Both the position numbers and the translations under genes were made by a program. A stretch of 64,000 bases of DNA from Cyanobium sp. Cruz CV13-4-11. GTDB taxonomy: Bacteria; Cyanobacteriota; Cyanobacteriia; PCC-6307; Cyanobiaceae. Numbering within the stretch: the first letter of the stretch is position 1; every line of letters begins with the position of its first letter. Under the pieces are notes generated by a model. The model was not told the DNA's origin and made no database searches. It saw nothing but the letters and a program-made list of their open reading frames with translations. The DNA lies in NCBI RefSeq assembly GCF_024346055.1, contig NZ_JAGQCH010000004.1, positions 62,001-126,000 of the forward strand. The letters run 5' to 3'. Below, piece after piece: positions 1 through 64,000 of this stretch.

Positions 1-790
1 CGGCGCCGATCTCACCCACCGGCGCCAGCAGCACCTGGGCCAGCGGATCCACGGCCACCGTGCTGATCACCCCGCAGGCGCGGGCCGCCGCCAGCAGCGG
101 CGAGGGATCCCAGAGCCGGCCCTCGACGCCGGGCAGCTGGAGCAGCAGGCCGAAGACGTCCTCTCCCAGCACCCCATCGGGGCCGTTGGCGGCGGCTTCG
201 GCGTCGAAGATCTCGATCACGATCCCCAGGGGTTCGGCCCTGGTGTGGAGCACGGCCAGCGTCTGTGGGAAGACGGCGTTGTCGACCAGGAAGCGGCGTG
301 CCTGGCCGCGCGGCGAGACCGCCGCCGCCATCGCCATCGCTTCGGCGGCGGCGGTGGCCTCATCCAGCAGGGAGGCGTTGGCGATCGGCAACCCCGTCAG
401 CTCGCTGACCAGGGTCTGGAAATTCAGCAGGGCCTCCAGCCGCCCCTGGGCGATCTCGGCCTGGTACGGGGTGTAGGCGGTGTACCAGCAGGGGTTTTCC
501 AGCACGTGGCGCTGGATCAGGGCCGGCGTGGACGTGCCGTGGTAACCGAGGCCGATCAGGCTGCGCAGCACCCGGTTGCGGGAGGCCAACTCAGCCAGTT
601 CGGCCAAGGCCTCCGCCTCCGGGCAGGGGAGCGGCAGGCCGATGTCGGCCTCGGCCGCCGTCAGCAGGATGTCGGCCGGAACCACCTCAGCCGCCAGCTG
701 ATCGAGGGACCCCAGGCCGAGCTCCGCCAGCATCCGGTGCTGATCTTCGGGATCCGGACCCAGATGCCGGACCAGGAAGGAGGCGGACAC
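1..790 (-). CDS. gcvP: Glycine dehydrogenase (decarboxylating), P-protein, N-terminal part
   Basis: PLP-dependent P-protein of the glycine cleavage system, which decarboxylates glycine and passes the aminomethyl group to the lipoyl arm of GcvH. About 263 N-terminal codons are visible before the gene runs off the left edge. Family motifs are clear: an FLVRHLGP start block, then [26 protein letters not shown] and [12 protein letters not shown]. The PLP lysine lies in the missing C-terminal half. The start is taken as GTG at 790, just before the conserved RHLGP block; no ATG is available there. It lies about 37 bases after the gcvH stop on the same strand, so gcvH-gcvP is probably one transcript. 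Identification is firm; only the start is uncertain. Confidence 0.93.
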
Positions 791-827
791 GGGCGTCAGG
801 GGAAGGGGTGGCGTGATCCTAAGGAAT

Positions 828-1217
828 TCAGCTCGCCTGCACCTTGGCCCCGTAGGTGGCGGCATCCATCAGGGCGTCCAGCTCGTCAGGAGCACCCAGC
901 CGCACCAGCAGCAGCCAGCCTTCGCCATAGGGATCGTTCTGGAGCTCCTCGGGGCTGGCCAGCACCGACTCGTTGCGGGCCTCCACCGTGCCGCTCACCG
1001 GGGCCATCAGATCCTCCACCGCCTTGACCGATTCGACGCTGCCGAAGCTGGTGCCGCGCGCCAGCGAGGCCCCCACCGCCGGCAACTCGACGAAGACGAT
1101 GTCGCCAAGTTGATCGACGGCGAAGGAACTGATGCCGAGGCGCACCAGGTCGCCCTCCGGGCGCACGTATTCGTGGCTTTCGAAATAACGGCAGTCGTCG
1201 GGGAAGGAGTGCGCCAA
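828..1217 (-). CDS. gcvH: Glycine cleavage system H protein
   Basis: Lipoyl carrier protein that shuttles the aminomethyl intermediate between the P and T proteins. The 129-residue length is normal for the family. The lipoylation motif [11 protein letters not shown] places the modified lysine at residue 65, and the C-terminal [10 protein letters not shown] block is conserved. The start is a TTG at 1217, needed to keep the usual FPDDxRYxxSHEYVR N-terminus. gcvP follows 37 bases downstream. I saw no glycine riboswitch upstream: only 27 bases separate gcvH from the preceding gene. Confidence 0.95.
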
Positions 1218-1244
1218 GGCCGGAGGTGTGCGGAGGAGGCAGAT

Positions 1245-2510
1245 TCAGTCTGCCTGCGCCAGGGCCGACAGGGCCCTCTCCAGGGCCAGGGCCACATGGC
1301 CGTGGTGGGTGCCGCCCTGGGCATAGAGCACCCAGGGCTCCCGCAGCGGGCCGTCAGCGGAGAACTCGCTGGTGCTGCCGTCGATGAACGTCCCCCCCGC
1401 CATGACCAGATCACAGGCATAGCCGGGCATGGGGGCCGGCACCGGGTCCAGGTAGGCCCCCACCGGGGAGAGCTGCTGGAACGCCCGGCAGACGGCGATC
1501 AGCCGGTCGGGATGGCCAAGCCGCACCGCCTGGATCACATCGCTGCGCTCGGCGCCGGGGGCAGGGTTCACCGGATAACCGAGGCCGGCGAACACCTCGG
1601 CCACCAGCTCGGCGCCGATCAGGGCCTCGGCCACCATCTGGGGGGCCAGAAACAGCCCCTGGAACAGCAGCCGGTACTGATCAAACCCGGTGCCCCCCTC
1701 GCTGCCGATGCCCGGGGCGGTGAGCCGGCAGCAGGCCATCTCCACCAACTCCCGGCGGCCGGCCACGTAGCCGCCGGTGGGGGCGATGGTGCCGCCGAGG
1801 TTCTTGATCAGGGAGCCGGCGATCAGGTCGGCCCCGACAGCGGTGGGTTCCTGGTCCTGGACCAGCTCTCCGTAGCAGTTGTCAACGAAGCAGACGCAGT
1901 CGGGCTGAAGCGCCTTGACCCGTTCGCAGAGCCGCCCGATGGTGGCCACAGGCAAGGAAGGGCGCCAGCTGTAGCCGCAGCTGCGCTGGATCAGCACCAT
2001 CCGGGTAGGGACCGCCAGCGCTGCCTCCAGGCCCTCCTCGTCCACCTGCCCGTCGGCAGTGAGCGCCAGCTCGTCGTAGGTGATGCCGAACTCGGCGAGG
2101 GATCCCTGCCCCCGGCCCCGCAGGCCGATCACCTCCTCGAGGGTGTCGTAGGGGCGGCCGGTGAGCGCCAGCAGCCGGTCCCCGGGCCGCAGCACCCCGA
2201 ACAGGGCAGCGGTGATGGCATGGGTGCCGCTGACGAACTGGAGCCGCACGGCGGCGGCTTCGGCCTGCAGCACCCGCGCGAAGACCCGATCCAGCACCTC
2301 CCGGCCCAGGTCGCCGTGGCCGTAGCCGCTGACCGAGGCGAAGTGATGCACGCCGAGGCGTTCGGCGGCGAAGGCCTCCAGCACCCGCGCCAGACGGGGC
2401 CGCACGGCAGCGGTGCGACGGGCCGCCACCGGGGCCAGCCGCTCGAGGGCGGCGGCGACGGTGTCAGCGGCAACCGTGTCAGCGGCGACCGTATCGGCCG
2501 GGCCCGCCAC
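1245..2510 (-). CDS. Methionine gamma-lyase / aluminum-resistance family PLP enzyme
   Basis: Fold-type I PLP enzyme of the group annotated as cystathionine beta-lyase-like, aluminum resistance or methionine gamma-lyase family (COG4100 type). Recognisable blocks are HHFASVSGYGHGDLGR near the N-terminus, QFVSGTHAIT, the CFVDNCYGE region and GSLIKNLGGT, where the PLP lysine is residue 236 from the chosen start. The open frame continues upstream to 2777 but would overlap the opposite-strand desaturase. I chose GTG at 2510, giving 421 residues, a normal family size; GTG at 2564 is an alternative. Its N-terminus contains a 15-base tandem repeat (2455-2499). The true substrate is not known for this group. 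It lies 27 bases upstream of gcvH on the same strand and may be cotranscribed. Confidence 0.85.
   Translation of the reverse strand: MAGPADTVAADTVAADTVAAALERLAPVAARRTAAVRPRLARVLEAFAAERLGVHHFASVSGYGHGDLGREVLDRVFARVLQAEAAAVRLQFVSGTHAITAALFGVLRPGDRLLALTGRPYDTLEEVIGLRGRGQGSLAEFGITYDELALTADGQVDEEGLEAALAVPTRMVLIQRSCGYSWRPSLPVATIGRLCERVKALQPDCVCFVDNCYGELVQDQEPTAVGADLIAGSLIKNLGGTIAPTGGYVAGRRELVEMACCRLTAPGIGSEGGTGFDQYRLLFQGLFLAPQMVAEALIGAELVAEVFAGLGYPVNPAPGAERSDVIQAVRLGHPDRLIAVCRAFQQLSPVGAYLDPVPAPMPGYACDLVMAGGTFIDGSTSEFSADGPLREPWVLYAQGGTHHGHVALALERALSALAQAD
2455..2499 (-). repeat. 15-bp tandem repeat, three copies, inside a CDS N-terminus
   Basis: Three adjacent 15-base units begin at 2455, 2470 and 2485. 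They differ at a few positions and encode DTVAA three times on the minus strand, just after the assigned start of the PLP-enzyme gene. Because the period is a multiple of three, copy number can change without breaking the frame. Confidence 0.8.
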
Positions 2511-2638
2511 CTCGCCCGGGCCGGGACAAACCTGCTCCAAAGCCCTGGGGCCAGCAGGGACCACTCTGCCATCGCTGCCGTGGGTCAAGATGGGAGGCCG
2601 AGTCCCAGACCACACCCGCCCTTCCACCGGAGAACCGC

Positions 2639-3625
2639 TTGGTCGCACGATCCGAAGCCTTCCGATCAGGCCAGAGCGCCGAAACCGTGCGCGTCCCCCG
2701 GCAGGAACCCTCCCATTCCCGCAAGAAGGCCCAGCTGCTGGCGGCGATGGAGCTGCCCCGGCCGCCCCTGCCGGCAACCCAGCGCAAGTTCAAGACCGGC
2801 ACCACCGGCTTCATGCTGGCCATCCACGTGGGGGCCGTCTTCGCCCTGCTGCCGCGCTTCTGGAGCCTGCAGGGGGTGATCGTGCTGGCGGTCCTCTACT
2901 GGGCCACGGTGCTGGGGGTGACCCTGGGGCTGCACCGGCTGGTGGCGCACCGGGGCTTCGAGGCGCCCCGCTGGGTGGAGCGGCTGCTGGTGCTGATGGG
3001 CACCCTGGCCTGCCAGAGCGGGCCGATCGAATGGGTGGGCCTGCACCGCCACCACCACCTCTTCTCCGACCAGCCCAACGACCACCACGACGCCGCCCGC
3101 GGCCTGTGGTGGGCCCACAGCGAGTGGATGCTGCACAAGATCCCAGCGCTCACCGAGATCCACCGCTTCACCGGCGACATGGAGAAGGATCCCCTCTACC
3201 GCTGGCTGGATCGCTGGTTCCTGCTGCTGCAGCTGCCCCTGGGGGCCGCCCTCTACTGGTACGGCAACTGGGCGAACGTGCCCGGCGGCGGCCTGGGCCT
3301 GGTGCTCTGGGGCATTCCCCTGCGCCTGGTGCTGGTGTATCACGTCACCTGGCTGGTGAACTCCGCCACCCACGCCTTCGGCTACCGCAACTTCGACTGC
3401 CCCGACCGTTCCCGCAACTGCTGGTGGGTGGCCCTGCTCACCTTCGGCGAGGGCTGGCACAACAACCACCACGCCTATCCCCATTCGGCCCGCCACGGGC
3501 TGCGCTGGTTCGAGTTCGACATCACCTGGCAGCACATCCGCGCCCTGCGGGCCCTGGGCCTGGCCAGGCGTGTCCGCATCGCCCCCGTCTTCGGCCACCG
3601 CGGCGACGCGACCGCCAGCGCCTGA
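2639..3625 (+). CDS. desC: Acyl-lipid/acyl-CoA delta-9-type fatty acid desaturase (copy 1)
   Basis: Membrane di-iron desaturase introducing a first double bond into acyl chains. The three histidine boxes are present: HRLVAH at residues 99-104, HRHHH at 136-140 and HNNHH at 274-278, with hydrophobic membrane segments between them. The start is taken as TTG at 2639. It has a GGAG six bases upstream and gives exactly the same 59-residue distance to the TGFM block as the paralog at 4498. GTG 2687 and ATG 2747 are alternatives. It overlaps nothing on its strand and ends tail to tail with the hypothetical gene at 3626. Regiospecificity cannot be read from sequence; the DesC group is inferred. Confidence 0.9.
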   Translation: MVARSEAFRSGQSAETVRVPRQEPSHSRKKAQLLAAMELPRPPLPATQRKFKTGTTGFMLAIHVGAVFALLPRFWSLQGVIVLAVLYWATVLGVTLGLHRLVAHRGFEAPRWVERLLVLMGTLACQSGPIEWVGLHRHHHLFSDQPNDHHDAARGLWWAHSEWMLHKIPALTEIHRFTGDMEKDPLYRWLDRWFLLLQLPLGAALYWYGNWANVPGGGLGLVLWGIPLRLVLVYHVTWLVNSATHAFGYRNFDCPDRSRNCWWVALLTFGEGWHNNHHAYPHSARHGLRWFEFDITWQHIRALRALGLARRVRIAPVFGHRGDATASA

Positions 3626-4441
3626 TCAGCGCTCCGCTGGGTCGGCCGGCGCCGGGATCGCCGCCCCGATCTCCCGGCGGATGGCGGCGGCCAGGTCGTC
3701 CAGGGCCGGCTCGGATCCGTCCCCCTGCAGCCGGCGGGCCCGCTGCCGCAACAGCTCCAGAAAGCGGTCAGGCCCCAGCTCCTCCTCCCCCGCCGCCCCC
3801 AGGGCCGCCAGGGTACGGCGCAGTTCCGGCAGTTCGGCATCGAGTTCCACCGCCGTGTAGTCGCGCTGGCCGGCGATCACCTCGGCGAAGCGCTCCCGGC
3901 GCTGGCGCTTGGCCACTGGATAGGCCGCCATCAACCGGTCGCGGCAGTCGCGCCAGGGCCGGCCGGCGGTGAGCAGCTGGGCCAGGGCGGCGCTGAGCCC
4001 CGCGGCCTCCGCCTCGCCGATGCGCAGGTCGAAGCTGGCCGGCGGCTGCGAGAGGCCCACGAACACTTCGAGCAGGGCCCCGGGCCCCAGCACCCGCTGC
4101 TGCTCGTCGCGCACCGGCAGGGCCGAGCTGCAGAGGGCCTCGAAGAGTTCGGGGTGGGCCGCCAGCAGCGTGCGCGCCGCCAGCGGCTCCAAGCGACCCT
4201 CGGGGGCCTGGGCGTCGAGCCAGAGGTTGACGCTGCCCAGGGCCAGGAACACCTCCGGACCGGGGGAGGCCAGCTTGCCGTTGCGCAGCATCGAGAGCTG
4301 GGAGTTGTGCACCCGACCCAGGTCGAGGGCCTCGGCCAGCATCGGCAGAACCCGGTGGGACCAGCCGTTGCGCTCGTGCCAGACGCGGATCAGGTGGGCG
4401 AAGGCAATGCGGCCAGATACGAGTTCGTCTCGATACCCCAC
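3626..4441 (-). CDS. Conserved hypothetical protein with helix-turn-helix-like N-terminus
   Basis: A 271-residue protein, GTG start at 4441. The first 70 residues (FAHLIRVWHERNGWSHRVLP through NSQLSMLRNGKLASPGPEVF) look like a small helical DNA-binding head of the kind found in Cro/C1-like proteins. The rest is Ala/Leu/Arg-rich helix without a motif I know. No membrane segment or signal peptide is visible. It is divergent from desaturase copy 2 with only about 56 bases between starts, so it could share control with that gene or regulate it; that role is inference from position alone. Confidence 0.75.
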   Translation of the reverse strand: MGYRDELVSGRIAFAHLIRVWHERNGWSHRVLPMLAEALDLGRVHNSQLSMLRNGKLASPGPEVFLALGSVNLWLDAQAPEGRLEPLAARTLLAAHPELFEALCSSALPVRDEQQRVLGPGALLEVFVGLSQPPASFDLRIGEAEAAGLSAALAQLLTAGRPWRDCRDRLMAAYPVAKRQRRERFAEVIAGQRDYTAVELDAELPELRRTLAALGAAGEEELGPDRFLELLRQRARRLQGDGSEPALDDLAAAIRREIGAAIPAPADPAER

Positions 4442-4497
4442 TCGATCAGGATTCGTATTGCTACCATCTTAATCACCCAACTGGAGTCCGGTCCTTC
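4442..4497. promoter_or_regulatory. AT-richer divergent promoter region
   Basis: The 56 bases between two divergent starts (GTG 4441 minus, ATG 4498 plus) are clearly less GC-rich than the surroundings and must hold the promoters of both genes. For the plus-strand desaturase a loose -10-like TACCAT lies near 4462. No hexamer pair is strong enough to assign firmly. Confidence 0.4.
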
Positions 4498-5472
4498 ATG
4501 GCCGCTACAGCCTTCTCCCGCGCCGGCACCAAAGCCCGCCACACCCGCCGCCCCGCCGCCATCAACCTGGGACCCGACGCCCTCGTCAGGGCCAGGGCCC
4601 TGCACGAGCCGCGCCGCGGCGAACCCCGCGGCGAGTCCCCCAAGGGGACCCGCTGGGGCACGATCGGCTTCATGGTCCTGATCCATGTCCTGGCGGTGGT
4701 GGCCCTGCTGCCCCGCTTCTGGAGCCTGGAGGCCGTCGGTGCCCTGCTGGTCATGTACTGGGTCACCGCCTGCCTGGGCGTCACGATCGGCTACCACCGC
4801 CTGCTCAGCCACCGCTCCTTCCGCGTGCCCCAGTGGCTGGAGCGCTTCTTCGCCACCTGCGGCGCCCTCAGCTGCCAGCATGGCCCGATCGACTGGGTCG
4901 GCCTGCACCGCCACCACCACAAGTTTTCCGATACGGAAGCCGATCACCACGACAGCAACAAGGGCTTCTGGTGGTCCCACATGGCCTGGATGTTCGAGGA
5001 GATTCCCGCCATGGCCGCGGTGCCCCGGCTCACGGGCGACCTGGCGACTGACCCCTACTACCGCTGGCTGAACCACAGCTTCCTGCTGCTCCAGGTGCCC
5101 CTGGGCCTGCTGCTGTTCTGGATCGGCAGCTCAACCGGTGCCGGCGGCTGGGCCCTGGTGCTGTGGGGCATCCCCCTGCGCCTGGTGATCGTCTACCAGT
5201 GCACCTGGCTGGTGAATTCCGCCACCCACCTGTGGGGCGAGTCCGTCCATGAGAGCGGCGACAAGTCGAAGAACAACCCCTGGGTGGCGGCGCTGACCTT
5301 CGGCGAGGGCTGGCACAACAACCACCACGCCTACCCCCATTCGGCCCGCCACGGCTTCGGCCCCCGCCAGTTCGACCTCACCTGGCAGCACATCCGCCTG
5401 ATGCGGGCCCTGGGCCTGGCCACCCAGGTCCGCCTGCCCCGGGCCGCGGCCCCCACCAGCACCATGTCGTAG
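4498..5472 (+). CDS. desC: Delta-9-type fatty acid desaturase (copy 2)
   Basis: Second membrane di-iron acyl desaturase, 324 residues, clearly paralogous to the one at 2639. Shared blocks include ALLPRFWSLE, SCQHGPIDWVGLHRHHHKFS and TFGEGWHNNHHAYPHSARHG. The histidine boxes are HRLLSH (from residue 100), HRHHH (about 137) and HNNHH. It starts with ATG at 4498. Compared with copy 1 it carries a short insertion after the SATHLWGE block. Two desaturases of this type within 2 kb suggest duplication with division of labour by acyl position, lipid class or temperature; that is inference. Confidence 0.93.
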   Translation: MAATAFSRAGTKARHTRRPAAINLGPDALVRARALHEPRRGEPRGESPKGTRWGTIGFMVLIHVLAVVALLPRFWSLEAVGALLVMYWVTACLGVTIGYHRLLSHRSFRVPQWLERFFATCGALSCQHGPIDWVGLHRHHHKFSDTEADHHDSNKGFWWSHMAWMFEEIPAMAAVPRLTGDLATDPYYRWLNHSFLLLQVPLGLLLFWIGSSTGAGGWALVLWGIPLRLVIVYQCTWLVNSATHLWGESVHESGDKSKNNPWVAALTFGEGWHNNHHAYPHSARHGFGPRQFDLTWQHIRLMRALGLATQVRLPRAAAPTSTMS

Positions 5473-5514
5473 GCTGACCGATCGGATTTCAGATGGCTCA
5501 GCCGGGGCGTTGTC

Positions 5515-5976
5515 ATGGTCAAGAAGCGTGTGCAGGTGGTCCTGAGCGAGGACATCCTTTCCCTGGGCAAAAACGGGGATCTGGTGGATGTGGCTCCCGG
5601 CTACGCCCGTAACTACCTCCTTCCCACCGGCAAGGCCCTGGCCGTCACCGCCGCCGTGCTGCGCCAGGTGGAGCACCGCCGGGCCAAGGAGGCCGAGCGT
5701 CAGGCCGCCCTCAAGGCTGAGGCCGTCGCCTTCCGCACCGCCCTCGACACCATCGGCCGCTTCACCGTCAAGAAGCAGACCGGCGGCGATGACGTCCTGT
5801 TCGGCACCGTCACCAACGGCGACGTGGCCGAAGCCATCGAGGCGGCCACCAAGAAGGAGGTCGACCGCCGCGTCATCACCGTTCCCGAGATCCACCGCAC
5901 CGGCTCCTACAAGGTGCAGATCAAGCTGCACCCCGAGGTCGTCGCCGACGTCAACCTGGAAGTGGTCAGCTACTGA
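5515..5976 (+). CDS. rplI: 50S ribosomal protein L9
   Basis: Large-subunit ribosomal protein binding 23S rRNA, 153 residues as expected. The N-terminal domain has the signature [20 protein letters not shown] (residues 20-39). A central connecting helix rich in Lys/Glu/Ala is followed by the C-terminal [10 protein letters not shown] domain. It starts at ATG 5515, 42 bases after desaturase copy 2. dnaB follows about 120 bases later, and the rplI-dnaB pairing is common in bacteria, which supports both calls. Confidence 0.97.
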
Positions 5977-6094
5977 TCAGCCAGCAGCGAACCGATTTCT
6001 TCGGCTCCGGGCCCCAGAGTGACTCCTCTCACTGGTGCCCGATCCCGACCGATCCGGCTCCCTCTCCCGTGAGTCGCCTACTGGTGTTCCGTCC

Positions 6095-7504
6095 ATGGTG
6101 AGCCTGCCCCTGGCTGGATCCGATCCCCCCCGGCCCGACGGGCCCAGGCCGGCGGCCAGGCGCGAGGACCAGGCCGGCTTCGAGGCCCTGCCCGATTCCG
6201 TTCCCCCCCAGAACCTGGAGGCGGAGGAGTCGGTCCTTGGCGGCATCCTGCTGGATCCCGACGCCATCGGCCGCGTCGCCGACGTCCTGCGTCCCGAGGC
6301 CTTCTATCTCGGCGCCCACCGCGAGATCTACCGCACCGCCCTGATGCTGCACAGCCAGGGCAAGCCCACCGACCTCACGGCCATGGCGGCCTGGCTCGCC
6401 GACACCGGCCAGCTGGAGAAGGTGGGCGGCAGCTCCAGGCTGGTCGAGCTGGTGGAGCGCACCCTCTCCACCGCCTCCATCGACCAGGTGGCCCGCCTGG
6501 TGATGGACAAGCACCTGCGGCGGCAGCTGATCCGCTCCGCCAACGACGTGATCCGCCTGGGCTTCGACCAGAGCATTCCGATGGAGCAGGTGCTTGATGA
6601 GGCCGAGCAGAAGATCTTCGCCATCAGCCAGGAGAAACCCACCTCCGGCCTCACCCCCACCGCCGAGATCCTCACCAGCACCTTCAACGAGATCGAGAGC
6701 CGCTCCCTCGGTACCGCCGTCGCCGGCATCCCGGTCAACTTCTACGACCTGGACGCCATCACCCAGGGCCTGCAGCGCAGCGACCTGATCATCGTCGCCG
6801 GACGGCCCGCCATGGGCAAGACCTCGATCGTGCTCAACATCGCCAAGAACGTGGCCCAGCTGCACCAGCTGCCGGTCTGCGTGTTCAGCCTGGAGATGAG
6901 CAAGGAACAGCTCACCTACCGCCTGCTGTCGATGGAGGTGGGCATCGAGAGCGGCCGCCTGCGCACCGGCCGCCTGCAGCAGGAGGAGTGGCCCCTGCTC
7001 GGCCAGGGCATCAACAGCCTCGGCCAGCTGCCCCTGTTCATCGACGACAAGCCCAACTCCGGGGTGCTCGAGATGCGTTCCCTCTGCCGACGCCTGATGG
7101 CCGAAACCGGCAAGGAGCTCGGCCTGATCGTGATCGACTACCTCCAGCTGATGGAGGGCAGCACCCCGGACAACCGCGTTCAGGAGCTCTCCCGCATCAC
7201 CCGGGGCCTCAAGGGCATGGCCCGGGAACTGCATGTGCCCGTGATCGCCCTCTCCCAGCTCAGCCGGGGCGTGGAGTCCCGCACCAACAAGCGCCCCATG
7301 CTCAGCGACCTGCGGGAGTCGGGCTCCATCGAGCAGGATGCCGACCTGGTGCTGATGATCTACCGCGACGAGTACTACAACCCCGAAACCGCCGACCGCG
7401 GCATCACCGAAGTCATCGTCACCAAGCACCGCAACGGCCCCGTCGGTACGGTCAAGCTGCTGTTCGAGCCCCAGTTCACCCGTTTCCGCAATCTGGCGGC
7501 ATAG
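6095..7504 (+). CDS. dnaB: Replicative DNA helicase DnaB
   Basis: Hexameric 5'-3' helicase of the replication fork. The N-terminal primase-interacting domain begins PPQNLEAEESVLGGILLDP. The RecA-like motor has Walker A GRPAMGKTS (Lys 242), FSLEMSKEQL, the Walker B region LIVIDYLQLM and the DLRESGSIEQDAD block. The start is ATG 6095 (469 residues); a GTG at 6035 would add 20 residues with no family resemblance. No intein interrupts the Walker A site, unlike in some cyanobacteria. It ends with a TAG codon after the conserved FRNLAA tail, which shows TAG is a normal stop here. Confidence 0.96.
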   Translation: MVSLPLAGSDPPRPDGPRPAARREDQAGFEALPDSVPPQNLEAEESVLGGILLDPDAIGRVADVLRPEAFYLGAHREIYRTALMLHSQGKPTDLTAMAAWLADTGQLEKVGGSSRLVELVERTLSTASIDQVARLVMDKHLRRQLIRSANDVIRLGFDQSIPMEQVLDEAEQKIFAISQEKPTSGLTPTAEILTSTFNEIESRSLGTAVAGIPVNFYDLDAITQGLQRSDLIIVAGRPAMGKTSIVLNIAKNVAQLHQLPVCVFSLEMSKEQLTYRLLSMEVGIESGRLRTGRLQQEEWPLLGQGINSLGQLPLFIDDKPNSGVLEMRSLCRRLMAETGKELGLIVIDYLQLMEGSTPDNRVQELSRITRGLKGMARELHVPVIALSQLSRGVESRTNKRPMLSDLRESGSIEQDADLVLMIYRDEYYNPETADRGITEVIVTKHRNGPVGTVKLLFEPQFTRFRNLAA

Positions 7505-7597
7505 GTTCGCTGCTTAGGGTTGCTGCATAGGGATATCCGCCGTATCGCGCCAGGGAAGGGGCCTGTACCCTGATCTCCAGGCATCGAGAAGATATAC

Positions 7598-8332
7598 GTG
7601 CAGCAGCATTCCTTCATGTTTTACATGTTTACATTTTTCGGCATTATTCTGCTGCGCTATCTTGCCATGGCGGGCTTCGCCCACAGGCTTTTCTATCACC
7701 ACCAGCCGGCGAATGTGTCCGTTCCAAGGGACATTCACCTCTCCGTCCTGTCGACGGGCATCTTCGCCCTGGCCACCGCCCTGATCATGACCCTGTACGA
7801 CCAGGGCATGACCAGACTCCACGGCCGGATGGATGCAGCCAACTGGTGGGTTCTGCCGCTCAGCTACCTGGCCGTGCTCGTGCTGCAGGACGCCTACTTC
7901 TACGCCACTCACCGGCTGTTTCACCATCCAAAACTGTTTCGCTGGTTTCACCAGGGGCACCACCGATCGCGGCAGCCCACGCCCTGGACATCCTTCGCCT
8001 TCGACCCCCTCGAAGCCGGTGTCCAGGCCCTGTTCCTGATCGGGGTCGTGATGCTGATCCCGCTGCATTTCGCCACCCTGCTGGCGGTGCTCACCACGAT
8101 GACCGTGTGGGCGGTGGTGAACCATCTGGGCCTGGAGGTGCTGCCGCTGCGCTTCCCCCACCACTGGCTGGGACGGTGGGTGATCGGGCCCGCCCACCAC
8201 TCCATCCACCACCGCCGCCACGGCAAGCACTTCGGGCTCTATTTCACCTTCTGGGATTGGGTGTTCGGCAGCGAGGATCCCGCCTATGCGGACGCTTTGC
8301 AGCCGTCCGCCCTGGTCCGGCCCGGGGCCTGA
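7598..8332 (+). CDS. Sterol desaturase / fatty acid hydroxylase family protein
   Basis: Integral-membrane di-iron enzyme of 244 residues. The histidine clusters typical of the superfamily are present: HRLFHH near residue 108, HQGHHRS near 121 and HHSIHHRRH near 203, with hydrophobic segments around 8-25, 50-65 and 145-170. Known family members hydroxylate or desaturate sterols, carotenoids or fatty acids; the substrate here is open. It starts at GTG 7598, with ATG 7616 as alternative. It is preceded by about 90 bases after dnaB, so it is possibly transcribed separately. Confidence 0.85.
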   Translation: MQQHSFMFYMFTFFGIILLRYLAMAGFAHRLFYHHQPANVSVPRDIHLSVLSTGIFALATALIMTLYDQGMTRLHGRMDAANWWVLPLSYLAVLVLQDAYFYATHRLFHHPKLFRWFHQGHHRSRQPTPWTSFAFDPLEAGVQALFLIGVVMLIPLHFATLLAVLTTMTVWAVVNHLGLEVLPLRFPHHWLGRWVIGPAHHSIHHRRHGKHFGLYFTFWDWVFGSEDPAYADALQPSALVRPGA

Positions 8333-8416
8333 GCGGCAACCCGCTTCGCCGGGGGGATCTGCCAGGGGGGCGCTACGAAGCGCAAGAATGGGAAAAAGCG
8401 TCTTGGCGTCCATGCG

Positions 8417-9574
8417 ATGACCCCGCTTCCAGGCCCCATCGACAGCGACGGCATCTCCGTGGCTGAGGCCGGCAGCGAAGCACCCCCCGTAGGGCAGGCC
8501 CTCAATCACCGGCTGCGGCAGCTGCACCAGCAATTGATGGAACTGACGCCCGATGTGGATCGGATGGCTGTCGCACTTTACGACCCTGAGGTTGATTTAT
8601 TAAAGACGTTCGTCAGTAGCACCCGCACCGGAGAGGCGATCAGCGGCTATGAGTTCCACCTCTCCAAAAGCCAATCGCTCAGTCACCTGGCCAAAAGCCG
8701 ATCCGTCCGCGTGCTGGACAACATCCCGGCGGCGGTGGAAGCCAACACCAAGCACTCGGCCTGGCTGCTGAAGGAGGGCTACCGCTCTTCGCTGACCATT
8801 CCACTGTTCGACAAGGGCTCCTTCATCGGCCTTCTCTTCTTCGATTCACTGAAGCGAGCAGCGTTCACCGAAAGTGTGCAGCGAAAGCTTTCTTTGATCG
8901 CTTCAATGATCAACATGCTGATCAGCAGCGAACTCAATCTGGTCTATTCAATCAGGGCTTCGGTCCAGGTGGCCCGGGAGTTCGCCAACCTGCGGGACTT
9001 TGAAACCGGCGCCCATCTGCAGCGCATGGCGCACTACGCACGGCTGATCGCCCGGGAACTCCAGCAGAGCCACGGACTCAGCGATGAGTACATCGAACAT
9101 CTCTATCTGTTTGCGCCGCTGCATGACATCGGCAAAATCGGCATTCCCGATCGCATCCTGCTCAAACCCGGCCCCCTGGATCCAGAGGAACACAAGTTAA
9201 TGGAAACCCATGTGCAGAAAGGCCTGGAGATCGTGGAAAAAATGGTGGGTGAGTTTGGACTTGAGGATCTGCCCGACTCAGCCGTGATGAAGAACGTCGT
9301 GGCCGGCCACCACGAAAAGCTCGATGGCTCCGGCTATCCCAAGGGCCTCAGGGGTGAGGCCATCCCCCTGGAGGCCCGGATCATCGCGGTGGCCGATGTG
9401 TTCGATGCTCTGAGCAGCCACCGTCACTACAAGCAGGCCTGGAGCATGGACGCGGCCCTCACGGAACTCGACCGAATGGTGGCCGCAGGCCAGTTTGATG
9501 CCGACTGCGTGGCGGCCGTCAGGCGGCGGCGCGATGCGGTGGAAGCGATCCGGGATCGTTTCCAGGATGGCTGA
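8417..9574 (+). CDS. GAF-HD-GYP domain protein, predicted c-di-GMP phosphodiesterase
   Basis: A 385-residue cytoplasmic signalling protein. A GAF-like sensor occupies roughly residues 35-170 (RMAVALYDPEVDLLKTFVSS, RSSLTIPLFDKGSFIGLLFF). The HD-GYP domain follows, with metal-binding HDIGKIGIPD (His 236, Asp 237), a GHHEKLDGSGYPKG block carrying GYP at 306-308, and the later RIIAVADVFDAL segment. All key residues are intact, so hydrolysis of c-di-GMP is likely. It starts at ATG 8417. There is no receiver domain or membrane segment; the GAF ligand is unknown. It is the only complete c-di-GMP hydrolase candidate in the window, alongside two GGDEF genes near 50 kb. Confidence 0.9.
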   Translation: MTPLPGPIDSDGISVAEAGSEAPPVGQALNHRLRQLHQQLMELTPDVDRMAVALYDPEVDLLKTFVSSTRTGEAISGYEFHLSKSQSLSHLAKSRSVRVLDNIPAAVEANTKHSAWLLKEGYRSSLTIPLFDKGSFIGLLFFDSLKRAAFTESVQRKLSLIASMINMLISSELNLVYSIRASVQVAREFANLRDFETGAHLQRMAHYARLIARELQQSHGLSDEYIEHLYLFAPLHDIGKIGIPDRILLKPGPLDPEEHKLMETHVQKGLEIVEKMVGEFGLEDLPDSAVMKNVVAGHHEKLDGSGYPKGLRGEAIPLEARIIAVADVFDALSSHRHYKQAWSMDAALTELDRMVAAGQFDADCVAAVRRRRDAVEAIRDRFQDG

Positions 9575-9637
9575 ACCCGAGCCCTGCTGGCCTGGGGCGG
9601 CGCTGCACCAAGCGCTGCGCCGCCATACATTCAAACG

Positions 9638-11593
9638 ATGGCCCTGAGCGCAGATCCCACCGAACGCTTCGACCTGATCGTGGTCGGCGGCGGCCACGCC
9701 GGCTGCGAGGCGGCCCTCACCGCCGCCCGGCTGGGCGTCTCGACGGCCCTGTTCAGCCTCAACCTCGACCGCATCGCCTGGCAGCCCTGCAACCCGGCCG
9801 TGGGCGGACCGGCCAAAAGCCAGCTGGTGCATGAGGTGGATGCCCTGGGGGGGGTGATCGGCCGGCTGGCGGATGCCACCGCCCTGCAGAAACGGCTGCT
9901 CAATGCCAGCCGCGGCCCGGCCGTGTGGGCCCTGCGGGCCCAGACCGACAAGCGCCAGTACGCCCGCCAGATGCTGCAGCTGCTGCAGCACACCCCCAAC
10001 CTGGCCCTGCGTGAGGCGATGGTGACCGGCCTGGAGGTGGAAGGGGATCCCCATGACCCGACCGGTCCGCCGGCCCGGGTGATCGGCGTGCGCACCTACT
10101 TCGGCAGCGTCTATGGCGCCGGCGCCGTGATCCTCACCACCGGCACCTTCCTGGGGGGCCGCATCTGGGTGGGCAACCGCTCGATGGCGGCGGGCCGGGC
10201 CGGCGAGCAGCCCGCCGTAGGCCTCACCGAAGCCCTGGAGGAGCTGGGGTTCCGCACCAACCGGCTCAAGACCGGCACCCCCGCCAGGGTCGACCGGCGC
10301 AGCGTGGCCCTCGACCAGCTGGTGGAGCAGCCCAGCGACGCCGCCGATCGCTTCTTCAGCTTCGATCCCACCGCCCGGGTGAGCGGCGAGCAGATGGCCT
10401 GCCACATCACCCGCACCACGGCGGCCACCCACCAGCTGATTCGCGACAACCTGCACCTCACGCCGATCTACGGCGGCTTCATCGACAGCAAGGGGCCCCG
10501 CTACTGCCCCTCGATCGAGGACAAGATCGTGCGCTTCGCCGATAAGGACAGCCACCAGATCTTCCTGGAGCCGGAGGGGAGCGACACCCCCGAGCTGTAC
10601 GTCCAGGGCTTCTCCACCGGCCTGCCCGAATCCCTGCAGCTGGCCCTGCTGCGCACCCTGCCCGGGCTGGAGGCCTGCGTGATGCTGCGCCCCGCCTACG
10701 CCGTCGACTACGACATCCTGCCGGCCACCCAGCTGGAGCCCTCCCTGCAAACCAAACGGGTGCGGGGCCTGTTCTCGGCCGGCCAGCTCAACGGCACCAC
10801 CGGCTATGAGGAGGCCGCCGCCCAGGGGCTGGTGGCCGGGCTGAACGCGGCCCGGCTGCTGGGGGGCCAGGACCCGGTGCATTTCCCCCGGGAGGGCAGC
10901 TACATCGGCACCCTGGTGGACGACCTGGTGACCCAGGACCTCAAGGAGCCCTACCGGGTGCTGACCAGCCGCAGCGAATACCGGCTGGTGCTGCGCGGTG
11001 ACAACGCCGATCGCCGCCTCACCCCCCTCGGCCACCAGCTGGGCCTGATCGACGAACGGCGCTGGCGCCTGTTCGAGCAGAAGCAGGCCAGCATCGATGC
11101 CGAGAAGCACAGGCTGGAAACGGTGCGGCTCAAGGCCTCCGATCCCGCCGCCAACGCCGTGGCCGCCGCCACCGGCGCCGGCATCAACGGCTCCATCACC
11201 CTGGCCGACCTGCTGCGCCGGCCAGGTCTGCACGGCGAGGACCTGGTGCAGTTGGGGCTCTGTGACCCAGATCTGCCACCCGACGTGCGCGATGGCGCCG
11301 AGATCGACATCAAGTACAGCGGCTACCTGGCCCGCCAGGAACAGCAGATCGAACGGGTCCGGCGCCAGCTGGGGCGGGCCATCCCCGCCGACATCGCCTA
11401 CGCCGGCATCCGCACCCTCTCGGCGGAGGCCCGCGAGAAACTCACGGCCATCCAGCCCCGCAGCCTCGGGCAGGCCTCCCGGATTCCCGGCGTCAGTCCC
11501 GCCGATGTCAATGCCCTGCTGCTCTGGTTGGAACTGGAACGGCGCCGGGAAGCAGCGGACCCTCATCAGCGCGCGGAACCATCGTTACACTGA
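9638..11593 (+). CDS. mnmG: tRNA uridine-5-carboxymethylaminomethyl(34) synthesis enzyme MnmG
   Basis: FAD-dependent partner of MnmE that modifies the wobble uridine of several tRNAs. The protein is 651 residues, a normal length. It starts at ATG 9638 and shows the dinucleotide-binding motif [12 protein letters not shown], then [28 protein letters not shown], and the conserved [21 protein letters not shown] block. The C-terminal helical domain ends in [18 protein letters not shown]. Everything expected for a functional enzyme is present. Confidence 0.97.
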
Positions 11594-11619
11594 CGCACGC
11601 CTGACGCCGAGGATTGCAC

Positions 11620-12474
11620 GTGAGCCCCTCCCCTCGGCGCCCCCTGCGCGGCATCCCCACCTCCCGTGCGTACTGGGAGCTGAAGGCTGAGCAGATGATG
11701 AACCGGGTCTTCGACAATGAGGCCACCATCGATCTCGATGTGGCGGCCCAGGCCGAGCCCCCCCCGTCACTGCCGGTGGCCACCCCCACCCGCCCGCTGC
11801 GGGGCCGACCAGCCACTCCATCCCCATCAGCGGCCCCCGGCCCGACCCGGCCCGACCGCCACACCCTGCTGCTGACGGCGATGGGCGGGGTCTGCATGAT
11901 CAGCGTGGCCAGCTCGGTGCTCTATCTGACCCACTCCAGCCGCATGCAGCAGGCCCTCACCCAGGAGCGCAGCCTGTTGCTGGTCGAACGGTTGCGCAGC
12001 CTCGGGCCGGCCAATCCGGCCCCGCTCGGGGCCGTCGGCGGCGCCCTGGCCAGCGGAAGCCAGCCCTTGCTGCCATCCTCTGGCGACCAACTGCCGCCGC
12101 CCCCGGAAGAACCCTGGATTGAGCAGCTGTCCCAGCTGCCCCAGCAGGAAGGGGCGAGGGCCCCGGTCCTGCGGGTGCCGGTGAGCCCGAAACTGGCCGC
12201 CGCCGCCCCAGCCGCCAGCGGCGTTGGTAGCTATCCCGAGCGCAGCTCCGCTCCGGTTGGCGGCGGCGGCGCCGTGCCGGAGCTGGTCGGTGTCGTGGGC
12301 TCGGCCGGACGCGCTGCCTCGGCGATCTTCCAGATGGGGGGCAGCTCCACCAGCGTCAACGCTGGCGAAGCGATCGGGGGCAGCGGCTGGCGCCTTCGCT
12401 CCGCCGATGGCGATGCCGCCCTGATCGAGCGGGGTGGCGAGGTGCGGCGTCTCTCAATCAGCAACGGCTACTGA
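11620..12474 (+). CDS. PilP/GspC-like bitopic membrane protein, hypothetical
   Basis: About 284 residues from GTG 11620, which has GAGG seven bases upstream; TTG 11614 is an alternative. A cytoplasmic Pro-rich N-terminus is followed by one transmembrane segment (LLLTAMGGVCMISVASSVLY, roughly residues 83-105). A Pro/Gln-rich linker then leads to a compact C-terminal beta domain (PELVGVVGSAGRAASAIFQM, GEAIGGSGWRL, LIERGGEVRRLSI). That domain has the look of the homology region of PilP/GspC proteins, which link inner-membrane pilus or secretion parts to the outer membrane. The resemblance is by eye only; function is inferred weakly. Confidence 0.7.
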   Translation: MSPSPRRPLRGIPTSRAYWELKAEQMMNRVFDNEATIDLDVAAQAEPPPSLPVATPTRPLRGRPATPSPSAAPGPTRPDRHTLLLTAMGGVCMISVASSVLYLTHSSRMQQALTQERSLLLVERLRSLGPANPAPLGAVGGALASGSQPLLPSSGDQLPPPPEEPWIEQLSQLPQQEGARAPVLRVPVSPKLAAAAPAASGVGSYPERSSAPVGGGGAVPELVGVVGSAGRAASAIFQMGGSSTSVNAGEAIGGSGWRLRSADGDAALIERGGEVRRLSISNGY

Positions 12475-12508
12475 CCTGAACGGCTACCGACCCGCGCCCC
12501 AGCCCGCC

Positions 12509-13090
12509 ATGCCCATGCACTCCGGTGTCCTGTGGCCGTCTCCCGGCTTTCTGTGGCAGGCCAGCGCCGGCGAATGCCAGGAGCTCCCGCACGGCCGGGA
12601 ACTCACCGGACCCTGGAAGCTGTTGCTGCTCGGAGACGGCAGCCCGACCCGGCACCTGCAGCTGCTCACGGGCCTGCCGGTGGAGGTGGACGTGATCGCC
12701 ATGGCGTCCGAACCGGGGGGGGCCACCGGGGCCCCGGCGGAGGTGGCCCATCTGGCGGAGCCCCTGCTGCGGCGACAGGTGTGGCTCACCTGCGGGACGC
12801 AGGCCCTGGGCTGGGCGGAGAGCTGGTGGAACCAGGCCGAGGCGGAGGCCCATCTGCAGGATCGCCGGCTGCCGATCTGGCGCAGCCTCTCGGCCGGACG
12901 GGCGGAGCTGTACCGCGAGGTGGATGGCTTCGGCCAGGTGCAGGAACCCTGGCTGGCGGAGCGCTTCGGCTGCGATGGCCCCTTCTGGAGCCGCCACTAC
13001 CGCTTCTTTCGCCAGGGGAGGGAACTCACGGTGATCCGGGAGGTGTTCTCCCCAGCACTGGAGCGCTGGCTGGGCCCGGCCGAAACCTGA
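12509..13090 (+). CDS. Chorismate lyase (DUF98/UbiC-like)
   Basis: Predicted chorismate pyruvate-lyase producing 4-hydroxybenzoate, the precursor of the plastoquinone head group in cyanobacteria. From ATG 12509 it has 193 residues. Typical blocks of the cyanobacterial DUF98 group are RRQVWLTCGTQALGWAESWWN, LPIWRSLSAGRAELYREVDG and the C-terminal FWSRHYRFFRQGRELTVIREVFSPAL. It starts 35 bases after the preceding gene and may be cotranscribed with it. An alternative start is ATG 12515, two codons in. Function follows from family knowledge. Confidence 0.85.
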   Translation: MPMHSGVLWPSPGFLWQASAGECQELPHGRELTGPWKLLLLGDGSPTRHLQLLTGLPVEVDVIAMASEPGGATGAPAEVAHLAEPLLRRQVWLTCGTQALGWAESWWNQAEAEAHLQDRRLPIWRSLSAGRAELYREVDGFGQVQEPWLAERFGCDGPFWSRHYRFFRQGRELTVIREVFSPALERWLGPAET

Positions 13091-13198
13091 ATGATTTCTA
13101 AAGCCTCATCAATTCGGTAACACCGTGTGGCGGTTTGCTGTTGACGAATTGACGCTTCAGGGGCCATGGGCAGGATTCGGGTACTTGATTTTGCCGGC

Positions 13199-13717
13199 AT
13201 GTCCACCCGCCACAGCGTCCAGACCCCGCCGGGAGGGGACTGGCTCACCCTCACCGAACTGGGCCGCCGCTACGGCGTGTCCGCCGTCCACACCGGGAAA
13301 CTGCTGGTGACCTCCGGCCTGCGCCGCAGCAGCGGCGAGCCCACCCCCGAAGCCCTGGCGGCCGGCCTGGCCATGCGCCCCCAGCCCGGCCATCACCACT
13401 CCAGCCTCTGGCTGCATCAGGGCTGTGCCCCCCACCTGGAACGGCTGGGCCTGGTGCCCCAGGCCCAGCGCACCATGGTGAGCCTCTGGGCGGACCTGCT
13501 GAGTGCCCTTCAGAACGGCTCGCCGTCAATCAGCATTTCAGCTGAGGAGATGGCCGATGACGTTCCCCGCGACCTGGTCAAGCCGGTCAACAGGGAACTG
13601 CGTCAGCGGGGCTGCAGCTTCCGGGTCAACCCGAAGCTCAGGACAACCGCAGGGCCTGGGCCTGCTTGCTCGCCTGCTCGAGCAGCTGACGCAGCCGGTC
13701 CTCGTCGGTGTGGCTGA
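13199..13717 (+). CDS. Conserved hypothetical protein
   Basis: 172 residues from ATG 13199. The N-terminal part (DWLTLTELGRRYGVSAVHTGKLLVTSGLR) resembles a winged-helix or MerR-like DNA-binding head. The middle has a His/Trp-containing stretch (PGHHHSSLWLHQGCAPHL). The last 30 residues become Ala/Pro/Arg-rich and overlap 80 bases of the opposite-strand DUF1269 gene. The natural C-terminus may therefore be shorter, with a slip near 13640, or the overlap may be real. No function can be assigned. Confidence 0.6.
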   Translation: MSTRHSVQTPPGGDWLTLTELGRRYGVSAVHTGKLLVTSGLRRSSGEPTPEALAAGLAMRPQPGHHHSSLWLHQGCAPHLERLGLVPQAQRTMVSLWADLLSALQNGSPSISISAEEMADDVPRDLVKPVNRELRQRGCSFRVNPKLRTTAGPGPACSPARAADAAGPRRCG

Positions 13718-14159
13718 GGTTGGTGCGCAGCAACTTGGCGTGGGGGGCGTGAATCCTCAGGCGCTCGATCAGCCGATCGGGGGTGGCATCACGCAGCAAC
13801 AGACAGAGGGCCGCACTGCCGGGGGGGAGGGTTTCTCCCACCTCGCGCATGAAGCCGTCGTTGATGCCCAGATCCGACAGGGAGCCTGACGCGGCCCCGA
13901 GACCCGCCCCCACGGCGGCCCCGAGCAGGGGATTGAGGAACAGCAAACCCACCAGAGTTCCCCAGAAACCACCGCCGAGGGCACCCGCCTGGGTGAGGTT
14001 GAGCGACTGGTGCAAGCGCACCTTGCCGTCCGGCTCCGCCTCCACCACCACGGCATCCTCCAGGGCAATCAGTTCCTCCTTCTGGATCTCCACCAGCTGG
14101 CGCCGGACCTGGTCCGCTTCCTCCATGGACGGAAACCCAACGACCACCAGGCTGCTCAT
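13638..14159 (-). CDS. DUF1269 family protein
   Basis: 173 residues from ATG 14159 (upstream start at 14168 possible). It begins MSSLVVVGFPSMEEADQVRRQL and contains a Gly-rich hydrophobic hairpin (ALGGGFWGTLVGLLFLNPLLGAAVGAGLGAASG split over residues 60-95), the hallmark of DUF1269 proteins. After that come DLGINDGFMREVGETLPPG and a helical tail. Family function is unknown, and membrane association is likely from the glycine-zipper-like hairpin. It overlaps the plus-strand hypothetical gene tail to tail by 80 bases. Confidence 0.85.
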   Translation of the reverse strand: MSSLVVVGFPSMEEADQVRRQLVEIQKEELIALEDAVVVEAEPDGKVRLHQSLNLTQAGALGGGFWGTLVGLLFLNPLLGAAVGAGLGAASGSLSDLGINDGFMREVGETLPPGSAALCLLLRDATPDRLIERLRIHAPHAKLLRTNLSHTDEDRLRQLLEQASKQAQALRLS

Positions 14160-14226
14160 GGCCAACATGCTTTCGATGACTGGGTATTCCTAACTCACTT
14201 CGGTCCGAAATGGCGGTGTCGAGGGA

Positions 14227-14889
14227 TCAGGGGCGTCGACGGCTGGAGCGCGGCAGGGGCCGGCCTTCCAGCGGTGGAAGGGGTGTCGGTTCCGGGGGAG
14301 CTGACCGCTCGGCACCCTCAGGACGCTGCCACCGGGGCAGGGTGAAGCTGGCGTCATCGGGCCAGTCACCATCGTCGTCGCTGGTGGCGGTGCCAGCGCT
14401 GAGGCGGGGTTCTGGGGCCGGTGGCTGGGACGGGGACGATCCCGGTCGGCCGCGGCGAGACACCGCCTCCAGCCCCTGGCGGCGTGGACGGCCCGGAGCG
14501 GCGGTCTGCTGCTGCTGGGGCGGCGGCTCAGGCGTGCTGCGTTCGGACTCCTGCCACGGTTCGCGCCAGTCGTCTCCGTCATCGAGCAGCCAGTCGAGGC
14601 GCCCCTCCACCCAGCGGCCGAGCTCGTCCATGCGGGGTCGCAGCGGGGGGCGGCGGTCGGTGCCCCGAGGCGCCGGACGGCCGCCGGGGCGCGAGCCCGC
14701 CACCCCTTCGACGAACTGGCGCCCAGCCGTCACCCAGCGGTCTACCCGTTGATCCAGGGGGTCGGTGGCGCTCCGGGGCCGCCGGAACGACTCACGATCA
14801 CGCGGCTCACGATCCCTTGGGTCCCGTTCTCTGGGATCACGGTCCCAGGGATCCCGTTCGCGGCCGTAGCCCTGATCCGTCGTAGGCAT
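14227..14889 (-). CDS. Low-complexity Arg/Asp-rich hypothetical protein
   Basis: 220 residues from ATG 14889. The N-terminus is a charge-alternating run built on RDPRE/RDPRD/RDREP units (residues about 10-35). A small ordered-looking core follows (LDQRVDRWVTAGRQFVEGVAG, LGRWVEGRLDWLLDDGDDW), then a Pro/Gln/Arg-rich disordered tail. It is probably largely disordered and may bind RNA or another acidic or basic partner, but nothing in the sequence shows function. The coding nature is supported by the core and by a coherent minus-strand neighbourhood. Confidence 0.65.
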   Translation of the reverse strand: MPTTDQGYGRERDPWDRDPRERDPRDREPRDRESFRRPRSATDPLDQRVDRWVTAGRQFVEGVAGSRPGGRPAPRGTDRRPPLRPRMDELGRWVEGRLDWLLDDGDDWREPWQESERSTPEPPPQQQQTAAPGRPRRQGLEAVSRRGRPGSSPSQPPAPEPRLSAGTATSDDDGDWPDDASFTLPRWQRPEGAERSAPPEPTPLPPLEGRPLPRSSRRRP

Positions 14890-14898
14890 CACGCCAAT

Positions 14899-14994
14899 TT
14901 AACGGCGCCGACCGGAGAGCCAGTGCTCCCGTCCCATTCCCACCAGGGCAATGGTGAAACCGCCCCATTCCAGGGTCCACAGAAACGTCGCCAT
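14899..14994 (-). CDS. Possible 31-residue small hydrophobic protein
   Basis: A short frame from ATG 14994 to TAA 14899 would encode a Trp-rich peptide with one possible membrane helix (FLWTLEWGGFTIALVGMG) and a basic end (SGRRR). It fits exactly into the 126-base gap between the SprT-like gene (stop at 15018) and the Arg/Asp-rich gene (start at 14889) on the same strand. A GTG at 15006 is an alternative start. The hydrophobic-then-basic pattern resembles single-span small membrane proteins, but I recognise no family. Confidence 0.35.
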   Translation of the reverse strand: MATFLWTLEWGGFTIALVGMGREHWLSGRRR

Positions 14995-15017
14995 CGGCCC
15001 CAACACCTGCGGCGAAC

Positions 15018-15560
15018 CTAGGCGGTGTTGGGCTCAAACACCAGCAGACAACCCGCATCCCAGCGGCCGCCATGGAGGCGCTCGCAGCAGTGGCGGCAGG
15101 CCAGGCCCTGGCGGCGGCGCTGGTAGGGCGTCCGGCTGTCGCAGCGCGGGCAGCGGGCGATCCAGCGGCTGGCGGCCACCGGCAGGGGATAGCGGTGCCG
15201 CAGGCTCACCTGAAAGCCGTTCTCGACCTGGTTGATCGCCGCCATCCGGGCCCGGAAGTGGGGGCCGTGCACCTCCCGCACCGCCAGGACCCGATCCACC
15301 CAGGCGTGGATCATCTCGTGGCAGAGCGTGCCCAGGGTGGCCTGCCGGGGCAACGGTTCCAGCAGGGGTCGGGACAGAACGATCTCGCAGAGGTCACGCC
15401 CGTCGATCAGACGCCCCCGCCGGTAGAAGCCGGCGGTGCGGGTGAGCCGGCCGTCGCTCCAGCGCACGTCCACCAGGGGCCTGTCCTCGCGGGTGAGCTG
15501 GCCGTCGAAGTGCTCGCGATTGAGCCGGTGGAACAGGGGCAGCAGGGGTTCCAGGGGCAT
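15018..15560 (-). CDS. SprT-like zinc metalloprotease domain protein
   Basis: 180 residues from ATG 15560. The zinc-protease motif is HEMIH (in TLGTLCHEMIHAWVDRVLAV), followed by a third ligand region VHGPHFRARM. The C-terminus has a zinc-ribbon-like cysteine set (ARCPRCDS and CRHCCERLHGG). SprT/Spartan-type proteins cleave proteins crosslinked to DNA or bind zinc; the exact role in cyanobacteria is not known. It is divergent from the membrane gene at 15622 with 61 bases between starts. It ends with TAG. Confidence 0.85.
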   Translation of the reverse strand: MPLEPLLPLFHRLNREHFDGQLTREDRPLVDVRWSDGRLTRTAGFYRRGRLIDGRDLCEIVLSRPLLEPLPRQATLGTLCHEMIHAWVDRVLAVREVHGPHFRARMAAINQVENGFQVSLRHRYPLPVAASRWIARCPRCDSRTPYQRRRQGLACRHCCERLHGGRWDAGCLLVFEPNTA

Positions 15561-15621
15561 CGGCCCATTCTGGTGGGGTCGTCCGTCAGACTCTGCAACG
15601 CTGCGAACGGATGGGATCACC

Positions 15622-16044
15622 ATGGACTGGGGACTGGCCCGCGACATCGGCACCAAGCTCCTGCTGGCGGGAGCCGGTGGCTTGCTTCTGTACTGGACCA
15701 TCTCGGCGGTCCGGCTGGTGCTCAGCGCCCGGGGCATCAATCCGCTGATCAAGCAGTTCTTCACCCAGGTGGCCTCCGGCCAAGTGGACGGGGCCTACCT
15801 GCTCACCACCCGCAACTACCGCTCCCACGTCAACCGCCAGCAGTTCATCCGCTTCCTGGCCGGGCTGCAGCTCAACAAGTACCGCAACCTCAAGTCCGGC
15901 CGGCCGCGGCTGCAGGAGGGCCAGGTGATCCTGACGGTCAAGCTGAAGACCGACGGCAAGGAGGAACTCCCCCTCGACTTCACCTTCGTGAAAGTGGAAG
16001 AGGCCTGGCGCGTGGATCGCATCACCCGGCTGGCGGCCGCCTGA
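15622..16044 (+). CDS. Conserved hypothetical membrane-anchored protein
   Basis: 140 residues from ATG 15622. One N-terminal transmembrane helix (KLLLAGAGGLLLYWTISAVRLVL, residues 12-34) is followed by a soluble domain. That domain (INPLIKQFFTQVASGQVDGAYLLTTRNYRS through DFTFVKVEEAWRVDRI) resembles NTF2/DUF4864-like cone folds found in lumazine- or stress-related small proteins. It ends 4 bases before ligA and is probably cotranscribed with it. Function is unknown. Confidence 0.75.
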   Translation: MDWGLARDIGTKLLLAGAGGLLLYWTISAVRLVLSARGINPLIKQFFTQVASGQVDGAYLLTTRNYRSHVNRQQFIRFLAGLQLNKYRNLKSGRPRLQEGQVILTVKLKTDGKEELPLDFTFVKVEEAWRVDRITRLAAA

Positions 16045-18144
<2,100 letters not shown>

Positions 18145-18147
18145 ACC

Positions 18148-18372
18148 GTTGATCCACTCTGGTGGCGTCCCTCGAGCGGCGAGACACAGGGCCTGCTGCG
18201 GGTGCCTCAGTACCACCTGGAGTTACCCGTCGGGCTGGTTAGGACCAGCCGGCTGCAGCAGAAACACCTGTTGGGACTCAATTTCGAGATGCCGGCCCGC
18301 GAGACGCAAGCCGCACTGTTCCTGTTGCTCGGCAGCGTGGTACGCGCCGAGCCGATCCTGCGCCGCTCCTGA
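18148..18372 (+). pseudogene. Remnant of a PilZ-like C-terminal domain
   Basis: Immediately after ligA and in its frame, a 74-codon open stretch without a convincing start ends in TGA at 18370. It reads like real protein: LRVPQYHLELPVGLV, then QQKHLLGLNFEMPARETQAAL and LLGSVVRAEPILRR. The spacing of the hydrophobic residues and the LGLNF motif resemble the end of PilZ domains such as those at the C-terminus of cellulose-synthase-type glycosyltransferases. The lack of an N-terminus suggests the leftover 3' end of a lost gene. The PilZ assignment is by eye and weak; it could also be a short unrelated gene with a GTG start. Confidence 0.4.
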
Positions 18373-18437
18373 GCTGCCGAAGCGGCCAACGGCAACCGAT
18401 ACATCTGGAATTGCCCCTGTAACCCCAGAATGTCAGG

Positions 18438-19255
18438 GTGAATGCCTCACCCGTGCCCGTCGCCCACCCTTTGGACCTCGACCACGACATCAGTCTCGAT
18501 CCGCCCGTGCGTCCCTCCCGGCCGCCGGTGCTGGTGGAGGTGGAGGTGGAGCCGCTGCCTGTGATCCCTGCGGACCTGCGGCGCCAGTTGGCCCGCCACC
18601 AGTTGCTGCTGCCGCTACTGCGCCAGTCGGTGATCGCCACGGCCGTGGCGACGGTGGCCCTGGCGGAGGAGGAGCGTCAGAAGGCCCAGCAGGCCTGGGG
18701 ATCCAGCAACGGCATCCGCTCCGCCGACGAGCTCAGGAGCCACCTGCAGCGGCATGAACTCTCGGAAGCCGATGTGCTCTGGCAGGCCGAGCTGCCCTTC
18801 AGGATCGAGCACCACTGCCACGACCATTTCCTGCACCAGGCGGAGCAGCGCTACCTGGCCCGCAAGAGCCAGCTGGATCAGGTGATCTACAGCCTGCTGC
18901 GGGTGGAGGACGGGGCCCTGGCCCGCGAGCTCTACCTGCGCATCTCCGAAGGGGAAGCCGACTTCGCCGAGCTGGCGGCCACCTACGCCAAGGGGCCCGA
19001 ACGCTCCACCCGGGGGGTGGTGGGTCCGGTGCCGTTACTGCAAGCCCATCCATCCCTGGCCGAACTGCTGCGCACCAGCCGCCCGGGCCAGCTCCATCCC
19101 CCCCTGCGCATCGACCGCTGGTGGTTGGTGGTGCGACTGGAAACGCTCCGCTCCGCCAGCTTCGACGACGAGATGCAGAAGCGCATGGCGCGGGAGCTGT
19201 TTGAGGAATGGGTAGATCAGGAAGTGGCCCTGCAGCTGCAGCCGGGGGAGACGCC

Positions 19256-19259
<4 letters not shown>
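18438..19259 (+). CDS. Parvulin/SurA-like peptidylprolyl isomerase domain protein of a type I secretion locus
   Basis: 273 residues from GTG 18438. The N-terminal half is helical. The C-terminal part carries a degenerate rotamase-like domain (LRISEGEADFAELAATYAKGPERSTRGVVGPV, about residues 170-205; PLRIDRWWLVVRLE). It ends in a 4-base overlap with the ABC exporter start (ATGA at 19256), so translation is probably coupled. It has no signal peptide and is likely cytoplasmic. A role as chaperone or folding helper for the exported substrate is inferred from this coupling. Confidence 0.8.
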
Positions 19260-22188
<2,929 letters not shown>

Positions 22189-22189
<1 letters not shown>

Positions 22190-23349
22190 TGGTTCCCCCC
22201 ACCCCAGGCAGCCTGCTGCGCCGGGCCCAGAACGGCCTCGAGCGCCGCATTCACACCGACAGCGACGACGTCGTGCTGCAGCAGTCGCGCTTCTGGGCCC
22301 GTTCGATCACCTGGACCCTGATGGGGGTCACCCTGTTCGGCCTCGGCTGGCTGGCCTTCGCCCAGACCGAGGAGATCGTCACCGCCCCGGGCAAGCTCGA
22401 ACCCCTTGGGGTGGTGAAGGACATCCAGATGCCGGTGGGCGGCGTGGTGGAGCAGGTGATGGTCAAGGAGGGCGAGCGGGTGAAGAAGGGCCAGGTGCTG
22501 CTGCGCCTCGACACCGAGACCACCCTCGACCGCCAGGCCAGCATGGAGCAGACGATCCGGTACAAGCAGCAGCAACTGCGGCTCAAGCAGGTGGAGCTCG
22601 ACCGGTACCTGCAGTTCAATGACACCGAGCAGCGGGTGCTGCGCCAGAGCCTGGTGCTGGAGAAGGACGTGCTCGGCCGCCTCGAGACCCTCAACAAGGA
22701 GGGCGCCACCGCCGAACTCCAGTACCTCTCCCAGCGCAACAAGGTGCAGGAGGTGGAGGGCAAGCTCCAGGAGGGCCAGGTGGACCGGCTGCGCCAGCAG
22801 GCGATCCTGCAGCAGGGCATCCGCGAAATCCAGAGCGAGCTGGCCGACCTGCGCAGCAAACTGACCGAGCTCAACGTCAACATCCGCTATCAGGTCATCC
22901 GATCCCCGGAGGCTGGCGTGGTGTTCGAGCTCAAGCCGAAATCCCGCGGCTTCGTGGCCCAGACCAGCGAACCGGTGATGAAGGTGGTGCCGTTCGACAA
23001 GCTGGAGGCACGGGTGGAGGTGCCCAGCCGGGAGATCGGTTTCGTCTCGGTGGGCAAGGCCGCCGACATCAGCATCGATTCGTTCCCGGCCACCGATTTC
23101 GGCGTGCTGCAGGGCACCGTGCGGCGCATCGGTTCCGATGCCCTGCCCCCGGACCAGATGAACAACTTCTACCGCTTTCCGGTGGACATCCGGCTCAACT
23201 CCCAGCAGCTGAAACTCAAGAGCGGCAAGGTGCTGCCCCTGCAGGTGGGCATGTCGCTCACCGCCAACGTCAAGCTGCGCAAGGTGACCTACCTGCAGTT
23301 GCTGCTGAGCGACTTCAAGGACAAGGCGGACGCTCTGCGGCAGATCTGA
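22189..23349 (+). CDS. HlyD-family periplasmic adaptor of type I secretion
   Basis: Membrane-fusion protein that joins the ABC exporter to an outer-membrane TolC-like channel. It has 386 residues from ATG 22189, overlapping the exporter stop by one base. A cytoplasmic N-terminus and one transmembrane helix (about residues 38-58) lead to the lipoyl half-motif GVVEQVMVKEGERVKKGQVLLRLD. A long coiled coil follows (about 110-230), then the second lipoyl half VIRSPEAGVVFEL and a beta-barrel domain. No TolC homolog lies in this window. Confidence 0.93.
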
Positions 23350-24214
23350 GCCGCTCCATGGCCGCGTAGTGGTCGGGGATGATGCGAGTGCGCAAGCCCA
23401 CCAGGGGCTCGAGCCACGGCAGCAGCAGCCCGTCGAGGCCGCGGTTCACCAGAGCGCCGGCCACCCGGAAGGCCCGCCGCCAACGGGCCTGCGGGGCGAT
23501 CAGATGCAGGGCACGGCGGTGCACCGGCCCGTCGATGCAGACCAGCCAGGCCGGATCCATCCCCGCCTGCGCCATCGCCACCTCGAAGCTGCGGCGGCTG
23601 TGGAAGCTGATGTGCTGGCCATTGCCGAAGGCGTAGTACCACCAGTCGGGAGCGGGAATCTCTCCCACCTGGCGCATCAGGGTGGAGAAGACGAACAGGG
23701 GCGTGGCGCCCACCTCTTCACGCAGGAACCCGGGGGTGGCGCCCACGTGCTCGATCACCTCGAAGGCCGTCTTGCAGCCGATGGGGCCATCGCCCGGGGG
23801 CTCGCAGAAGGGGCGGATCAGTTCCATCGCCGCATAGGCGTCGGTGCCGTGGAAATCGAAGCCGTGGTCGCGCAGCAGCCGCGGCAGCATGCCCAGGCCG
23901 GTGCCCAGGTCGCAGCCCGGCTCGCTGGCACCGAAGCGACCCAGCCGGCCGATCACCAGCAGCAGGCGCAGCAGGCGGGAGGCGTGCAGGTTGCGGTCGA
24001 CGTAGCCGGTGTCGCCGTAGAAGGACTCCTCGTAGGCCACATCCAGCCAGGTGGGATCGGCCAGGAACAGGAAATCGCAGGCGCTGCAGTGGGCGAGTTC
24101 AGCCTCCACCCGGGCCTTGCTCACCCGCACCCGTCGCACCAGGGTGAGAGGTCCGCCGCCGCAGTTGGGGCAGGCGCCGGTGGTGGGGCTGGGGGGAGTC
24201 TCGGCCGTCACCAT
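23315..24214 (-). CDS. Class I SAM-dependent methyltransferase with zinc-binding head
   Basis: 299 residues from ATG 24214. The N-terminus has a four-cysteine zinc motif (ACPNCGGG and HCSACDF) of the kind preceding methyltransferase domains in sugar or lipid modification clusters. The SAM-binding core contains the glycine motif GCDLGTGLGMLPRLL and FEVIEHVGATP. The 3' end overlaps the 3' end of the HlyD gene by 35 bases on the opposite strand. The 5' end lies inside the 3' end of the VTT gene, a 116-base overlap. Substrate unknown. Confidence 0.8.
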   Translation of the reverse strand: MVTAETPPSPTTGACPNCGGGPLTLVRRVRVSKARVEAELAHCSACDFLFLADPTWLDVAYEESFYGDTGYVDRNLHASRLLRLLLVIGRLGRFGASEPGCDLGTGLGMLPRLLRDHGFDFHGTDAYAAMELIRPFCEPPGDGPIGCKTAFEVIEHVGATPGFLREEVGATPLFVFSTLMRQVGEIPAPDWWYYAFGNGQHISFHSRRSFEVAMAQAGMDPAWLVCIDGPVHRRALHLIAPQARWRRAFRVAGALVNRGLDGLLLPWLEPLVGLRTRIIPDHYAAMERLRSAAERPPCP

Positions 24215-24851
24215 CGCTGGCCTGAATCGCAACGGCGGATGCTACCCCGCGTTCCTCCAGGGCCAGGCGCACCTGGCGGCCCACCGGCAGCACCGCCGCC
24301 AGGGTGGCGACCACCCCCAGCAGCCGCAGGGACCAGGTGGCGCCATCGGCCGGGCCGGCCAGCAGGGGCGCAAAGCGGCTGGGATCGCCGGCCGCCGCCC
24401 CCAGGGCGCAGAAGAGCACGGTGCCGGGGAGGATCCCGATCAGGCCAATCGAATAGTCCCACAGGCTCACCTCACTGAGGCCGTAGGCCAGGTTCAGCAG
24501 GCTGAAGGGGAAGGCGGGGGAGAGCCGGGTGAGCAGCACCAGGGCCAACCCCTGGCGGCACACCGCCCGCTCCACCGCCAGCAGCCGCGGCGCCCCGGCC
24601 AGGCGACGGCGGGCCCAGCCGCGCCAGCGGCCACGCCCCAGCAGGAACATCGCCTGGGCCCCCAGACAGGCCCCGGCGAAGACCAGCACGCTGCCCCAGA
24701 ACGGTCCGTAGAGCACCCCGGCCAGCATCGAGGCCCACACCCCCGGCAGGAGAATGGTCACCCACAGCGCATAGAGGGGCACGAAGGCCACGGCCCCGAC
24801 GGGGGAACGCAGCCAGGGCAACAGGTGATCCGGCAGCCAGAGCGAGTCCAT
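24099..24851 (-). CDS. TVP38/TMEM64 (VTT-domain) membrane protein, copy 1
   Basis: 250 residues from ATG 24851. It is a DedA/VTT-superfamily membrane protein with the blocks LLPGVWASMLAGVLYGPFWGS, LTRLSPAFPFSLLNLAYGLSE and DYSIGLIGILPGTVLF. It is closely similar to copy 2 at 30533. Copy 2 ends at the equivalent of about residue 205, but this one runs 45 residues further through a charged tail (DGDGRDSPQPHHRRLPQLRR) that overlaps the methyltransferase gene by 116 bases. The tail is therefore probably an accidental extension after loss of the original stop. The family is linked to lipid scrambling or membrane homeostasis. Confidence 0.85.
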   Translation of the reverse strand: MDSLWLPDHLLPWLRSPVGAVAFVPLYALWVTILLPGVWASMLAGVLYGPFWGSVLVFAGACLGAQAMFLLGRGRWRGWARRRLAGAPRLLAVERAVCRQGLALVLLTRLSPAFPFSLLNLAYGLSEVSLWDYSIGLIGILPGTVLFCALGAAAGDPSRFAPLLAGPADGATWSLRLLGVVATLAAVLPVGRQVRLALEERGVASAVAIQASDGDGRDSPQPHHRRLPQLRRRTSHPGATGAGEQGPGGG

Positions 24852-24902
24852 GGGACCACCGTATCGACCCTGCCTACGCTTGGGTCTGCTGCCCGTGCTG
24901 CC
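24852..24902. promoter_or_regulatory. Short divergent intergenic region
   Basis: Fifty-one bases separate the VTT gene start (24851, minus) from the broken lectin gene start (24903, plus). Promoters for both must lie here or inside the coding sequences. I saw no clear hexamer pair. Confidence 0.3.
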
Positions 24903-26184
24903 ATGGCTGACCCCTCGGAGCTGGCCCAGCAGGTCGCCCGGGGGGCCCTGTTCCGCGGGCGCCACGGCGTCACCGGCAGCGGCGAGCCCCTGGAGGCCGC
25001 CGTGGGCGGCACGGTGCTGCCGGCGGGCTGGCAGCTGTGCCGCAGCCGCCAGGGAATTGTGCAGTCGCTGCACAGCGGCAGCTCGCTGGGGATCGGCCTG
25101 GGCCCCCTGCAGCTGCTCAAGGCCAAGCAGGACTTCCGCGACTCCCTGAGGACCACCGCCTTCAGCCTCTCGCTGGTGGTCTGGGCCCGCCAGGTGGCCG
25201 CAGCGCTGGAGGTGGGCCAGACCCACCTGCTGGACGGACTGGCCGTGCCGGCCGGCCCCGCCGAGCTGGAGGTCTTCGTGGCCCTGCACGGGGATGGTTT
25301 CGTGGCGGCGGCGGAGGTGGGCGGGGAGTGCCACGGGGTGTTCACCTTCTAGGCCCAGTCACGGGAACAGGCGCGGATGGTGGAGCGGCAGATCGGGGCG
25401 GAGCTGGTCTTCGGCGGACTGTCCCTGAACCCCGCCCTGGCGGACCAGGGGCTACGAGAGCGTGCCTGCCATCGGCGCCGCCTTCCGGGCCGTGGCCACC
25501 AACCGCCAGCTGTTCAGCGGCGAGGGCCCTGGCGATGGCCTGGATGAGCGCCGCGAACGGCTGGAGGGCCTGATCCACCAGATGGACTGGGTGGCGGCCA
25601 TCGACGCCTGCCGGGCCGCGTACGTCGCTGCCCCCGCCACTCCCATAGAGCCAACGCCGCTGCCGTCCCTGGCGGCGGGCAGCCCCGAGCTGAACGTGAC
25701 CCTGGGCGAGGAGCCGCCGATGGGGGGCAACGGCGGCTCCCCCTTCCCCTACCCCAGGCGGGCCGAGGCCATCCGCCAGCGGCGGCAGCTGGTGGAGGTG
25801 GCTCTGCGCACCGGCTCGCGGGTGGATCAGATCCGGTTGCGTTATGCCGGCGAGGGGGAGCCGTTCGAGGCGGAGGTCCACGGCGGCGGCGGCGGCGGCG
25901 ACCGGGGCCGCCTGGAGCTGGGGGACGGCGTGGTGATCCGCCGCATCGAAGCCCTCAGCGGCACCCGCGTCGACCGGCTGTTCCTCACCAGCAGCGATGG
26001 CCAGAAGATCGGCGGGGGTGGCCAGGCCGGTGATCGGCCGGTCGACTGGACGGTGCCGACAGGCAGCGTGGTGCTGGGCTTCAGCGGCCGCAGCGGCCTG
26101 GAACTGGATGGCCTGCGGGCCGTGGTGGCCCGCTTCGGGCCCCTGACCTGGCAGCCGCTGGGAGAGGAAGCCGAGGAGCCCTGA
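24903..26184 (+). pseudogene. Jacalin-like lectin domain protein, interrupted by a TAG and a frameshift
   Basis: Three segments read as one ancestral protein. Segment 1 (24903-25349, 149 residues, from MADPSELAQQ) stops at TAG 25350. The same frame continues as AQSREQARMVERQIGAELVF and NPALADQG to about 25450. There an extra G in a GGGG run shifts the frame, after which YESVPAIGAAFRAV continues to TGA at 26182. The last 125 residues form a jacalin-like lectin domain (SRVDQIRLRYAGEGEPFEAEVHGG split, then DRLFLTSSDGQKIGG and VVLGFSGRSGLELDGL). With both lesions repaired the protein would be about 426 residues. Either a true pseudogene or two sequencing errors; segment 1 or the 3' part could still be expressed alone. 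Confidence 0.7.
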
Positions 26185-26185
26185 A

Positions 26186-26212
26186 AGAAAAAAGCCCCTC
26201 ACAGGAGGGGCC
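26186..26212 (-). terminator. Intrinsic terminator of the PhoX-like gene
   Basis: On the minus strand a perfect 7-bp stem (GCCCCTC/GAGGGGC, loop CTGT) is followed directly by six T residues. It sits 46 bases downstream of the stop of the gene at 26258 and just after the stop of the convergent lectin pseudogene. Confidence 0.85.
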
Positions 26213-26257
26213 GAGGGCCGGGCTCGCGCCGGGCCGAAGGGATCGGATCAGATCAGA

Positions 26258-29200
26258 TCAGACCAGCGGCGGCGCCACCTTGATCAGGTCGATCTGGCCG
26301 CCTTCCGTGAGGTAATGACTGCCCACGATGTTGCCGTTGGTGAGGCTATGGGCCTGCACATCGGCCAGGAAATAGCTTCCTGTGCTGGCGCCGTACATCG
26401 CCGACACATCGAACACACCGGAGGATTCCCAGTTGCCGATGTCGGTGGGAGCGGAATCGCTCTGGCCATAGGCGGTGGGCACGGCGGTGCGATCGATCTG
26501 GGCCCAGCGCTGTTTGGTGCCGGTGATCGCGTCAACCTTCCAGATCGAAGCCTCCTGACTGCCGAAATTGCCCGCCGCTGTTCCTGCGGGAACGGAGCGA
26601 TCTTCCTGCACGTACAGGTAGTTCCCGCTCCAGGCCAGGCCATCCGGGTTGCGCAGGTCGTTCAGGGGACGGGTGCCGGTAAGCCGATCGGCATCCACCA
26701 CCACCTTCATGGAGGTGTTCGCCCCGGCGGCCAGCAGGCCATTGGTATCGAAGCTGTTGGACAGGTCAAGGACCTGCACGTTGCCGTAGAGGTCGGTCCC
26801 GCTGCCGCCGGTGGTGGTGAAGGCCACCTGCTTGCCGCTCGGGCCCACATCGCCGTCCTCGATCCGGGTGAACTGCATGGCGCCGGCATTGCTGGCCAGG
26901 GTGCGCAGGTCGCTGGCGGTGGCCAGCGCGGCAATCTGGGTGCCCGTGCCGAGCTGCACCCAGCTCCCGGCAATCGCCGTGTTGAGGGCCACACCGGCGA
27001 CGCCGGCGGGGGTGTTGGCGATCGTGTCGGCTTTCCAGGCATAGAGGGACCCGTTGCCGGCGCCAATGCCGTTGCGGGCCAGCAGATTCGTGCTGCCGGC
27101 GGTTTTGGTGCCCACCCACATGTAGAGGTAGTTGGAGATGCCGGAGGTGTCGTCAAAGAGCATCGTCGCCACCGTGTTGGCATTGCCGGTGTCCACCTGC
27201 ACGGCCGATTCCCAGCCGCCCAGACCGAAGGCCGGCACGTGGTAGAGCTTGCCGCTGCCCGTTGGATCCAGGGCGAAGAAGCGGCCATTACTGGTTTCCT
27301 CGCCGGCCAGATAGAGCCTGTCAACGAATCCCCGTCCGCCGAACTGTCCGGCCGGGCTCAGGTTGGCGGAGCAGAAGCGGCTGATGCCGCTGCCAAGGGA
27401 GAAAGAGGCATTGGGACTGATCACCTGGCTGTACGCCAGGCCTCCGGCCAGCATGCCCGACTGGAACCCATTCGCCGCATTGCCGTCGAGGTCTTTGGCC
27501 ACGACGAAGCGGGAGATGCGACCGCCCGTGACGGTCTGGGTGGTGAGGGGTGCGGATCCGGCCTTCACCTGCACCTGGTACTGGTAGCCGGAGCTGCTAC
27601 CGATCTCATGGTTCACCAGGAGGCTGTAGGTGCCGTCGTTGTTGTCATAGGCCCCCATGCCATCGAAGATGCCCACCGGCGTGTACACACTGCTGCCTGC
27701 CGTGAGGCCGTTCACCACCTCGCCGTTGGTGAGCAGGCTGCGGATCGTCAGCTTGTCGCCGCCGGCCACATCCTTGAGCATGGTCTTGCCGAAGGCGCCG
27801 GCATTGACGCCCTTGCTGCTTACCAGCTCCTGCAGATCCAGATAATCGAGGGTGTTGGACACTTCGTTGGAGACCACCAACATCGGCTTGCCGGAGGGGC
27901 TGCTGGCGCCCTGCACCACGGCCAGGCCTTCGGGCGAGAGGCTGGCGGGGAGCACCGCACTGGTGACAAACGACACTTTGGTGGGATCGGTGACTTCAAA
28001 CACCGCCAGCATGCTCTTGGTGGTGCGCTCCGTGCCCACGATTGCGTAGGTGCGGCCATTGAGCGTGGCCGTCACCACGCCCTCGGGTTCGGTGCCCTTG
28101 TCGTCACTGCGGGTGTCGTCGTAGACGCCTTGGGCGATCGCCACCGACTGGAGGGTGTTGCCACTGTCCCAGCGCAGCGCCCCGTTGCTGGCGTCAAACA
28201 GGCTGATGCTGCGGCTGCCGAAGGCGGTGGGCTGGCTGCTGATGTCCGTGATCGTTTTGAGGCGGTTGCCAGGGCCAGCGTTGCGCTGCTCATCGGTGAA
28301 GCTGCCGTAGGCGCGGCCATCGCCCTCGTTGGCGGTGATGAAATAGCTTTTGCTTCCGAGGTTGAACGCGGCAATGCCATCGGGCATGCGCAAGCCGAGC
28401 ACGTTGTTGCCGAACACCGGCTTGATCAATTGGCCCGTCCCAGCTGAGTCATCGCGATCGGAGAGATCGACGAGCTGCTTCGAGAAATCAACCGATCCCA
28501 GGGCGAAGATGCGCTCAATGCTGTTGGTGAGCAAATTCACCTTGGCAACAGCGTTGTTCTCCTGAAGAGTCACGTAGGCGAAATTGCCATTCACCGCCAC
28601 ATACTCAGGCTCGATGTCGGTGGCCTGCGTGGTGCCGGCAGGGCCACTGACGCGAACCCCGGATGGCAGCGTGAGGCCACTGAAGCCCAGCTCGGTATAG
28701 CTGAAACTCGGGCGGCCGAGTGGACGGGTGATCGAAATGATGCCGATGCTGCCCTCACGATCAATGGCGTAATTCGTGGTGGGCTCGCCTTCGTTGGCCA
28801 CCACCAACTTGGTGCCGGTGCTGTTGAAGGCGATGCCATCGGGCAGGTAGCCCACGCTCACTTCCTGAAGGAAGGTGAGCACCCCGTCGGCATTGGCGCG
28901 GTAGAAGCGCACCACACCGCGGCCGGCGTTGGTGGAGTAGTCACTGGGGGACAGGGCGACCGCCACGAGGCTGCCGAAGCTGGCAACGGACTGGGAATTC
29001 CAGGCCACCTGGTTGGGAGAGACGGCCACCGGTGCGCTGCCGTAGGTCAGGCGCTCCAGCAGTTCCGGCGCTGCGGCGGGCAGGATGCTGGCGGTGCTGA
29101 TTTGCAGGGTGCCGCCACCGCCGGAGGAAACGGTGAAGCGCTGGCCATCGGCCACTGCCACCGCGGAGATCTCGCTCTGGAAGTTCTCCGTAGGAGGCGT

Positions 29201-29320
29201 GGTCTGCGGAATGGTGGTGGAGAGATTCAGCGTGCCCTTGAGGGGCCGGGCGCTGGCACGGCTCCCATAAATTTGATTCAGCAGAATGTCGAGCCAAGAG
29301 CCGGGGGAAGGCACAGCCAT
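26258..29320 (-). CDS. Choice-of-anchor I / PhoX-like (DUF839) fusion protein
   Basis: 1020 residues from ATG 29320. The first half (about 95-500) is a beta-propeller of the choice-of-anchor I type (SDYSTNAGRGVVRFYRANAD, LPDGIAFNSTGTKLVVANEGEP, DIEPEYVAVNGNFAYVTLQENNA split). The second half (about 505-1015) matches PhoX/DUF839 phosphatase-like proteins (GIFDGMGAYDNNDGTYSLLVNHEIG split, then RLYLAGEETSNGRFFALD, NPDGLAWSGNYLYVQEDRS). PhoX enzymes are Ca/Fe-dependent alkaline phosphatases. There is no N-terminal signal peptide and I saw no RTX repeats, but it lies 3 kb from a type I secretion unit, so C-terminal-signal export is plausible. Phosphatase activity is unproven: DUF839 proteins are diverse. 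A terminator follows at 26186. Confidence 0.8.
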   Translation of the reverse strand: MAVPSPGSWLDILLNQIYGSRASARPLKGTLNLSTTIPQTTPPTENFQSEISAVAVADGQRFTVSSGGGGTLQISTASILPAAAPELLERLTYGSAPVAVSPNQVAWNSQSVASFGSLVAVALSPSDYSTNAGRGVVRFYRANADGVLTFLQEVSVGYLPDGIAFNSTGTKLVVANEGEPTTNYAIDREGSIGIISITRPLGRPSFSYTELGFSGLTLPSGVRVSGPAGTTQATDIEPEYVAVNGNFAYVTLQENNAVAKVNLLTNSIERIFALGSVDFSKQLVDLSDRDDSAGTGQLIKPVFGNNVLGLRMPDGIAAFNLGSKSYFITANEGDGRAYGSFTDEQRNAGPGNRLKTITDISSQPTAFGSRSISLFDASNGALRWDSGNTLQSVAIAQGVYDDTRSDDKGTEPEGVVTATLNGRTYAIVGTERTTKSMLAVFEVTDPTKVSFVTSAVLPASLSPEGLAVVQGASSPSGKPMLVVSNEVSNTLDYLDLQELVSSKGVNAGAFGKTMLKDVAGGDKLTIRSLLTNGEVVNGLTAGSSVYTPVGIFDGMGAYDNNDGTYSLLVNHEIGSSSGYQYQVQVKAGSAPLTTQTVTGGRISRFVVAKDLDGNAANGFQSGMLAGGLAYSQVISPNASFSLGSGISRFCSANLSPAGQFGGRGFVDRLYLAGEETSNGRFFALDPTGSGKLYHVPAFGLGGWESAVQVDTGNANTVATMLFDDTSGISNYLYMWVGTKTAGSTNLLARNGIGAGNGSLYAWKADTIANTPAGVAGVALNTAIAGSWVQLGTGTQIAALATASDLRTLASNAGAMQFTRIEDGDVGPSGKQVAFTTTGGSGTDLYGNVQVLDLSNSFDTNGLLAAGANTSMKVVVDADRLTGTRPLNDLRNPDGLAWSGNYLYVQEDRSVPAGTAAGNFGSQEASIWKVDAITGTKQRWAQIDRTAVPTAYGQSDSAPTDIGNWESSGVFDVSAMYGASTGSYFLADVQAHSLTNGNIVGSHYLTEGGQIDLIKVAPPLV

Positions 29321-29545
29321 TCTTGAACCTAGTCAGAGAGGTCTCGTACAACGTCGCAAAGGATCACCAGAGACCGGTAAAGGGGCGGTAAAAACAAGCT
29401 CAACAAATAGCAAAATTTATTGAAATGTGCGCCCGATCACAACCATCTCAACCCAGGCACACCTCGGGCAAGTGATTATCAACACCTCCTTGCGCTGAGG
29501 GGCTGTGCTTTGCGACGGGCTGGGCGGAAGCCGAGCCTGGGCGCT
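29321..29545. promoter_or_regulatory. AT-richer upstream region of the PhoX-like gene
   Basis: No gene is visible. The segment 29385-29430 is clearly richer in A and T than the rest of the window (a run of AAATTTATT around 29413) and is the likely promoter zone for the minus-strand PhoX-like gene starting at 29320. I found no pho-box-like direct repeat I could defend. Confidence 0.4.
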
Positions 29546-29619
29546 GATGCGAACAACCCCTCCTTCCATCGCTGGGTGAAGCCCGACTGCCGCTGCGCCA
29601 GGCTGGTGGAGCCGCAGCA
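29546..29619 (+). pseudogene. Decayed copy of the small gene at 30076
   Basis: In one frame this stretch reads NNPSFHRWVKPDCRCARLVEP. It resembles the start of the 54-residue gene at 30076 (TTPPIHRWIKTECGRAQYAEL): the HRW, the lysine two residues later and the cysteine align. It has no clean start and runs straight into the ligA remnant. Confidence 0.4.
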
Positions 29620-29908
29620 AGGTTCAGCACCACCGCCAACCAGCAGCTGCTCAGCGACCTAGAGAGCCTGGGCTTCGCCCTGGCCAGCGCTCCCGAAGGT
29701 GGGGCCAGCAACAGTGGGCGGAACCCTGACCATCTGAGAGGGCGGACCTTCGTGCTCTCCGGCACCCTGCCGTCCTTGAAGAAGATCCGGCTACGTGGTA
29801 GCCGGCGCCGAGGCCGGCAGCAAGCTCAGCAAAGCCAACAGCCTGCGGGTGCCGGGACTGGATGAGGCGGGGCTTCGCCAGTTGCTGGAACAGCCCGCTA
29901 CCCGCTGA
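29620..29908 (+). pseudogene. Decayed 3' end of a second ligA (BRCT region)
   Basis: Two blocks in different frames match the C-terminus of the ligA gene at 16048. Block 1 reads FSTTANQQLLSDLESLGFAL and GRTFVLSGTLPSL (lig[33 protein letters not shown]). Block 2 reads [19 protein letters not shown] and [12 protein letters not shown] (lig[32 protein letters not shown]) and ends in TGA at 29906. About 22 codons between the blocks are missing, with a change of frame. A 26-base stretch around the AGAEAGSK codons is identical to ligA. It is a non-functional remnant. Confidence 0.8.
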
Positions 29909-30075
29909 GGCCACGACGGGCGGCGGCCAGCAGGGCCACCGCCGAGAGACCCGCCATACGCAGCAGAGCAAGCATCCCAACAGAGCAAATCTCCTGTTCA
30001 TCCTGAAGCAGACCCGAGAACCCTGGGATGCGGGGCTGGGTCGGCAGCTGTCCAGAGCCTCCCTAGGCTCAAGCC

Positions 30076-30240
30076 ATGACCACGCCCCCCATCCACCGCT
30101 GGATCAAGACCGAATGCGGTCGGGCGCAATACGCCGAGCTGGCGGCCCGCAGCGGCCCCCTGGCCCGCCTGCGCCTGGCCTGGTTTGTGCTGATCGCCGC
30201 CCTGCGGGACTGGCGGCTGTCGGCTCCGGCGCACGAGTGA
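30076..30240 (+). CDS. Small conserved-looking protein, 54 residues
   Basis: ATG 30076 to TGA 30238. The sequence has an N-terminal HRWIKTECGRAQYAEL block and a hydrophobic C-terminal helix (LRLAWFVLIAALRDWRL), which looks like an amphipathic or membrane-associated segment. A decayed copy at 29546 keeps the HRW-K-C pattern, which argues that this is a real family. Function is unknown. Confidence 0.55.
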   Translation: MTTPPIHRWIKTECGRAQYAELAARSGPLARLRLAWFVLIAALRDWRLSAPAHE

Positions 30241-30532
30241 AGAAACCGGCCAGCGCCGGATCACACGGCCCCAGGAGGCTGTTGAAAACCTGTCCCGCCC
30301 CCGCTTGAGCGCCCCCTGGCCACCCGGCTACCCGGTGTTGATACGTGGTCCACGGGGCCAGCAGCACGACGATCCGCTCATCTGAGGGGTGCTTGAGCAG
30401 TCCCCCCGAACGATCTGGACAACGACCGACAGGACCCTCACTGCCCTGACGGGACCTGAGTCTCAGGGCCCTGCATGGGTCCTGGTGCCTGGGTCCAGCC
30501 CATCGGCCCTGGGCTCAGACTTCAGCCTGAGC
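30241..30532. other. Intergenic stretch with no intact gene
   Basis: About 290 bases between the small gene and VTT copy 2. On the minus strand, 30332-30400 reads as a plausible protein scrap (LLKHPSDERIVVLLAPW). The bases GGCTGTTGAAAACC near 30278 look like the end of some insertion sequences. A 14-bp palindrome, GCCTGAGCTCAGGC (30525-30538), covers the stop codon of VTT copy 2. Nothing here supports a functional gene. Confidence 0.4.
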
Positions 30533-31150
30533 TCAGGCCTCCGGCTCCGGCCGGGCCAATGCCCGCTGGGCCGCCCGCCCCACCAGCCAGACCGAGCCCA
30601 CGGTCGCCACCAAGCCGAGGAGGCGCAGGGCCCAGGTGCCGGGATTGGCGGCGCCAGTGAGCACCTCCTGGAAGCGGGCCACATCACCCGCCAGGGCGCC
30701 GAGGCCGCAGAACAGCACCGTGCCCGGCAGGATGCCCAGCAAACCGATCGAGTAGTCGCGCAGGCTCACCTCGCTGAGGCCGTAGGCGAGGTTGAGCAGG
30801 CTGAAGGGGAAGGCCGGCGACAGCCGGGTCAGCAGCACCAGCCGCAGGCCCTCGCGGCTGACGGCCTGCTCCACCTGCAGCAGGCTGGGCGTGGCCGCCA
30901 GGCGCCGGCGGGCCCAGTTGCGCAGCCAGCCCCGACCCAGCAGAAACACGATCTCGGCGCCCAGGCAGGCCCCCACAAACACGATCAGGCTGCCCCACCA
31001 GGTGCCATACAGAGCACCGGCCAGCATCGACGCCCAGACCCCTGGCAGCAGCAGGGTCACCCAGAGGGCATAAAGCGGCACGAACGCCAGGGCGCCGAGG
31101 GGGGAGCGCAGGGCGGGCAGCAGCTGGTCGAGCAGGGCCGATCCATCCAT
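30533..31150 (-). CDS. TVP38/TMEM64 (VTT-domain) membrane protein, copy 2
   Basis: 205 residues from ATG 31150. DedA/VTT-superfamily membrane protein with the same blocks as copy 1 (LLPGVWASMLAGALYGTWWGS, LTRLSPAFPFSLLNLAYGLSE, DYSIGLLGILPGTVLF) and four to five hydrophobic segments. It ends with a normal short tail (ALARPEPEA), unlike copy 1. Copies 1 and 2 are direct repeats on the same strand about 5.7 kb apart. Family members are linked to membrane lipid homeostasis. It is divergent from devB, with 77 bases between starts. Confidence 0.88.
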   Translation of the reverse strand: MDGSALLDQLLPALRSPLGALAFVPLYALWVTLLLPGVWASMLAGALYGTWWGSLIVFVGACLGAEIVFLLGRGWLRNWARRRLAATPSLLQVEQAVSREGLRLVLLTRLSPAFPFSLLNLAYGLSEVSLRDYSIGLLGILPGTVLFCGLGALAGDVARFQEVLTGAANPGTWALRLLGLVATVGSVWLVGRAAQRALARPEPEA

Positions 31151-31227
31151 GGCCGAACCGTAGCGATGGGCAGGGCCAGGCCGGCGCCTTATAACCGGCC
31201 CAGGCGAGGACGCGTCGGACGGTGACC

Positions 31228-32295
31228 ATGCCCAGGCCCACGGGTCGTAAGGGGGGCCGCGGACCCTGGCCGTTGGTGGCGGCCCTGCTCGCCCTGGTGT
31301 TGCTGGCCGGCCTCGGCAGTCGCCTGTGGCAGGAACGCCAGCAGAAGCAGGTCGAAGCGCGGAAGGCCGTACCGCTGCTGCCGCGCCAGGTGGCCGCCCT
31401 GGGCCGGATCGAGCCCCTGGGCGGCATCAGCAAGGTGTCGGTGCCCAGTTCGCTCAGCAACGACCGGGTCAAGGAGATCCTGGTCAAGGATGGCCAGGAG
31501 GTGCGCAAGGGTCAGCCCCTGGCGGTGCTCGAAAGCCTCGACACGCTCGAGAGCAGCGTGCGCAAATCCGAGGCGGCGATACGGGTGGCCGAGAGCAAGC
31601 TGGCCGCCCAGGACAGCGTCATCGCCCGCTACAAGGCGGATCTGGGCCAGGCCAGTGCCGAGGCGCGGCGGGCTGAACAGCTGTTCGCCGCCGGGGCCAC
31701 CAGCGCCAACCGGGTCGAGAAACTGCAGGCCGACGAAAGCAGTGCCAAGGCCCAGCTGGCCGAGGCGATCACCACCAAGGGCACCCTGGCCGCAGAGCTG
31801 CGGGAGAGCCGGGCGTCGCTGGACAAGGACAAGGTTGAGCGGGCCAAGGCCACGGTGTTGGCCCCCTTCTCCGGCACTGTGTTCAAGGTGCATGCCCATC
31901 CGGGCGACAAGGCCGGTGACGACGGCCTGCTGGAGATGGGCGACAGCAGCCGCATGGGCGTGATCGCCGAGGTGTACCAGAGCGATCGCCCACTGATCGC
32001 CCTGGGCCAGAAGGTCAGCCTCAGCGCCGACGGCTTCAAGGGGCGCAGCGTGCAGGGGAAGGTGGTGGAGATCGCCCGCGAAGTCAGCCGCCAGACCGTG
32101 TTCAGCGGCCAGGCCGGCGAGAATCTGGACCGGCGGGTGCTGGAGGTGAAGATCGGCCTGACCCCGGAGGATTCGGCAGTTGCCAGCCACCTCAACTACC
32201 TGCAGGTGAACGTGCTGTTCGCCCCGTTGACGGCGGCCCAGAAAGCCAGCCAGAAGGCGGCCCGGGACCGTGTTCTGGCTGTTCAGAAGCGATGA
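31228..32295 (+). CDS. devB: DevB-family membrane fusion protein of an ABC exporter
   Basis: 355 residues from ATG 31228 (GTG 31222 is in frame). One N-terminal transmembrane helix (about 14-30) precedes the DevB-typical LGRIEPLGGISKVSVPSS block. Then come a half-lipoyl EILVKDGQEVRKGQPLAVLE, a coiled coil (about 110-205) and the second half-lipoyl VLAPFSGTVFKVHAHPGD. DevBCA systems export glycolipids or other envelope components, usually through TolC. It overlaps devC by 4 bases. Confidence 0.92.
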   Translation: MPRPTGRKGGRGPWPLVAALLALVLLAGLGSRLWQERQQKQVEARKAVPLLPRQVAALGRIEPLGGISKVSVPSSLSNDRVKEILVKDGQEVRKGQPLAVLESLDTLESSVRKSEAAIRVAESKLAAQDSVIARYKADLGQASAEARRAEQLFAAGATSANRVEKLQADESSAKAQLAEAITTKGTLAAELRESRASLDKDKVERAKATVLAPFSGTVFKVHAHPGDKAGDDGLLEMGDSSRMGVIAEVYQSDRPLIALGQKVSLSADGFKGRSVQGKVVEIAREVSRQTVFSGQAGENLDRRVLEVKIGLTPEDSAVASHLNYLQVNVLFAPLTAAQKASQKAARDRVLAVQKR

Positions 32296-33461
32296 ACCCG
32301 CTGACCGCCCTGCGCCGCACGCCCCTGGCCTGGCGGCAGACCAGCCATCGACCGATGCGGCTGCTCGCCGCCATCGCCGGGGTGAGTTTCGCCAACGTGC
32401 TGGTGTTCTTCCAGCTGGGGCTGGCCAGCGGGCTCTATGCCAGCCAGAAGCGCCCCCTGGAGAGGCTCAACGGCGAGCTGGTGATGGTGAGCCGGCGCTA
32501 CACCAACCTGGGCGAACCGCTCAACCTGCCCCGCAGCCGCCTGATCCAGGCCCTGGGGGTGCAGGGCGTGAAGGCGGTGACGCCCCTCTACATCGGCAAG
32601 ACCGACTGGCTCAACCGCGACAGCCGCGAGAAAAAACAGGCGCTGATCTTCGGGCTATCGCCGGAGAATCCTGCCCTGCGCATCCCCGAGGTGACGGCCG
32701 ATCCGGGCAAGCTGCTGCGCCCCGATGGCCTCTTTTTCGACACCCTCTCCAAGAAGGCGGCGGGTCCCGTGGGCCAGGTGGTGGCCCGGGACGGTGACTA
32801 CGACACCGAGCTGCGCGGCAAGCGGGCCGTGGTGAATGGGTTGTTCACGATGGGGCTCACCTTTGCCGCCGACATCAACCTGCTCACCTCCGCCAGCAAC
32901 TTCAAGACCTGGTTCCCCGATCAGACCAGTGACGACATCCAGCTCGGTGTGATCCAGCTGGAAGCGGGCATCAGCCCGCTGCAGGTGCAAGCCACCTTGA
33001 ACAGCTTTCTCGATCCGTCGGTGAAGGTGCTCACCCTCAAGGAGCTGGAGGACGTGGAGGTGGACCACTGGCGCAACAACACCTCCTTCGGGCTGATCTT
33101 CAACCTTGGGGTGCTGGTGGGCCTGGTGGTCGGCGCCATCATTGTGTATCAGATCCTCTATTCCGACGTCAGTGACCATCTGCCGGAGTACGCCACGATG
33201 AAGGCGATGGGCTACAGCAATGGCTTCGTCGTTGGTATCATCGTGCAGGAATCGCTGCTGCTGGCCGCCCTGGCCTGCCTGCCCAGCCTGCTGCTGTCCA
33301 TGGGCCTGTATGCGCTGCTGGCCCGCTCCACCTCGCTGCTGATCGCGATGACCCTCCAGCGGGCTCTGGTGGTGTTCAGCCTGACCCTGGTGATGGCGGC
33401 CGGATCGGGCTGGCTGGCCACCGGCAAGCTGCGGCGGCTCGACCCCGCCGACATCTTCTGA
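32292..33461 (+). CDS. devC: DevC-family ABC exporter permease
   Basis: 389 residues from ATG 32292, in a 4-base overlap with devB. It is a MacB/FtsX-like permease with an N-terminal transmembrane helix (LLAAIAGVSFANVLVFFQLG), a large extracytoplasmic domain (about 50-260) and three C-terminal helices (about 262-285, 312-345, 352-375). DevC hallmarks include ELEDVEVDHWRNNTSFGLIF and YSDVSDHLPEYATMKAMGYS. It forms the exporter with DevB and DevA. Confidence 0.93.
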   Translation: MNPLTALRRTPLAWRQTSHRPMRLLAAIAGVSFANVLVFFQLGLASGLYASQKRPLERLNGELVMVSRRYTNLGEPLNLPRSRLIQALGVQGVKAVTPLYIGKTDWLNRDSREKKQALIFGLSPENPALRIPEVTADPGKLLRPDGLFFDTLSKKAAGPVGQVVARDGDYDTELRGKRAVVNGLFTMGLTFAADINLLTSASNFKTWFPDQTSDDIQLGVIQLEAGISPLQVQATLNSFLDPSVKVLTLKELEDVEVDHWRNNTSFGLIFNLGVLVGLVVGAIIVYQILYSDVSDHLPEYATMKAMGYSNGFVVGIIVQESLLLAALACLPSLLLSMGLYALLARSTSLLIAMTLQRALVVFSLTLVMAAGSGWLATGKLRRLDPADIF

Positions 33462-34174
33462 TGACGCCGCTGGACGCTGCAGTCGGGCGCGAGCGGCCCA
33501 TCGAGCTCCAGCATCTCGACCACTGGTTCGGCGAGGGGGAGACCGCCAAACAGGTGCTCATCGACATCAACCTGACGGTGCACGCCGGCGAGATCCTGAT
33601 CCTTACGGGGCCCTCAGGCTCCGGCAAGACCACCCTGCTGACCATGCTCGGCGGCCTGCGGGCCGCCCAGAGCGGCAGCCTCAGGGTGCTGGGGGAGGAG
33701 CTGCTCCATGCCGACAACGACGCCCTCACCCGGCTGCGGCGCCAGGCGGGCTTCATCTTCCAGGCCCACAATCTGCTGCCTTACCTGACGGCCCAGGAGA
33801 ACGTGCGCTTCGGCCTGGAGGTTTCGCCCACCTGGCTGGCTCGGGGCCGGGCAGCGATGGATGACTGCGCCGCCGCCATGCTCGGCCACGTGGGGCTGGC
33901 GGAGCGGCAGCACTACTTCCCAGAGAAGCTCTCCGGCGGCCAGAAGCAGCGGGTGGCGATCGCCCGGGCCCTGGCCCCCAGCCCCCGATTGCTGCTGGCC
34001 GATGAACCCACCGCCGCCCTGGACAAGACCTCCGGCCGCGACGTCGTCGACCTGTTCCGCCAGCTGGCGGACGACAACGGCGCCGCGATCGTGATGGTCA
34101 CCCACGACAACAAGATCCTCGACATCGCCGATCGGATCGTCACCCTCGAGGGTGGCCAGCTGGTCGAGAGCTGA
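33461..34174 (+). CDS. devA: DevA-family ABC exporter ATP-binding protein
   Basis: 237 residues from ATG 33461, overlapping the devC stop by one base. Walker A is GPSGSGKTT (Lys 56), with the signature LSGGQKQRVAIARAL and Walker B LLLADEPTAALD. It belongs to the LolD/MacB-like subgroup used by DevBCA exporters. The three dev genes form a tight, translationally coupled operon. Confidence 0.94.
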   Translation: MTPLDAAVGRERPIELQHLDHWFGEGETAKQVLIDINLTVHAGEILILTGPSGSGKTTLLTMLGGLRAAQSGSLRVLGEELLHADNDALTRLRRQAGFIFQAHNLLPYLTAQENVRFGLEVSPTWLARGRAAMDDCAAAMLGHVGLAERQHYFPEKLSGGQKQRVAIARALAPSPRLLLADEPTAALDKTSGRDVVDLFRQLADDNGAAIVMVTHDNKILDIADRIVTLEGGQLVES

Positions 34175-34376
34175 GCGGCGCAGGCCGGGGGCACTCTGCC
34201 GGCGCAGTTGGGATGGGCGAGGTCTTTCTCGAGGCGGCCCCGCAGGGCTTCGAGGCCCACCAGTCCCTCGATCGGCAGCAGCCCCTGCTCCACGCCGCTC
34301 GCCGCCGGACGTGCTGGATGGGGGTTAAGGGGTGAGCTCTCCCTACTGTGAACGCCATTGGCAAGACAACGTTCGG

Positions 34377-36677
34377 ATGGATCAGGCCACCCACAACCGG
34401 ATCGTGTCGTTCCTGTGGGGCATCGCGGACGACGTGCTGCGCGATCTGTTCCGGCGGGGCAAGTATCAGGATGTGATCCTGCCGATGGCGGTGCTGCGGC
34501 GGCTGGATGCAGTGCTGGAGCCCACCAAGGCCAAGGTGCTGGAAGCCAAGACCAGGCTCGATGCAGCCGAAATCAAGGAACAAGAAGCGGCTCTGCGCGC
34601 AGCGGCAGGCCAGGCCTTCTACAACGTTTCTCCCTTCGTGCTGCGCGATCTCACAACGCGTGGCAGCGAACAAAAACTACGGGCCGATTTCGAGGCCTAT
34701 CTGGAGGGCTTCAGCGACAACGTGCAGGACATACTTGAAAACTTCAAGTTCCGCAACCACATCCCCACGCTGTCACGCTCGGATTCGCTTGGCACACTGA
34801 TCAGCAAGTTCCTCGATCCCCAGATCGATCTGAGCCCAGCGGCCCTCGACAACCACGCCATGGGCACGGTGTTCGAGGAGCTGGTGCGCCGCTTCAATGA
34901 AGACAACAACGAGGAAGCAGGTGAGCACTGGACCCCCCGCGATGCGGTGCGGCTGATGAGCAACCTGATCTTCCAGCCGATCGCAGGCCAGGTAAAGAGC
35001 GGCAGCTATCTGCTTTACGACGGCGCCTGCGGCACCGGCGGCATGCTCACGGTGGCCGATGAAACCCTGCGGGAGCTTGCGCAGGCCCATGGCCAGCAGG
35101 TGGCAACGCACCTGTATGCCCAGGAGATCAACCCCGAAACCTATGCGGTCTGCAAGGCCGACATGCTGCTCAAGGGCGAGGGCGAGAACGCCGACAACAT
35201 CGTGGGCGGGGCTGAATGGTCGACCCTGTCACACGACGCCTTCCCGGCACGGGTCTTCGATTTCATGCTCTCCAATCCGCCCTATGGCAAGAGCTGGAAG
35301 AAGGATCTCGAAGCGATGGGCGGCAAGAAGGAGATGAAGGATCCACGTTTCCAAGTGAACCACAGTGATGAGCTGCTGTCGCTGGTGACGCGCTCCAGCG
35401 ATGGCCAGATGCTGTTCCTGGCCAACATGGCCAGCAAGATGAACCACGACTCGCCGCTGGGCAGCCGCATCGCCCAGGTTCACAACGGCTCCTCGTTGTT
35501 CACCGGCGATGCCGGCTCGGGCGAAAGCAACATCCGCCGCTGGCTGTTCGAGAACGACTGGGTGGAGGCAATCGTGGCCCTGCCGCTCAATCTCTTCTAC
35601 AACACGGGCATCGCCACCTATGTGTGGCTGCTGAGCAACCGCAAAATGCCCGAACGGCAGGGCAAGGTGCAGCTGATTGATGCCAGCGGCTGGAGCCAGC
35701 CGCTGCGCAAGAACCTGGGCAAGAAGAACTGCGAGCTGGGTCCGGCTGATATCGATCGCGTGATGGCCGCGTATGTCGCTATGGAGGAGAGCGAACACGC
35801 CAAGGTGTTCGCCAATGAGGCCTTCGGCTATTGGAAGGTGACGGTGGAGCGCCCGCTGCGCCTGCACAGCCGCATCACCCCAGCCGCGATCGCGGCGCTG
35901 CGCACCGCCTCGGGAGACAGGGAGATCCGTGAAGCGGCCCTGGAGCAGTTCGGCGATGCTCTGGTGACAGACTTTGCCGCCGTGCGGCCCAGCCTGGAGG
36001 GCTTCCTCAACGATTGGGGCTCCGAGGATGACAACGACGACGAGGAGGGCGACGAGGCCCCGAAGCGGGTGCTGCCTGAGAAACGCCGCAAGAAACTGCT
36101 GGATGGAGCCACCTGGCAACGCGATGAGCAGCTGACCGTGGCCGCCGAGGCGCTGCGGGAGCTGTTTGGTGAGGAGCTGTTCACCGATCACAACCACTTC
36201 CGCGCCGAGGTGCAGAAGGGTCTGAAGCTTCAGGGCATCAAGTTGACGGCGGCCGATCTGAAGCCGCTGCTGAAGGAAACAAGCTGGCGGGAGGAGCAGG
36301 CGCCACCAGTGATCACCAAGGTCCACAAGCCGAGCAAGGTCGAAGCCGATCCGCTCCATGGCCGCTACGAGGCCGAGATCGGCGGCAAGGCCTGCGTGGT
36401 GGAGTACGAGCCAGACGTGGACCTGCGCGACAGCGAACAGGTGCCGTTGCTGGAGGAGGGCGGCATCGAGGCCTTCATCCGCCGCGAGGTGCTGCCCTAC
36501 ACGCCCGATGCCTGGATCAACGCCGAAGCCACCAAGGTGGGCTATGAGGTGAGCTTCACGCGCCACTTCTACAAACCCAAGCCCCTGCGCTCCCTCGCCG
36601 AGATCGCCGCCGACATCCGCGCGATCGAGCAGGAGGCCGAGGGGCTGCTGGATGGGTTGCTGGTGGGGGCGGGGTGA
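34377..36677 (+). CDS. hsdM: Type I restriction-modification system methyltransferase subunit
   Basis: N6-adenine methyltransferase subunit HsdM of 766 residues from ATG 34377. The N-terminal HsdM helical domain is followed by the catalytic core. That core has SAM motif DGACGTGGMLTVADE and catalytic NPPY at residues 300-303 (SNPPYGKSW), then NDWVEAIVALPLNLFYNTGI. The C-terminal third is long and charged (EDDNDDEEGDEAPKRVLPEKR), longer than classical EcoKI HsdM. It is the first gene of a same-strand island with fic, hsdS, an AlbA_2 gene and hsdR. A 200-base gap without an intact gene separates it from devA, which marks the left edge of the island. Confidence 0.94.
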   Translation: MDQATHNRIVSFLWGIADDVLRDLFRRGKYQDVILPMAVLRRLDAVLEPTKAKVLEAKTRLDAAEIKEQEAALRAAAGQAFYNVSPFVLRDLTTRGSEQKLRADFEAYLEGFSDNVQDILENFKFRNHIPTLSRSDSLGTLISKFLDPQIDLSPAALDNHAMGTVFEELVRRFNEDNNEEAGEHWTPRDAVRLMSNLIFQPIAGQVKSGSYLLYDGACGTGGMLTVADETLRELAQAHGQQVATHLYAQEINPETYAVCKADMLLKGEGENADNIVGGAEWSTLSHDAFPARVFDFMLSNPPYGKSWKKDLEAMGGKKEMKDPRFQVNHSDELLSLVTRSSDGQMLFLANMASKMNHDSPLGSRIAQVHNGSSLFTGDAGSGESNIRRWLFENDWVEAIVALPLNLFYNTGIATYVWLLSNRKMPERQGKVQLIDASGWSQPLRKNLGKKNCELGPADIDRVMAAYVAMEESEHAKVFANEAFGYWKVTVERPLRLHSRITPAAIAALRTASGDREIREAALEQFGDALVTDFAAVRPSLEGFLNDWGSEDDNDDEEGDEAPKRVLPEKRRKKLLDGATWQRDEQLTVAAEALRELFGEELFTDHNHFRAEVQKGLKLQGIKLTAADLKPLLKETSWREEQAPPVITKVHKPSKVEADPLHGRYEAEIGGKACVVEYEPDVDLRDSEQVPLLEEGGIEAFIRREVLPYTPDAWINAEATKVGYEVSFTRHFYKPKPLRSLAEIAADIRAIEQEAEGLLDGLLVGAG

Positions 36678-36683
36678 AGGGTG

Positions 36684-36776
36684 CCATGGGAAAGGCTGCG
36701 ATGCGCATGCCGCCCAACACCCCCCATAGTGAAGACAGCGTTTACCATGGAACCAGGAAGCGCCCATGGGAAAGGC
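36684..36776. repeat. 13-bp direct repeat framing the hsdM-fic gap
   Basis: CCATGGGAAAGGC occurs at 36684-36696 and again at 36764-36776, 80 bases apart. The second copy contains the fic start codon. A partial third match (CCATGGAACC) lies near 36744. It may be a small duplication of the fic start region. Confidence 0.7.
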
Positions 36777-37962
36777 ACGGCAACCCATGCTTGAAGCCAG
36801 GTCGAGCCGCGCCGGCACCTACCGCACCCAGCCCACTGGCTACAGGGCCTTCCATCCCGCGCCGCTGCCTCCGGATCCGCCGCTGCAGTTGGGCGGCGAG
36901 CTGCAGGTGCTGCTCTCCCAGGCCGATCGGGCACTGGGGCGGCTGGATGGGTCGGTGGAAACGTTGCCGAATCCGGATCTGTTCGTGTTCATGTATGTAC
37001 GCAAGGAGGCGGTGCTCTCCAGCCAGATCGAGGGCACCCAGAGCTCCCTGCAGGATCTGCTGGCGGCAGAGGCCAACCTGTTCGGCACGGAGAACCTGCC
37101 CCACGATGTGGATGAGGTGGTGAACTACGTGCGAGCCATGAACCATGGCCTGGGAAGGTTGGTCACCCTGCCGGTGTCGATGCGCTTGATCGGCGAGATT
37201 CACGCCGAACTGCTGCAGGGAGTACGCGGCAGCCGGCTCACCCCGGGGGAGCTGCGCCGCAGCCAGAACTGGATCGGCCCGGGCGGCTGCACATTGAGCA
37301 CTGCCAGCTTCGTGCCACCACCACCGGAGCAGCTGCCGGAAGCATTGGGGGCCTTGGAGCGCTTTCTGCATGCACAGGACGATCTGCCGGCCTTGATCCG
37401 CATCGGCCTGGCCCATGCCCAGTTCGAAACGATCCATCCCTTTCTGGATGGCAACGGCCGGGTGGGTCGGCTGCTGATCACCTTCCTGCTCACCGAGAAG
37501 GGCATCCTGCAGAAACCAGTTCTCTACCTTTCGCACTACTTCAAGCAGCATCGCCAGGCCTATTACGACCATCTGCAGGCGGTACGGGACAATGGCGACT
37601 GGGAGGGCTGGCTGGCCTTCTTTCTGCAAGGCGTGGCAGAAGTGAGCCAGGAGGCCAGCGGCACGGCACGGCGCATCCTGGCGTTGCGGGAGCAGCACCG
37701 AGCTCTGATCACAGACCATCTGGGCCGCGCCGCCGCCAACGGGCACCGAGTGCTGGAAAGCCTGTTCGATCGGCCGATCGTGAGCGTGAACGCGATCGAA
37801 GCGCTGATCGCCACCACCTACCCCGCTGCCAACACGCTGGTGGCCCGGCTGGAGGCACTGGGCATCCTTCGTGAGATGACGGGGCAGAAACGCCACCGCC
37901 GCTTCTGCTACCAGCCCTACATCGAGCTGTTCGGCGACACGCCGCAGGAGGTGGCAGCGTGA
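36766..37962 (+). CDS. Fic-domain protein (predicted AMPylating enzyme)
   Basis: 398 residues from ATG 36766. The catalytic Fic motif HPFLDGNGRVGR starts at His 224. An N-terminal inhibitory helix with SSQIEG (Ser 85 to Gly 90) matches the (S/T)xxxE(G/N) pattern of class II Fic proteins, whose Glu blocks ATP binding until relieved. A C-terminal winged-helix-like domain (VNAIEALIATTYPAANTLVARLEALGIL) follows. It lies between hsdM and hsdS and overlaps hsdS by 4 bases, so it is made together with the restriction system. The target is unknown. Confidence 0.92.
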   Translation: MGKARQPMLEARSSRAGTYRTQPTGYRAFHPAPLPPDPPLQLGGELQVLLSQADRALGRLDGSVETLPNPDLFVFMYVRKEAVLSSQIEGTQSSLQDLLAAEANLFGTENLPHDVDEVVNYVRAMNHGLGRLVTLPVSMRLIGEIHAELLQGVRGSRLTPGELRRSQNWIGPGGCTLSTASFVPPPPEQLPEALGALERFLHAQDDLPALIRIGLAHAQFETIHPFLDGNGRVGRLLITFLLTEKGILQKPVLYLSHYFKQHRQAYYDHLQAVRDNGDWEGWLAFFLQGVAEVSQEASGTARRILALREQHRALITDHLGRAAANGHRVLESLFDRPIVSVNAIEALIATTYPAANTLVARLEALGILREMTGQKRHRRFCYQPYIELFGDTPQEVAA

Positions 37963-39359
37963 TTGAGGATCTGAAGCCCTATCCGGAGACCAAGGATTCA
38001 GGGTTGACCTGGCTGGGGGAGATTCCGGCGCATTGGGAGATCAAGCGCAATGGCAGTTTGTTCCTGCAGCGCAATGCCGTCGGCGAGCCCGATTGGCCCA
38101 TTCTTGAGGTTTCTCTGAGAACGGGGGTGCGGATCCGCGAGTTCGGATCATCAAAGCGCAAGCAAGTTATGAGCGATAAGGCGAAATACAAATGCGCCGC
38201 CAAAGGGGACTACGTCTACAACATGATGAGGATGTGGCAAGGGGCTGCCGGGATTGCACCGGTTGATGGCTTGGTGAGCCCTGCCTATGTGGTGGCCAAG
38301 CCTCTGCCCCATATCAATCCGGGCTACTTTGCATCGCTATTCCGAACAGATGACTATCTTGCAGAAATTGATGCCTTTTCTCGAGGCATTGTCAAAGACC
38401 GCAACCGCCTCTATTGGGATCAGTTCAAACAGATTCCCACCCCCTGCCCGCCGACTGAAGAGCAGGACGCCATTGTTCGCTTCCTCACCTGGGCTACCAA
38501 CCGCCTGGACCGCACCATCCGGGCCAAGCGAAGGATCATCGCCCTGCTGAATGAGCAGAAGCAGGCCATCATTCACCGTGCCGTGACGCGGGGGCTGAAT
38601 CCCTCCGTGCCGCTCAAGGATTCGGGGATTCCTTGGCTGGGGGAGATTCCGGAGCACTGGGAGGTGACAGCGCTTCGCCGGCACTGGACAGTTACCGACT
38701 GCAAGCATCTCACCGTCCCATTTGTAGAGAACGGAGTTCCTCTTGCCAGCGTCAGAGAAGTCAGAAATTTTGAACTTGACCTAAGCGAATGCAAACTAAC
38801 AACTCCTGAGTGGTACCAGCATCTGATCCAAGGCGATCGAAAGCCTGAAGAGGGCGACATCATCTATTGCCGTAACGTAAGCGTTGGCTCGTCAGCACTA
38901 GTGACAACCGATGCCAAGTTTGCAATGGGCCAAGACGTATGCCTGATTCGGTCAGAACTGCAGAGTCAGCAATATCTAAACTATCTACTGCAGAGCTCAT
39001 TCATGAAGAAGCAATTAGAGCTGCTTCTGGTTGGCTCTACATTCAAGAGGATCAACATTGCTCAAATCAAGGCGCTCACAGTGGTGATTCCACCAAGGCA
39101 AGAGCAAGATAAAATTGGCCGCCATCTCGCCGAGGAGCTCACTGCATACGAAACCGCAACATCCCGCCTAGAGCGCGAAATCACCCTCATCCGCGAGTAC
39201 CGCACCCGCCTAATCGCCGATGTGGTCACCGGCAAGCTTGATGTGCGGCAGGCTGCGGCCGGGTTGCCGGAGGACATCGAAACCTTCGATCCCGGCGAGC
39301 CAGGTGTCGACATCGAAGAACTCGAGCCCGACGAAGAAGTGGATCCCGAGCTGCCATGA
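37959..39359 (+). CDS. hsdS: Type I restriction-modification system specificity subunit
   Basis: 466 residues from GTG 37959. There are two target-recognition domains, each introduced by the same boundary motif (KDSGLTWLGEIPAHWEI near residue 13 and KDSGIPWLGEIPEHWEV near 222). Each is followed by a conserved helix (IVRFLTWATNRLDRTIRAKRR; IGRHLAEELTAYETATSRLE). The recognition parts (about 38100-38400 and 38680-39120) are visibly richer in A+T than the neighbours, as is usual for horizontally exchanged HsdS domains. The C-terminal tail is very acidic (DIEELEPDEEVDPELP). It overlaps the next gene by 4 bases. Confidence 0.94.
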   Translation: MIEDLKPYPETKDSGLTWLGEIPAHWEIKRNGSLFLQRNAVGEPDWPILEVSLRTGVRIREFGSSKRKQVMSDKAKYKCAAKGDYVYNMMRMWQGAAGIAPVDGLVSPAYVVAKPLPHINPGYFASLFRTDDYLAEIDAFSRGIVKDRNRLYWDQFKQIPTPCPPTEEQDAIVRFLTWATNRLDRTIRAKRRIIALLNEQKQAIIHRAVTRGLNPSVPLKDSGIPWLGEIPEHWEVTALRRHWTVTDCKHLTVPFVENGVPLASVREVRNFELDLSECKLTTPEWYQHLIQGDRKPEEGDIIYCRNVSVGSSALVTTDAKFAMGQDVCLIRSELQSQQYLNYLLQSSFMKKQLELLLVGSTFKRINIAQIKALTVVIPPRQEQDKIGRHLAEELTAYETATSRLEREITLIREYRTRLIADVVTGKLDVRQAAAGLPEDIETFDPGEPGVDIEELEPDEEVDPELP

Positions 39360-41059
39360 ACGAGCAAGAGCTCATTGCCTTGGTGGATCGCCTCCGCGGG
39401 TTGCCCAGAGAAACCGAGTGGCTGGAGTTCAAGCACAACAATGCTGATCCCGAGGAAATCGGTGAGTACCTCTCTGCCCTGGCCAATGAAGCCGCGCTGC
39501 TGAATCAGCCGCGCGGCTATCTGATCTTTGGCATCGAGGATGCCAGCCACGCCGTCGTTGGCTGTCGCTTCGATCCCTACACGGCCAAAGCCAAGGGCAA
39601 TCAGGATCTGCTGCCCTGGCTGGCCGCCCATCTGCAACCCAATCCCGGAATCGAGCCTCACTGCCTCAAGCACCCCGATGGCAGGGTTGCTCTGCTCGCA
39701 GTAGGCCCTGCCAGGGGGCGGCCGGTGGAGTTTCGGGGGCAGGGCTATTGCCGCGCTGGCACCAGCAAGACCAAGCTCGCCAATCACCCGGAAAAAGCGC
39801 GCAGGCTCTGGTCTCAGGGGGTCGACTGGTCTGCCAACGTCTGCGACGGCGCCAGCCTGGCGGATCTCGATCCCGAGGCCATTGCCAAGGCCCGCGAGCA
39901 GTTTCAGATCAAGCATCCCCAGCAGGCCCAGGAGCTCACCAGTTGGGACGACCGCACCTTCCTCAACAAGGCCCGGCTGCTGCGCCAGGGGGCGATCACC
40001 CACACCGCTGTTCTGCTTCTGGGCCGGTCTGAGGCCGCCACGCTGCTGTCGCCAGCCGTGGCCAAGGTGTCCTGGATCCTCAAGGACGCCGGCAACCACG
40101 AACTCGATTACGCCCACATCGGTCCTCCGTTTCTGCTGGCCGGTGATCAGCTGTTGCAACGCCTGCGCAACCTCACGGTGCGCGCCCTGCCCAGTGGCAC
40201 CCTCTTCCCGCAGGAGTTAAGCCAATACGACCCCTGGGTGCTGCGGGAAGCGCTCCACAACGCCATCGCCCATCAGGACTATCTCCGCCATGGCCGAATC
40301 ACCGTGGTGGAGTTCCCCGACCGCGTGCTGATCACCAACGTGGGCGACTTCCTCCCCGGAACGATCCGAACCGTGATCGAGCAGGACGCCCCACAGGAGC
40401 TCTACCGAAACCGGATGCTGGCGGACGCCATGGTGGAACTGAACCTGATCGATACCCAGGGCGGCGGCATCAAACGTATGTTCGAGACCCAGCGACGGCG
40501 CTCCTTCCCCCTGCCCGACTACGACCTCAGTGCCTCCGATCGGGTGCAGGTCACCATCCCCGGCCGCATCCTCGATGAACGCTACACACGGCTGCTGATG
40601 CAGCAGCCCGACCTCTCCCTGACCCAGGTGATCCTGCTCGACCGCATCCAGAAGGGCCTCCCGATCAGCCGCGACGAGCACCAGCAGCTCAAGAAGCAGA
40701 GGCTGGTGGAGGGCCGGTTTCCCCATCTGATCGTCTCGGCCGCCATGGCCCGCGCCACGGGCGAAACAGCCCGCCACATCCGCGAGAGCGGCTTCGAGAA
40801 GCAGTACTACCTCGATCTGATCCTCAAACTCGTCCGCCAGCATGAACCTGTGGCCCGCAAGGAGGTGGATGCCCTGCTACTGCCCAAGCTGCCTGAGCGT
40901 TTGAGCGAGGAGCAGAAGCTCAGAAAGGTTCAGAACCTGATGCAGGAGCTGCGCCGCGCTGGCCGAATCGAGCGGATCGGCACCCTGGAGGGCGCACGGT
41001 GGATCCTCAGGGCAGCAGCCGAGGGCTCTACTAAGGGCGGCTCCATCGCCGGCGATTAG
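39356..41059 (+). CDS. AlbA_2 (Schlafen-like) / HATPase_c_4 protein
   Basis: 567 residues from ATG 39356, overlapping hsdS by 4 bases. The AlbA_2 domain covers about 5-140 (PRETEWLEFKHNNADPEEIG, GYLIFGIEDASH). A RecG-like HATPase module follows, with the N-box LREALHNAIAHQDYLRHG, NVGDFLPGTI and the GGGIKRMFE block (to about 395). A winged-helix tail follows (about 460-555). Relatives are often found inside type I restriction loci and other defence islands, but their action is not settled. The stop TAG at 41057 begins a 3 x 12-bp repeat that repeats the TAG in frame. Confidence 0.85.
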   Translation: MNEQELIALVDRLRGLPRETEWLEFKHNNADPEEIGEYLSALANEAALLNQPRGYLIFGIEDASHAVVGCRFDPYTAKAKGNQDLLPWLAAHLQPNPGIEPHCLKHPDGRVALLAVGPARGRPVEFRGQGYCRAGTSKTKLANHPEKARRLWSQGVDWSANVCDGASLADLDPEAIAKAREQFQIKHPQQAQELTSWDDRTFLNKARLLRQGAITHTAVLLLGRSEAATLLSPAVAKVSWILKDAGNHELDYAHIGPPFLLAGDQLLQRLRNLTVRALPSGTLFPQELSQYDPWVLREALHNAIAHQDYLRHGRITVVEFPDRVLITNVGDFLPGTIRTVIEQDAPQELYRNRMLADAMVELNLIDTQGGGIKRMFETQRRRSFPLPDYDLSASDRVQVTIPGRILDERYTRLLMQQPDLSLTQVILLDRIQKGLPISRDEHQQLKKQRLVEGRFPHLIVSAAMARATGETARHIRESGFEKQYYLDLILKLVRQHEPVARKEVDALLLPKLPERLSEEQKLRKVQNLMQELRRAGRIERIGTLEGARWILRAAAEGSTKGGSIAGD

Positions 41060-41092
41060 CAGAGCAGTTAGCAAAGCCCCTAGCAGAGCTCC
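41057..41092 (+). repeat. 3 x 12-bp tandem repeat at a stop codon
   Basis: Units TAGCAGAGCAGT, TAGCAAAGCCCC and TAGCAGAGCTCC follow each other from the stop codon of the AlbA_2 gene. The 12-base period keeps TAG in frame three times. A 7-bp inverted repeat with a 1-base loop (CTGGCCT/AGGCCAG) lies just downstream at 41124-41138, in the gap before hsdR. Confidence 0.75.
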
Positions 41093-41157
41093 CGAACGGC
41101 ATAAGCCAGTGGCGTGCCCCAGACTGGCCTCAGGCCAGCCACAACCACCCGGCCCCC

Positions 41158-44100
41158 ATGCCCACCGATACAAGCGAGCAGGGCCTGGAAGCGCTGATCA
41201 CCCGCGCCATGACCGGGCGCACCCATCTGCTGGAGCCGTCCCACCAGGCCACGTCATCCGCCGTGCCGGTGAGTGGCGGCACCGGTTGGCTGCTGGGCGA
41301 CCCGCGCCACTACGACCGCAGCCACTGCCTGGATCTGGTGCAGCTGCAGGGTTTTCTGGAGGCCACCCAGCCGCAGATCGCCGAAGCCCTTGCGATCGGA
41401 GTGGATGGGCCCACTCGCCGGCAGTTCCTGGCCCGGCTGGAGAAACAGATCACCCAGCGCGGCGTGGTGGACGTGCTGCGCAAGGGCATTCGCCACGGCC
41501 CCCACGAGATCCAGCTCTTCTACGGCACGCCCTCCTCTGGGAACAGCCGCGCCGCCGAGCTGTTCGGCCTCAACCGCTTCAGCCTCACACGCCAGCTCGC
41601 TTACAGCAACGACCAGACCCACCGCGCCCTCGACCTGGCCCTGTTCATCAATGGCTTGCCGGTGGCCACCTTTGAGCTCAAGAACAACCTCACCTGTCAG
41701 AGCGTTCAGCACGCGATCCGCCAGTACCAACACGACCGCGATCCCCGCGAGTCGCTCTTCGCCTTCGCCCGCTGCCTCGTGCACTTCGCCGTGGACGAGC
41801 AAGAGGTGCGTTTCTGCACCCACCTCATCGGCAAGGAATCTGAGTTTCTCCCCTTCAACCGCGGCACCGCCTCCGGTGGCGCCGGCAATCCCCCCAGCGC
41901 AGACGGCATCGCAACGGCCTACCTGTGGGAGCAGATCCTCACGCCGAGCAGCCTCACCGACATCCTGGAGAACTACGCCCAGGTGGTGGAAAAGCCCAAC
42001 CCGCGCACCGGCCGCAGGAGCTACAGGCAGATCTTTCCCCGCTACCACCAGCTGGATGTGGTGCGCTCGCTGCTGGCGGATGTGGCCGCCCATGGCGCCG
42101 GCCGCTGCTACCTGGCCCAGCACTCCGCCGGCAGCGGCAAGAGCAACTCGATCGCCTGGCTCAGCCACCAGGTCGCCGACGTAATCCACAACGGTCAGCG
42201 CGTGTTCGACTCGGTCATCGTCGTCACCGATCGCCGCAACCTCGATGAGCAGTTACGGAGCAACATCCTCGCCTTCATGCAGGTGGGCGCCACAGTAGGC
42301 GCCGTCACCGGCCGAGGCAGCTCCAAGACCGAGCAGCTCAAGCAGTTTCTGGCCGCCGGCAAGAAGATCATCATCTGCACCCTGCAGACGTTTCCCGAAC
42401 TCTGCCGCCAGCTGGATGAGGCTCCCCAGGGGCGCCGTTACGCGGTGATCATCGACGAGGCCCATTCCAGCCAGGGCAGCAAGGCCTCCGCCGCCCTCAA
42501 CCAGGCCCTGGCCGCCGATGAGCCGAACCTGCCGGACGACGCCGACATTGAAGACTTCGTGAATACGGTGATTGAGCAGCGGCTCAGCAGCCGCCGCCTG
42601 CGCCCCAACGCCAGCTATTACGCCTTCACCGCTACCGCCAAAGCCAAGACGCTCGAACTATTCGGCACGCCCCTACCTCCGGATGGGGAAGGCAAGATCG
42701 GTCGTCGGCCCTTTCACGCCTACACAATGAAGCAGGCCATTGAGGAGAAGTTCATCCTCAATGTTTTGCAGTACTACACCCCGATCAGCAGCTACTATCG
42801 GTTGGTGAAAACGATCGAGGCTGACCCGCTGTTCGACAGCAAACGCGCCCGCTCAAAATTGCGCCGCTATGTGGAAAGCCACGACACGGCCATCCGCAAC
42901 AAGGCCGAGATCATGGTGGATCACTTCCTCGACGATGTGCTGCCTTTGCGGGAGATGAAGGGGGAAGCCCGCGCGATGGTGGTGACCGGCGCCATTGAGC
43001 GGGCGGTGCAGTATTTCCATGCCATTCGCACGTACTTACACGAGCGCCACAGCCCCTTCCTGCCGATCGTGGCCTTCTCCGGCGACCACGACTTCGGCGG
43101 TGGGCCCGTGAGCGAGGTCTCCCTCAACGGCTTTCCCTCCAGCGAGATCACCAGCCGCATCCAGGAGGATCCCTATCGCTTCCTGATCTGCGCCGACAAA
43201 TTCCAGACCGGCTACGACGAACCGCTGCTGCAGGCCATGTATGTGGATAAGGCCTTGGGCGGCATCCAGGCGGTGCAGACCCTCTCACGCCTCAACCGCG
43301 CTGCCCCGGGGAAGAAACGCGTGTTTGTGCTCGATTTTCAGGACAACGCCGCTGCTGTGGAGGCGGCCTTCGCTGATTACTACAAGACCACCCTGCTGAG
43401 CAAAGAAACCGACACCAACAAGCTGCACGATCTCCGTGACAGCCTCGACAAACTTGGCGTGTACACCTGGGAGCAGGTGGAGGAGTTCGTGGGGCTCTTC
43501 CTCAGCAACAGGGATCGCGAAGCCCTGCAGCCGATCCTGAACCAGTGCCGCCAGATCTACACCGAACAGCTCAGTGAAGACGACCAGGTGGCCTTCAAGA
43601 GCAAGGCCAAAGCCTTTGTGCGCAGCTACGACTTCCTGGCCACAATCCTCACCTACGACTATCCGGAATGGGAGAAGCTTTCCATCTTCCTCACCTTGCT
43701 GGTGCGTGCCTTGCCAGCCCCAGAGGAGGACGACCTGACCAAAGGGATGCTGGAGCTGATCGACATGGACAGCTACCGCATCGAGAAGCAGGAGGAGCGC
43801 GGCGTACCTCTTCCCGATCAGGATTCCACGTTGGATCCCGCCCCCGTTTCAGGCGGTGGCTTCGGGCGCCAGCCGGTACTCGAATCACTTTCGGTGATCG
43901 TCACCAACTTCAACGAGAAGTTCGGTACCAGCTTCAGCGATGAAGACCGCATCCGCCGCCTCATCCGTGATGAGATCGCCCCCCAGGTGGCCCAGGACCA
44001 GCGCTACCGCAATGCCAAGGCGAACACCCCGAACACGGCCGCCATCGAGCTCGATGCCGCTTTGAATCGAGCCGTGGATCCGCTGTTTCTCGATCAGACG

Positions 44101-44199
44101 GAGTTTTACAAGCAGTTCAAGGACAATTCACTGTTCCGCAACTTCGTGCGGGATATAGTGACGCGACTGATCAACAACAACCCCGACAGATCACCATAA
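41158..44199 (+). CDS. hsdR: Type I restriction endonuclease subunit R
   Basis: ATP-dependent translocase and nuclease of the type I system, 1013 residues from ATG 41158. The N-terminal nuclease domain shows the PD-(D/E)xK elements LALFINGLPVATFELKN. The helicase motor has Walker A HSAGSGKSN (Lys 328), VVTDRRNLDEQL, DEAH at 433-436 (VIIDEAHSSQG) and FTATAKAKTLELFG. Helicase domain 2 includes DKFQTGYDEPLLQAMYVDK and TLSRLNRAAPGKK. All motifs are intact, so restriction is probably active. It overlaps the convergent DUF6880 gene by 9 bases at the 3' end. Confidence 0.95.
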   Translation: MPTDTSEQGLEALITRAMTGRTHLLEPSHQATSSAVPVSGGTGWLLGDPRHYDRSHCLDLVQLQGFLEATQPQIAEALAIGVDGPTRRQFLARLEKQITQRGVVDVLRKGIRHGPHEIQLFYGTPSSGNSRAAELFGLNRFSLTRQLAYSNDQTHRALDLALFINGLPVATFELKNNLTCQSVQHAIRQYQHDRDPRESLFAFARCLVHFAVDEQEVRFCTHLIGKESEFLPFNRGTASGGAGNPPSADGIATAYLWEQILTPSSLTDILENYAQVVEKPNPRTGRRSYRQIFPRYHQLDVVRSLLADVAAHGAGRCYLAQHSAGSGKSNSIAWLSHQVADVIHNGQRVFDSVIVVTDRRNLDEQLRSNILAFMQVGATVGAVTGRGSSKTEQLKQFLAAGKKIIICTLQTFPELCRQLDEAPQGRRYAVIIDEAHSSQGSKASAALNQALAADEPNLPDDADIEDFVNTVIEQRLSSRRLRPNASYYAFTATAKAKTLELFGTPLPPDGEGKIGRRPFHAYTMKQAIEEKFILNVLQYYTPISSYYRLVKTIEADPLFDSKRARSKLRRYVESHDTAIRNKAEIMVDHFLDDVLPLREMKGEARAMVVTGAIERAVQYFHAIRTYLHERHSPFLPIVAFSGDHDFGGGPVSEVSLNGFPSSEITSRIQEDPYRFLICADKFQTGYDEPLLQAMYVDKALGGIQAVQTLSRLNRAAPGKKRVFVLDFQDNAAAVEAAFADYYKTTLLSKETDTNKLHDLRDSLDKLGVYTWEQVEEFVGLFLSNRDREALQPILNQCRQIYTEQLSEDDQVAFKSKAKAFVRSYDFLATILTYDYPEWEKLSIFLTLLVRALPAPEEDDLTKGMLELIDMDSYRIEKQEERGVPLPDQDSTLDPAPVSGGGFGRQPVLESLSVIVTNFNEKFGTSFSDEDRIRRLIRDEIAPQVAQDQRYRNAKANTPNTAAIELDAALNRAVDPLFLDQTEFYKQFKDNSLFRNFVRDIVTRLINNNPDRSP

Positions 44200-45699
44200 A
44201 CCTGGCTGCAGCGGCCCATCGCTGGCGGCAGGACTGGCAGCCTGAGTGGGGTCAGCACTTTGGGCTGTTCTCGACTGTCCTGCTGGCTCGGATTCAGGCG
44301 CAACCTCTTTCGGCACCAGGCTCCAGAAGCCGTACTTGCGGCCATGATCCCGCCGGAGCTGGGGCCCATAGCTGCGGTGATCGGCGAGTTCCCCCCAGCT
44401 CTCGATCCGTTGGGCCAGGAGGTGGCAGGTGTGCAGATGGCGGGCGGCATAGGGATAGCGCTTGCTGCGCCCCACCCGCAGGCTGAAGTCGATCATCGCC
44501 CGCAGGCAGCGGGTGGCAGCCAGGGGGTGATCCTTCTCCAGCAGCTCCGCCAGCGGTGCCAGCAGCACGTAGCAGTCGCCATTGAGCGGCTTCGGCGTGG
44601 CCAGCACCAGCCGGGCGGCGCGGCGCGGTTCGGGCCAGTGCAGGAGAAACCAGAGCGCTTCCTGCAGATCGTCGTGCTCCGCCAACAGATCGAGGGCCCG
44701 CTCCTCGGCATCCGCATCCTCGAAAGCTGGCAGCCGCTTCAGGTAGTCGCGAAGGTGGCGGCGCGATAGTTCCATCAGGGCATACTCCCAGCGCTGCCCC
44801 TGGGCCTCGTCGTGGCGGCCGAGGGCCTCCAGCGCCGCGAGGCGGGCATCGCACCACTCCTCGGCCCCGGCCCGGCGCTCGGACAGCCTTGGGTCGGCCT
44901 CCTCCAGCAGCGCCAGCGCCTCCTCGGCCCGGCCGGCGGGGGTGAGCCGCTCCGCCACCCTGGCCGCGATCGCCGGCACCGTCAGCGCCTCGGGATCATG
45001 GTCGCGGTATTCCGCCAGATAGGCCTCGGCATCGCCCAGGGCATCGGCGATGTCGAGCATGGCGATGCGCACGATCCAATCTCGGTGCGTTTTCGCTTGT
45101 TCGTTGTTGGTGACGCGAGCCCGCAGGGTCTCCAGCCGCTGCCGCAGATGGGCCAGCCCTTCCGACCCCAGCGCCGGCCCCAGATCCCGCAGGATCGGAT
45201 CGAACTGGCCGTAGCTGTTGCCCACGATCGCGGCATACACCTGATCAGCCAGAGGCCTGGGATCCCCGGAAACCCTGAGGGCCGCGGCGCCAAGCGCGGC
45301 GCTGCCCTGATGAAAGAAGTCGCGCAAAACGGCGTCGCTGTCGTCGCAGCGCTCGAACAGGCCCTCCGCCAGAGCGAGCAGATCCCACAGCAGCTCCACA
45401 GCCCGTGCTGGATCCTGCTCGGCGATCGGCCCGCTGATGGCCTGGCGCTGCCGCTCCAGATCCTGCAACAGCGCGTCCCTCTGGTGGTCATCCAGAAAGC
45501 TGCCAGAGCGCTCGATTGTGGCCAGCCGCTTGCGCACTTCTCTGGCGATCTCCGCAGGACCCTTCTGTTCCGCCAGTGCCAGGCGCAGCATGCGCCTGGC
45601 ACTGGCATCCCCCTTGCTCAGGGTGAGCAGCAGCTCCGCCAGCCTGGCCGCCCCCAGGGCTTCGAGGTTTTTGGCATTGAGACTGGATTGGCCGGCCAT
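44191..45699 (-). CDS. DUF6880-like family protein
   Basis: 502 residues from ATG 45699. It is all-alpha in appearance, with repeated Leu/Ala/Arg-rich helices resembling TPR-like stacks (AEEALALLEEADPRLSERRA, AEERALDLLAEHDDLQEALWF). Near the C-terminus is the conserved YPYAARHLHTCHLLAQRIESW block typical of proteins annotated as DUF6880, often paired with SWIM zinc-finger proteins. No catalytic motif is visible and function is unknown. It is encoded 27 bases downstream of valS on the same strand and meets hsdR tail to tail. It may mark the right edge of the restriction island. Confidence 0.75.
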   Translation of the reverse strand: MAGQSSLNAKNLEALGAARLAELLLTLSKGDASARRMLRLALAEQKGPAEIAREVRKRLATIERSGSFLDDHQRDALLQDLERQRQAISGPIAEQDPARAVELLWDLLALAEGLFERCDDSDAVLRDFFHQGSAALGAAALRVSGDPRPLADQVYAAIVGNSYGQFDPILRDLGPALGSEGLAHLRQRLETLRARVTNNEQAKTHRDWIVRIAMLDIADALGDAEAYLAEYRDHDPEALTVPAIAARVAERLTPAGRAEEALALLEEADPRLSERRAGAEEWCDARLAALEALGRHDEAQGQRWEYALMELSRRHLRDYLKRLPAFEDADAEERALDLLAEHDDLQEALWFLLHWPEPRRAARLVLATPKPLNGDCYVLLAPLAELLEKDHPLAATRCLRAMIDFSLRVGRSKRYPYAARHLHTCHLLAQRIESWGELADHRSYGPQLRRDHGRKYGFWSLVPKEVAPESEPAGQSRTAQSADPTQAASPAASDGPLQPGLW

Positions 45700-45726
45700 C
45701 GCCTTGGTGAATCCTTGCTGTTCCGG

Positions 45727-48519
45727 TTAGCCCAGGTCGGCCAGGCGCTGTCTCGCCAGAGCCGCCTGGGCCTCCGCCTCGGCCAGGTTGGCGCGGCACT
45801 CTGCCACCACTTCGGGGGGTGCCTTGCCGGCGAAGTTGGGGTTGGCGAGGCGGCCGGCCAGGCCTTGAATCTCCTTCTCCGCCTTGGCCAGGTCTTTTTC
45901 AAGGCGGGTGCGCAGGGCTTCAAGGCTCTGCTGGGGCACGGTGAGGCTCACCTGGGCGTCGCTGTCCACGATGCCCAGCAGCTGACCTGCCGCCGGCTGG
46001 GGCTCCAGGCCGAAAGCACTGCCCCCCGCCAGGCGCAGGATCTTCTCCTGGTTCACTTCCAGAAAAGCCCGGCGCTCGGGGCTGCCGCTGTGGATTCCCA
46101 CCGGCAGCCGCTCTGAGGGCTTCACCCCGGAGAGGGCACGCAGGTTGCGCAACGCGCGCACCGCCTCGATCCCGAACTGGAAGGCCCGTTCATGACCTTC
46201 GTCCCGCCAGGCGGCCTCGGGCTGGGGCCAGGACTGCAGGGCGAGGAACGCCGTGGCATCGGCGCCCGTCACGGCGTGCCAGAGCTCCTCGGTGAGGTGG
46301 GGCATCAGCGGATGGAGCATCACCAGCAGCGCCTCGAGGCTGGTGGCCAGCACCCGCCGAGCTGCCATGCGGGCGGTGGTGTCTGCGCCGGCCAGGCGTG
46401 GCTTGGCCCACTCGATGTACTGGTCGCAGAGATCGTTCCAGGCAAACTCGTAGAGGAGCTTCGCCGCCTCCCCCAGCCTGTAGCTGCCGTAAAGCTCGGC
46501 CGCCTCATTGGCGGCGCGGGCCAGGCGCGAGAGGATCCAGCGGTCCTCGCTCTCCAGCTCGGCGGCCAGAGGCCGGCCCAGGCTGGCGGGTGTCTCCCCG
46601 CCCAGGTTCATCAGGGCGAAGCGGGTGGCGTTCCAGAGCTTGTTGGCGAAGTTGCGCGCCGCCTCCACCGTGGCGGAGCTGCCGTCGCTGCGGTCGTAGT
46701 CGAGGCGGATGTCCTGGCCGGCGCCGGCCACTTCCCGCACCAGGGCGAAGCGCAGGGCATCGGCGCCGTAGCGCTCGATCAGCGGCAGCGGGTCGATGCC
46801 GTTGCCGGCGCTCTTGCTCATCTTGCGGTTGTTCTCATCCCGCACCAGGCCGTGGATCATCACGTCGGCGAAGGGCATCCAGGCCTTGCCGGCCCCGAGG
46901 GGCTGCATGGCGCCGGCCAGCATCGTCATGCGGGCCACCCAGAAGAAAATGATGTCGAAGCCCGTCACCAGCACGCTGGTGGGATACCAGCGGGCCAGAT
47001 CGGCAGCGTTCGCATCGGGCCATCCCAGGGTGGAGAAGGGCCACAGGCCGCTGGAGAACCAGGTGTCGAGCACATCCGGGTCCTGCTCCAGCTGCACCTG
47101 CCGGCCAGCGGCACGGGACGCCTCGCCGTAGGCCGCATCCGCCTTGGCGGCGGCCTCCGCCTGATCGCGGGCCACCACGTAGGGCGTGGCCTCGGTGATC
47201 ACGCCACCGGTTTCGCTGACGACGAACCAGGCGGGGATGCGGTGGCCCCACCAGAGCTGGCGGCTGATGCACCAGTCACGGATGTCGGTGAGCCAGTCGC
47301 GGTAGACCTTCTCCCAGCGCTCGGGCACGAAGCGGGGGGCGCCGCCATCGAGGGCCTCGCGGCAGCGGGCGGCCAGCGGCTCGGCTTTCACAAACCACTG
47401 GGTGGAAAGCAGCGGCTCCACCGGCACCTTGCCGCGGTCGGAGAAGGGCACGCTGTGGCGGTGGGGCTCCACCTTCACCAGGAACCCCTCCGCCTCCATC
47501 GCCGCCACCACCGCCTTGCGGGCCTCGAAGCGATCCAGCCCGGCGAAGCGGCCGGAGGACGCGTTCATGCTGCCGTCCTTGGCCATCACCGTGATCAGCG
47601 GCAGGCCGTGGCGGCTGCCGATGGCGAAGTCGTTGGGATCGTGGGCGGGGGTCACCTTGACGCAACCCGTTCCGAAGGCCGGATCCACATGTTCGTCGGC
47701 CACGATCGGGATCTGGCGCCCCACCAGGGGCAGGGTGATCGTCTGGCCCACCAGGGAGGCGTAGCGGGGGTCGCTGGGGTGCACGGCCACGCCGGTGTCG
47801 CCCAGCAGGGTTTCGGGGCGGGTGGTGGCCACCACCAGATGGTCGGTGCCGTCAGCCGCCGCGCCGCCGCTGAGCGGATAGCGGAAGTGCCAGAGGTGGC
47901 CGTCGAGCTCCTTCATCTCCACCTCCAGGTCGCTCACCGCCGAACCCGAGGCCGGGCACCAGTTGACCAGGTATTCACCGCGGTAGAGCAGCCCCTGCTC
48001 GTGCAGGCGCACGAAGGCCTCCACCACCGCCTCGCTCAGGCCGGGATCGAGGGTGAAGCGCTCGCGGCGCCAATCCACCGAGTAACCCAGCCGGCGCAGC
48101 TGGCCCACGATCGTGCCGCCGCTTTCGCCCTTCCAGGCCCAGGCCCGCTCCAGGAAGGCGTCACGGCCCAGGTCGTCCTTGCTGCCGCCTTCGGCCTTGA
48201 TCTGCTTCTCCAGCAGCGTCTGCACCGCGATCGAGGCGTGGTCGGTGCCGGGCAGACACAGCACGTTCTTGCCCTGCAGGCGCTGAAAGCGCACGATCGT
48301 GTCGATCAGGGCCGTCTCGAAGCCATGGCCCATGTGCAGGCTGCCGGTCACGTTCGGCGGCGGGATGACGATGCTGAACGGTTCCCCGGGTGCCGTGGGG
48401 TCGGGGTGGAAGGCCCCGGCCTCCTCCCAGGCCGCCTGCCAGCGCGCCTCGGTGGCGGCCGGGTCGTAGGTCTTGGGGAGGGGCTCGGCGGACACGGCGG
48501 GGGCACGGCGTGGCCCCAT
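45727..48519 (-). CDS. valS: Valyl-tRNA synthetase
   Basis: Class I aminoacyl-tRNA synthetase of 930 residues from ATG 48519. Signature motifs are [14 protein letters not shown] (HIGH box) and [15 protein letters not shown] (KMSKS box). A large CP1 editing domain with [17 protein letters not shown] lies between them, and the C-terminal coiled-coil arm ends the protein ([20 protein letters not shown]). It lies four bases after the 3' end of the GGDEF gene. A long opposite-strand open frame inside it (46192-48621) is an artefact of high GC. Confidence 0.97.
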
Positions 48520-48523
48520 GGTC

Positions 48524-50011
48524 TCAAAGCGGCAGCGACACCAGGCACACGCGGTTGCGCCCTTCGTCCTTGGCCTTGTAGAGCAGGGCGTCGGCGGCGG
48601 CGAGCAGATCCTCCGGCGTGAGGCCGTCCCTGGGGACGGCGGTCGCCAGCCCGAGGCTGATGGTGACGAGGCCCTCGGGTCCGCCGCGGGAATGGGTCAG
48701 ACCGAGACTGTGGATGCTGCTGCAGAGCCTGTCGCCCAGCGGGCCCAGGGCCTCAAGCGGCAGACCAGGCAGCAACAGCACGAATTCCTCCCCGCCATAG
48801 CGGGCAACCAGCTCACCACGGCGTCCCAGCTCCGCCGCCAGCACGGCCGCGATCTGCTCCAGGCAGCGGTCTCCGGCCGGATGGCCGTAGAGGTCGTTGT
48901 AGGCCTTGAAATGGTCCACATCCAGCATCCCCACCGTCAGAGGCAGCTGATGGCGCAGGGCCCGCTGCCACTCGGCGTCGAATGTCCGCTGGAAGCCGCG
49001 GCGGTTGGGGATGCCCGTGAGGCTGTCCAGATGGCTGAGCCGCTCCAGCCGGGCATTGGCCACGGTCAGGTCCTGGGTGCGCGCCGCCACGACCTCCTCC
49101 AGGCGACGCGCCTGTTGCTCCAACCCGGCGCGCATCCGCCGGTGCTGCTGGTTCGTCACCAGCACCATCAGCACCAGGAGCAGCAGACCGCAGAACAGGC
49201 GGGCCATGACCGAGCGGAGCAGGAGATCGCTCGAGGACGGCAGGCCCTCGCCGACGACGAAGGGGAAACAGGTCTGGAGCAGCGCCGCCAGCAGGTTCAA
49301 CCCCGTGGCGGCAGCCGACGAGAAGCGGAAGCCCGCCACCAGGAGCAGGGGGAAGAGCAGGGCCAGGGGCGTGAGGCTCAGGGTCGGCAGGAACCCCCCG
49401 TTGATCAGCAAGGTGCTCACCGTGATGGCCAGCAGCAGCGCCCACCAGTCCGGCTGGCGCAGCTCAGCGACCAGGCGCTGCAGGCCGGCCCGATCCCCGG
49501 GCTCCGGCACGGCCAGCAGAAGCGGCGCCAGCGCCAGGACTCCCGCCAGGTGGAGGATGAACGACAGGGGCGCGTACGGGCCTGCGGGTTGCAACAGCCC
49601 GGTGGCCCCGATCGACAGCGCCAAACCGATAGCGGCAGCGCTGTAGAAGCCGGCGAAGTCGTGCAGGCTGTCCATGGGGTCTCGGCTGCGCATCAGCCGG
49701 GGCGCCAGCAGCAGCACGGCCATGGGCTCCAGACAGGTCGCCAGTCCAAGGGCGGCGTGGAGCCCCAGGGAGCCCGGACTGGACAGGGCCCCGACGAGGC
49801 TGGCCCCCAGCCAGAGACCGGGCAGAACGGTGGGGCCACACCGCAGCGCCAGGGCCGCCATCAGGCCCGAGGGGAACCAGATGCCTGGCACCAGGGCCTG
49901 GCCTCCCACCAGGTAGTGAGAGAGACCGGCCAGCACCCCGTAGGCCACCAGGGCCGCCAGGTTGAGCAAGAGGATGCGTCGGGGAGAGTTCAGGGGATTG
50001 GTGCTGCGCAC
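48524..50011 (-). CDS. MASE1-GGDEF diguanylate cyclase
   Basis: Membrane-bound diguanylate cyclase of 495 residues, assigned start 50011. The N-terminal MASE1-like sensor has about eight transmembrane helices (residues about 13-300, with the typical [17 protein letters not shown] block). A short coiled coil and a GGDEF domain follow, with the active site GGEEF at 406-410 ([14 protein letters not shown]). The upstream inhibitory site reads RRGE where the canonical RxxD would be, so product inhibition may be weakened. It makes c-di-GMP. It ends 4 bases before valS. Confidence 0.88.
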
Positions 50012-50092
50012 AAGCAGAACGGCCGAGCACCTGAGCTGAGCGACCGCTTTTGGGGGAGGCTATGCCCGGCAACCCTGGGGGTACGGTCTCCT

Positions 50093-51142
50093 TCACCCGG
50101 CAGGCGGTTCCGGATCCAGCTCCACCCGGTTGCGACCCGCCTGCTTGGCGCGGTAAAGCGCCCCATCCACCCGCCGGAACCAGGCCTCCGCCGGCTCCTG
50201 GGGCCGCCGCTGCGCCACCCCGAAGCTGGCCGTCACCGTGCCCACGTCCTCGACGGGGGTCTCCGCCACCAGCCGCCGCAGCTTCTCCGCCAGACGGCGC
50301 GCCTCCTCGCCGCTGCTGTGGGGCATGAGCACCAAAAACTCCTCGCCGCCCCAGCGACCCAGGCCATCGCTCTCGCGCAGCTGGGAGCGCAGCCGCCGCC
50401 CCAGCTCCACCAGCACCCGATCCCCCGCCGGATGGCCGAAGCGGTCATTGATCGTCTTGAAGTGATCGATGTCGTAGAGCACCAGGGAGAGGTCATCGCC
50501 GTAGCGGTCGGCGCGATCGATCTCCCGGCGCACCCGCTCGTCCAGTTCCCGCCGGTTCCAGAGCCCGGTGAGGCCATCGGTGCTGGCCAGCCGCTCCAGC
50601 GCCCGGTTGGCGGCCAGCAACGCCCGGTTGGCCGCCTCCGCGTCCGCCCGGGCCTGCTGCAGTTCGAGTGCCGTGCGCTTGCGCTCCGTGATGTCACGGC
50701 TGACCCCCAGCAGCTCCAGGAAGGTCCCCTGCTCGTCCAGCACCGGCAGGGCGATCACGTCCATCCAGACGGTGGAGCCGTCGCGGCAGTAATACTCCAG
50801 CTCGCCGCGAAAGGACTGGGGCGGTCGGCCGGCCTACAGGTCCTCGACCAGCTGGGTGAAGTAACCCAGGGAGACCGCCAGCGAGTCAGGGGGAAGGGTC
50901 TGCTCGATCGGCTCGACCATCGCCTCCTCCGGCGTCAGGCCCCGGAGGCTCTCCACCGCCTGGCTGACCGAGGTGATCGATCCGTCGGGCGCCATGGTCC
51001 AGATCACATCCCTGGCGTTCTCGGCCAGAAGCCGATGGCGCTCCTCGTTGAGGCGCCGTTCCCGCTCGGCGGCAACGATCCTTCCGCCAGCAGGGCTGTC
51101 GACGGGCGACGGGTTGGGCCGTGGCGCTCCGTTGGCCGACAA
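50093..51142 (-). pseudogene. PAS-GGDEF diguanylate cyclase, interrupted by one in-frame TAG
   Basis: The upstream part (51142-50837) reads RRLNEERHRLLAENARDVIW and MAPDGSITSVSQAVESL, the start of a PAS domain, and ends at TAG 50836-50834 after TQLVEDL. The same frame continues without break as AGRPPQSFRGELEYYCRDGS, the PAS end SRDITERKRTALELQQ, and a complete GGDEF domain with GGEEF (WGGEEFLVLMPHSS). A single CAG-to-TAG change would explain it. The GGDEF part could restart at ATG 50764 (223 residues). It has no membrane segment. The 5' end is uncertain: the only start is TTG 51142, with a TGA four codons upstream. Confidence 0.8.
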
Positions 51143-51261
51143 CGGGACGGATCAGAGGGTCTTTGCATCATGGACAACCACCGGACCCGCCGCTGCGCCA
51201 AGGCGAAAACTTTCACGCGGAGCGCGACTGCGGAGCCACCCGGTCCCCGTAGCCTCAGGCC

Positions 51262-52425
51262 ATGGCTGACGGCTGGGAATCACGGCTGGAGCGCTGGCGG
51301 CAGGCGGGCCTGATCGACCCCGCCGGCGCCGAGGCCATCCGGGCCTGGGAGAGGTCCCAGCCGGGCCGACGACGACTGCGGGTGCCGGTGCTGGTGGCGG
51401 TCGCCCTCGGGGGCGTGCTGGTGGCCGCCGGGCTGCTGCTGTTCGTCTCCACCCACTGGGCGGCCCTCGGACCCGGCCAGCGCTTCGGCCTGCTGCTGGC
51501 GCTGGTGGTGGGCCTGCACGGGGGCGCCGCCGCCGTGGAGAGCCGCTTCCCGCCCCTGGCGGTGAGCCTGCACGGGGTGGGCACGGTGACCCTGGGGACC
51601 GGCCTGTTCCTCGCCGGCCAGCTGTTCCATCTCGAGGCCCACTGGCCCCAGGGGCTGCTGCTCTGGGCCATCGGCGCGGGCCTGGGCTGGGTGTTGCTGC
51701 GCCAGTGGCCCCAGCTGGCGCTGCTGGCCCTGCTGGGACCCGCCTGGCTGATCAGCACATGGCAGCGGGCCGTCGACACCGCCGCCGAGGGACTGCAACG
51801 GGGATCCGGGGATCCGACGGCCGTGCTGGCGCCGGCGGCGGGCCTGGTGCTGCTCAGCCTCTGTTATCTGGCGGCGCCGGCGGGAGCGGGCCCCGCCCCG
51901 GCGCCGCGGCGGGTGCTGCTCTGGCTCGGCGGGCTGGGCCTGCTGCCGGCGGGCCTGCTCTGGCAGTTGCTCAGCCACATGGCCCCCTCCACCGCCACCC
52001 TGCCGCTGCCCCTGGCCCTGATCGGCTGGGCCGTCGCCCTGGGGACCCCCCTGCTGCTGGGCCTGCGCCTGCGGGGCCGGCGCGCCTGGCCCCTGGCGGT
52101 GGCGATCGGCTGGCTGCTGCCGGGGGTGGCGCTGGCCTGGGGCACCCCGCAGGACGCCGGCGTGTTCACCTATCTGTGGTGGGCCGTCGGCGGGCTGCTG
52201 CTGGTGGCCTGGGGCGTGATGGAGGGCCGCTCCGAGCGGGTCAACTTCGGCGCTGCCCTGATCGCCATCGACGTGCTGGCCTTCTACGTGTCCCAGGTGA
52301 TGGACAGCCTGGGGCGCTCCGCCAGCCTGATCGGCCTGGGGGTGCTGTTCCTCGGCGGCGGCTGGGGCCTGGAGCTGCTGCGCCGCCGGCTCGTGGCCCG
52401 CGCCGTCGCCAGGGGGACCCCATGA
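51262..52425 (+). CDS. DUF2157 family membrane protein
   Basis: 387 residues from ATG 51262. A short cytoplasmic helical N-terminus (WESRLERWRQAGLIDPAGAEAIRAWE split) is followed by about ten transmembrane helices, starting with VPVLVAVALGGVLVAAGLLLF at about 46. This layout is that of DUF2157 proteins. It overlaps by 4 bases the GDYXXLXY-type gene that commonly accompanies this family. Function is unknown. Confidence 0.85.
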   Translation: MADGWESRLERWRQAGLIDPAGAEAIRAWERSQPGRRRLRVPVLVAVALGGVLVAAGLLLFVSTHWAALGPGQRFGLLLALVVGLHGGAAAVESRFPPLAVSLHGVGTVTLGTGLFLAGQLFHLEAHWPQGLLLWAIGAGLGWVLLRQWPQLALLALLGPAWLISTWQRAVDTAAEGLQRGSGDPTAVLAPAAGLVLLSLCYLAAPAGAGPAPAPRRVLLWLGGLGLLPAGLLWQLLSHMAPSTATLPLPLALIGWAVALGTPLLLGLRLRGRRAWPLAVAIGWLLPGVALAWGTPQDAGVFTYLWWAVGGLLLVAWGVMEGRSERVNFGAALIAIDVLAFYVSQVMDSLGRSASLIGLGVLFLGGGWGLELLRRRLVARAVARGTP

Positions 52426-52931
52426 TCCCCGGGCCGGCAGGCGGCCTGCTGGTGGCCCTGCTGCAGGGCGGACTGCTGCTGAGCCTGGGGGGCCAGCTGC
52501 TGCTGGATCGGGCCACCCGGCCCCGGGGCTGGATCCTGAGCGAGCCGGTGGATCCCTACCTGCCGATCCGGGGGCGTTACGTGAACCTGGCCCTGCTGGT
52601 GCCGGCCCCAGAGGTGCCGATCGGCCAGTCCAGGCCCTGGTCGGGGGAGCGGCTGGTGCTGCGCAACGAGGCCGCCCGGGTGCAGGCCACCCTGGCCACG
52701 GACGCCACCCCCCGCTCCGAGAGCCTTCCGGCGACACCGCAGGGCAAACGCTGGCGCCTTGGGCCATCGGTGGCCTACTTCATCCCGCCCGGGGTGGCGG
52801 ATCCCTCCCGCCGCCCGGCCGACGAGCGGCTCTGGGTGGAGGTGACCCTGCCGGCGCAGGGTCCGCCGCGGCCGATCCGGCTGGGGGTGCAGCGGGGCGA
52901 CGGGCCGATCACCCCCCTGGAGCTGCGCTGA
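52422..52931 (+). CDS. GDYXXLXY-type periplasmic/membrane protein
   Basis: 169 residues from ATG 52422. An N-terminal hydrophobic segment (GGLLVALLQGGLLLSLGGQLLL) is followed by a soluble domain. The family signature GDYxxLxY appears as RGRYVNLAL near residue 46. The later part is a small beta domain (VAYFIPPGVADPSRRPADER, LWVEVTLP). It is translationally coupled to the DUF2157 gene, with which it probably forms a complex. Function unknown. Confidence 0.8.
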   Translation: MIPGPAGGLLVALLQGGLLLSLGGQLLLDRATRPRGWILSEPVDPYLPIRGRYVNLALLVPAPEVPIGQSRPWSGERLVLRNEAARVQATLATDATPRSESLPATPQGKRWRLGPSVAYFIPPGVADPSRRPADERLWVEVTLPAQGPPRPIRLGVQRGDGPITPLELR

Positions 52932-53013
52932 GGTTGGCACCGGCTCGATTATCCGCATCACCCAGCTCTTGGTGGTCCTGAGCGGCAGGAAGGCCACAGC
53001 GGTGCTGATGCAC

Positions 53014-53034
53014 CCGTTCGCTGATGGCGAACGG
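53014..53034. terminator. Hairpin between convergent genes
   Basis: Perfect 8-bp inverted repeat CCGTTCGC/GCGAACGG with a 5-base loop. It lies between the stops of the GDYXXLXY gene (52931, plus) and the PiT gene (53047, minus). No T-run follows on either strand, so it may be only an RNA-stabilising or weak terminator structure. Confidence 0.45.
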
Positions 53035-53046
53035 ACGGAGCGTCGT

Positions 53047-54198
53047 CTAAAGCCCGTGGGGAGCCAGCACAGCCAGCGGAGGGAGGCGGGCCCCACTGAC
53101 GCGCTCGATCGCCGCTGGCCTGAGCCCCTGATCGAGCGGGCGAAACACCTCCTGGCCAAAGACGTTCTGCACCACGAACAACAGCACGAAGCCGATCACC
53201 GCCGCGATCAGGGGCGTGGTGACCCAGCCGGAGGCGATCCCCACCAGCACCCCCCAGCGAATCTGGCGCACCCCCTTGAGACCCTGCAGCAGGCCGATGC
53301 CGAGCACCGAACCGATCACAGCCTGCGATCCCGACACCGGCAACAGCGGAATCGTTGGCAGGCCCAGACGCGCCAGCAGGCTCTCCAGCGCCGTGGAGGA
53401 GAAGAGGAACAGCACCAGCGAATGGGACACGACCACCACGAAGGCGGCCAGCGGCGAGAGGGCCAACAGGCCGTCGCCCACCGTCATCATCACGCGTCGT
53501 GAGTAGGTATAGACGCCGACGGCCACGGCGATGGCGCCGATCAGAAACAGCTGCTCCACGGACGAGACACTGAAGGCTCCAACGGTGAGGTCACGGAAGG
53601 GTGAGGCTTCCACAAAGAAACCCATCACATTGCCGATGCCGTTGGCGCCGATGGCGTACGAGCCGAAGATGCCCGCCAGAATCAGGCCGCTGCGGGTGTT
53701 GCGATCGAGCGAGAGCAGATGGGGCTTGGTGAGCCGGATCCACTCCACCAGCAGCTTGTACAGCAGCATCGCGAAGATCGCCCCGAGCACCGGTGAGATC
53801 ACCCAGGTGGCCAGGATCCGCCGCAGCGTGTCCAGGTCGGTGGGGGAGCCGCTGAACAGATTCCAGCCGAGGATCGAACCCACCACCGCCTGGCTGGTGG
53901 AGGCCGGCAGCCCCACCTTGCTCATCCAGGCCACCGTGAGCGCTGCCGCCAGGGCGGCGGTGAAGGCCCCCGGCAGAGCGTTGATCGCTCCCAGCTGTCC
54001 GAGCCCCTCTGCCGCGCCGGTGCCGCTGGTGACCGCACCGATGATCACGAACACGCTGCATAGGAAGGCAGCCGTGGAGAAGCGGATCATCCGCGTGGCC
54101 ACGGCGGTGCCGAAAGCATTGGAGGCGTCGTTGGCGCCCATCGACCAGCCAAGGAACAGGCCGCTGGAGAGAAAGGTCAAGGTGACGATCAAGGCCAT
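53047..54198 (-). CDS. Inorganic phosphate transporter, PiT family
   Basis: 383 residues from ATG 54198, with about ten transmembrane helices. Signature sequences are WSMGANDASNAFGTAVATR near the N-terminus and an inverted repeat copy (GSYAIGANGIGNVMGFF) in the second half, plus LPASTSQAVVGSILGWN. It is a low-affinity phosphate or metal-phosphate symporter. It is 15 bases after the DUF47 gene on the same strand; Pit plus DUF47 accessory is a well-known pairing. Confidence 0.93.
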   Translation of the reverse strand: MALIVTLTFLSSGLFLGWSMGANDASNAFGTAVATRMIRFSTAAFLCSVFVIIGAVTSGTGAAEGLGQLGAINALPGAFTAALAAALTVAWMSKVGLPASTSQAVVGSILGWNLFSGSPTDLDTLRRILATWVISPVLGAIFAMLLYKLLVEWIRLTKPHLLSLDRNTRSGLILAGIFGSYAIGANGIGNVMGFFVEASPFRDLTVGAFSVSSVEQLFLIGAIAVAVGVYTYSRRVMMTVGDGLLALSPLAAFVVVVSHSLVLFLFSSTALESLLARLGLPTIPLLPVSGSQAVIGSVLGIGLLQGLKGVRQIRWGVLVGIASGWVTTPLIAAVIGFVLLFVVQNVFGQEVFRPLDQGLRPAAIERVSGARLPPLAVLAPHGL

Positions 54199-54213
54199 GG
54201 TCGAAGCTCCGGC

Positions 54214-54876
54214 TCAGAGCGAGCGCTTGATCGCGAAAATCGAGAGGCTGTCGCCGATGTTCTCCGCCTTGTCCGCCAGGGCGTCGATCATCGCCGCGGC
54301 CTCCCGCAGTTGCGTGCGCTGCTCGAAGCTGAGTTCGGCGGCAAAGATCCTGCGCTTGATCCGCCAGGCGAGCTTGTCGGTTTCATCCTCGAACACCCGG
54401 ACCTCGTTGATGTGGTCGCGCACCGCCGCCGGCGTGCGGAAAAAGGTGCGGGCCGCCACCACCACGGCCTGCACACTGCGGATCGCCATGGTGGTGAGAT
54501 CGGCGAAATCCTGACCGAATTCCGGCAGACCGCGCGGCTGAACGATCATCAGCTCCTGAAAGTTGTCGCCCATCTCGTCGAGCAGTTCGAACAGGCTGCC
54601 GAGCAAGCTCAGCACGTCGCCGCGGGCATCGGGCAGCAGCATCTCGGTGTAGAGCATCGTCACGATCGTGCGCCTCAGTTCACTGCAGCTGCGCTTGATC
54701 TCAATGATCTGATTCAGCTTCTCCAGGCAGATCTCCGGCCCTTCACTGGTGGTGAGATAGGCCTTGATCCCGATCTCGACGACAATCACACCCTCGGAGA
54801 TCTTGTCGAGAAACTCATCGATCAGCCCAACCAGAAACCTGGTTTTACCGAATAGCGGTGGGGTTTCGCTGGACAC
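54214..54876 (-). CDS. DUF47 (PhoU-like) phosphate transport accessory protein
   Basis: 220 residues from GTG 54876 (GTG 54885 and an upstream frame to 54912 are alternatives). It is all-helical and PhoU-like, with features of the TIGR00153/DUF47 family (FLDKISEGVIVVEIGIKAYL, FEDETDKLAWRIKRRIF, ALADKAENIGDSLSIFAIKR). It lies immediately upstream of the PiT transporter, which it is expected to regulate. Good GAGG-like sequence precedes 54876. Confidence 0.85.
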   Translation of the reverse strand: MSSETPPLFGKTRFLVGLIDEFLDKISEGVIVVEIGIKAYLTTSEGPEICLEKLNQIIEIKRSCSELRRTIVTMLYTEMLLPDARGDVLSLLGSLFELLDEMGDNFQELMIVQPRGLPEFGQDFADLTTMAIRSVQAVVVAARTFFRTPAAVRDHINEVRVFEDETDKLAWRIKRRIFAAELSFEQRTQLREAAAMIDALADKAENIGDSLSIFAIKRSL

Positions 54877-55068
54877 TTGCCTCACCCTCAAACACACCTT
54901 GCGCCCTTGCACAGTAGGGGGCGTGGATCACCGCCTGCACGCCTGCTGAAGGTTCGTTGCAACCTCAGCCTGCGGCACGGCAGCCGCCGGGTGACGCCGC
55001 ACAAGCCAATCCCGCACCGGCCGTTGCCCTATGGGCTCAAATCGGGATCGATCTTCGTGGCCCTGGGC

Positions 55069-55737
55069 TCACGTGCCGAGGATGTTGATGGCCCTCGCCG
55101 CGATCACGGCGATGGTCAGCAGGGAGATGGAGCTTTCCAGCATCATCAGCAGCATGGCCCGGGCGCTGAGTGGGATGGCCCCGGTGGGGCTGAAGGCCGT
55201 CGCCGTCGAAAAGCCCAGGAACAGGTAATCAATGAAGGTGGGGCGCCAGTCAGGGCGGACGGCATCGGGCACCCCCTCCTGGGGAAAGAACCAGTCCGCG
55301 CGGATGGGCAGACGATTGAGCCTCGCCTCGGGGCCACCGCGATCGACATGCCAGAACGCCAGAGAGAACGTGACCACGTTGGAGACCCAGATCGCGATGC
55401 CGGAGGCGAGCAGCTCGATGGCATTGAGCTGTCCTCCACCGAACAGCATCTCCTGAATCAGAACGACCAGATTCGCCAGCGTGATGCTGCCGGTGACCGC
55501 AACGAAGAGCCAGGTGGTGACGCGCTCGATGCGCAACCACCTCGTGCTGCCGGCCGTCAGTCCGACGGCCAGCATCGGGATCAGAACCGTTGCGAAGAGG
55601 ATGAAGTCGAAGCCGTAGGGAAGGAGCCGGAACCGGCTCGGCAGCCCCCTCTCCAGCGCCCAGAGGACGACCACGGCGAGGGCGGCGGACCAGCGCAGTT
55701 CGATGCGCAGGGATTTGACGGGCTTGCTCTGGGTCAT
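55069..55737 (-). CDS. Uncharacterised membrane protein
   Basis: 222 residues from ATG 55737, with about six hydrophobic segments (for example LRWSAALAVVVLWALERGL, FILFATVLIPMLAVGLTAG and the C-terminal MLLMMLESSISLLTIAVIAARAI). The last part (FIDYLFLGFSTATAFSPTGA) resembles the pore-like end of DUF1345/ion-channel-type proteins. It is five bases downstream of the sulfatase on the same strand, so probably cotranscribed. Function unknown. Confidence 0.75.
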   Translation of the reverse strand: MTQSKPVKSLRIELRWSAALAVVVLWALERGLPSRFRLLPYGFDFILFATVLIPMLAVGLTAGSTRWLRIERVTTWLFVAVTGSITLANLVVLIQEMLFGGGQLNAIELLASGIAIWVSNVVTFSLAFWHVDRGGPEARLNRLPIRADWFFPQEGVPDAVRPDWRPTFIDYLFLGFSTATAFSPTGAIPLSARAMLLMMLESSISLLTIAVIAARAINILGT

Positions 55738-55742
55738 GCCGA

Positions 55743-58097
55743 CTACTGCCGCGCCAGGATCATCCGCATCTTCTCGTCCTGCGATTCCACCGATGTGCCG
55801 GTCACATCCACCAGCGCCCGCTTCACGGTGCCGGTGAAGGCGAACGGGGGCTTGTAATCGGGCATGGTGGGGGAGCCGGGATCGGCGCCCACCGCCGCCC
55901 CCGCCGCCAGGCCCAGGCTCAGGGGAATCGTGACCGGCAGATGGCCCTCACCCACGGTCTGGCCATCCACGAACAGCTTGATCGCCGCCGGGGTGCCCTT
56001 GCCATTGGCGATGTCGGCCGGACCCGTGGGGGTGAACTCCACGCTGAAGATGTGATGGCCGCTGGGAATCGCCGCCGTGGAGGTGATCCGGAAGTGGCTC
56101 TCGGCCACATAGTTGTAGCCGTAGGTGAGCAGGCCGTTCTGCACGTAGAACGCGAAACCACCGTCGTTGCCCCCCATGCTGAACAACACCCCATCGGCTC
56201 CGCCTTCGGGCACCACGGCCTCCACCGAAATTGAGTGGGGCCGGTTCATCACCCTGGGGGCGGCATTGGTGGGCACCACCTGGGTGCCGGGGTAATAGAC
56301 GTAGCGCTGTCGATCGGCGGCGATCTGAGGGCGCTCGACCCCGAAACGCTGGGTGCCGCGGCTGTCGATCGGCAGCACGTTGTACTTGCCGGCCTCCACG
56401 TACCACATGCCGATCATGGCGATGAGGCGGTCGCGCTCCGTAGCAGCCAGGTTGTTGGTTTCGGCGAAATCCTCCTCGAGGTTGTAGAGCTCCCAGCCGT
56501 GGGCGTCGAGCTGGATCAGCTGGTCGTAGGAGATGGGATCGCCGAACCGGCGGCCCGATTCGCTGAAGGAAGTGCCCGGCCAGGGGCAGACCGCACGCCA
56601 GCCCTGGTGATACAGGGAGCGATGACCGAACATCTCGAAGTACTGGGTGAGATGCAGGCTCGGCGCGGTGGCGTCGTTGAAGCAGGAGGCCAGGCTGAAG
56701 CCCTCGATCGGGCTCTGGGTCACCCCCCGGATGGTGGTGGGCGCCTCAATCCCCAGGGCATCGAGCACGGTGGGCACCATGTCGATCGCATGGGCGTACT
56801 GGCTGCGGATCTCCCCCCTGGCGTTGATGCCTTTCGGCCAGCTCACGATGAAGGGATCGCTGGTGCCGCCCCGGTAGGTCTCCCGCTTCCAGCGGCGGAA
56901 GGGGGTGTTACCGGCATGGGTCCAGCCCCAGGGGTAATGGTTGAAGTACTTCGGTCCGCCGATGTCGTCGATCGCGGCCAGGTTCTGCGCCAGGTTTTCC
57001 GGCACGTTGTTGAAGAACTTGCCCTCGTTCACCGATCCGGTGGGTCCGCCCTCGGAGCTGGCGCCGTTGTCGGAGATCACCATGATCAGGGTGTTGTCGT
57101 ATTCACCCAGATCCTTGAGGAACGCGATCAGCTCGCCGATGTAGTGATCGGTGTGCTCCAGGAAGCCGGCGAACACCTCCATCATGCGGGCATACAACCG
57201 GCGCTCATCGTCCGACAGAGAGGCCCAGTCCTGCACGTCGGGATCGTGGCGGGAGAGCGTGGTGTTCGGGGGAATGATGCCCAGCTCCTTCTGGCGGGCG
57301 AACGTCTTCTCGCGGTAGGCGTCCCAGCCGTCGTCGAACTGGCCCTTGTATTTGTCGGCCCATTCCTTCGGCACATGGTGGGGCGCATGCATGGCGCCGG
57401 TGCAGAAGTACATGAAGAAGGGCTTGTTCGGCGCCACCTGCTTGGCATCGGCGATCATCGCCTTCGCCTTCTCCACCAGATCCGGCGTGAGGTGATAGCC
57501 CTGCTCAGGAGTTTTCTCTGGTTCCACCTGGGTGTTGTCGCGCACCAGCTCGGGGTAGTACTGGTGCGTGTCGCCGCCGAGGAAGCCGTAGAAGCGCTCA
57601 AAACCCCTTCCCAGGGGCCAGCGGTCGTAGGGTCCGGCGGCGGAGGTGGCCTCCGCCGGGGTGAGGTGCCACTTGCCCACGGCGTAGGTGTTGTAACCCT
57701 TCTGCAGCAGGATTTCGGAGAGGAAGCCGTTCTCGAACGGGATGTAGCCGTTGGAGCCTGGGTAGCCCATCGACCCCTCGGTGATGCAGGCCAGCCCGTT
57801 GGAATGGTGGTTGCGCCCGGTGAGCATGCAGGAGCGTGACGGCGAGCAGAGCGCCGTGGTGTGCATGTTGCTGTAGCGCAGCCCATCGGCCGCCAGGGCA
57901 TCCAGATGCGGCGTGGCGATCGGACTGCCATAGCAGCCCAGCTGCCCGAAGCCCGTGTCGTCCAGAACGATGTACAGCACGTTCGGCGCACCCTCCTTCG
58001 CCCGGTTGGGCTCGGGCCAGGCCGGGGTCGACACATCGGCGGTGCGGCCGATCACACCGGGGAAGGTGGTGCCGGGTTTGTATTCGTTGAGGGGCAT
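55743..58097 (-). CDS. Arylsulfatase
   Basis: 784 residues from ATG 58097. The sulfatase formylglycine motif is CSPSRSCMLTGR, with Cys 84 the residue to be converted. N-terminal metal ligands are in VLYIVLDDTGFG (Asp 46/47). Other blocks are YNTYAVGKWHLTP, HAPHHVPKEWADKYKG and VISDNGASSEGG. A C-terminal beta-sandwich-like domain lies after residue 600 (PHSISVEAVVPEGGADGVLF). No signal peptide is visible, so location is uncertain. It probably releases sulfate from organic esters. Confidence 0.93.
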   Translation of the reverse strand: MPLNEYKPGTTFPGVIGRTADVSTPAWPEPNRAKEGAPNVLYIVLDDTGFGQLGCYGSPIATPHLDALAADGLRYSNMHTTALCSPSRSCMLTGRNHHSNGLACITEGSMGYPGSNGYIPFENGFLSEILLQKGYNTYAVGKWHLTPAEATSAAGPYDRWPLGRGFERFYGFLGGDTHQYYPELVRDNTQVEPEKTPEQGYHLTPDLVEKAKAMIADAKQVAPNKPFFMYFCTGAMHAPHHVPKEWADKYKGQFDDGWDAYREKTFARQKELGIIPPNTTLSRHDPDVQDWASLSDDERRLYARMMEVFAGFLEHTDHYIGELIAFLKDLGEYDNTLIMVISDNGASSEGGPTGSVNEGKFFNNVPENLAQNLAAIDDIGGPKYFNHYPWGWTHAGNTPFRRWKRETYRGGTSDPFIVSWPKGINARGEIRSQYAHAIDMVPTVLDALGIEAPTTIRGVTQSPIEGFSLASCFNDATAPSLHLTQYFEMFGHRSLYHQGWRAVCPWPGTSFSESGRRFGDPISYDQLIQLDAHGWELYNLEEDFAETNNLAATERDRLIAMIGMWYVEAGKYNVLPIDSRGTQRFGVERPQIAADRQRYVYYPGTQVVPTNAAPRVMNRPHSISVEAVVPEGGADGVLFSMGGNDGGFAFYVQNGLLTYGYNYVAESHFRITSTAAIPSGHHIFSVEFTPTGPADIANGKGTPAAIKLFVDGQTVGEGHLPVTIPLSLGLAAGAAVGADPGSPTMPDYKPPFAFTGTVKRALVDVTGTSVESQDEKMRMILARQ

Positions 58098-58245
58098 GGA
58101 TCGCCGAAAAACCTGCCCGGAACCTATCTGTGGCCGCTGCGGCCAGCCGTGTCGCAGCCAACTTCGACACAGTGCTCCCTGCAGCCAGGCCCCACCCGCT
58201 CCCATCGCGCGGCGGGCCGCCGATCACCCCGCTTAGCCTCCGCCC

Positions 58246-59628
58246 ATGGCCACCGCCCCGCCGCTGGAATTCCTGCCACCCCGCCTGGATGGGCGGGTGT
58301 TGGCGGTGGGCAGAGTGGTGCTGCCGCTCTGGCTTCGCTGGCGCTGCAGGATCGACAGGGTCGAGGTAGTGGGCATGACCTCGCTCGTGGAGGCGATGCG
58401 TGCCTTCCAGGCCGGGGAGAGCCGGCTGCTGCTCGCCTTCCGGCACCCGAGCCTCGACGATCCCCTGAGCATGGCCCGGCTGTTGTGGGTGGAGCTGGCC
58501 CGGGCGGGCCGGCTCCAGGGTCTGCGTTTCGACCCGGCGCCCTCGGCCCAGTTCCTGTTCGACCGCGGCATCCCCCTCTGGGCCGGGGCGGGGATGGGCT
58601 GGCTGTTCACCCACCTGGGGGGCGGCTCGATCCAGCGCAGCAAGCTCGATCTGCCGGCCCTGCGCACGGCCCGGCGGCTGCTGCTGGACGGCCCCCACCC
58701 CTTCGCCCTGGCACCGGAGGGGGCCACCAACGGCCACAACGAGTTGCTCAGCCCGCTGGAGCCCGGCACCGCCCAGCTCGCCTTCTGGACAGCCGCCGAC
58801 CTCGCCGACGCCGCCCGTCGCGAACGCATGGACCTGCTGCCGATCGGCCTGCAGTACAGCTACACCACACCGATCTGGGTGGCGATCGAGGCCCTGCTCT
58901 GCCGGCTCGAGCAGGGGGCAGGCCTGGCTCCCGATCCCAGCCACGACCTGGCCGCCGCCCGGCTGCTGGAGCGGCTGGTGCGGCTCGGGGAGCGCATGCT
59001 CGAGCAGATGGAGGCCTTCTACCGCGACAAGGTGCACCTGGCCCTGCCCGAGGAGTGCGCTGCCGCCGCGGACGCCGCTGAGCCGGGGCCCGACCCCCCC
59101 TTCGGGCCCCGGCTGCAGCGGCTGATGGATCTGGCCCTGCGGCGGGTGGAGCTGTCCTTCGGGCTGCAACCCATCGGCAGCCTCACCGACCGCTGCCGCC
59201 GCCTGGAGCAGGCCGGCTGGGATCGGCTCTATCCCGCCCAGCCCGCCGCCGCAGGCCCCCCCAGTCCCCTGGCCCAGGCTCTGGCCGACCGGCTGGCGGA
59301 GGAGACCGAGGCCCAGCTGTGGCACATGCGCGTGGTGGAGTCCTTCGTCGCCGTGAGCGGCAGCTACGTGCGGGAGCGGCCCAGCCAGGAGCGCTTCGCC
59401 GACACGCTGCTGCTGCTCTGGGACACCCAGTGCCGCATCCAGGGCCAGACCGCCAACCAGCGCCCGCGGCTGGGCAGGTTGCGGGCGCGGATCAGCATCG
59501 ACACGCCGATCGTGGTGGACGAACGGATGGCGGACTATCGCCGCGATCGGCGCAAGGCGGTGCAGTCGCTCACCGAGGAGCTGGAGCATCGGCTGGAGCA
59601 GCTGATCGTGCCCTCGGCGCTGGGATGA
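58246..59628 (+). CDS. PlsC-like 1-acyl-glycerol-phosphate acyltransferase family protein
   Basis: 460 residues from ATG 58246. The acyltransferase HX4D motif is HPSLDD at 67-72 (in LLLAFRHPSLDDPLSM), followed by the glycerophosphate-binding APEGATNGHNE block. The C-terminal half is helical and Arg/Glu/Leu-rich (RPSQERFADTLLLLWDTQCR) and is not part of standard PlsC, so the protein is larger than usual. It is divergent from the sulfatase with 148 bases between starts. Substrate is unknown; a role in lipid assembly is inferred. Confidence 0.8.
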   Translation: MATAPPLEFLPPRLDGRVLAVGRVVLPLWLRWRCRIDRVEVVGMTSLVEAMRAFQAGESRLLLAFRHPSLDDPLSMARLLWVELARAGRLQGLRFDPAPSAQFLFDRGIPLWAGAGMGWLFTHLGGGSIQRSKLDLPALRTARRLLLDGPHPFALAPEGATNGHNELLSPLEPGTAQLAFWTAADLADAARRERMDLLPIGLQYSYTTPIWVAIEALLCRLEQGAGLAPDPSHDLAAARLLERLVRLGERMLEQMEAFYRDKVHLALPEECAAAADAAEPGPDPPFGPRLQRLMDLALRRVELSFGLQPIGSLTDRCRRLEQAGWDRLYPAQPAAAGPPSPLAQALADRLAEETEAQLWHMRVVESFVAVSGSYVRERPSQERFADTLLLLWDTQCRIQGQTANQRPRLGRLRARISIDTPIVVDERMADYRRDRRKAVQSLTEELEHRLEQLIVPSALG

Positions 59629-59632
59629 GGCC

Positions 59633-60295
59633 TCAGCCGGCGGCGAGGCGCGCCACGTAGGCGTCCAGCGTGCCGGCATTGATCCAGCCGGTGGCGATGG
59701 TCTTGGTGTGGCTCTGGCTGACGCGGCCCCGGTGCAGGTGGGAGAGGCCGGCGGGGAAGATCGCCAGCTTGCCCTTGACGGCCTCCTCGTGGTGGTCCTG
59801 CCAGTGGAATTCGGTGCCGCCGTCCGGCACCGTGTTCAGGTAGAGGATCCAGGCCAGCACCCGGCGGATCGGCTCGGTGGCCTCGTCGCTGGTGTTCCAG
59901 TCGCAGTGCCAGCTGTAGAACCCCTCCCCCGGCGCGTAGCGCTGCAGGTTGAAGATCGGGTTGACGAACAGGGAGCGCTCCGGGCAGCAGGTGAGGAACA
60001 GGGGGCGCTCGGCCAGGTAGCGCTTCAGACCCGCGGAAACACCGCGCATGATCACATCCGCCAGGCCCTGGGCCTCCGGGTCGGAGCGGTCGATCCACAC
60101 CAGGCTGATGTCGGTGGAGATCTTGCCGGGATCGCCCGCGGTGCCAGCCTCGGAACCCGTCCCGGGAGCGCCGTCGCTGCCGAAGGAGAAGGCCACACCG
60201 CTGCGCTGCAGGTCGCTGCGACGGTCGAAGAACGCCATCGCCACATCGGCCAGGGCCACGTAGCCGGGATCCTCGAAGCTGCCGATGAGCCGCAT
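59633..60295 (-). CDS. 2-oxoglutarate/Fe(II)-dependent oxygenase, prolyl-4-hydroxylase-like
   Basis: 220 residues from ATG 60295. The iron-binding HxD is H130-C-D132 (FYSWHCDWNTSDEATEPIR split). A distal histidine lies in the PAGLSHLHRGRVSQ block (186/188), with an arginine or lysine expected for 2OG near SHTKTIATGW. It has a P4Hc-like fold with GGTEFHWQDHHE. It faces the acyltransferase 3' end with 4 bases between stops. Substrate unknown. Confidence 0.87.
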   Translation of the reverse strand: MRLIGSFEDPGYVALADVAMAFFDRRSDLQRSGVAFSFGSDGAPGTGSEAGTAGDPGKISTDISLVWIDRSDPEAQGLADVIMRGVSAGLKRYLAERPLFLTCCPERSLFVNPIFNLQRYAPGEGFYSWHCDWNTSDEATEPIRRVLAWILYLNTVPDGGTEFHWQDHHEEAVKGKLAIFPAGLSHLHRGRVSQSHTKTIATGWINAGTLDAYVARLAAG

Positions 60296-60324
60296 CCGCG
60301 CCAGGGATCTCGCTGAAGGGGAAC

Positions 60325-60804
60325 CTAGAACGCCTGCCAGGGCACCGCCATCAGGGCCTGCAGCGGCTGCCAGCGATGGCGATCGGCCGTCACCAGGGCG
60401 CTGAGGCCTACGGCCTGTAGGGCCGCCGCCACCCGCTCCGGATCCAGCGACCCCCCTGGGTCCGCGTCGGCGTCCTGGCCCGCCTCGAGGGCCAGCACCA
60501 GCACCTGCTGCTCGGCCGGATCGGCCATCACCCGCAGGTTCAGGTCGGGCAGCTCCCGCTCGAAGAACAGCCGCCGCATCCTTGCCGTGAGTGCCGGACC
60601 CAGGGCCGCCGCGAAGGCCTCGAGAGCCCGGGCTTCGCCGGAGCAGCCACAGCTGAGGGCCAGCCAGATCATCAGCTTGGCCCAGCTGTCGGCCGTCCAC
60701 AGGGGCGGGAAGCTCTCGCGATGGCCGCGCACCAGCTCGGCGATGGCGAAGTCGAACAGGGTGCCCTGCAGGGAGGCCACCGATGGCAGGGGTTCCTGAT
60801 GCAT
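60325..60804 (-). CDS. Conserved hypothetical protein
   Basis: 159 residues from ATG 60804. It has an N-terminal helical region (LFDFAIAELVRGHRESFPPLW, SWAKLMIWLALSCGCSGEAR) and an Ala/Leu-rich C-terminus. It contains two cysteines in CGC but no motif I know. It lies 29 bases upstream of the oxygenase gene on the same strand and may be cotranscribed with it. It is divergent from the small gene at 60867. Confidence 0.65.
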   Translation of the reverse strand: MHQEPLPSVASLQGTLFDFAIAELVRGHRESFPPLWTADSWAKLMIWLALSCGCSGEARALEAFAAALGPALTARMRRLFFERELPDLNLRVMADPAEQQVLVLALEAGQDADADPGGSLDPERVAAALQAVGLSALVTADRHRWQPLQALMAVPWQAF

Positions 60805-60866
60805 CCAGCCATCCTGACGACCAGGCGGCAAACTGCAGAGGCAACATCCGTCCCTGGAGACGCCCG

Positions 60867-61121
60867 ATGGCCCTCGATCTGAACGATCCTGAGCTCGAGT
60901 TTGCCGATCTCGTCACCGCTTACCAGAGCTGGGTGATGGCCGTGATCAACGACGAGAAACTGGGGGGCGAGAAGCTCCTCACCGACGACATCGCCGATGA
61001 CGCCCTCAACGCGATGCGTTTCCTGCCGGATGTGGTGACCAGCGCCATCGAAACGACCCTGGCGCGGGTCTACGACGTGGACCCCGACGAACTCGCCGAG
61101 CTGCTCTACCCGGAGGACTGA
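60867..61121 (+). CDS. Small conserved acidic hypothetical protein
   Basis: 84 residues from ATG 60867, strongly acidic and predicted helical (DPELEFADLVTAYQSWVMAV, DVDPDELAELLYPED). No signal peptide or membrane segment. It is separated by about 60 bases from the divergent hypothetical gene. I recognise no function. Confidence 0.7.
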   Translation: MALDLNDPELEFADLVTAYQSWVMAVINDEKLGGEKLLTDDIADDALNAMRFLPDVVTSAIETTLARVYDVDPDELAELLYPED

Positions 61122-61246
61122 TCCGTAGCGCCAGGGGTGCCCGCCGCAGCGAACACCCCTAGCCTCCCGATGTGACCCCCCTCTGCCGCTGCTTCCCCAC
61201 CCGACCTGCTCAGGCCCCGTCCGGTCAGGGTCGCCGGCCGCTGGCC

Positions 61247-62494
61247 ATGAAGCTGATCGCCGCAGGGCTTCTCCTCCCGTTGGTGGCCAGCCTCGGGGGC
61301 TGCCAAGGTCAGCGTCTGCAGCCCATGCTCCGCCCCCTCGAGGGCACGCTTTACATCGTCATCGGGGTCAGCCAAGAGGCCATGGACACCGAACTGCAGA
61401 AGGAAGTCCGGGAACGCACGGCCCTGCTGCAGGCCTCGTTCCGCTCCCTGCAGCCACGGGTCCGGCTCCAGGTGGAAACCTTTAACGAGGAAAGCCTGCG
61501 CAATGAACTCTTCGTCCGCAACCGGACGGGCCTGAGCCCCGACCTGCTGCTGGTGAACGAGTCCACGGCCCAGGAGCTGGCCCGGGAACGGCTGATCAGC
61601 ACCGTGTCCTTCCCGGCCGTGGTGCTGGATCAGCTGGAGGCGGGCTCCGTGGTGCGCGTGCGACGCGCGGATGGAACCCTGACCGGCCTCCCCATGGAGC
61701 TGCAGCCCCTGGTGGCCTGCTTCGATCAGCGCCGCGTCAGGCGCAGCCCCGCCACCCTCACCGAGCTTCTGGCGTTGAGTGCCAAGGGGATGGAAGTGGG
61801 GCTATCCCTCGATGCGGTGAACCTGGTCTGGACCCTGGGCCCGCTTGGGGCGATCGACGCGGTGGGAGACCTGCTGGCCGGCGCACCGGTGACCCCGGCG
61901 ATGCGGACCAGCCTGAATGGCTGGCTGCAATGGTTGCGCGCGGCTGACCTGCAACAGCGCGTCACTTTTTACCCCACCGAGACGGAACTGCTGAAGGAAC
62001 TGATGGTGGGGACCCTCGACTGGATTCCCTGCCGCAGCATCAACATCACCCGGCTCCGGTCGCGTCTGGGCAGGAACCTGGGCGTGTCCCCCCTGCCCTC
62101 CGGCCCCTTCGGCGCCGCCAGCCCGATCACCCGGGAGCGTGTGCTCGCCTTCGGGGTCAACTCCAGTCCGCACCAGCGCCAGCTGGCCCTGGCCCTGGCC
62201 CGATTCGCCATCAGTCCGCTGCACCAACGAGACATGGTCCTGCGCAACCAGTTCGTGCTGCCGGTGAACCGGAAGGTGGCTCCGCCGGTGAGCAGTTCCT
62301 CCGTGGTGGCGGCGATGGTGGAGGGGCGACGACAATCTGTTCAGAGCTCGACGCTTCGCCTGGTGGGGAAGACCAGCAAGAGCCAGAGGGACGCCTGGCA
62401 GGCGCTGCTCACCCGCTTCCTCTTTGATGACCTGAGCCAGCAGGACGCCCTCAATGGTCTGATCGACCTCCTGGACGGCGAGCGGTCCCGATGA
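61247..62494 (+). CDS. ABC-type substrate-binding lipoprotein
   Basis: 415 residues from ATG 61247. A lipoprotein signal peptide with the lipobox LGGC places the lipidated cysteine at residue 19. The mature part resembles solute-binding proteins of sugar type (VRLQVETFNEESLRNELFVR, SPDLLLVNESTAQELARERL, RRSPATLTELLALSAKGMEV). No permease or ATPase gene is adjacent. Instead it overlaps by 4 bases an MscS-type channel gene, so it might be a sensory partner. A longer open frame from 61172 has no signal peptide. Confidence 0.8.
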   Translation: MKLIAAGLLLPLVASLGGCQGQRLQPMLRPLEGTLYIVIGVSQEAMDTELQKEVRERTALLQASFRSLQPRVRLQVETFNEESLRNELFVRNRTGLSPDLLLVNESTAQELARERLISTVSFPAVVLDQLEAGSVVRVRRADGTLTGLPMELQPLVACFDQRRVRRSPATLTELLALSAKGMEVGLSLDAVNLVWTLGPLGAIDAVGDLLAGAPVTPAMRTSLNGWLQWLRAADLQQRVTFYPTETELLKELMVGTLDWIPCRSINITRLRSRLGRNLGVSPLPSGPFGAASPITRERVLAFGVNSSPHQRQLALALARFAISPLHQRDMVLRNQFVLPVNRKVAPPVSSSSVVAAMVEGRRQSVQSSTLRLVGKTSKSQRDAWQALLTRFLFDDLSQQDALNGLIDLLDGERSR

Positions 62495-63723
62495 ACATTC
62501 TGCTGCTGGAGATCCTGGGCTGGTTCGGCTACCTGCAGCGCATCGAGGTGCGTGTCCAGCTGATCCTGCTGCTGCTCGTGTTCCTCGGACAGGGGCCATT
62601 GGGCCGGCGGCTGGCCCCGCGGTTTCCCCCGGCAGGGCAGCCGAAGCTGGTGATCAGCAGTCTGCTGGGCCTGCTGTCGCTGGCCCTGGGGATTGGCGGC
62701 CAACCGTACGGACTGCTCGTGTTGGGGTTGCTCCTCTACCTGGGCTGGCTGGGGCTGGGCGGGGTGCGCCTGCTGCTGGGCCGTTTCATCCAGCCCCAGC
62801 CGATGCAGTTGCTGGAGACGCGCCTGATCCGCCCGGCGTACCTGTTGGTCTCCGCTTTGCTGGTGATCCGGGTGTTCGACAACCCCCAGGATCTGGCCCT
62901 GATCCCCATCGGCGAATGGTTCGGCTCGCAGGTGACCCTGGGCAGCTTTTTGCTGGCGGTGGTGATCCTGTATGTGCTGGCCATGGGCACGGGACCGCCG
63001 GCCCAGGGGATGGCCTGGCTGGTGCAGCGCAGCGTGGGCATCAGCAACGGCAGCCGCCGCGCCCTGGCCCTGATGATTCGTTATGCGGCGGTGGCCTTCG
63101 GGATCGTCTGGGCCCTCGATCATGTGGGCTTCAACCGCACCGCGATCCTGGCAGTGGCCGGTGGCCTCTCGGTGGGCCTGGGGTTCGGCATCAAGGAAGT
63201 CTTCTCCAACTTTGTCAGTGGCCTCTGGCTCCTGTTCGAAGGATCGGTACGGCCCGGAGAGGTGCTGTTCATCGACGGGGATCCATGCGAAGTGCGCAGC
63301 CTGGGCCTGCGGGCCGCCGTGCTCTGGCGCGACCGGGATAATGCCGAGCTGGTGATCCCGAACCAGACGTTCTTCACCAGCACCACCGTGACCTACACGG
63401 GCAGCGACACGCTGCGGCGCAGCCAGGTGCTGGTGAGCGCGGCCTACCACCATGATCCGTTGGAGGTGATCGACCTGCTGGAGGCGACGGCCCTCAGCCA
63501 GAACCGCATTCTTCCGAACCCGGCACCAAAGGGCCTGTTGCTCCGCTATGGGGATTCCTCCATCGACTATGCCCTGCGCTTCTGGATCGCCAATCCGATG
63601 GATAACGTCTCCATCTGCAGCGAAGTCCAGGCGGCCATCTGGCGGGCCTTCCGGGAACGGGACATCGAGATCCCCTTTCCCCAGCAGGTGCAGTATCAGG
63701 TGGAGGGTCCACCGAAGAGCTGA
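62491..63723 (+). CDS. MscS-family mechanosensitive ion channel
   Basis: 410 residues from ATG 62491, overlapping the lipoprotein gene by 4 bases. About six hydrophobic segments are visible in the N-terminal half. The pore helix and beta domain carry the MscS signatures AGGLSVGLGFGIKEVFSNFVSG (split) and GDPCEVRSLGLRAAVL, followed by the C-terminal alpha/beta domain ending QQVQYQVEGPPKS. It releases solutes on osmotic down-shock. The coupling with a substrate-binding lipoprotein is unusual. Confidence 0.92.
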   Translation: MNILLLEILGWFGYLQRIEVRVQLILLLLVFLGQGPLGRRLAPRFPPAGQPKLVISSLLGLLSLALGIGGQPYGLLVLGLLLYLGWLGLGGVRLLLGRFIQPQPMQLLETRLIRPAYLLVSALLVIRVFDNPQDLALIPIGEWFGSQVTLGSFLLAVVILYVLAMGTGPPAQGMAWLVQRSVGISNGSRRALALMIRYAAVAFGIVWALDHVGFNRTAILAVAGGLSVGLGFGIKEVFSNFVSGLWLLFEGSVRPGEVLFIDGDPCEVRSLGLRAAVLWRDRDNAELVIPNQTFFTSTTVTYTGSDTLRRSQVLVSAAYHHDPLEVIDLLEATALSQNRILPNPAPKGLLLRYGDSSIDYALRFWIANPMDNVSICSEVQAAIWRAFRERDIEIPFPQQVQYQVEGPPKS

Positions 63724-63927
63724 AGGGTGCAGCTCCTGCCACCGGGCCATGCCCGTGGACCGTGGCCCTGCGCGCCGCTGGGGATAGCGGCCTCGTGGTT
63801 AGCCTGCATTGCCGGATTGCGTCCCTCCGGCCATGGCCATGGAACGGCGGGGGGAGCACAGCAGCTGCTGCGCGAGCGGCCGCGCTGAATAGGGGCAGAG
63901 AGCGGGGAAGGCCGAATCTGGCCCAAC
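63724..63927. other. Intergenic region with no gene
   Basis: About 200 GC-rich bases after the MscS gene. No coding frame, hairpin with T-run or repeat that I can support. Confidence 0.5.
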
Positions 63928-63955
63928 TTGCGATCGCGGGCCCGAGTTGTACAAT
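63928..63955 (+). promoter_or_regulatory. Sigma-70-type promoter overlapping a HIP1 site
   Basis: TTGCGA at 63928-63933 and TACAAT at 63950-63955 are separated by 16 bases, an acceptable -35/-10 pair. The -35 end overlaps a GCGATCGC (HIP1) octamer beginning at 63929. It faces the start codon at 63985. Confidence 0.6.
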
Positions 63956-63984
63956 TTCCTTGAAATACCCACCGCCATTGCATC

Positions 63985-64000
63985 ATGCTTAAAGGTCCCG
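63985..64000 (+). CDS. Start of an unidentified gene cut by the right edge
   Basis: ATG at 63985 followed by codons for Leu, Lys, Gly, Pro. It lies 30 bases after the predicted -10 box at 63950. Only five codons are visible, so no identification is possible; the start itself is inferred from the promoter. Confidence 0.4.

Follow-up and report, generated by a model that had tools for sequence, protein, structure and literature searches.

A type I restriction operon of Cyanobium with two cargo slots that appear to be exchanged independently

Genes and encoded proteins of the operon

The window, by which we mean the whole 64,000-nucleotide stretch of DNA from Cyanobium sp. Cruz CV13-4-11 analysed here, contains a five-gene operon in the order hsdM-fic-hsdS-AlbA_2-hsdR at positions 34377–44199, with all genes on the + strand according to open reading frames, translations, Pfam matches and a check of the junctions (Table 1). 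Overlaps of 4 bases join fic to hsdS (GTGA) and hsdS to AlbA_2 (ATGA); gaps of 88 and 98 bases separate hsdM from fic and AlbA_2 from hsdR. The order, the single direction and the two overlaps had been given in a first-pass annotation and were confirmed by the ORF and junction check, and its proposal that the accessory genes are coupled to the specificity subunit agrees with both reading frames overlapping hsdS. Between 34000 and 44500, no promoter-like sites were found on either strand and no terminator-like sites on the + strand; both results are weak evidence, the promoter scan having little weight in a cyanobacterium.

Table 1 Features of the operon, with positions in the window
Feature	Position	Strand	Evidence
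hsdM, adenine methyltransferase subunit, 766 aa	34377..36677	+	Pfam N6_Mtase, HsdM_N; PADLOC MTase_I 837 bits; motifs
M/S cargo slot (slot 1), hsdM stop to hsdS start, swapped en bloc	36678..37958	+	Block identity to L025; other cargo in relatives
fic, class II SoFic-like protein adenylyltransferase, 398 aa	36766..37962	+	Pfam Fic_N, Fic, HTH_13; PADLOC SoFic 7.8e-122, 405 bits; PDB SoFic 2.2e-36
Fic inhibitory helix motif SSQIEG, residues 85–90	37018..37035	+	Motif search; aligns with SSEIEN of SoFic
Fic active-site motif HPFLDGNGRVGR, residues 224–235	37435..37470	+	Motif search
hsdS, specificity subunit, 466 aa, GTG start	37959..39359	+	Pfam Methylase_S; PADLOC Specificity_I 384 bits; mosaic identity
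S/R cargo slot (slot 2), between hsdS and hsdR	39356..41157	+	DarTG, HEC-01, Septu, GmrSD or nothing at equivalent place in relatives
AlbA_2/GHKL ATPase/winged-helix protein, 567 aa	39356..41059	+	Pfam SLFN_AlbA_2, HATPase_c_4; AlphaFold2 model; VIA-align
AlbA_2 Schlafen carboxylate triad E19, E24, D62 and K26	39410..39541	+	Alignment with SLFN13 5yd0
AlbA_2 GHKL-type ATPase domain, residues ~217–408; N-box E298–N302	40004..40579	+	Conservation; fold
AlbA_2 C-terminal winged helix, residues ~480–553	40793..41014	+	Fold matches: MecI, BlaI repressors, other winged helices
hsdR, restriction/translocase subunit, 1013 aa	41158..44199	+	Pfam HSDR_N, SWI2_SNF2, ResIII, T1R_D3-like; motifs

Judged by motifs and profile matches, the type I restriction-modification system encoded by the operon looks intact. 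HsdM has the adenine-methylase motifs DGACGTG at 215 and NPPY at 300, and HsdR has nuclease and helicase motifs (ELK at 173 with an upstream D, GSGKS at 325, DEAH at 433). Pfam gives a single Methylase_S stretch in HsdS; two recognition regions are indicated by the PADLOC match over residues 5–433 and by two separately exchanged stretches. With foreign genes lying between the hsd genes in the same orientation, the locus belongs to the embedded-defence type I loci, AlbA_2 being a putative defence gene.

Class II Fic enzymes are defined by the motif HPFxxGNGRxxR together with an N-terminal inhibitory motif (S/T)xxxE(G/N). Motif search and alignment to SoFic gave this pattern for the window protein, and the intact active site and inhibitory helix noted earlier were both recovered (HPFLDGNGRVGR at 224, SSQIEG at 85). 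It shares with SoFic the active-site and inhibitory motifs, Fic_N, the C-terminal domain and a match to the PADLOC SoFic model. Since it reaches just 164.1 of the 550 bits of the NCBIfam SoFic equivalog cutoff, we regard it as a relative of SoFic and not as an equivalog. The two also differ in that an AS1-like gene has no room directly behind the window fic, because fic overlaps hsdS. SoFic is described as a class II Fic anti-phage protein causing abortive infection via AMPylation (PMC12249575).

The AlbA_2 protein matches SLFN_AlbA_2 with 52.1 bits (cutoff 25.3) and HATPase_c_4 with 52.3 (cutoff 26). These are the only Pfam families given at 0.001, and ABC-ATPase and HEPN domains of the PrrC type were not found among them. 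The AlphaFold2 model (pLDDT 84, pTM 0.61) was aligned by VIA-align to 3lmm (Z 23.1, 408 aligned, rmsd 17.4), its residues 235–405 to the histidine-kinase ATP domain 4u7o (Z 9.8, 117 aligned, rmsd 3.3) and its residues 482–560 to the winged helix of MecI, 1okr (Z 10.0, 69 aligned, rmsd 4.9). No Schlafens appear in the VIA-align listing, in which the AlbA_2 part is barely probed because ATPase and winged-helix domains fill the rows. Foldseek gives weak alignments to SLFN14 (E 3.7e-05) and SLFN13 (E 8.6e-04), and a single stretch, one AlbA_2 unit, aligns with the SLFN chains. The Schlafen site consists of the triad E205/E210/D248 with a lysine two residues past the second E (PMC5862951, PMC8789055), and in the alignment with SLFN13 (5yd0) the window protein carries all three carboxylates. 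Among its relatives E19 is conserved in 63/73, E24 in 72/74, K26 in 75/75 and D62 in 57/76; position 62 is N in 18 of the 76, and also in 6 of the 25 rows flagged as hsd context. The N-box reported earlier is present (EALHNA at 298), E298 and N302 being conserved in all 84 of 84. The protein resembles the Schlafen RNases SLFN13, SLFN14 and SLFN11 in its AlbA_2 domain, carboxylate triad and lysine, and differs from them in its additional GHKL ATPase and winged helix and in the single AlbA_2 unit that aligns.

Exchange of cargo between close relatives

The DNA was compared in short blocks with that of two close relatives. Identity to L025 is 88% over hsdM and 92% from the end of hsdS through AlbA_2 and hsdR, and the break is the M/S slot: in blocks of 100 bases the identity is 82–97% in hsdM, 39–55% over 36700–37899, 71% at 37900–37999 and 84–98% just beyond. 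In L025 genes matching PADLOC PDC-M32A/B replace fic, and AlbA_2 is present without it. In L028 the fic stretch is kept (89–98% per 100 bases) and both variable regions of hsdS differ; from their mosaic identity, these regions (~38000–38450 and ~38680–39170) change independently of the cargo. The operon of G417 has fic without AlbA_2 and carries a HEC-01A/B pair. Within the genus together with L025 and L028 the slots hold fic/AlbA_2, M32/AlbA_2, fic/HEC-01 and M32/DarTG, and since all four pairings occur, the slots must have been recombined or refilled separately. A second hsd locus in the genome of the window itself has DarTG as its S/R cargo.

A trace of an earlier replacement is found in G422, where the order is partial DarT, DarG, a 3' remnant of AlbA_2 (42 residues, 62% identity, E 1e-10), a 3' remnant of hsdS, a HEC-01-like pair and hsdR. 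The pair is 71–73% identical to HEC-01A/B of G417, and the hsdR is 89% identical. At the level of the DNA these comparisons establish the layout, the two slots, their independent exchange and a remnant of past replacement, within a genus sample of few operons of which several are ended by contig edges. The direct evidence for independent exchange at two slots appears to be new here.

The first-pass annotation had treated Fic and AlbA_2 as one special coupled set. They occur together in two operons, those of the window and L028, but each occupies its own slot and has other partners in near-identical operons. An obligate pair is rejected on the swaps in L025 and G417 and on the four slot pairings.

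In none of the three other fic-bearing operons is hsdM uninterrupted: L028 and G387 each have an in-frame stop, and G417 has a frame break. Split genes in further operons are AlbA_2 (L025), DarT (G411) and hsdR (G392). These interruptions may be draft errors or decay; if those of hsdM are real, fic would outlive a working HsdM in the three operons.

Slot contents and distribution of fic and AlbA_2

The wider survey of cyanobacteria used 30 hsdR-anchored loci, taken from 34 hsdR places after four without hsdS on the contig (L128, L137, L120, L123) were dropped. Slots of at least 300 bp were found at slot 1 in 17 loci, at slot 2 in 25, at both in 14 and at neither in 2, with no correlation between the occupancy of the two (odds ratio 0.85, Fisher p = 1.0). 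For L141 the M/S length was counted from the contig end because hsdM is absent from that contig; in L142 hsdM and hsdS are split. The figure of 25/30 is not a count of defence cargo, because the content of some slots of this size is a transposase alone (L144), a small PIN protein, or DNA that lacks annotation and is perhaps non-coding. Outside the window, 53 slot proteins (43 of the 120 listed cargo ORFs and ten not on the list) were scanned with Pfam, and 31 were classed as defence, toxin or nuclease-type; the others comprise 8 without a Pfam family, 12 with a family of unknown function only, one transposase and one HTH/peptidase protein. PADLOC candidate matches were obtained for 2 of the 8 and 1 of the 12. 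The list (114 + six ORFs) includes AlbA_2 genes and some spurious ORFs; cargo ORFs below 100 aa were unlisted and those below 130 aa unclustered. Plasmids are among the slot carriers, and Tn7-like genes lie near the operon on some of them. A search of viral contigs with HsdR gave four relatives, one of which (L166) has DarTG-like genes in the S/R slot. Many relatives of a 502-aa neighbour had seemed to contain an in-frame TGA; in the 8 regions checked it proved to be the end of a shorter protein in 2 and lay outside the aligned part in 6.

In the 30 cyanobacterial loci, which are of the window hsdR type, fic or AlbA_2 occupies a slot in the window alone; fic is found in the slot outside this set in L028, G387 and G417. 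Hsd genes were found near fic in 0 of the 30 non-window loci examined (of 60 places, flanks up to 1.5 kb) and a same-strand, in-operon fic in 0 of 6 plasmid regions, and the idea that cyanobacterial hsd loci regularly have fic as a partner is rejected. A fic of 57% identity on Synechocystis pSYSX is flanked by hsdS and hsdR, is encoded on the other strand from them and overlaps the end of hsdS. AlbA_2 is rejected as a regular partner too, with relatives in 11 of 386 cyanobacterial genomes at 1e-20; in the genus it is found in 1 of 41 genomes at 1e-40.

The AlbA_2 loci analysed come from many phyla and number 79, representing the 80 of 197 relatives that were listed. An hsd-profile match is present in the flanks of 43 of these 79 (weak and on the other strand in L024) and absent from those of 36, short contigs and the BREX locus L067 included. 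A specificity gene lies directly upstream of AlbA_2 in 18 of the 79; one (L072) is a fused type IIG gene, and in 14 of the 17 preceded by hsdS the two genes overlap by 4 bases. Within the window-type hsdR subtype, AlbA_2 stands behind hsdS wherever hsdS is readable, and the neighbouring hsd genes may be of an entirely different subtype (L027, L031, L047, L054, L065). Relatives also occur between mod and res of type III systems and between PglX and PglZ of BREX; queries with type III mod and res over the loci sampled matched L163 alone. In operons of other phyla the M/S slot holds SIR2-HerA, GmrSD, TIR-type, Mrr-type or Abi_2 genes and AlbA_2 stays behind hsdS, in a sample biased to operons holding AlbA_2 because it was by AlbA_2 that the loci were found. 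In 11 AlbA_2 loci the HsdR scores more than 1000 bits and the stretch from hsdM to hsdS can be read (L016, L018, L019, L020, L021, L023, L025, L026, L028, L036 and L048); fic is present in this stretch in 1 of the 11, L028.

The joint occurrence of fic and AlbA_2 between hsdM and hsdR, which the first-pass annotation proposed to count in other loci, is found in 1 of the 30 cyanobacterial loci (the window) and 1 of the 11 AlbA_2 loci (L028). Independent occurrence at random positions had been named as an argument against the coupling, and it applies in part, because the two genes do occur independently (fic alone in G417, AlbA_2 alone in L025), but their positions are non-random.

Interpretation and relation to known systems

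Because near-identical operons hold different genes in the same slots, the operon resembles a carrier of exchangeable defences more than the site of one special pair. We consider it likely that the type I operon is a chassis of this kind, with two cargo slots refilled independently by self-contained anti-phage or toxin-type modules. Hsd restriction would be the first line of defence. In slot 1 the SoFic-like enzyme would arrest the infected cell by AMPylating host proteins; in slot 2 the Schlafen-type AlbA_2/GHKL/winged-helix protein may act as an ATP-gated RNA-cleaving effector, or else as a regulator. Each slot would be refilled independently by recombination, the cargo reading frames overlapping hsdS.

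That Fic and AlbA_2 instead form one co-adapted second layer, firing on failed restriction, seems very improbable. The two share a single operon with overlapping frames, co-occur in the window and L028, and a three-level defence has been proposed for neighbourhoods of restriction-modification, RNase and DOC genes (PMC3710099), but near-identical operons pair each gene with other partners in the same slot, and none of the 30 non-window fic loci examined has hsd genes within 1.5 kb. The toxin-type cargoes could also serve chiefly to prevent loss of the island, given that DarTG, PIN and Fic are toxin-antitoxin families and that the carriers include plasmids and sites near Tn7-like genes; other cargoes (GmrSD, Mrr-type, SIR2-HerA, Septu) belong to directly anti-phage families and close relatives differ in their slots, which makes addiction quite improbable as the main role.

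The part played by AlbA_2 has several readings. In EcoprrI, a type IC system, the anticodon nuclease PrrC is an embedded second-line gene (PMC3874165, PMC3506569), and the protein, an ABC-ATPase/HEPN protein (PMC3710099), sits in the Hsd complex until freed by phage anti-restriction (PMC3874165, PMC12707154). The window operon similarly has a second-line gene inside the hsd operon and differs in its AlbA_2/GHKL/winged-helix protein and second slot. On this precedent AlbA_2 might be a latent RNase that the Hsd complex silences, perhaps together with Fic, until phage anti-restriction proteins release it. The position behind hsdS across many phyla, with the 4-base overlap in 14 of 17, and the relatives at mod/res and PglX/PglZ favour such control, but the 36 of 79 listed loci whose flanks lack an hsd-profile match and the complete switches of hsd subtype make it doubtful. 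A bolder form, distinctly unlikely in our view, cites the position in type I, type III and BREX operons, with a specificity or modification gene on one side and a restriction gene on the other: AlbA_2 would be an uncatalogued guardian, an ATP-gated Schlafen-type RNase monitoring methylation-based defence systems in general and freed when restriction is blocked. It would then be an analogue of PrrC made of unrelated parts, and antiviral Schlafens would have in it a bacterial counterpart. AlbA_2 might also regulate the operon, through transcription or by sensing ATP, and not be an effector at all, a possible reading if on balance not the expected one. It is suggested by the MecI- and BlaI-like C-terminal winged helix, the same architecture as in 3lmm, the change of D62 to N noted above, and SLFN5, which retains the triad but had no RNase activity (PMC8789055); against it, the gene lies inside the operon and not in front and accompanies unrelated modification systems, and most rows retain the RNase-site residues E19, E24 and K26.

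The chassis reading provides a testable rule, that each of the two cargo positions of this hsd subtype varies without regard to the other or to DNA specificity. Reading the slots would be a simple way of discovering defence genes, and the arrangement suggests a route by which toxin-type genes pass between strains inside a ready-made operon. AlbA_2/GHKL proteins are candidates for connecting bacterial restriction with the antiviral Schlafens.

Payne et al. reportedly described in a 2024 preprint a guilt-by-embedding approach to defences embedded within other immune systems. Two of the cargo families in the present operons, HEC-01 and PDC-M32, are PADLOC models. AlbA_2 is matched by no specific PADLOC model, its best match being 1.1e-06 to a SIR2-pAgo model, and is a candidate uncatalogued cargo, new here. 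Embedded defence genes in type I loci, such as PrrC and DarTG, are already published; in the portions of the embedded-defence literature covered we found no description of an independent two-slot arrangement. The second defence layer suggested by the first-pass annotation finds general support, by analogy, in PrrC/EcoprrI, DarTG2, SoFic, and the RloC and DOC toxins of restriction-modification neighbourhoods (PMC3710099). In the EPEC RptR-RMS-DarTG-M48 island, whose anti-phage activity has been measured, DarTG2 lies in the S/R position of a type I locus (PMC12255303), a toxin-antitoxin pair between hsdS and hsdR as in the second hsd locus of the window's genome. That island differs in having its own repressor in front and a metallopeptidase behind, and the passages describing it name no fic, AlbA_2 or gene between hsdM and hsdS. 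A figure legend mentions a Histophilus somni locus, hsdR-abi-hsdS-fic-hsdM (PMC3339403), which shares with the window a Fic between the specificity and M genes and has Abi in place of AlbA_2.

The operon and the exchange of its cargo

The five genes reported in the first-pass annotation (hsdM, fic, hsdS, AlbA_2 and hsdR) are all present as open reading frames on the forward strand at the positions it gave, as confirmed by their translations, and the four-base overlaps that it described are GTGA for fic and hsdS and ATGA for hsdS and AlbA_2. HsdM, HsdR and Fic each have intact catalytic motifs, as a motif search showed; NCBIfam gave sub-cutoff matches for four of the five proteins and no match for AlbA_2. 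Among named relatives, those closest to the AlbA_2 protein come from Synechococcus sp. CS-1329 (L028) and a Cyanobium MAG (L025).

Positions of the features discussed; the window is G000:C34:62001-126000 in a genome of 3.4 Mb
Feature	Locus	Positions	Strand	Support
hsdM	window	34377-36677	+	Pfam, PADLOC
fic	window	36766-37962	+	Pfam, PADLOC
hsdS	window	37959-39359	+	Pfam, PADLOC
AlbA_2	window	39356-41059	+	Pfam
hsdR	window	41158-44199	+	Pfam, PADLOC
Second hsd locus, window's genome	L125	G000:C4:26000-45000
Second Fic, window's genome	L002	G000:C3:947-2107
AlbA_2 3' remnant	L236 (G422:C37)	8471-8596	-
Interrupted hsdM	L028	4997-7291
Interrupted hsdM	L238	118-1794
Interrupted hsdM	L237	3108-5431
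Five-gene cargo	L020	2671-8598
AlbA_2/HATPase, type III system	L176	8950-10605
AlbA_2/HATPase, type III system	L177	8950-10605
AlbA_2/HATPase, BREX (BrxC to PglX)	L058	2505-4187
AlbA_2/HATPase, BREX (PglX to PglZ)	L067	2017-3675
Fic gene, pSYSX	L170	8013-9089
hsd near Tn7-like genes	L147	5096-15063
hsd near Tn7-like genes	L150	2613-15033

The DNA of the window and L025 is 88% identical over hsdM and 92% identical over the stretch that begins at the hsdS end and takes in AlbA_2 and hsdR. In 100-base blocks the identity is 39–55% at 36700-37899, a stretch running from just after the hsdM stop to just ahead of the hsdS start, and it drops once more in the second of the two hsdS variable regions. 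L025 carries, in place of fic, genes for proteins of 386 and 127 aa, both with matches to the PADLOC candidate PDC-M32 (A 3.7e-75; B 5.8e-39). Its AlbA_2 gene is split over two frames, which is either a MAG assembly error or a broken gene. Against L028 the fic stretch is retained at 89–98% per 100-base block (Fic protein 96%) and both hsdS variable regions differ. Since the slot between hsdM and hsdS (M-S) is replaced in L025, and fic is retained in L028 while the hsdS variable regions differ, cargo and DNA specificity vary independently. The operon has two slots, M-S and S-R (between hsdS and hsdR), exchanged INDEPENDENTLY.

Among 41 genomes of the genus, relatives of HsdR were found in 14 (1e-100), of fic in 12 (1e-80) and of AlbA_2 in one (1e-40). 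The second hsd locus of the window's own genome (HsdR 60% identical) reads hsdM, PDC-M32A/B, hsdS, DarT, DarG, hsdR; the M32/DarTG pair recurs in G411, where DarT has a frame break. G417 has hsdM, fic (86%), hsdS, HEC-01A, HEC-01B and hsdR (85%). In G387, hsdM, fic (91%) and hsdS are followed by the contig end, and another contig has hsdS with hsdR (60%) ~0.35 kb on; in G392, a split hsdR is preceded by AlbA_2-like pieces. All four combinations of fic or M32 in the first slot with AlbA_2 or other cargo in the second exist: fic/AlbA_2 (window, L028), M32/AlbA_2 (L025), fic/HEC-01 (G417) and M32/DarTG (L125, G411). The proposal that fic and AlbA_2 form one coupled set was not upheld, as each is found with other slot partners (L025, G417). 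Four fic copies, counting the window's own, share 85% identity or more with it (the other three being those of L028, G387 and G417), and all are located between hsdM and hsdS. The second full-length Fic of the window's genome, 51% identical to the first, has no hsd match in the flanks examined and has similar copies in other genomes of the genus.

In G422, hsdR is 89% identical and has the same 502-aa gene behind it (92%). The order is part of DarT, DarG, the AlbA_2 3' end, the hsdS 3' end, an HEC-01-like pair (71–73% identical to that of G417) and hsdR. The AlbA_2 remnant, between DarG and the HEC-01A-like gene with the hsdS end after it, has 42 residues, 62% identical to window residues 524–565, and shows that an AlbA_2 gene was once present, leaving a trace of cargo replacement. 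The repeated copy of the hsdS end hints at recombination within conserved ends of this gene.

Slot contents in cyanobacteria, other phyla and plasmids

Relatives of HsdR (1e-100) occur at 34 places in 32 of 386 cyanobacterial genomes; 30 loci, including the window, were readable over hsdS and hsdR and four were dropped. A length of 300 bp or more, part of which may be non-coding, is reached by the M-S slot in 17 of the 30 and by the S-R slot in 25; both reach this size in 14 and neither in two, with no correlation between the occupancy of one slot and that of the other (odds ratio 0.85, p = 1.0). Among these 30, the window alone has fic or AlbA_2 in a slot. Contents elsewhere include DarT/DarG (L125, L126), Septu PtuA/B (L154), SIR2 (L159), a KAP ATPase (L155), DUF4268 and DUF4357 (L157), PIN, HNH and a transposase (L144). 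At L190 (G041:C29) a fic relative lies beside an AlbA_2-like ORF (8e-19), with no hsd match within 1.5 kb.

Loci in other phyla were found through AlbA_2, which biases this sample towards it. An hsd-profile match is present in the flanks examined of 43 of the 79 loci, and hsdS lies immediately upstream of AlbA_2 in 17 (with a four-base overlap in 14), L025 being one further case overlooked because its gene is split. At 58% identity or more, 14 of 16 loci are at an hsd operon (L029 and L060 are cut, with hsdR alone visible) and two are not (L017, adjoining sulfatase and phosphodiesterase genes, and L024). The M-S slot of the AlbA_2 operons holds SIR2 + HerA (L016), GmrSD (L018 and L019 by Pfam, L026 and L036 by similarity), Mrr_cat (L021), DUF4357 (L023), Abi_2 + DUF559 (L030), HNH (L048) or, in L020, TIR/SLOG, two ThsB-like TIR, MazG_C and 5-hmdU kinase domains. 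The kinase-type member of this five-gene L020 cargo is a 5-hmdU DNA kinase helical-domain protein, and the five genes are perhaps one multi-gene defence system. M-S cargo also overlaps hsdS by four bases in L016, L020, L025, L026 and L028. A same-family Fic lies near but outside three AlbA_2 operons, ~5 kb behind hsdR in L019 and L020 and ahead of hsdM in L026. AlbA_2/HATPase relatives also lie between type III mod and res on plasmids of Phaeobacter and Sulfitobacter that also carry transfer genes (L176, L177), likewise in L163, within BREX operons (L058, L067) and behind type IIG enzymes (L046, L072).

HsdR relatives were found in 754 of 72,556 plasmid records and AlbA_2 in four (1e-40). Six plasmid regions with HsdR relatives were inspected in detail. 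That of Meiothermus reads hsdM, GmrSD, hsdS, DarT, DarG, AAA_21, DUF4276, hsdR, the AAA protein matching HEC-01A; the S-R slot holds GmrSD genes in E. coli pLAO4 and DUF4268 in Vibrio gigantis. In Sphaerotilus a YhcG nuclease precedes hsdS, and hsdM is a remnant behind a Tn3 transposase. The Serratia and Niallia regions have no cargo inside the hsd genes. A type I cluster on Synechocystis pSYSX has a Fic gene between hsdS and hsdR, encoded on the opposite strand and overlapping the hsdS end. The same hsd type occurs on plasmids near a WYL gene and Tn7-like genes, namely tnsE in Serratia and, in Vibrio, both tnsD and tnsE; Tn7-like elements may therefore carry it.

The cargo proteins and their possible roles

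Fic matches SoFic structures (2.2e-36) and the PADLOC SoFic model (7.8e-122) and falls under the NCBIfam SoFic equivalog cutoff. According to PMC12249575, SoFic is a toxic defence protein that acts by AMPylation and causes abortive infection. The AlphaFold2 model of AlbA_2 from 37 sequences has pLDDT 84 and pTM 0.61. The AlbA_2 profile finds 3lmm first (6.2e-14), then rat SLFN13 (5yd0, named Schlafen 8 in its file; 5.2e-6), SLFN14 and SLFN11. The SLFN13 carboxylates align with E19, E24 and D62. Mutation of any of SLFN13 E205, E210 and D248 lowers RNase activity and two of the three abolish it (PMC5862951); K26 stands in for K212 near the site (PMC8789055). Conservation is 63/73 for E19, 72/74 for E24, 75/75 for K26 and 57/76 for D62 (N in 18). 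The hsd context exerts no selection for the site, since all four residues are kept in 14 of 25 hsd-context rows (six have N at D62, four are cut there and one has G at E19) and in 28 of 56 other rows. The site alone does not prove an RNase, as SLFN5 has the triad and is described in PMC8789055 as having no observed RNase activity; the winged helix of the model is compatible with a role as regulator.

The loci compared show one operon layout with overlapping frames and independent slots. We infer that Hsd would methylate host DNA and cut incoming DNA, that Fic, restrained by its own helix, would AMPylate host proteins in infection and lead to growth arrest, and that AlbA_2, gated by its ATPase, would cleave RNA or else control the operon. 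A single physical coupling of all cargoes to Hsd is unlikely because their families are so diverse; shared expression and transfer are the simplest common reason for their place in the slots.

Toxin-type genes at R-M loci, with repeated displacement of toxins, were put forward in 2012 (PMC3506569), and loci joining R-M, RNase and DOC genes in 2013 (PMC3710099). A fic gene located between hsdS and hsdM appears in a listing for Histophilus somni (PMC3339403). An island with measured defence in which DarTG2 separates hsdS from hsdR was described in 2025 (PMC12255303), embedded PrrC being known earlier (PMC3874165, PMC12707154). In the literature covered (no preprints, few subscription papers), we found no account of fic and AlbA_2 in one hsd operon or of AlbA_2 as an embedded defence gene.

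Interrupted hsdM in the fic-bearing operons

In all three fic-bearing operons other than that of the window, hsdM is interrupted, by one in-frame stop each in L028 and G387 and by a frame break in G417, and fic reads through. No interruption was found in hsdM of L025 or of the window. The interruptions are possibly decay or, these being draft assemblies, errors; if they are real, fic persists alongside a broken methylase.
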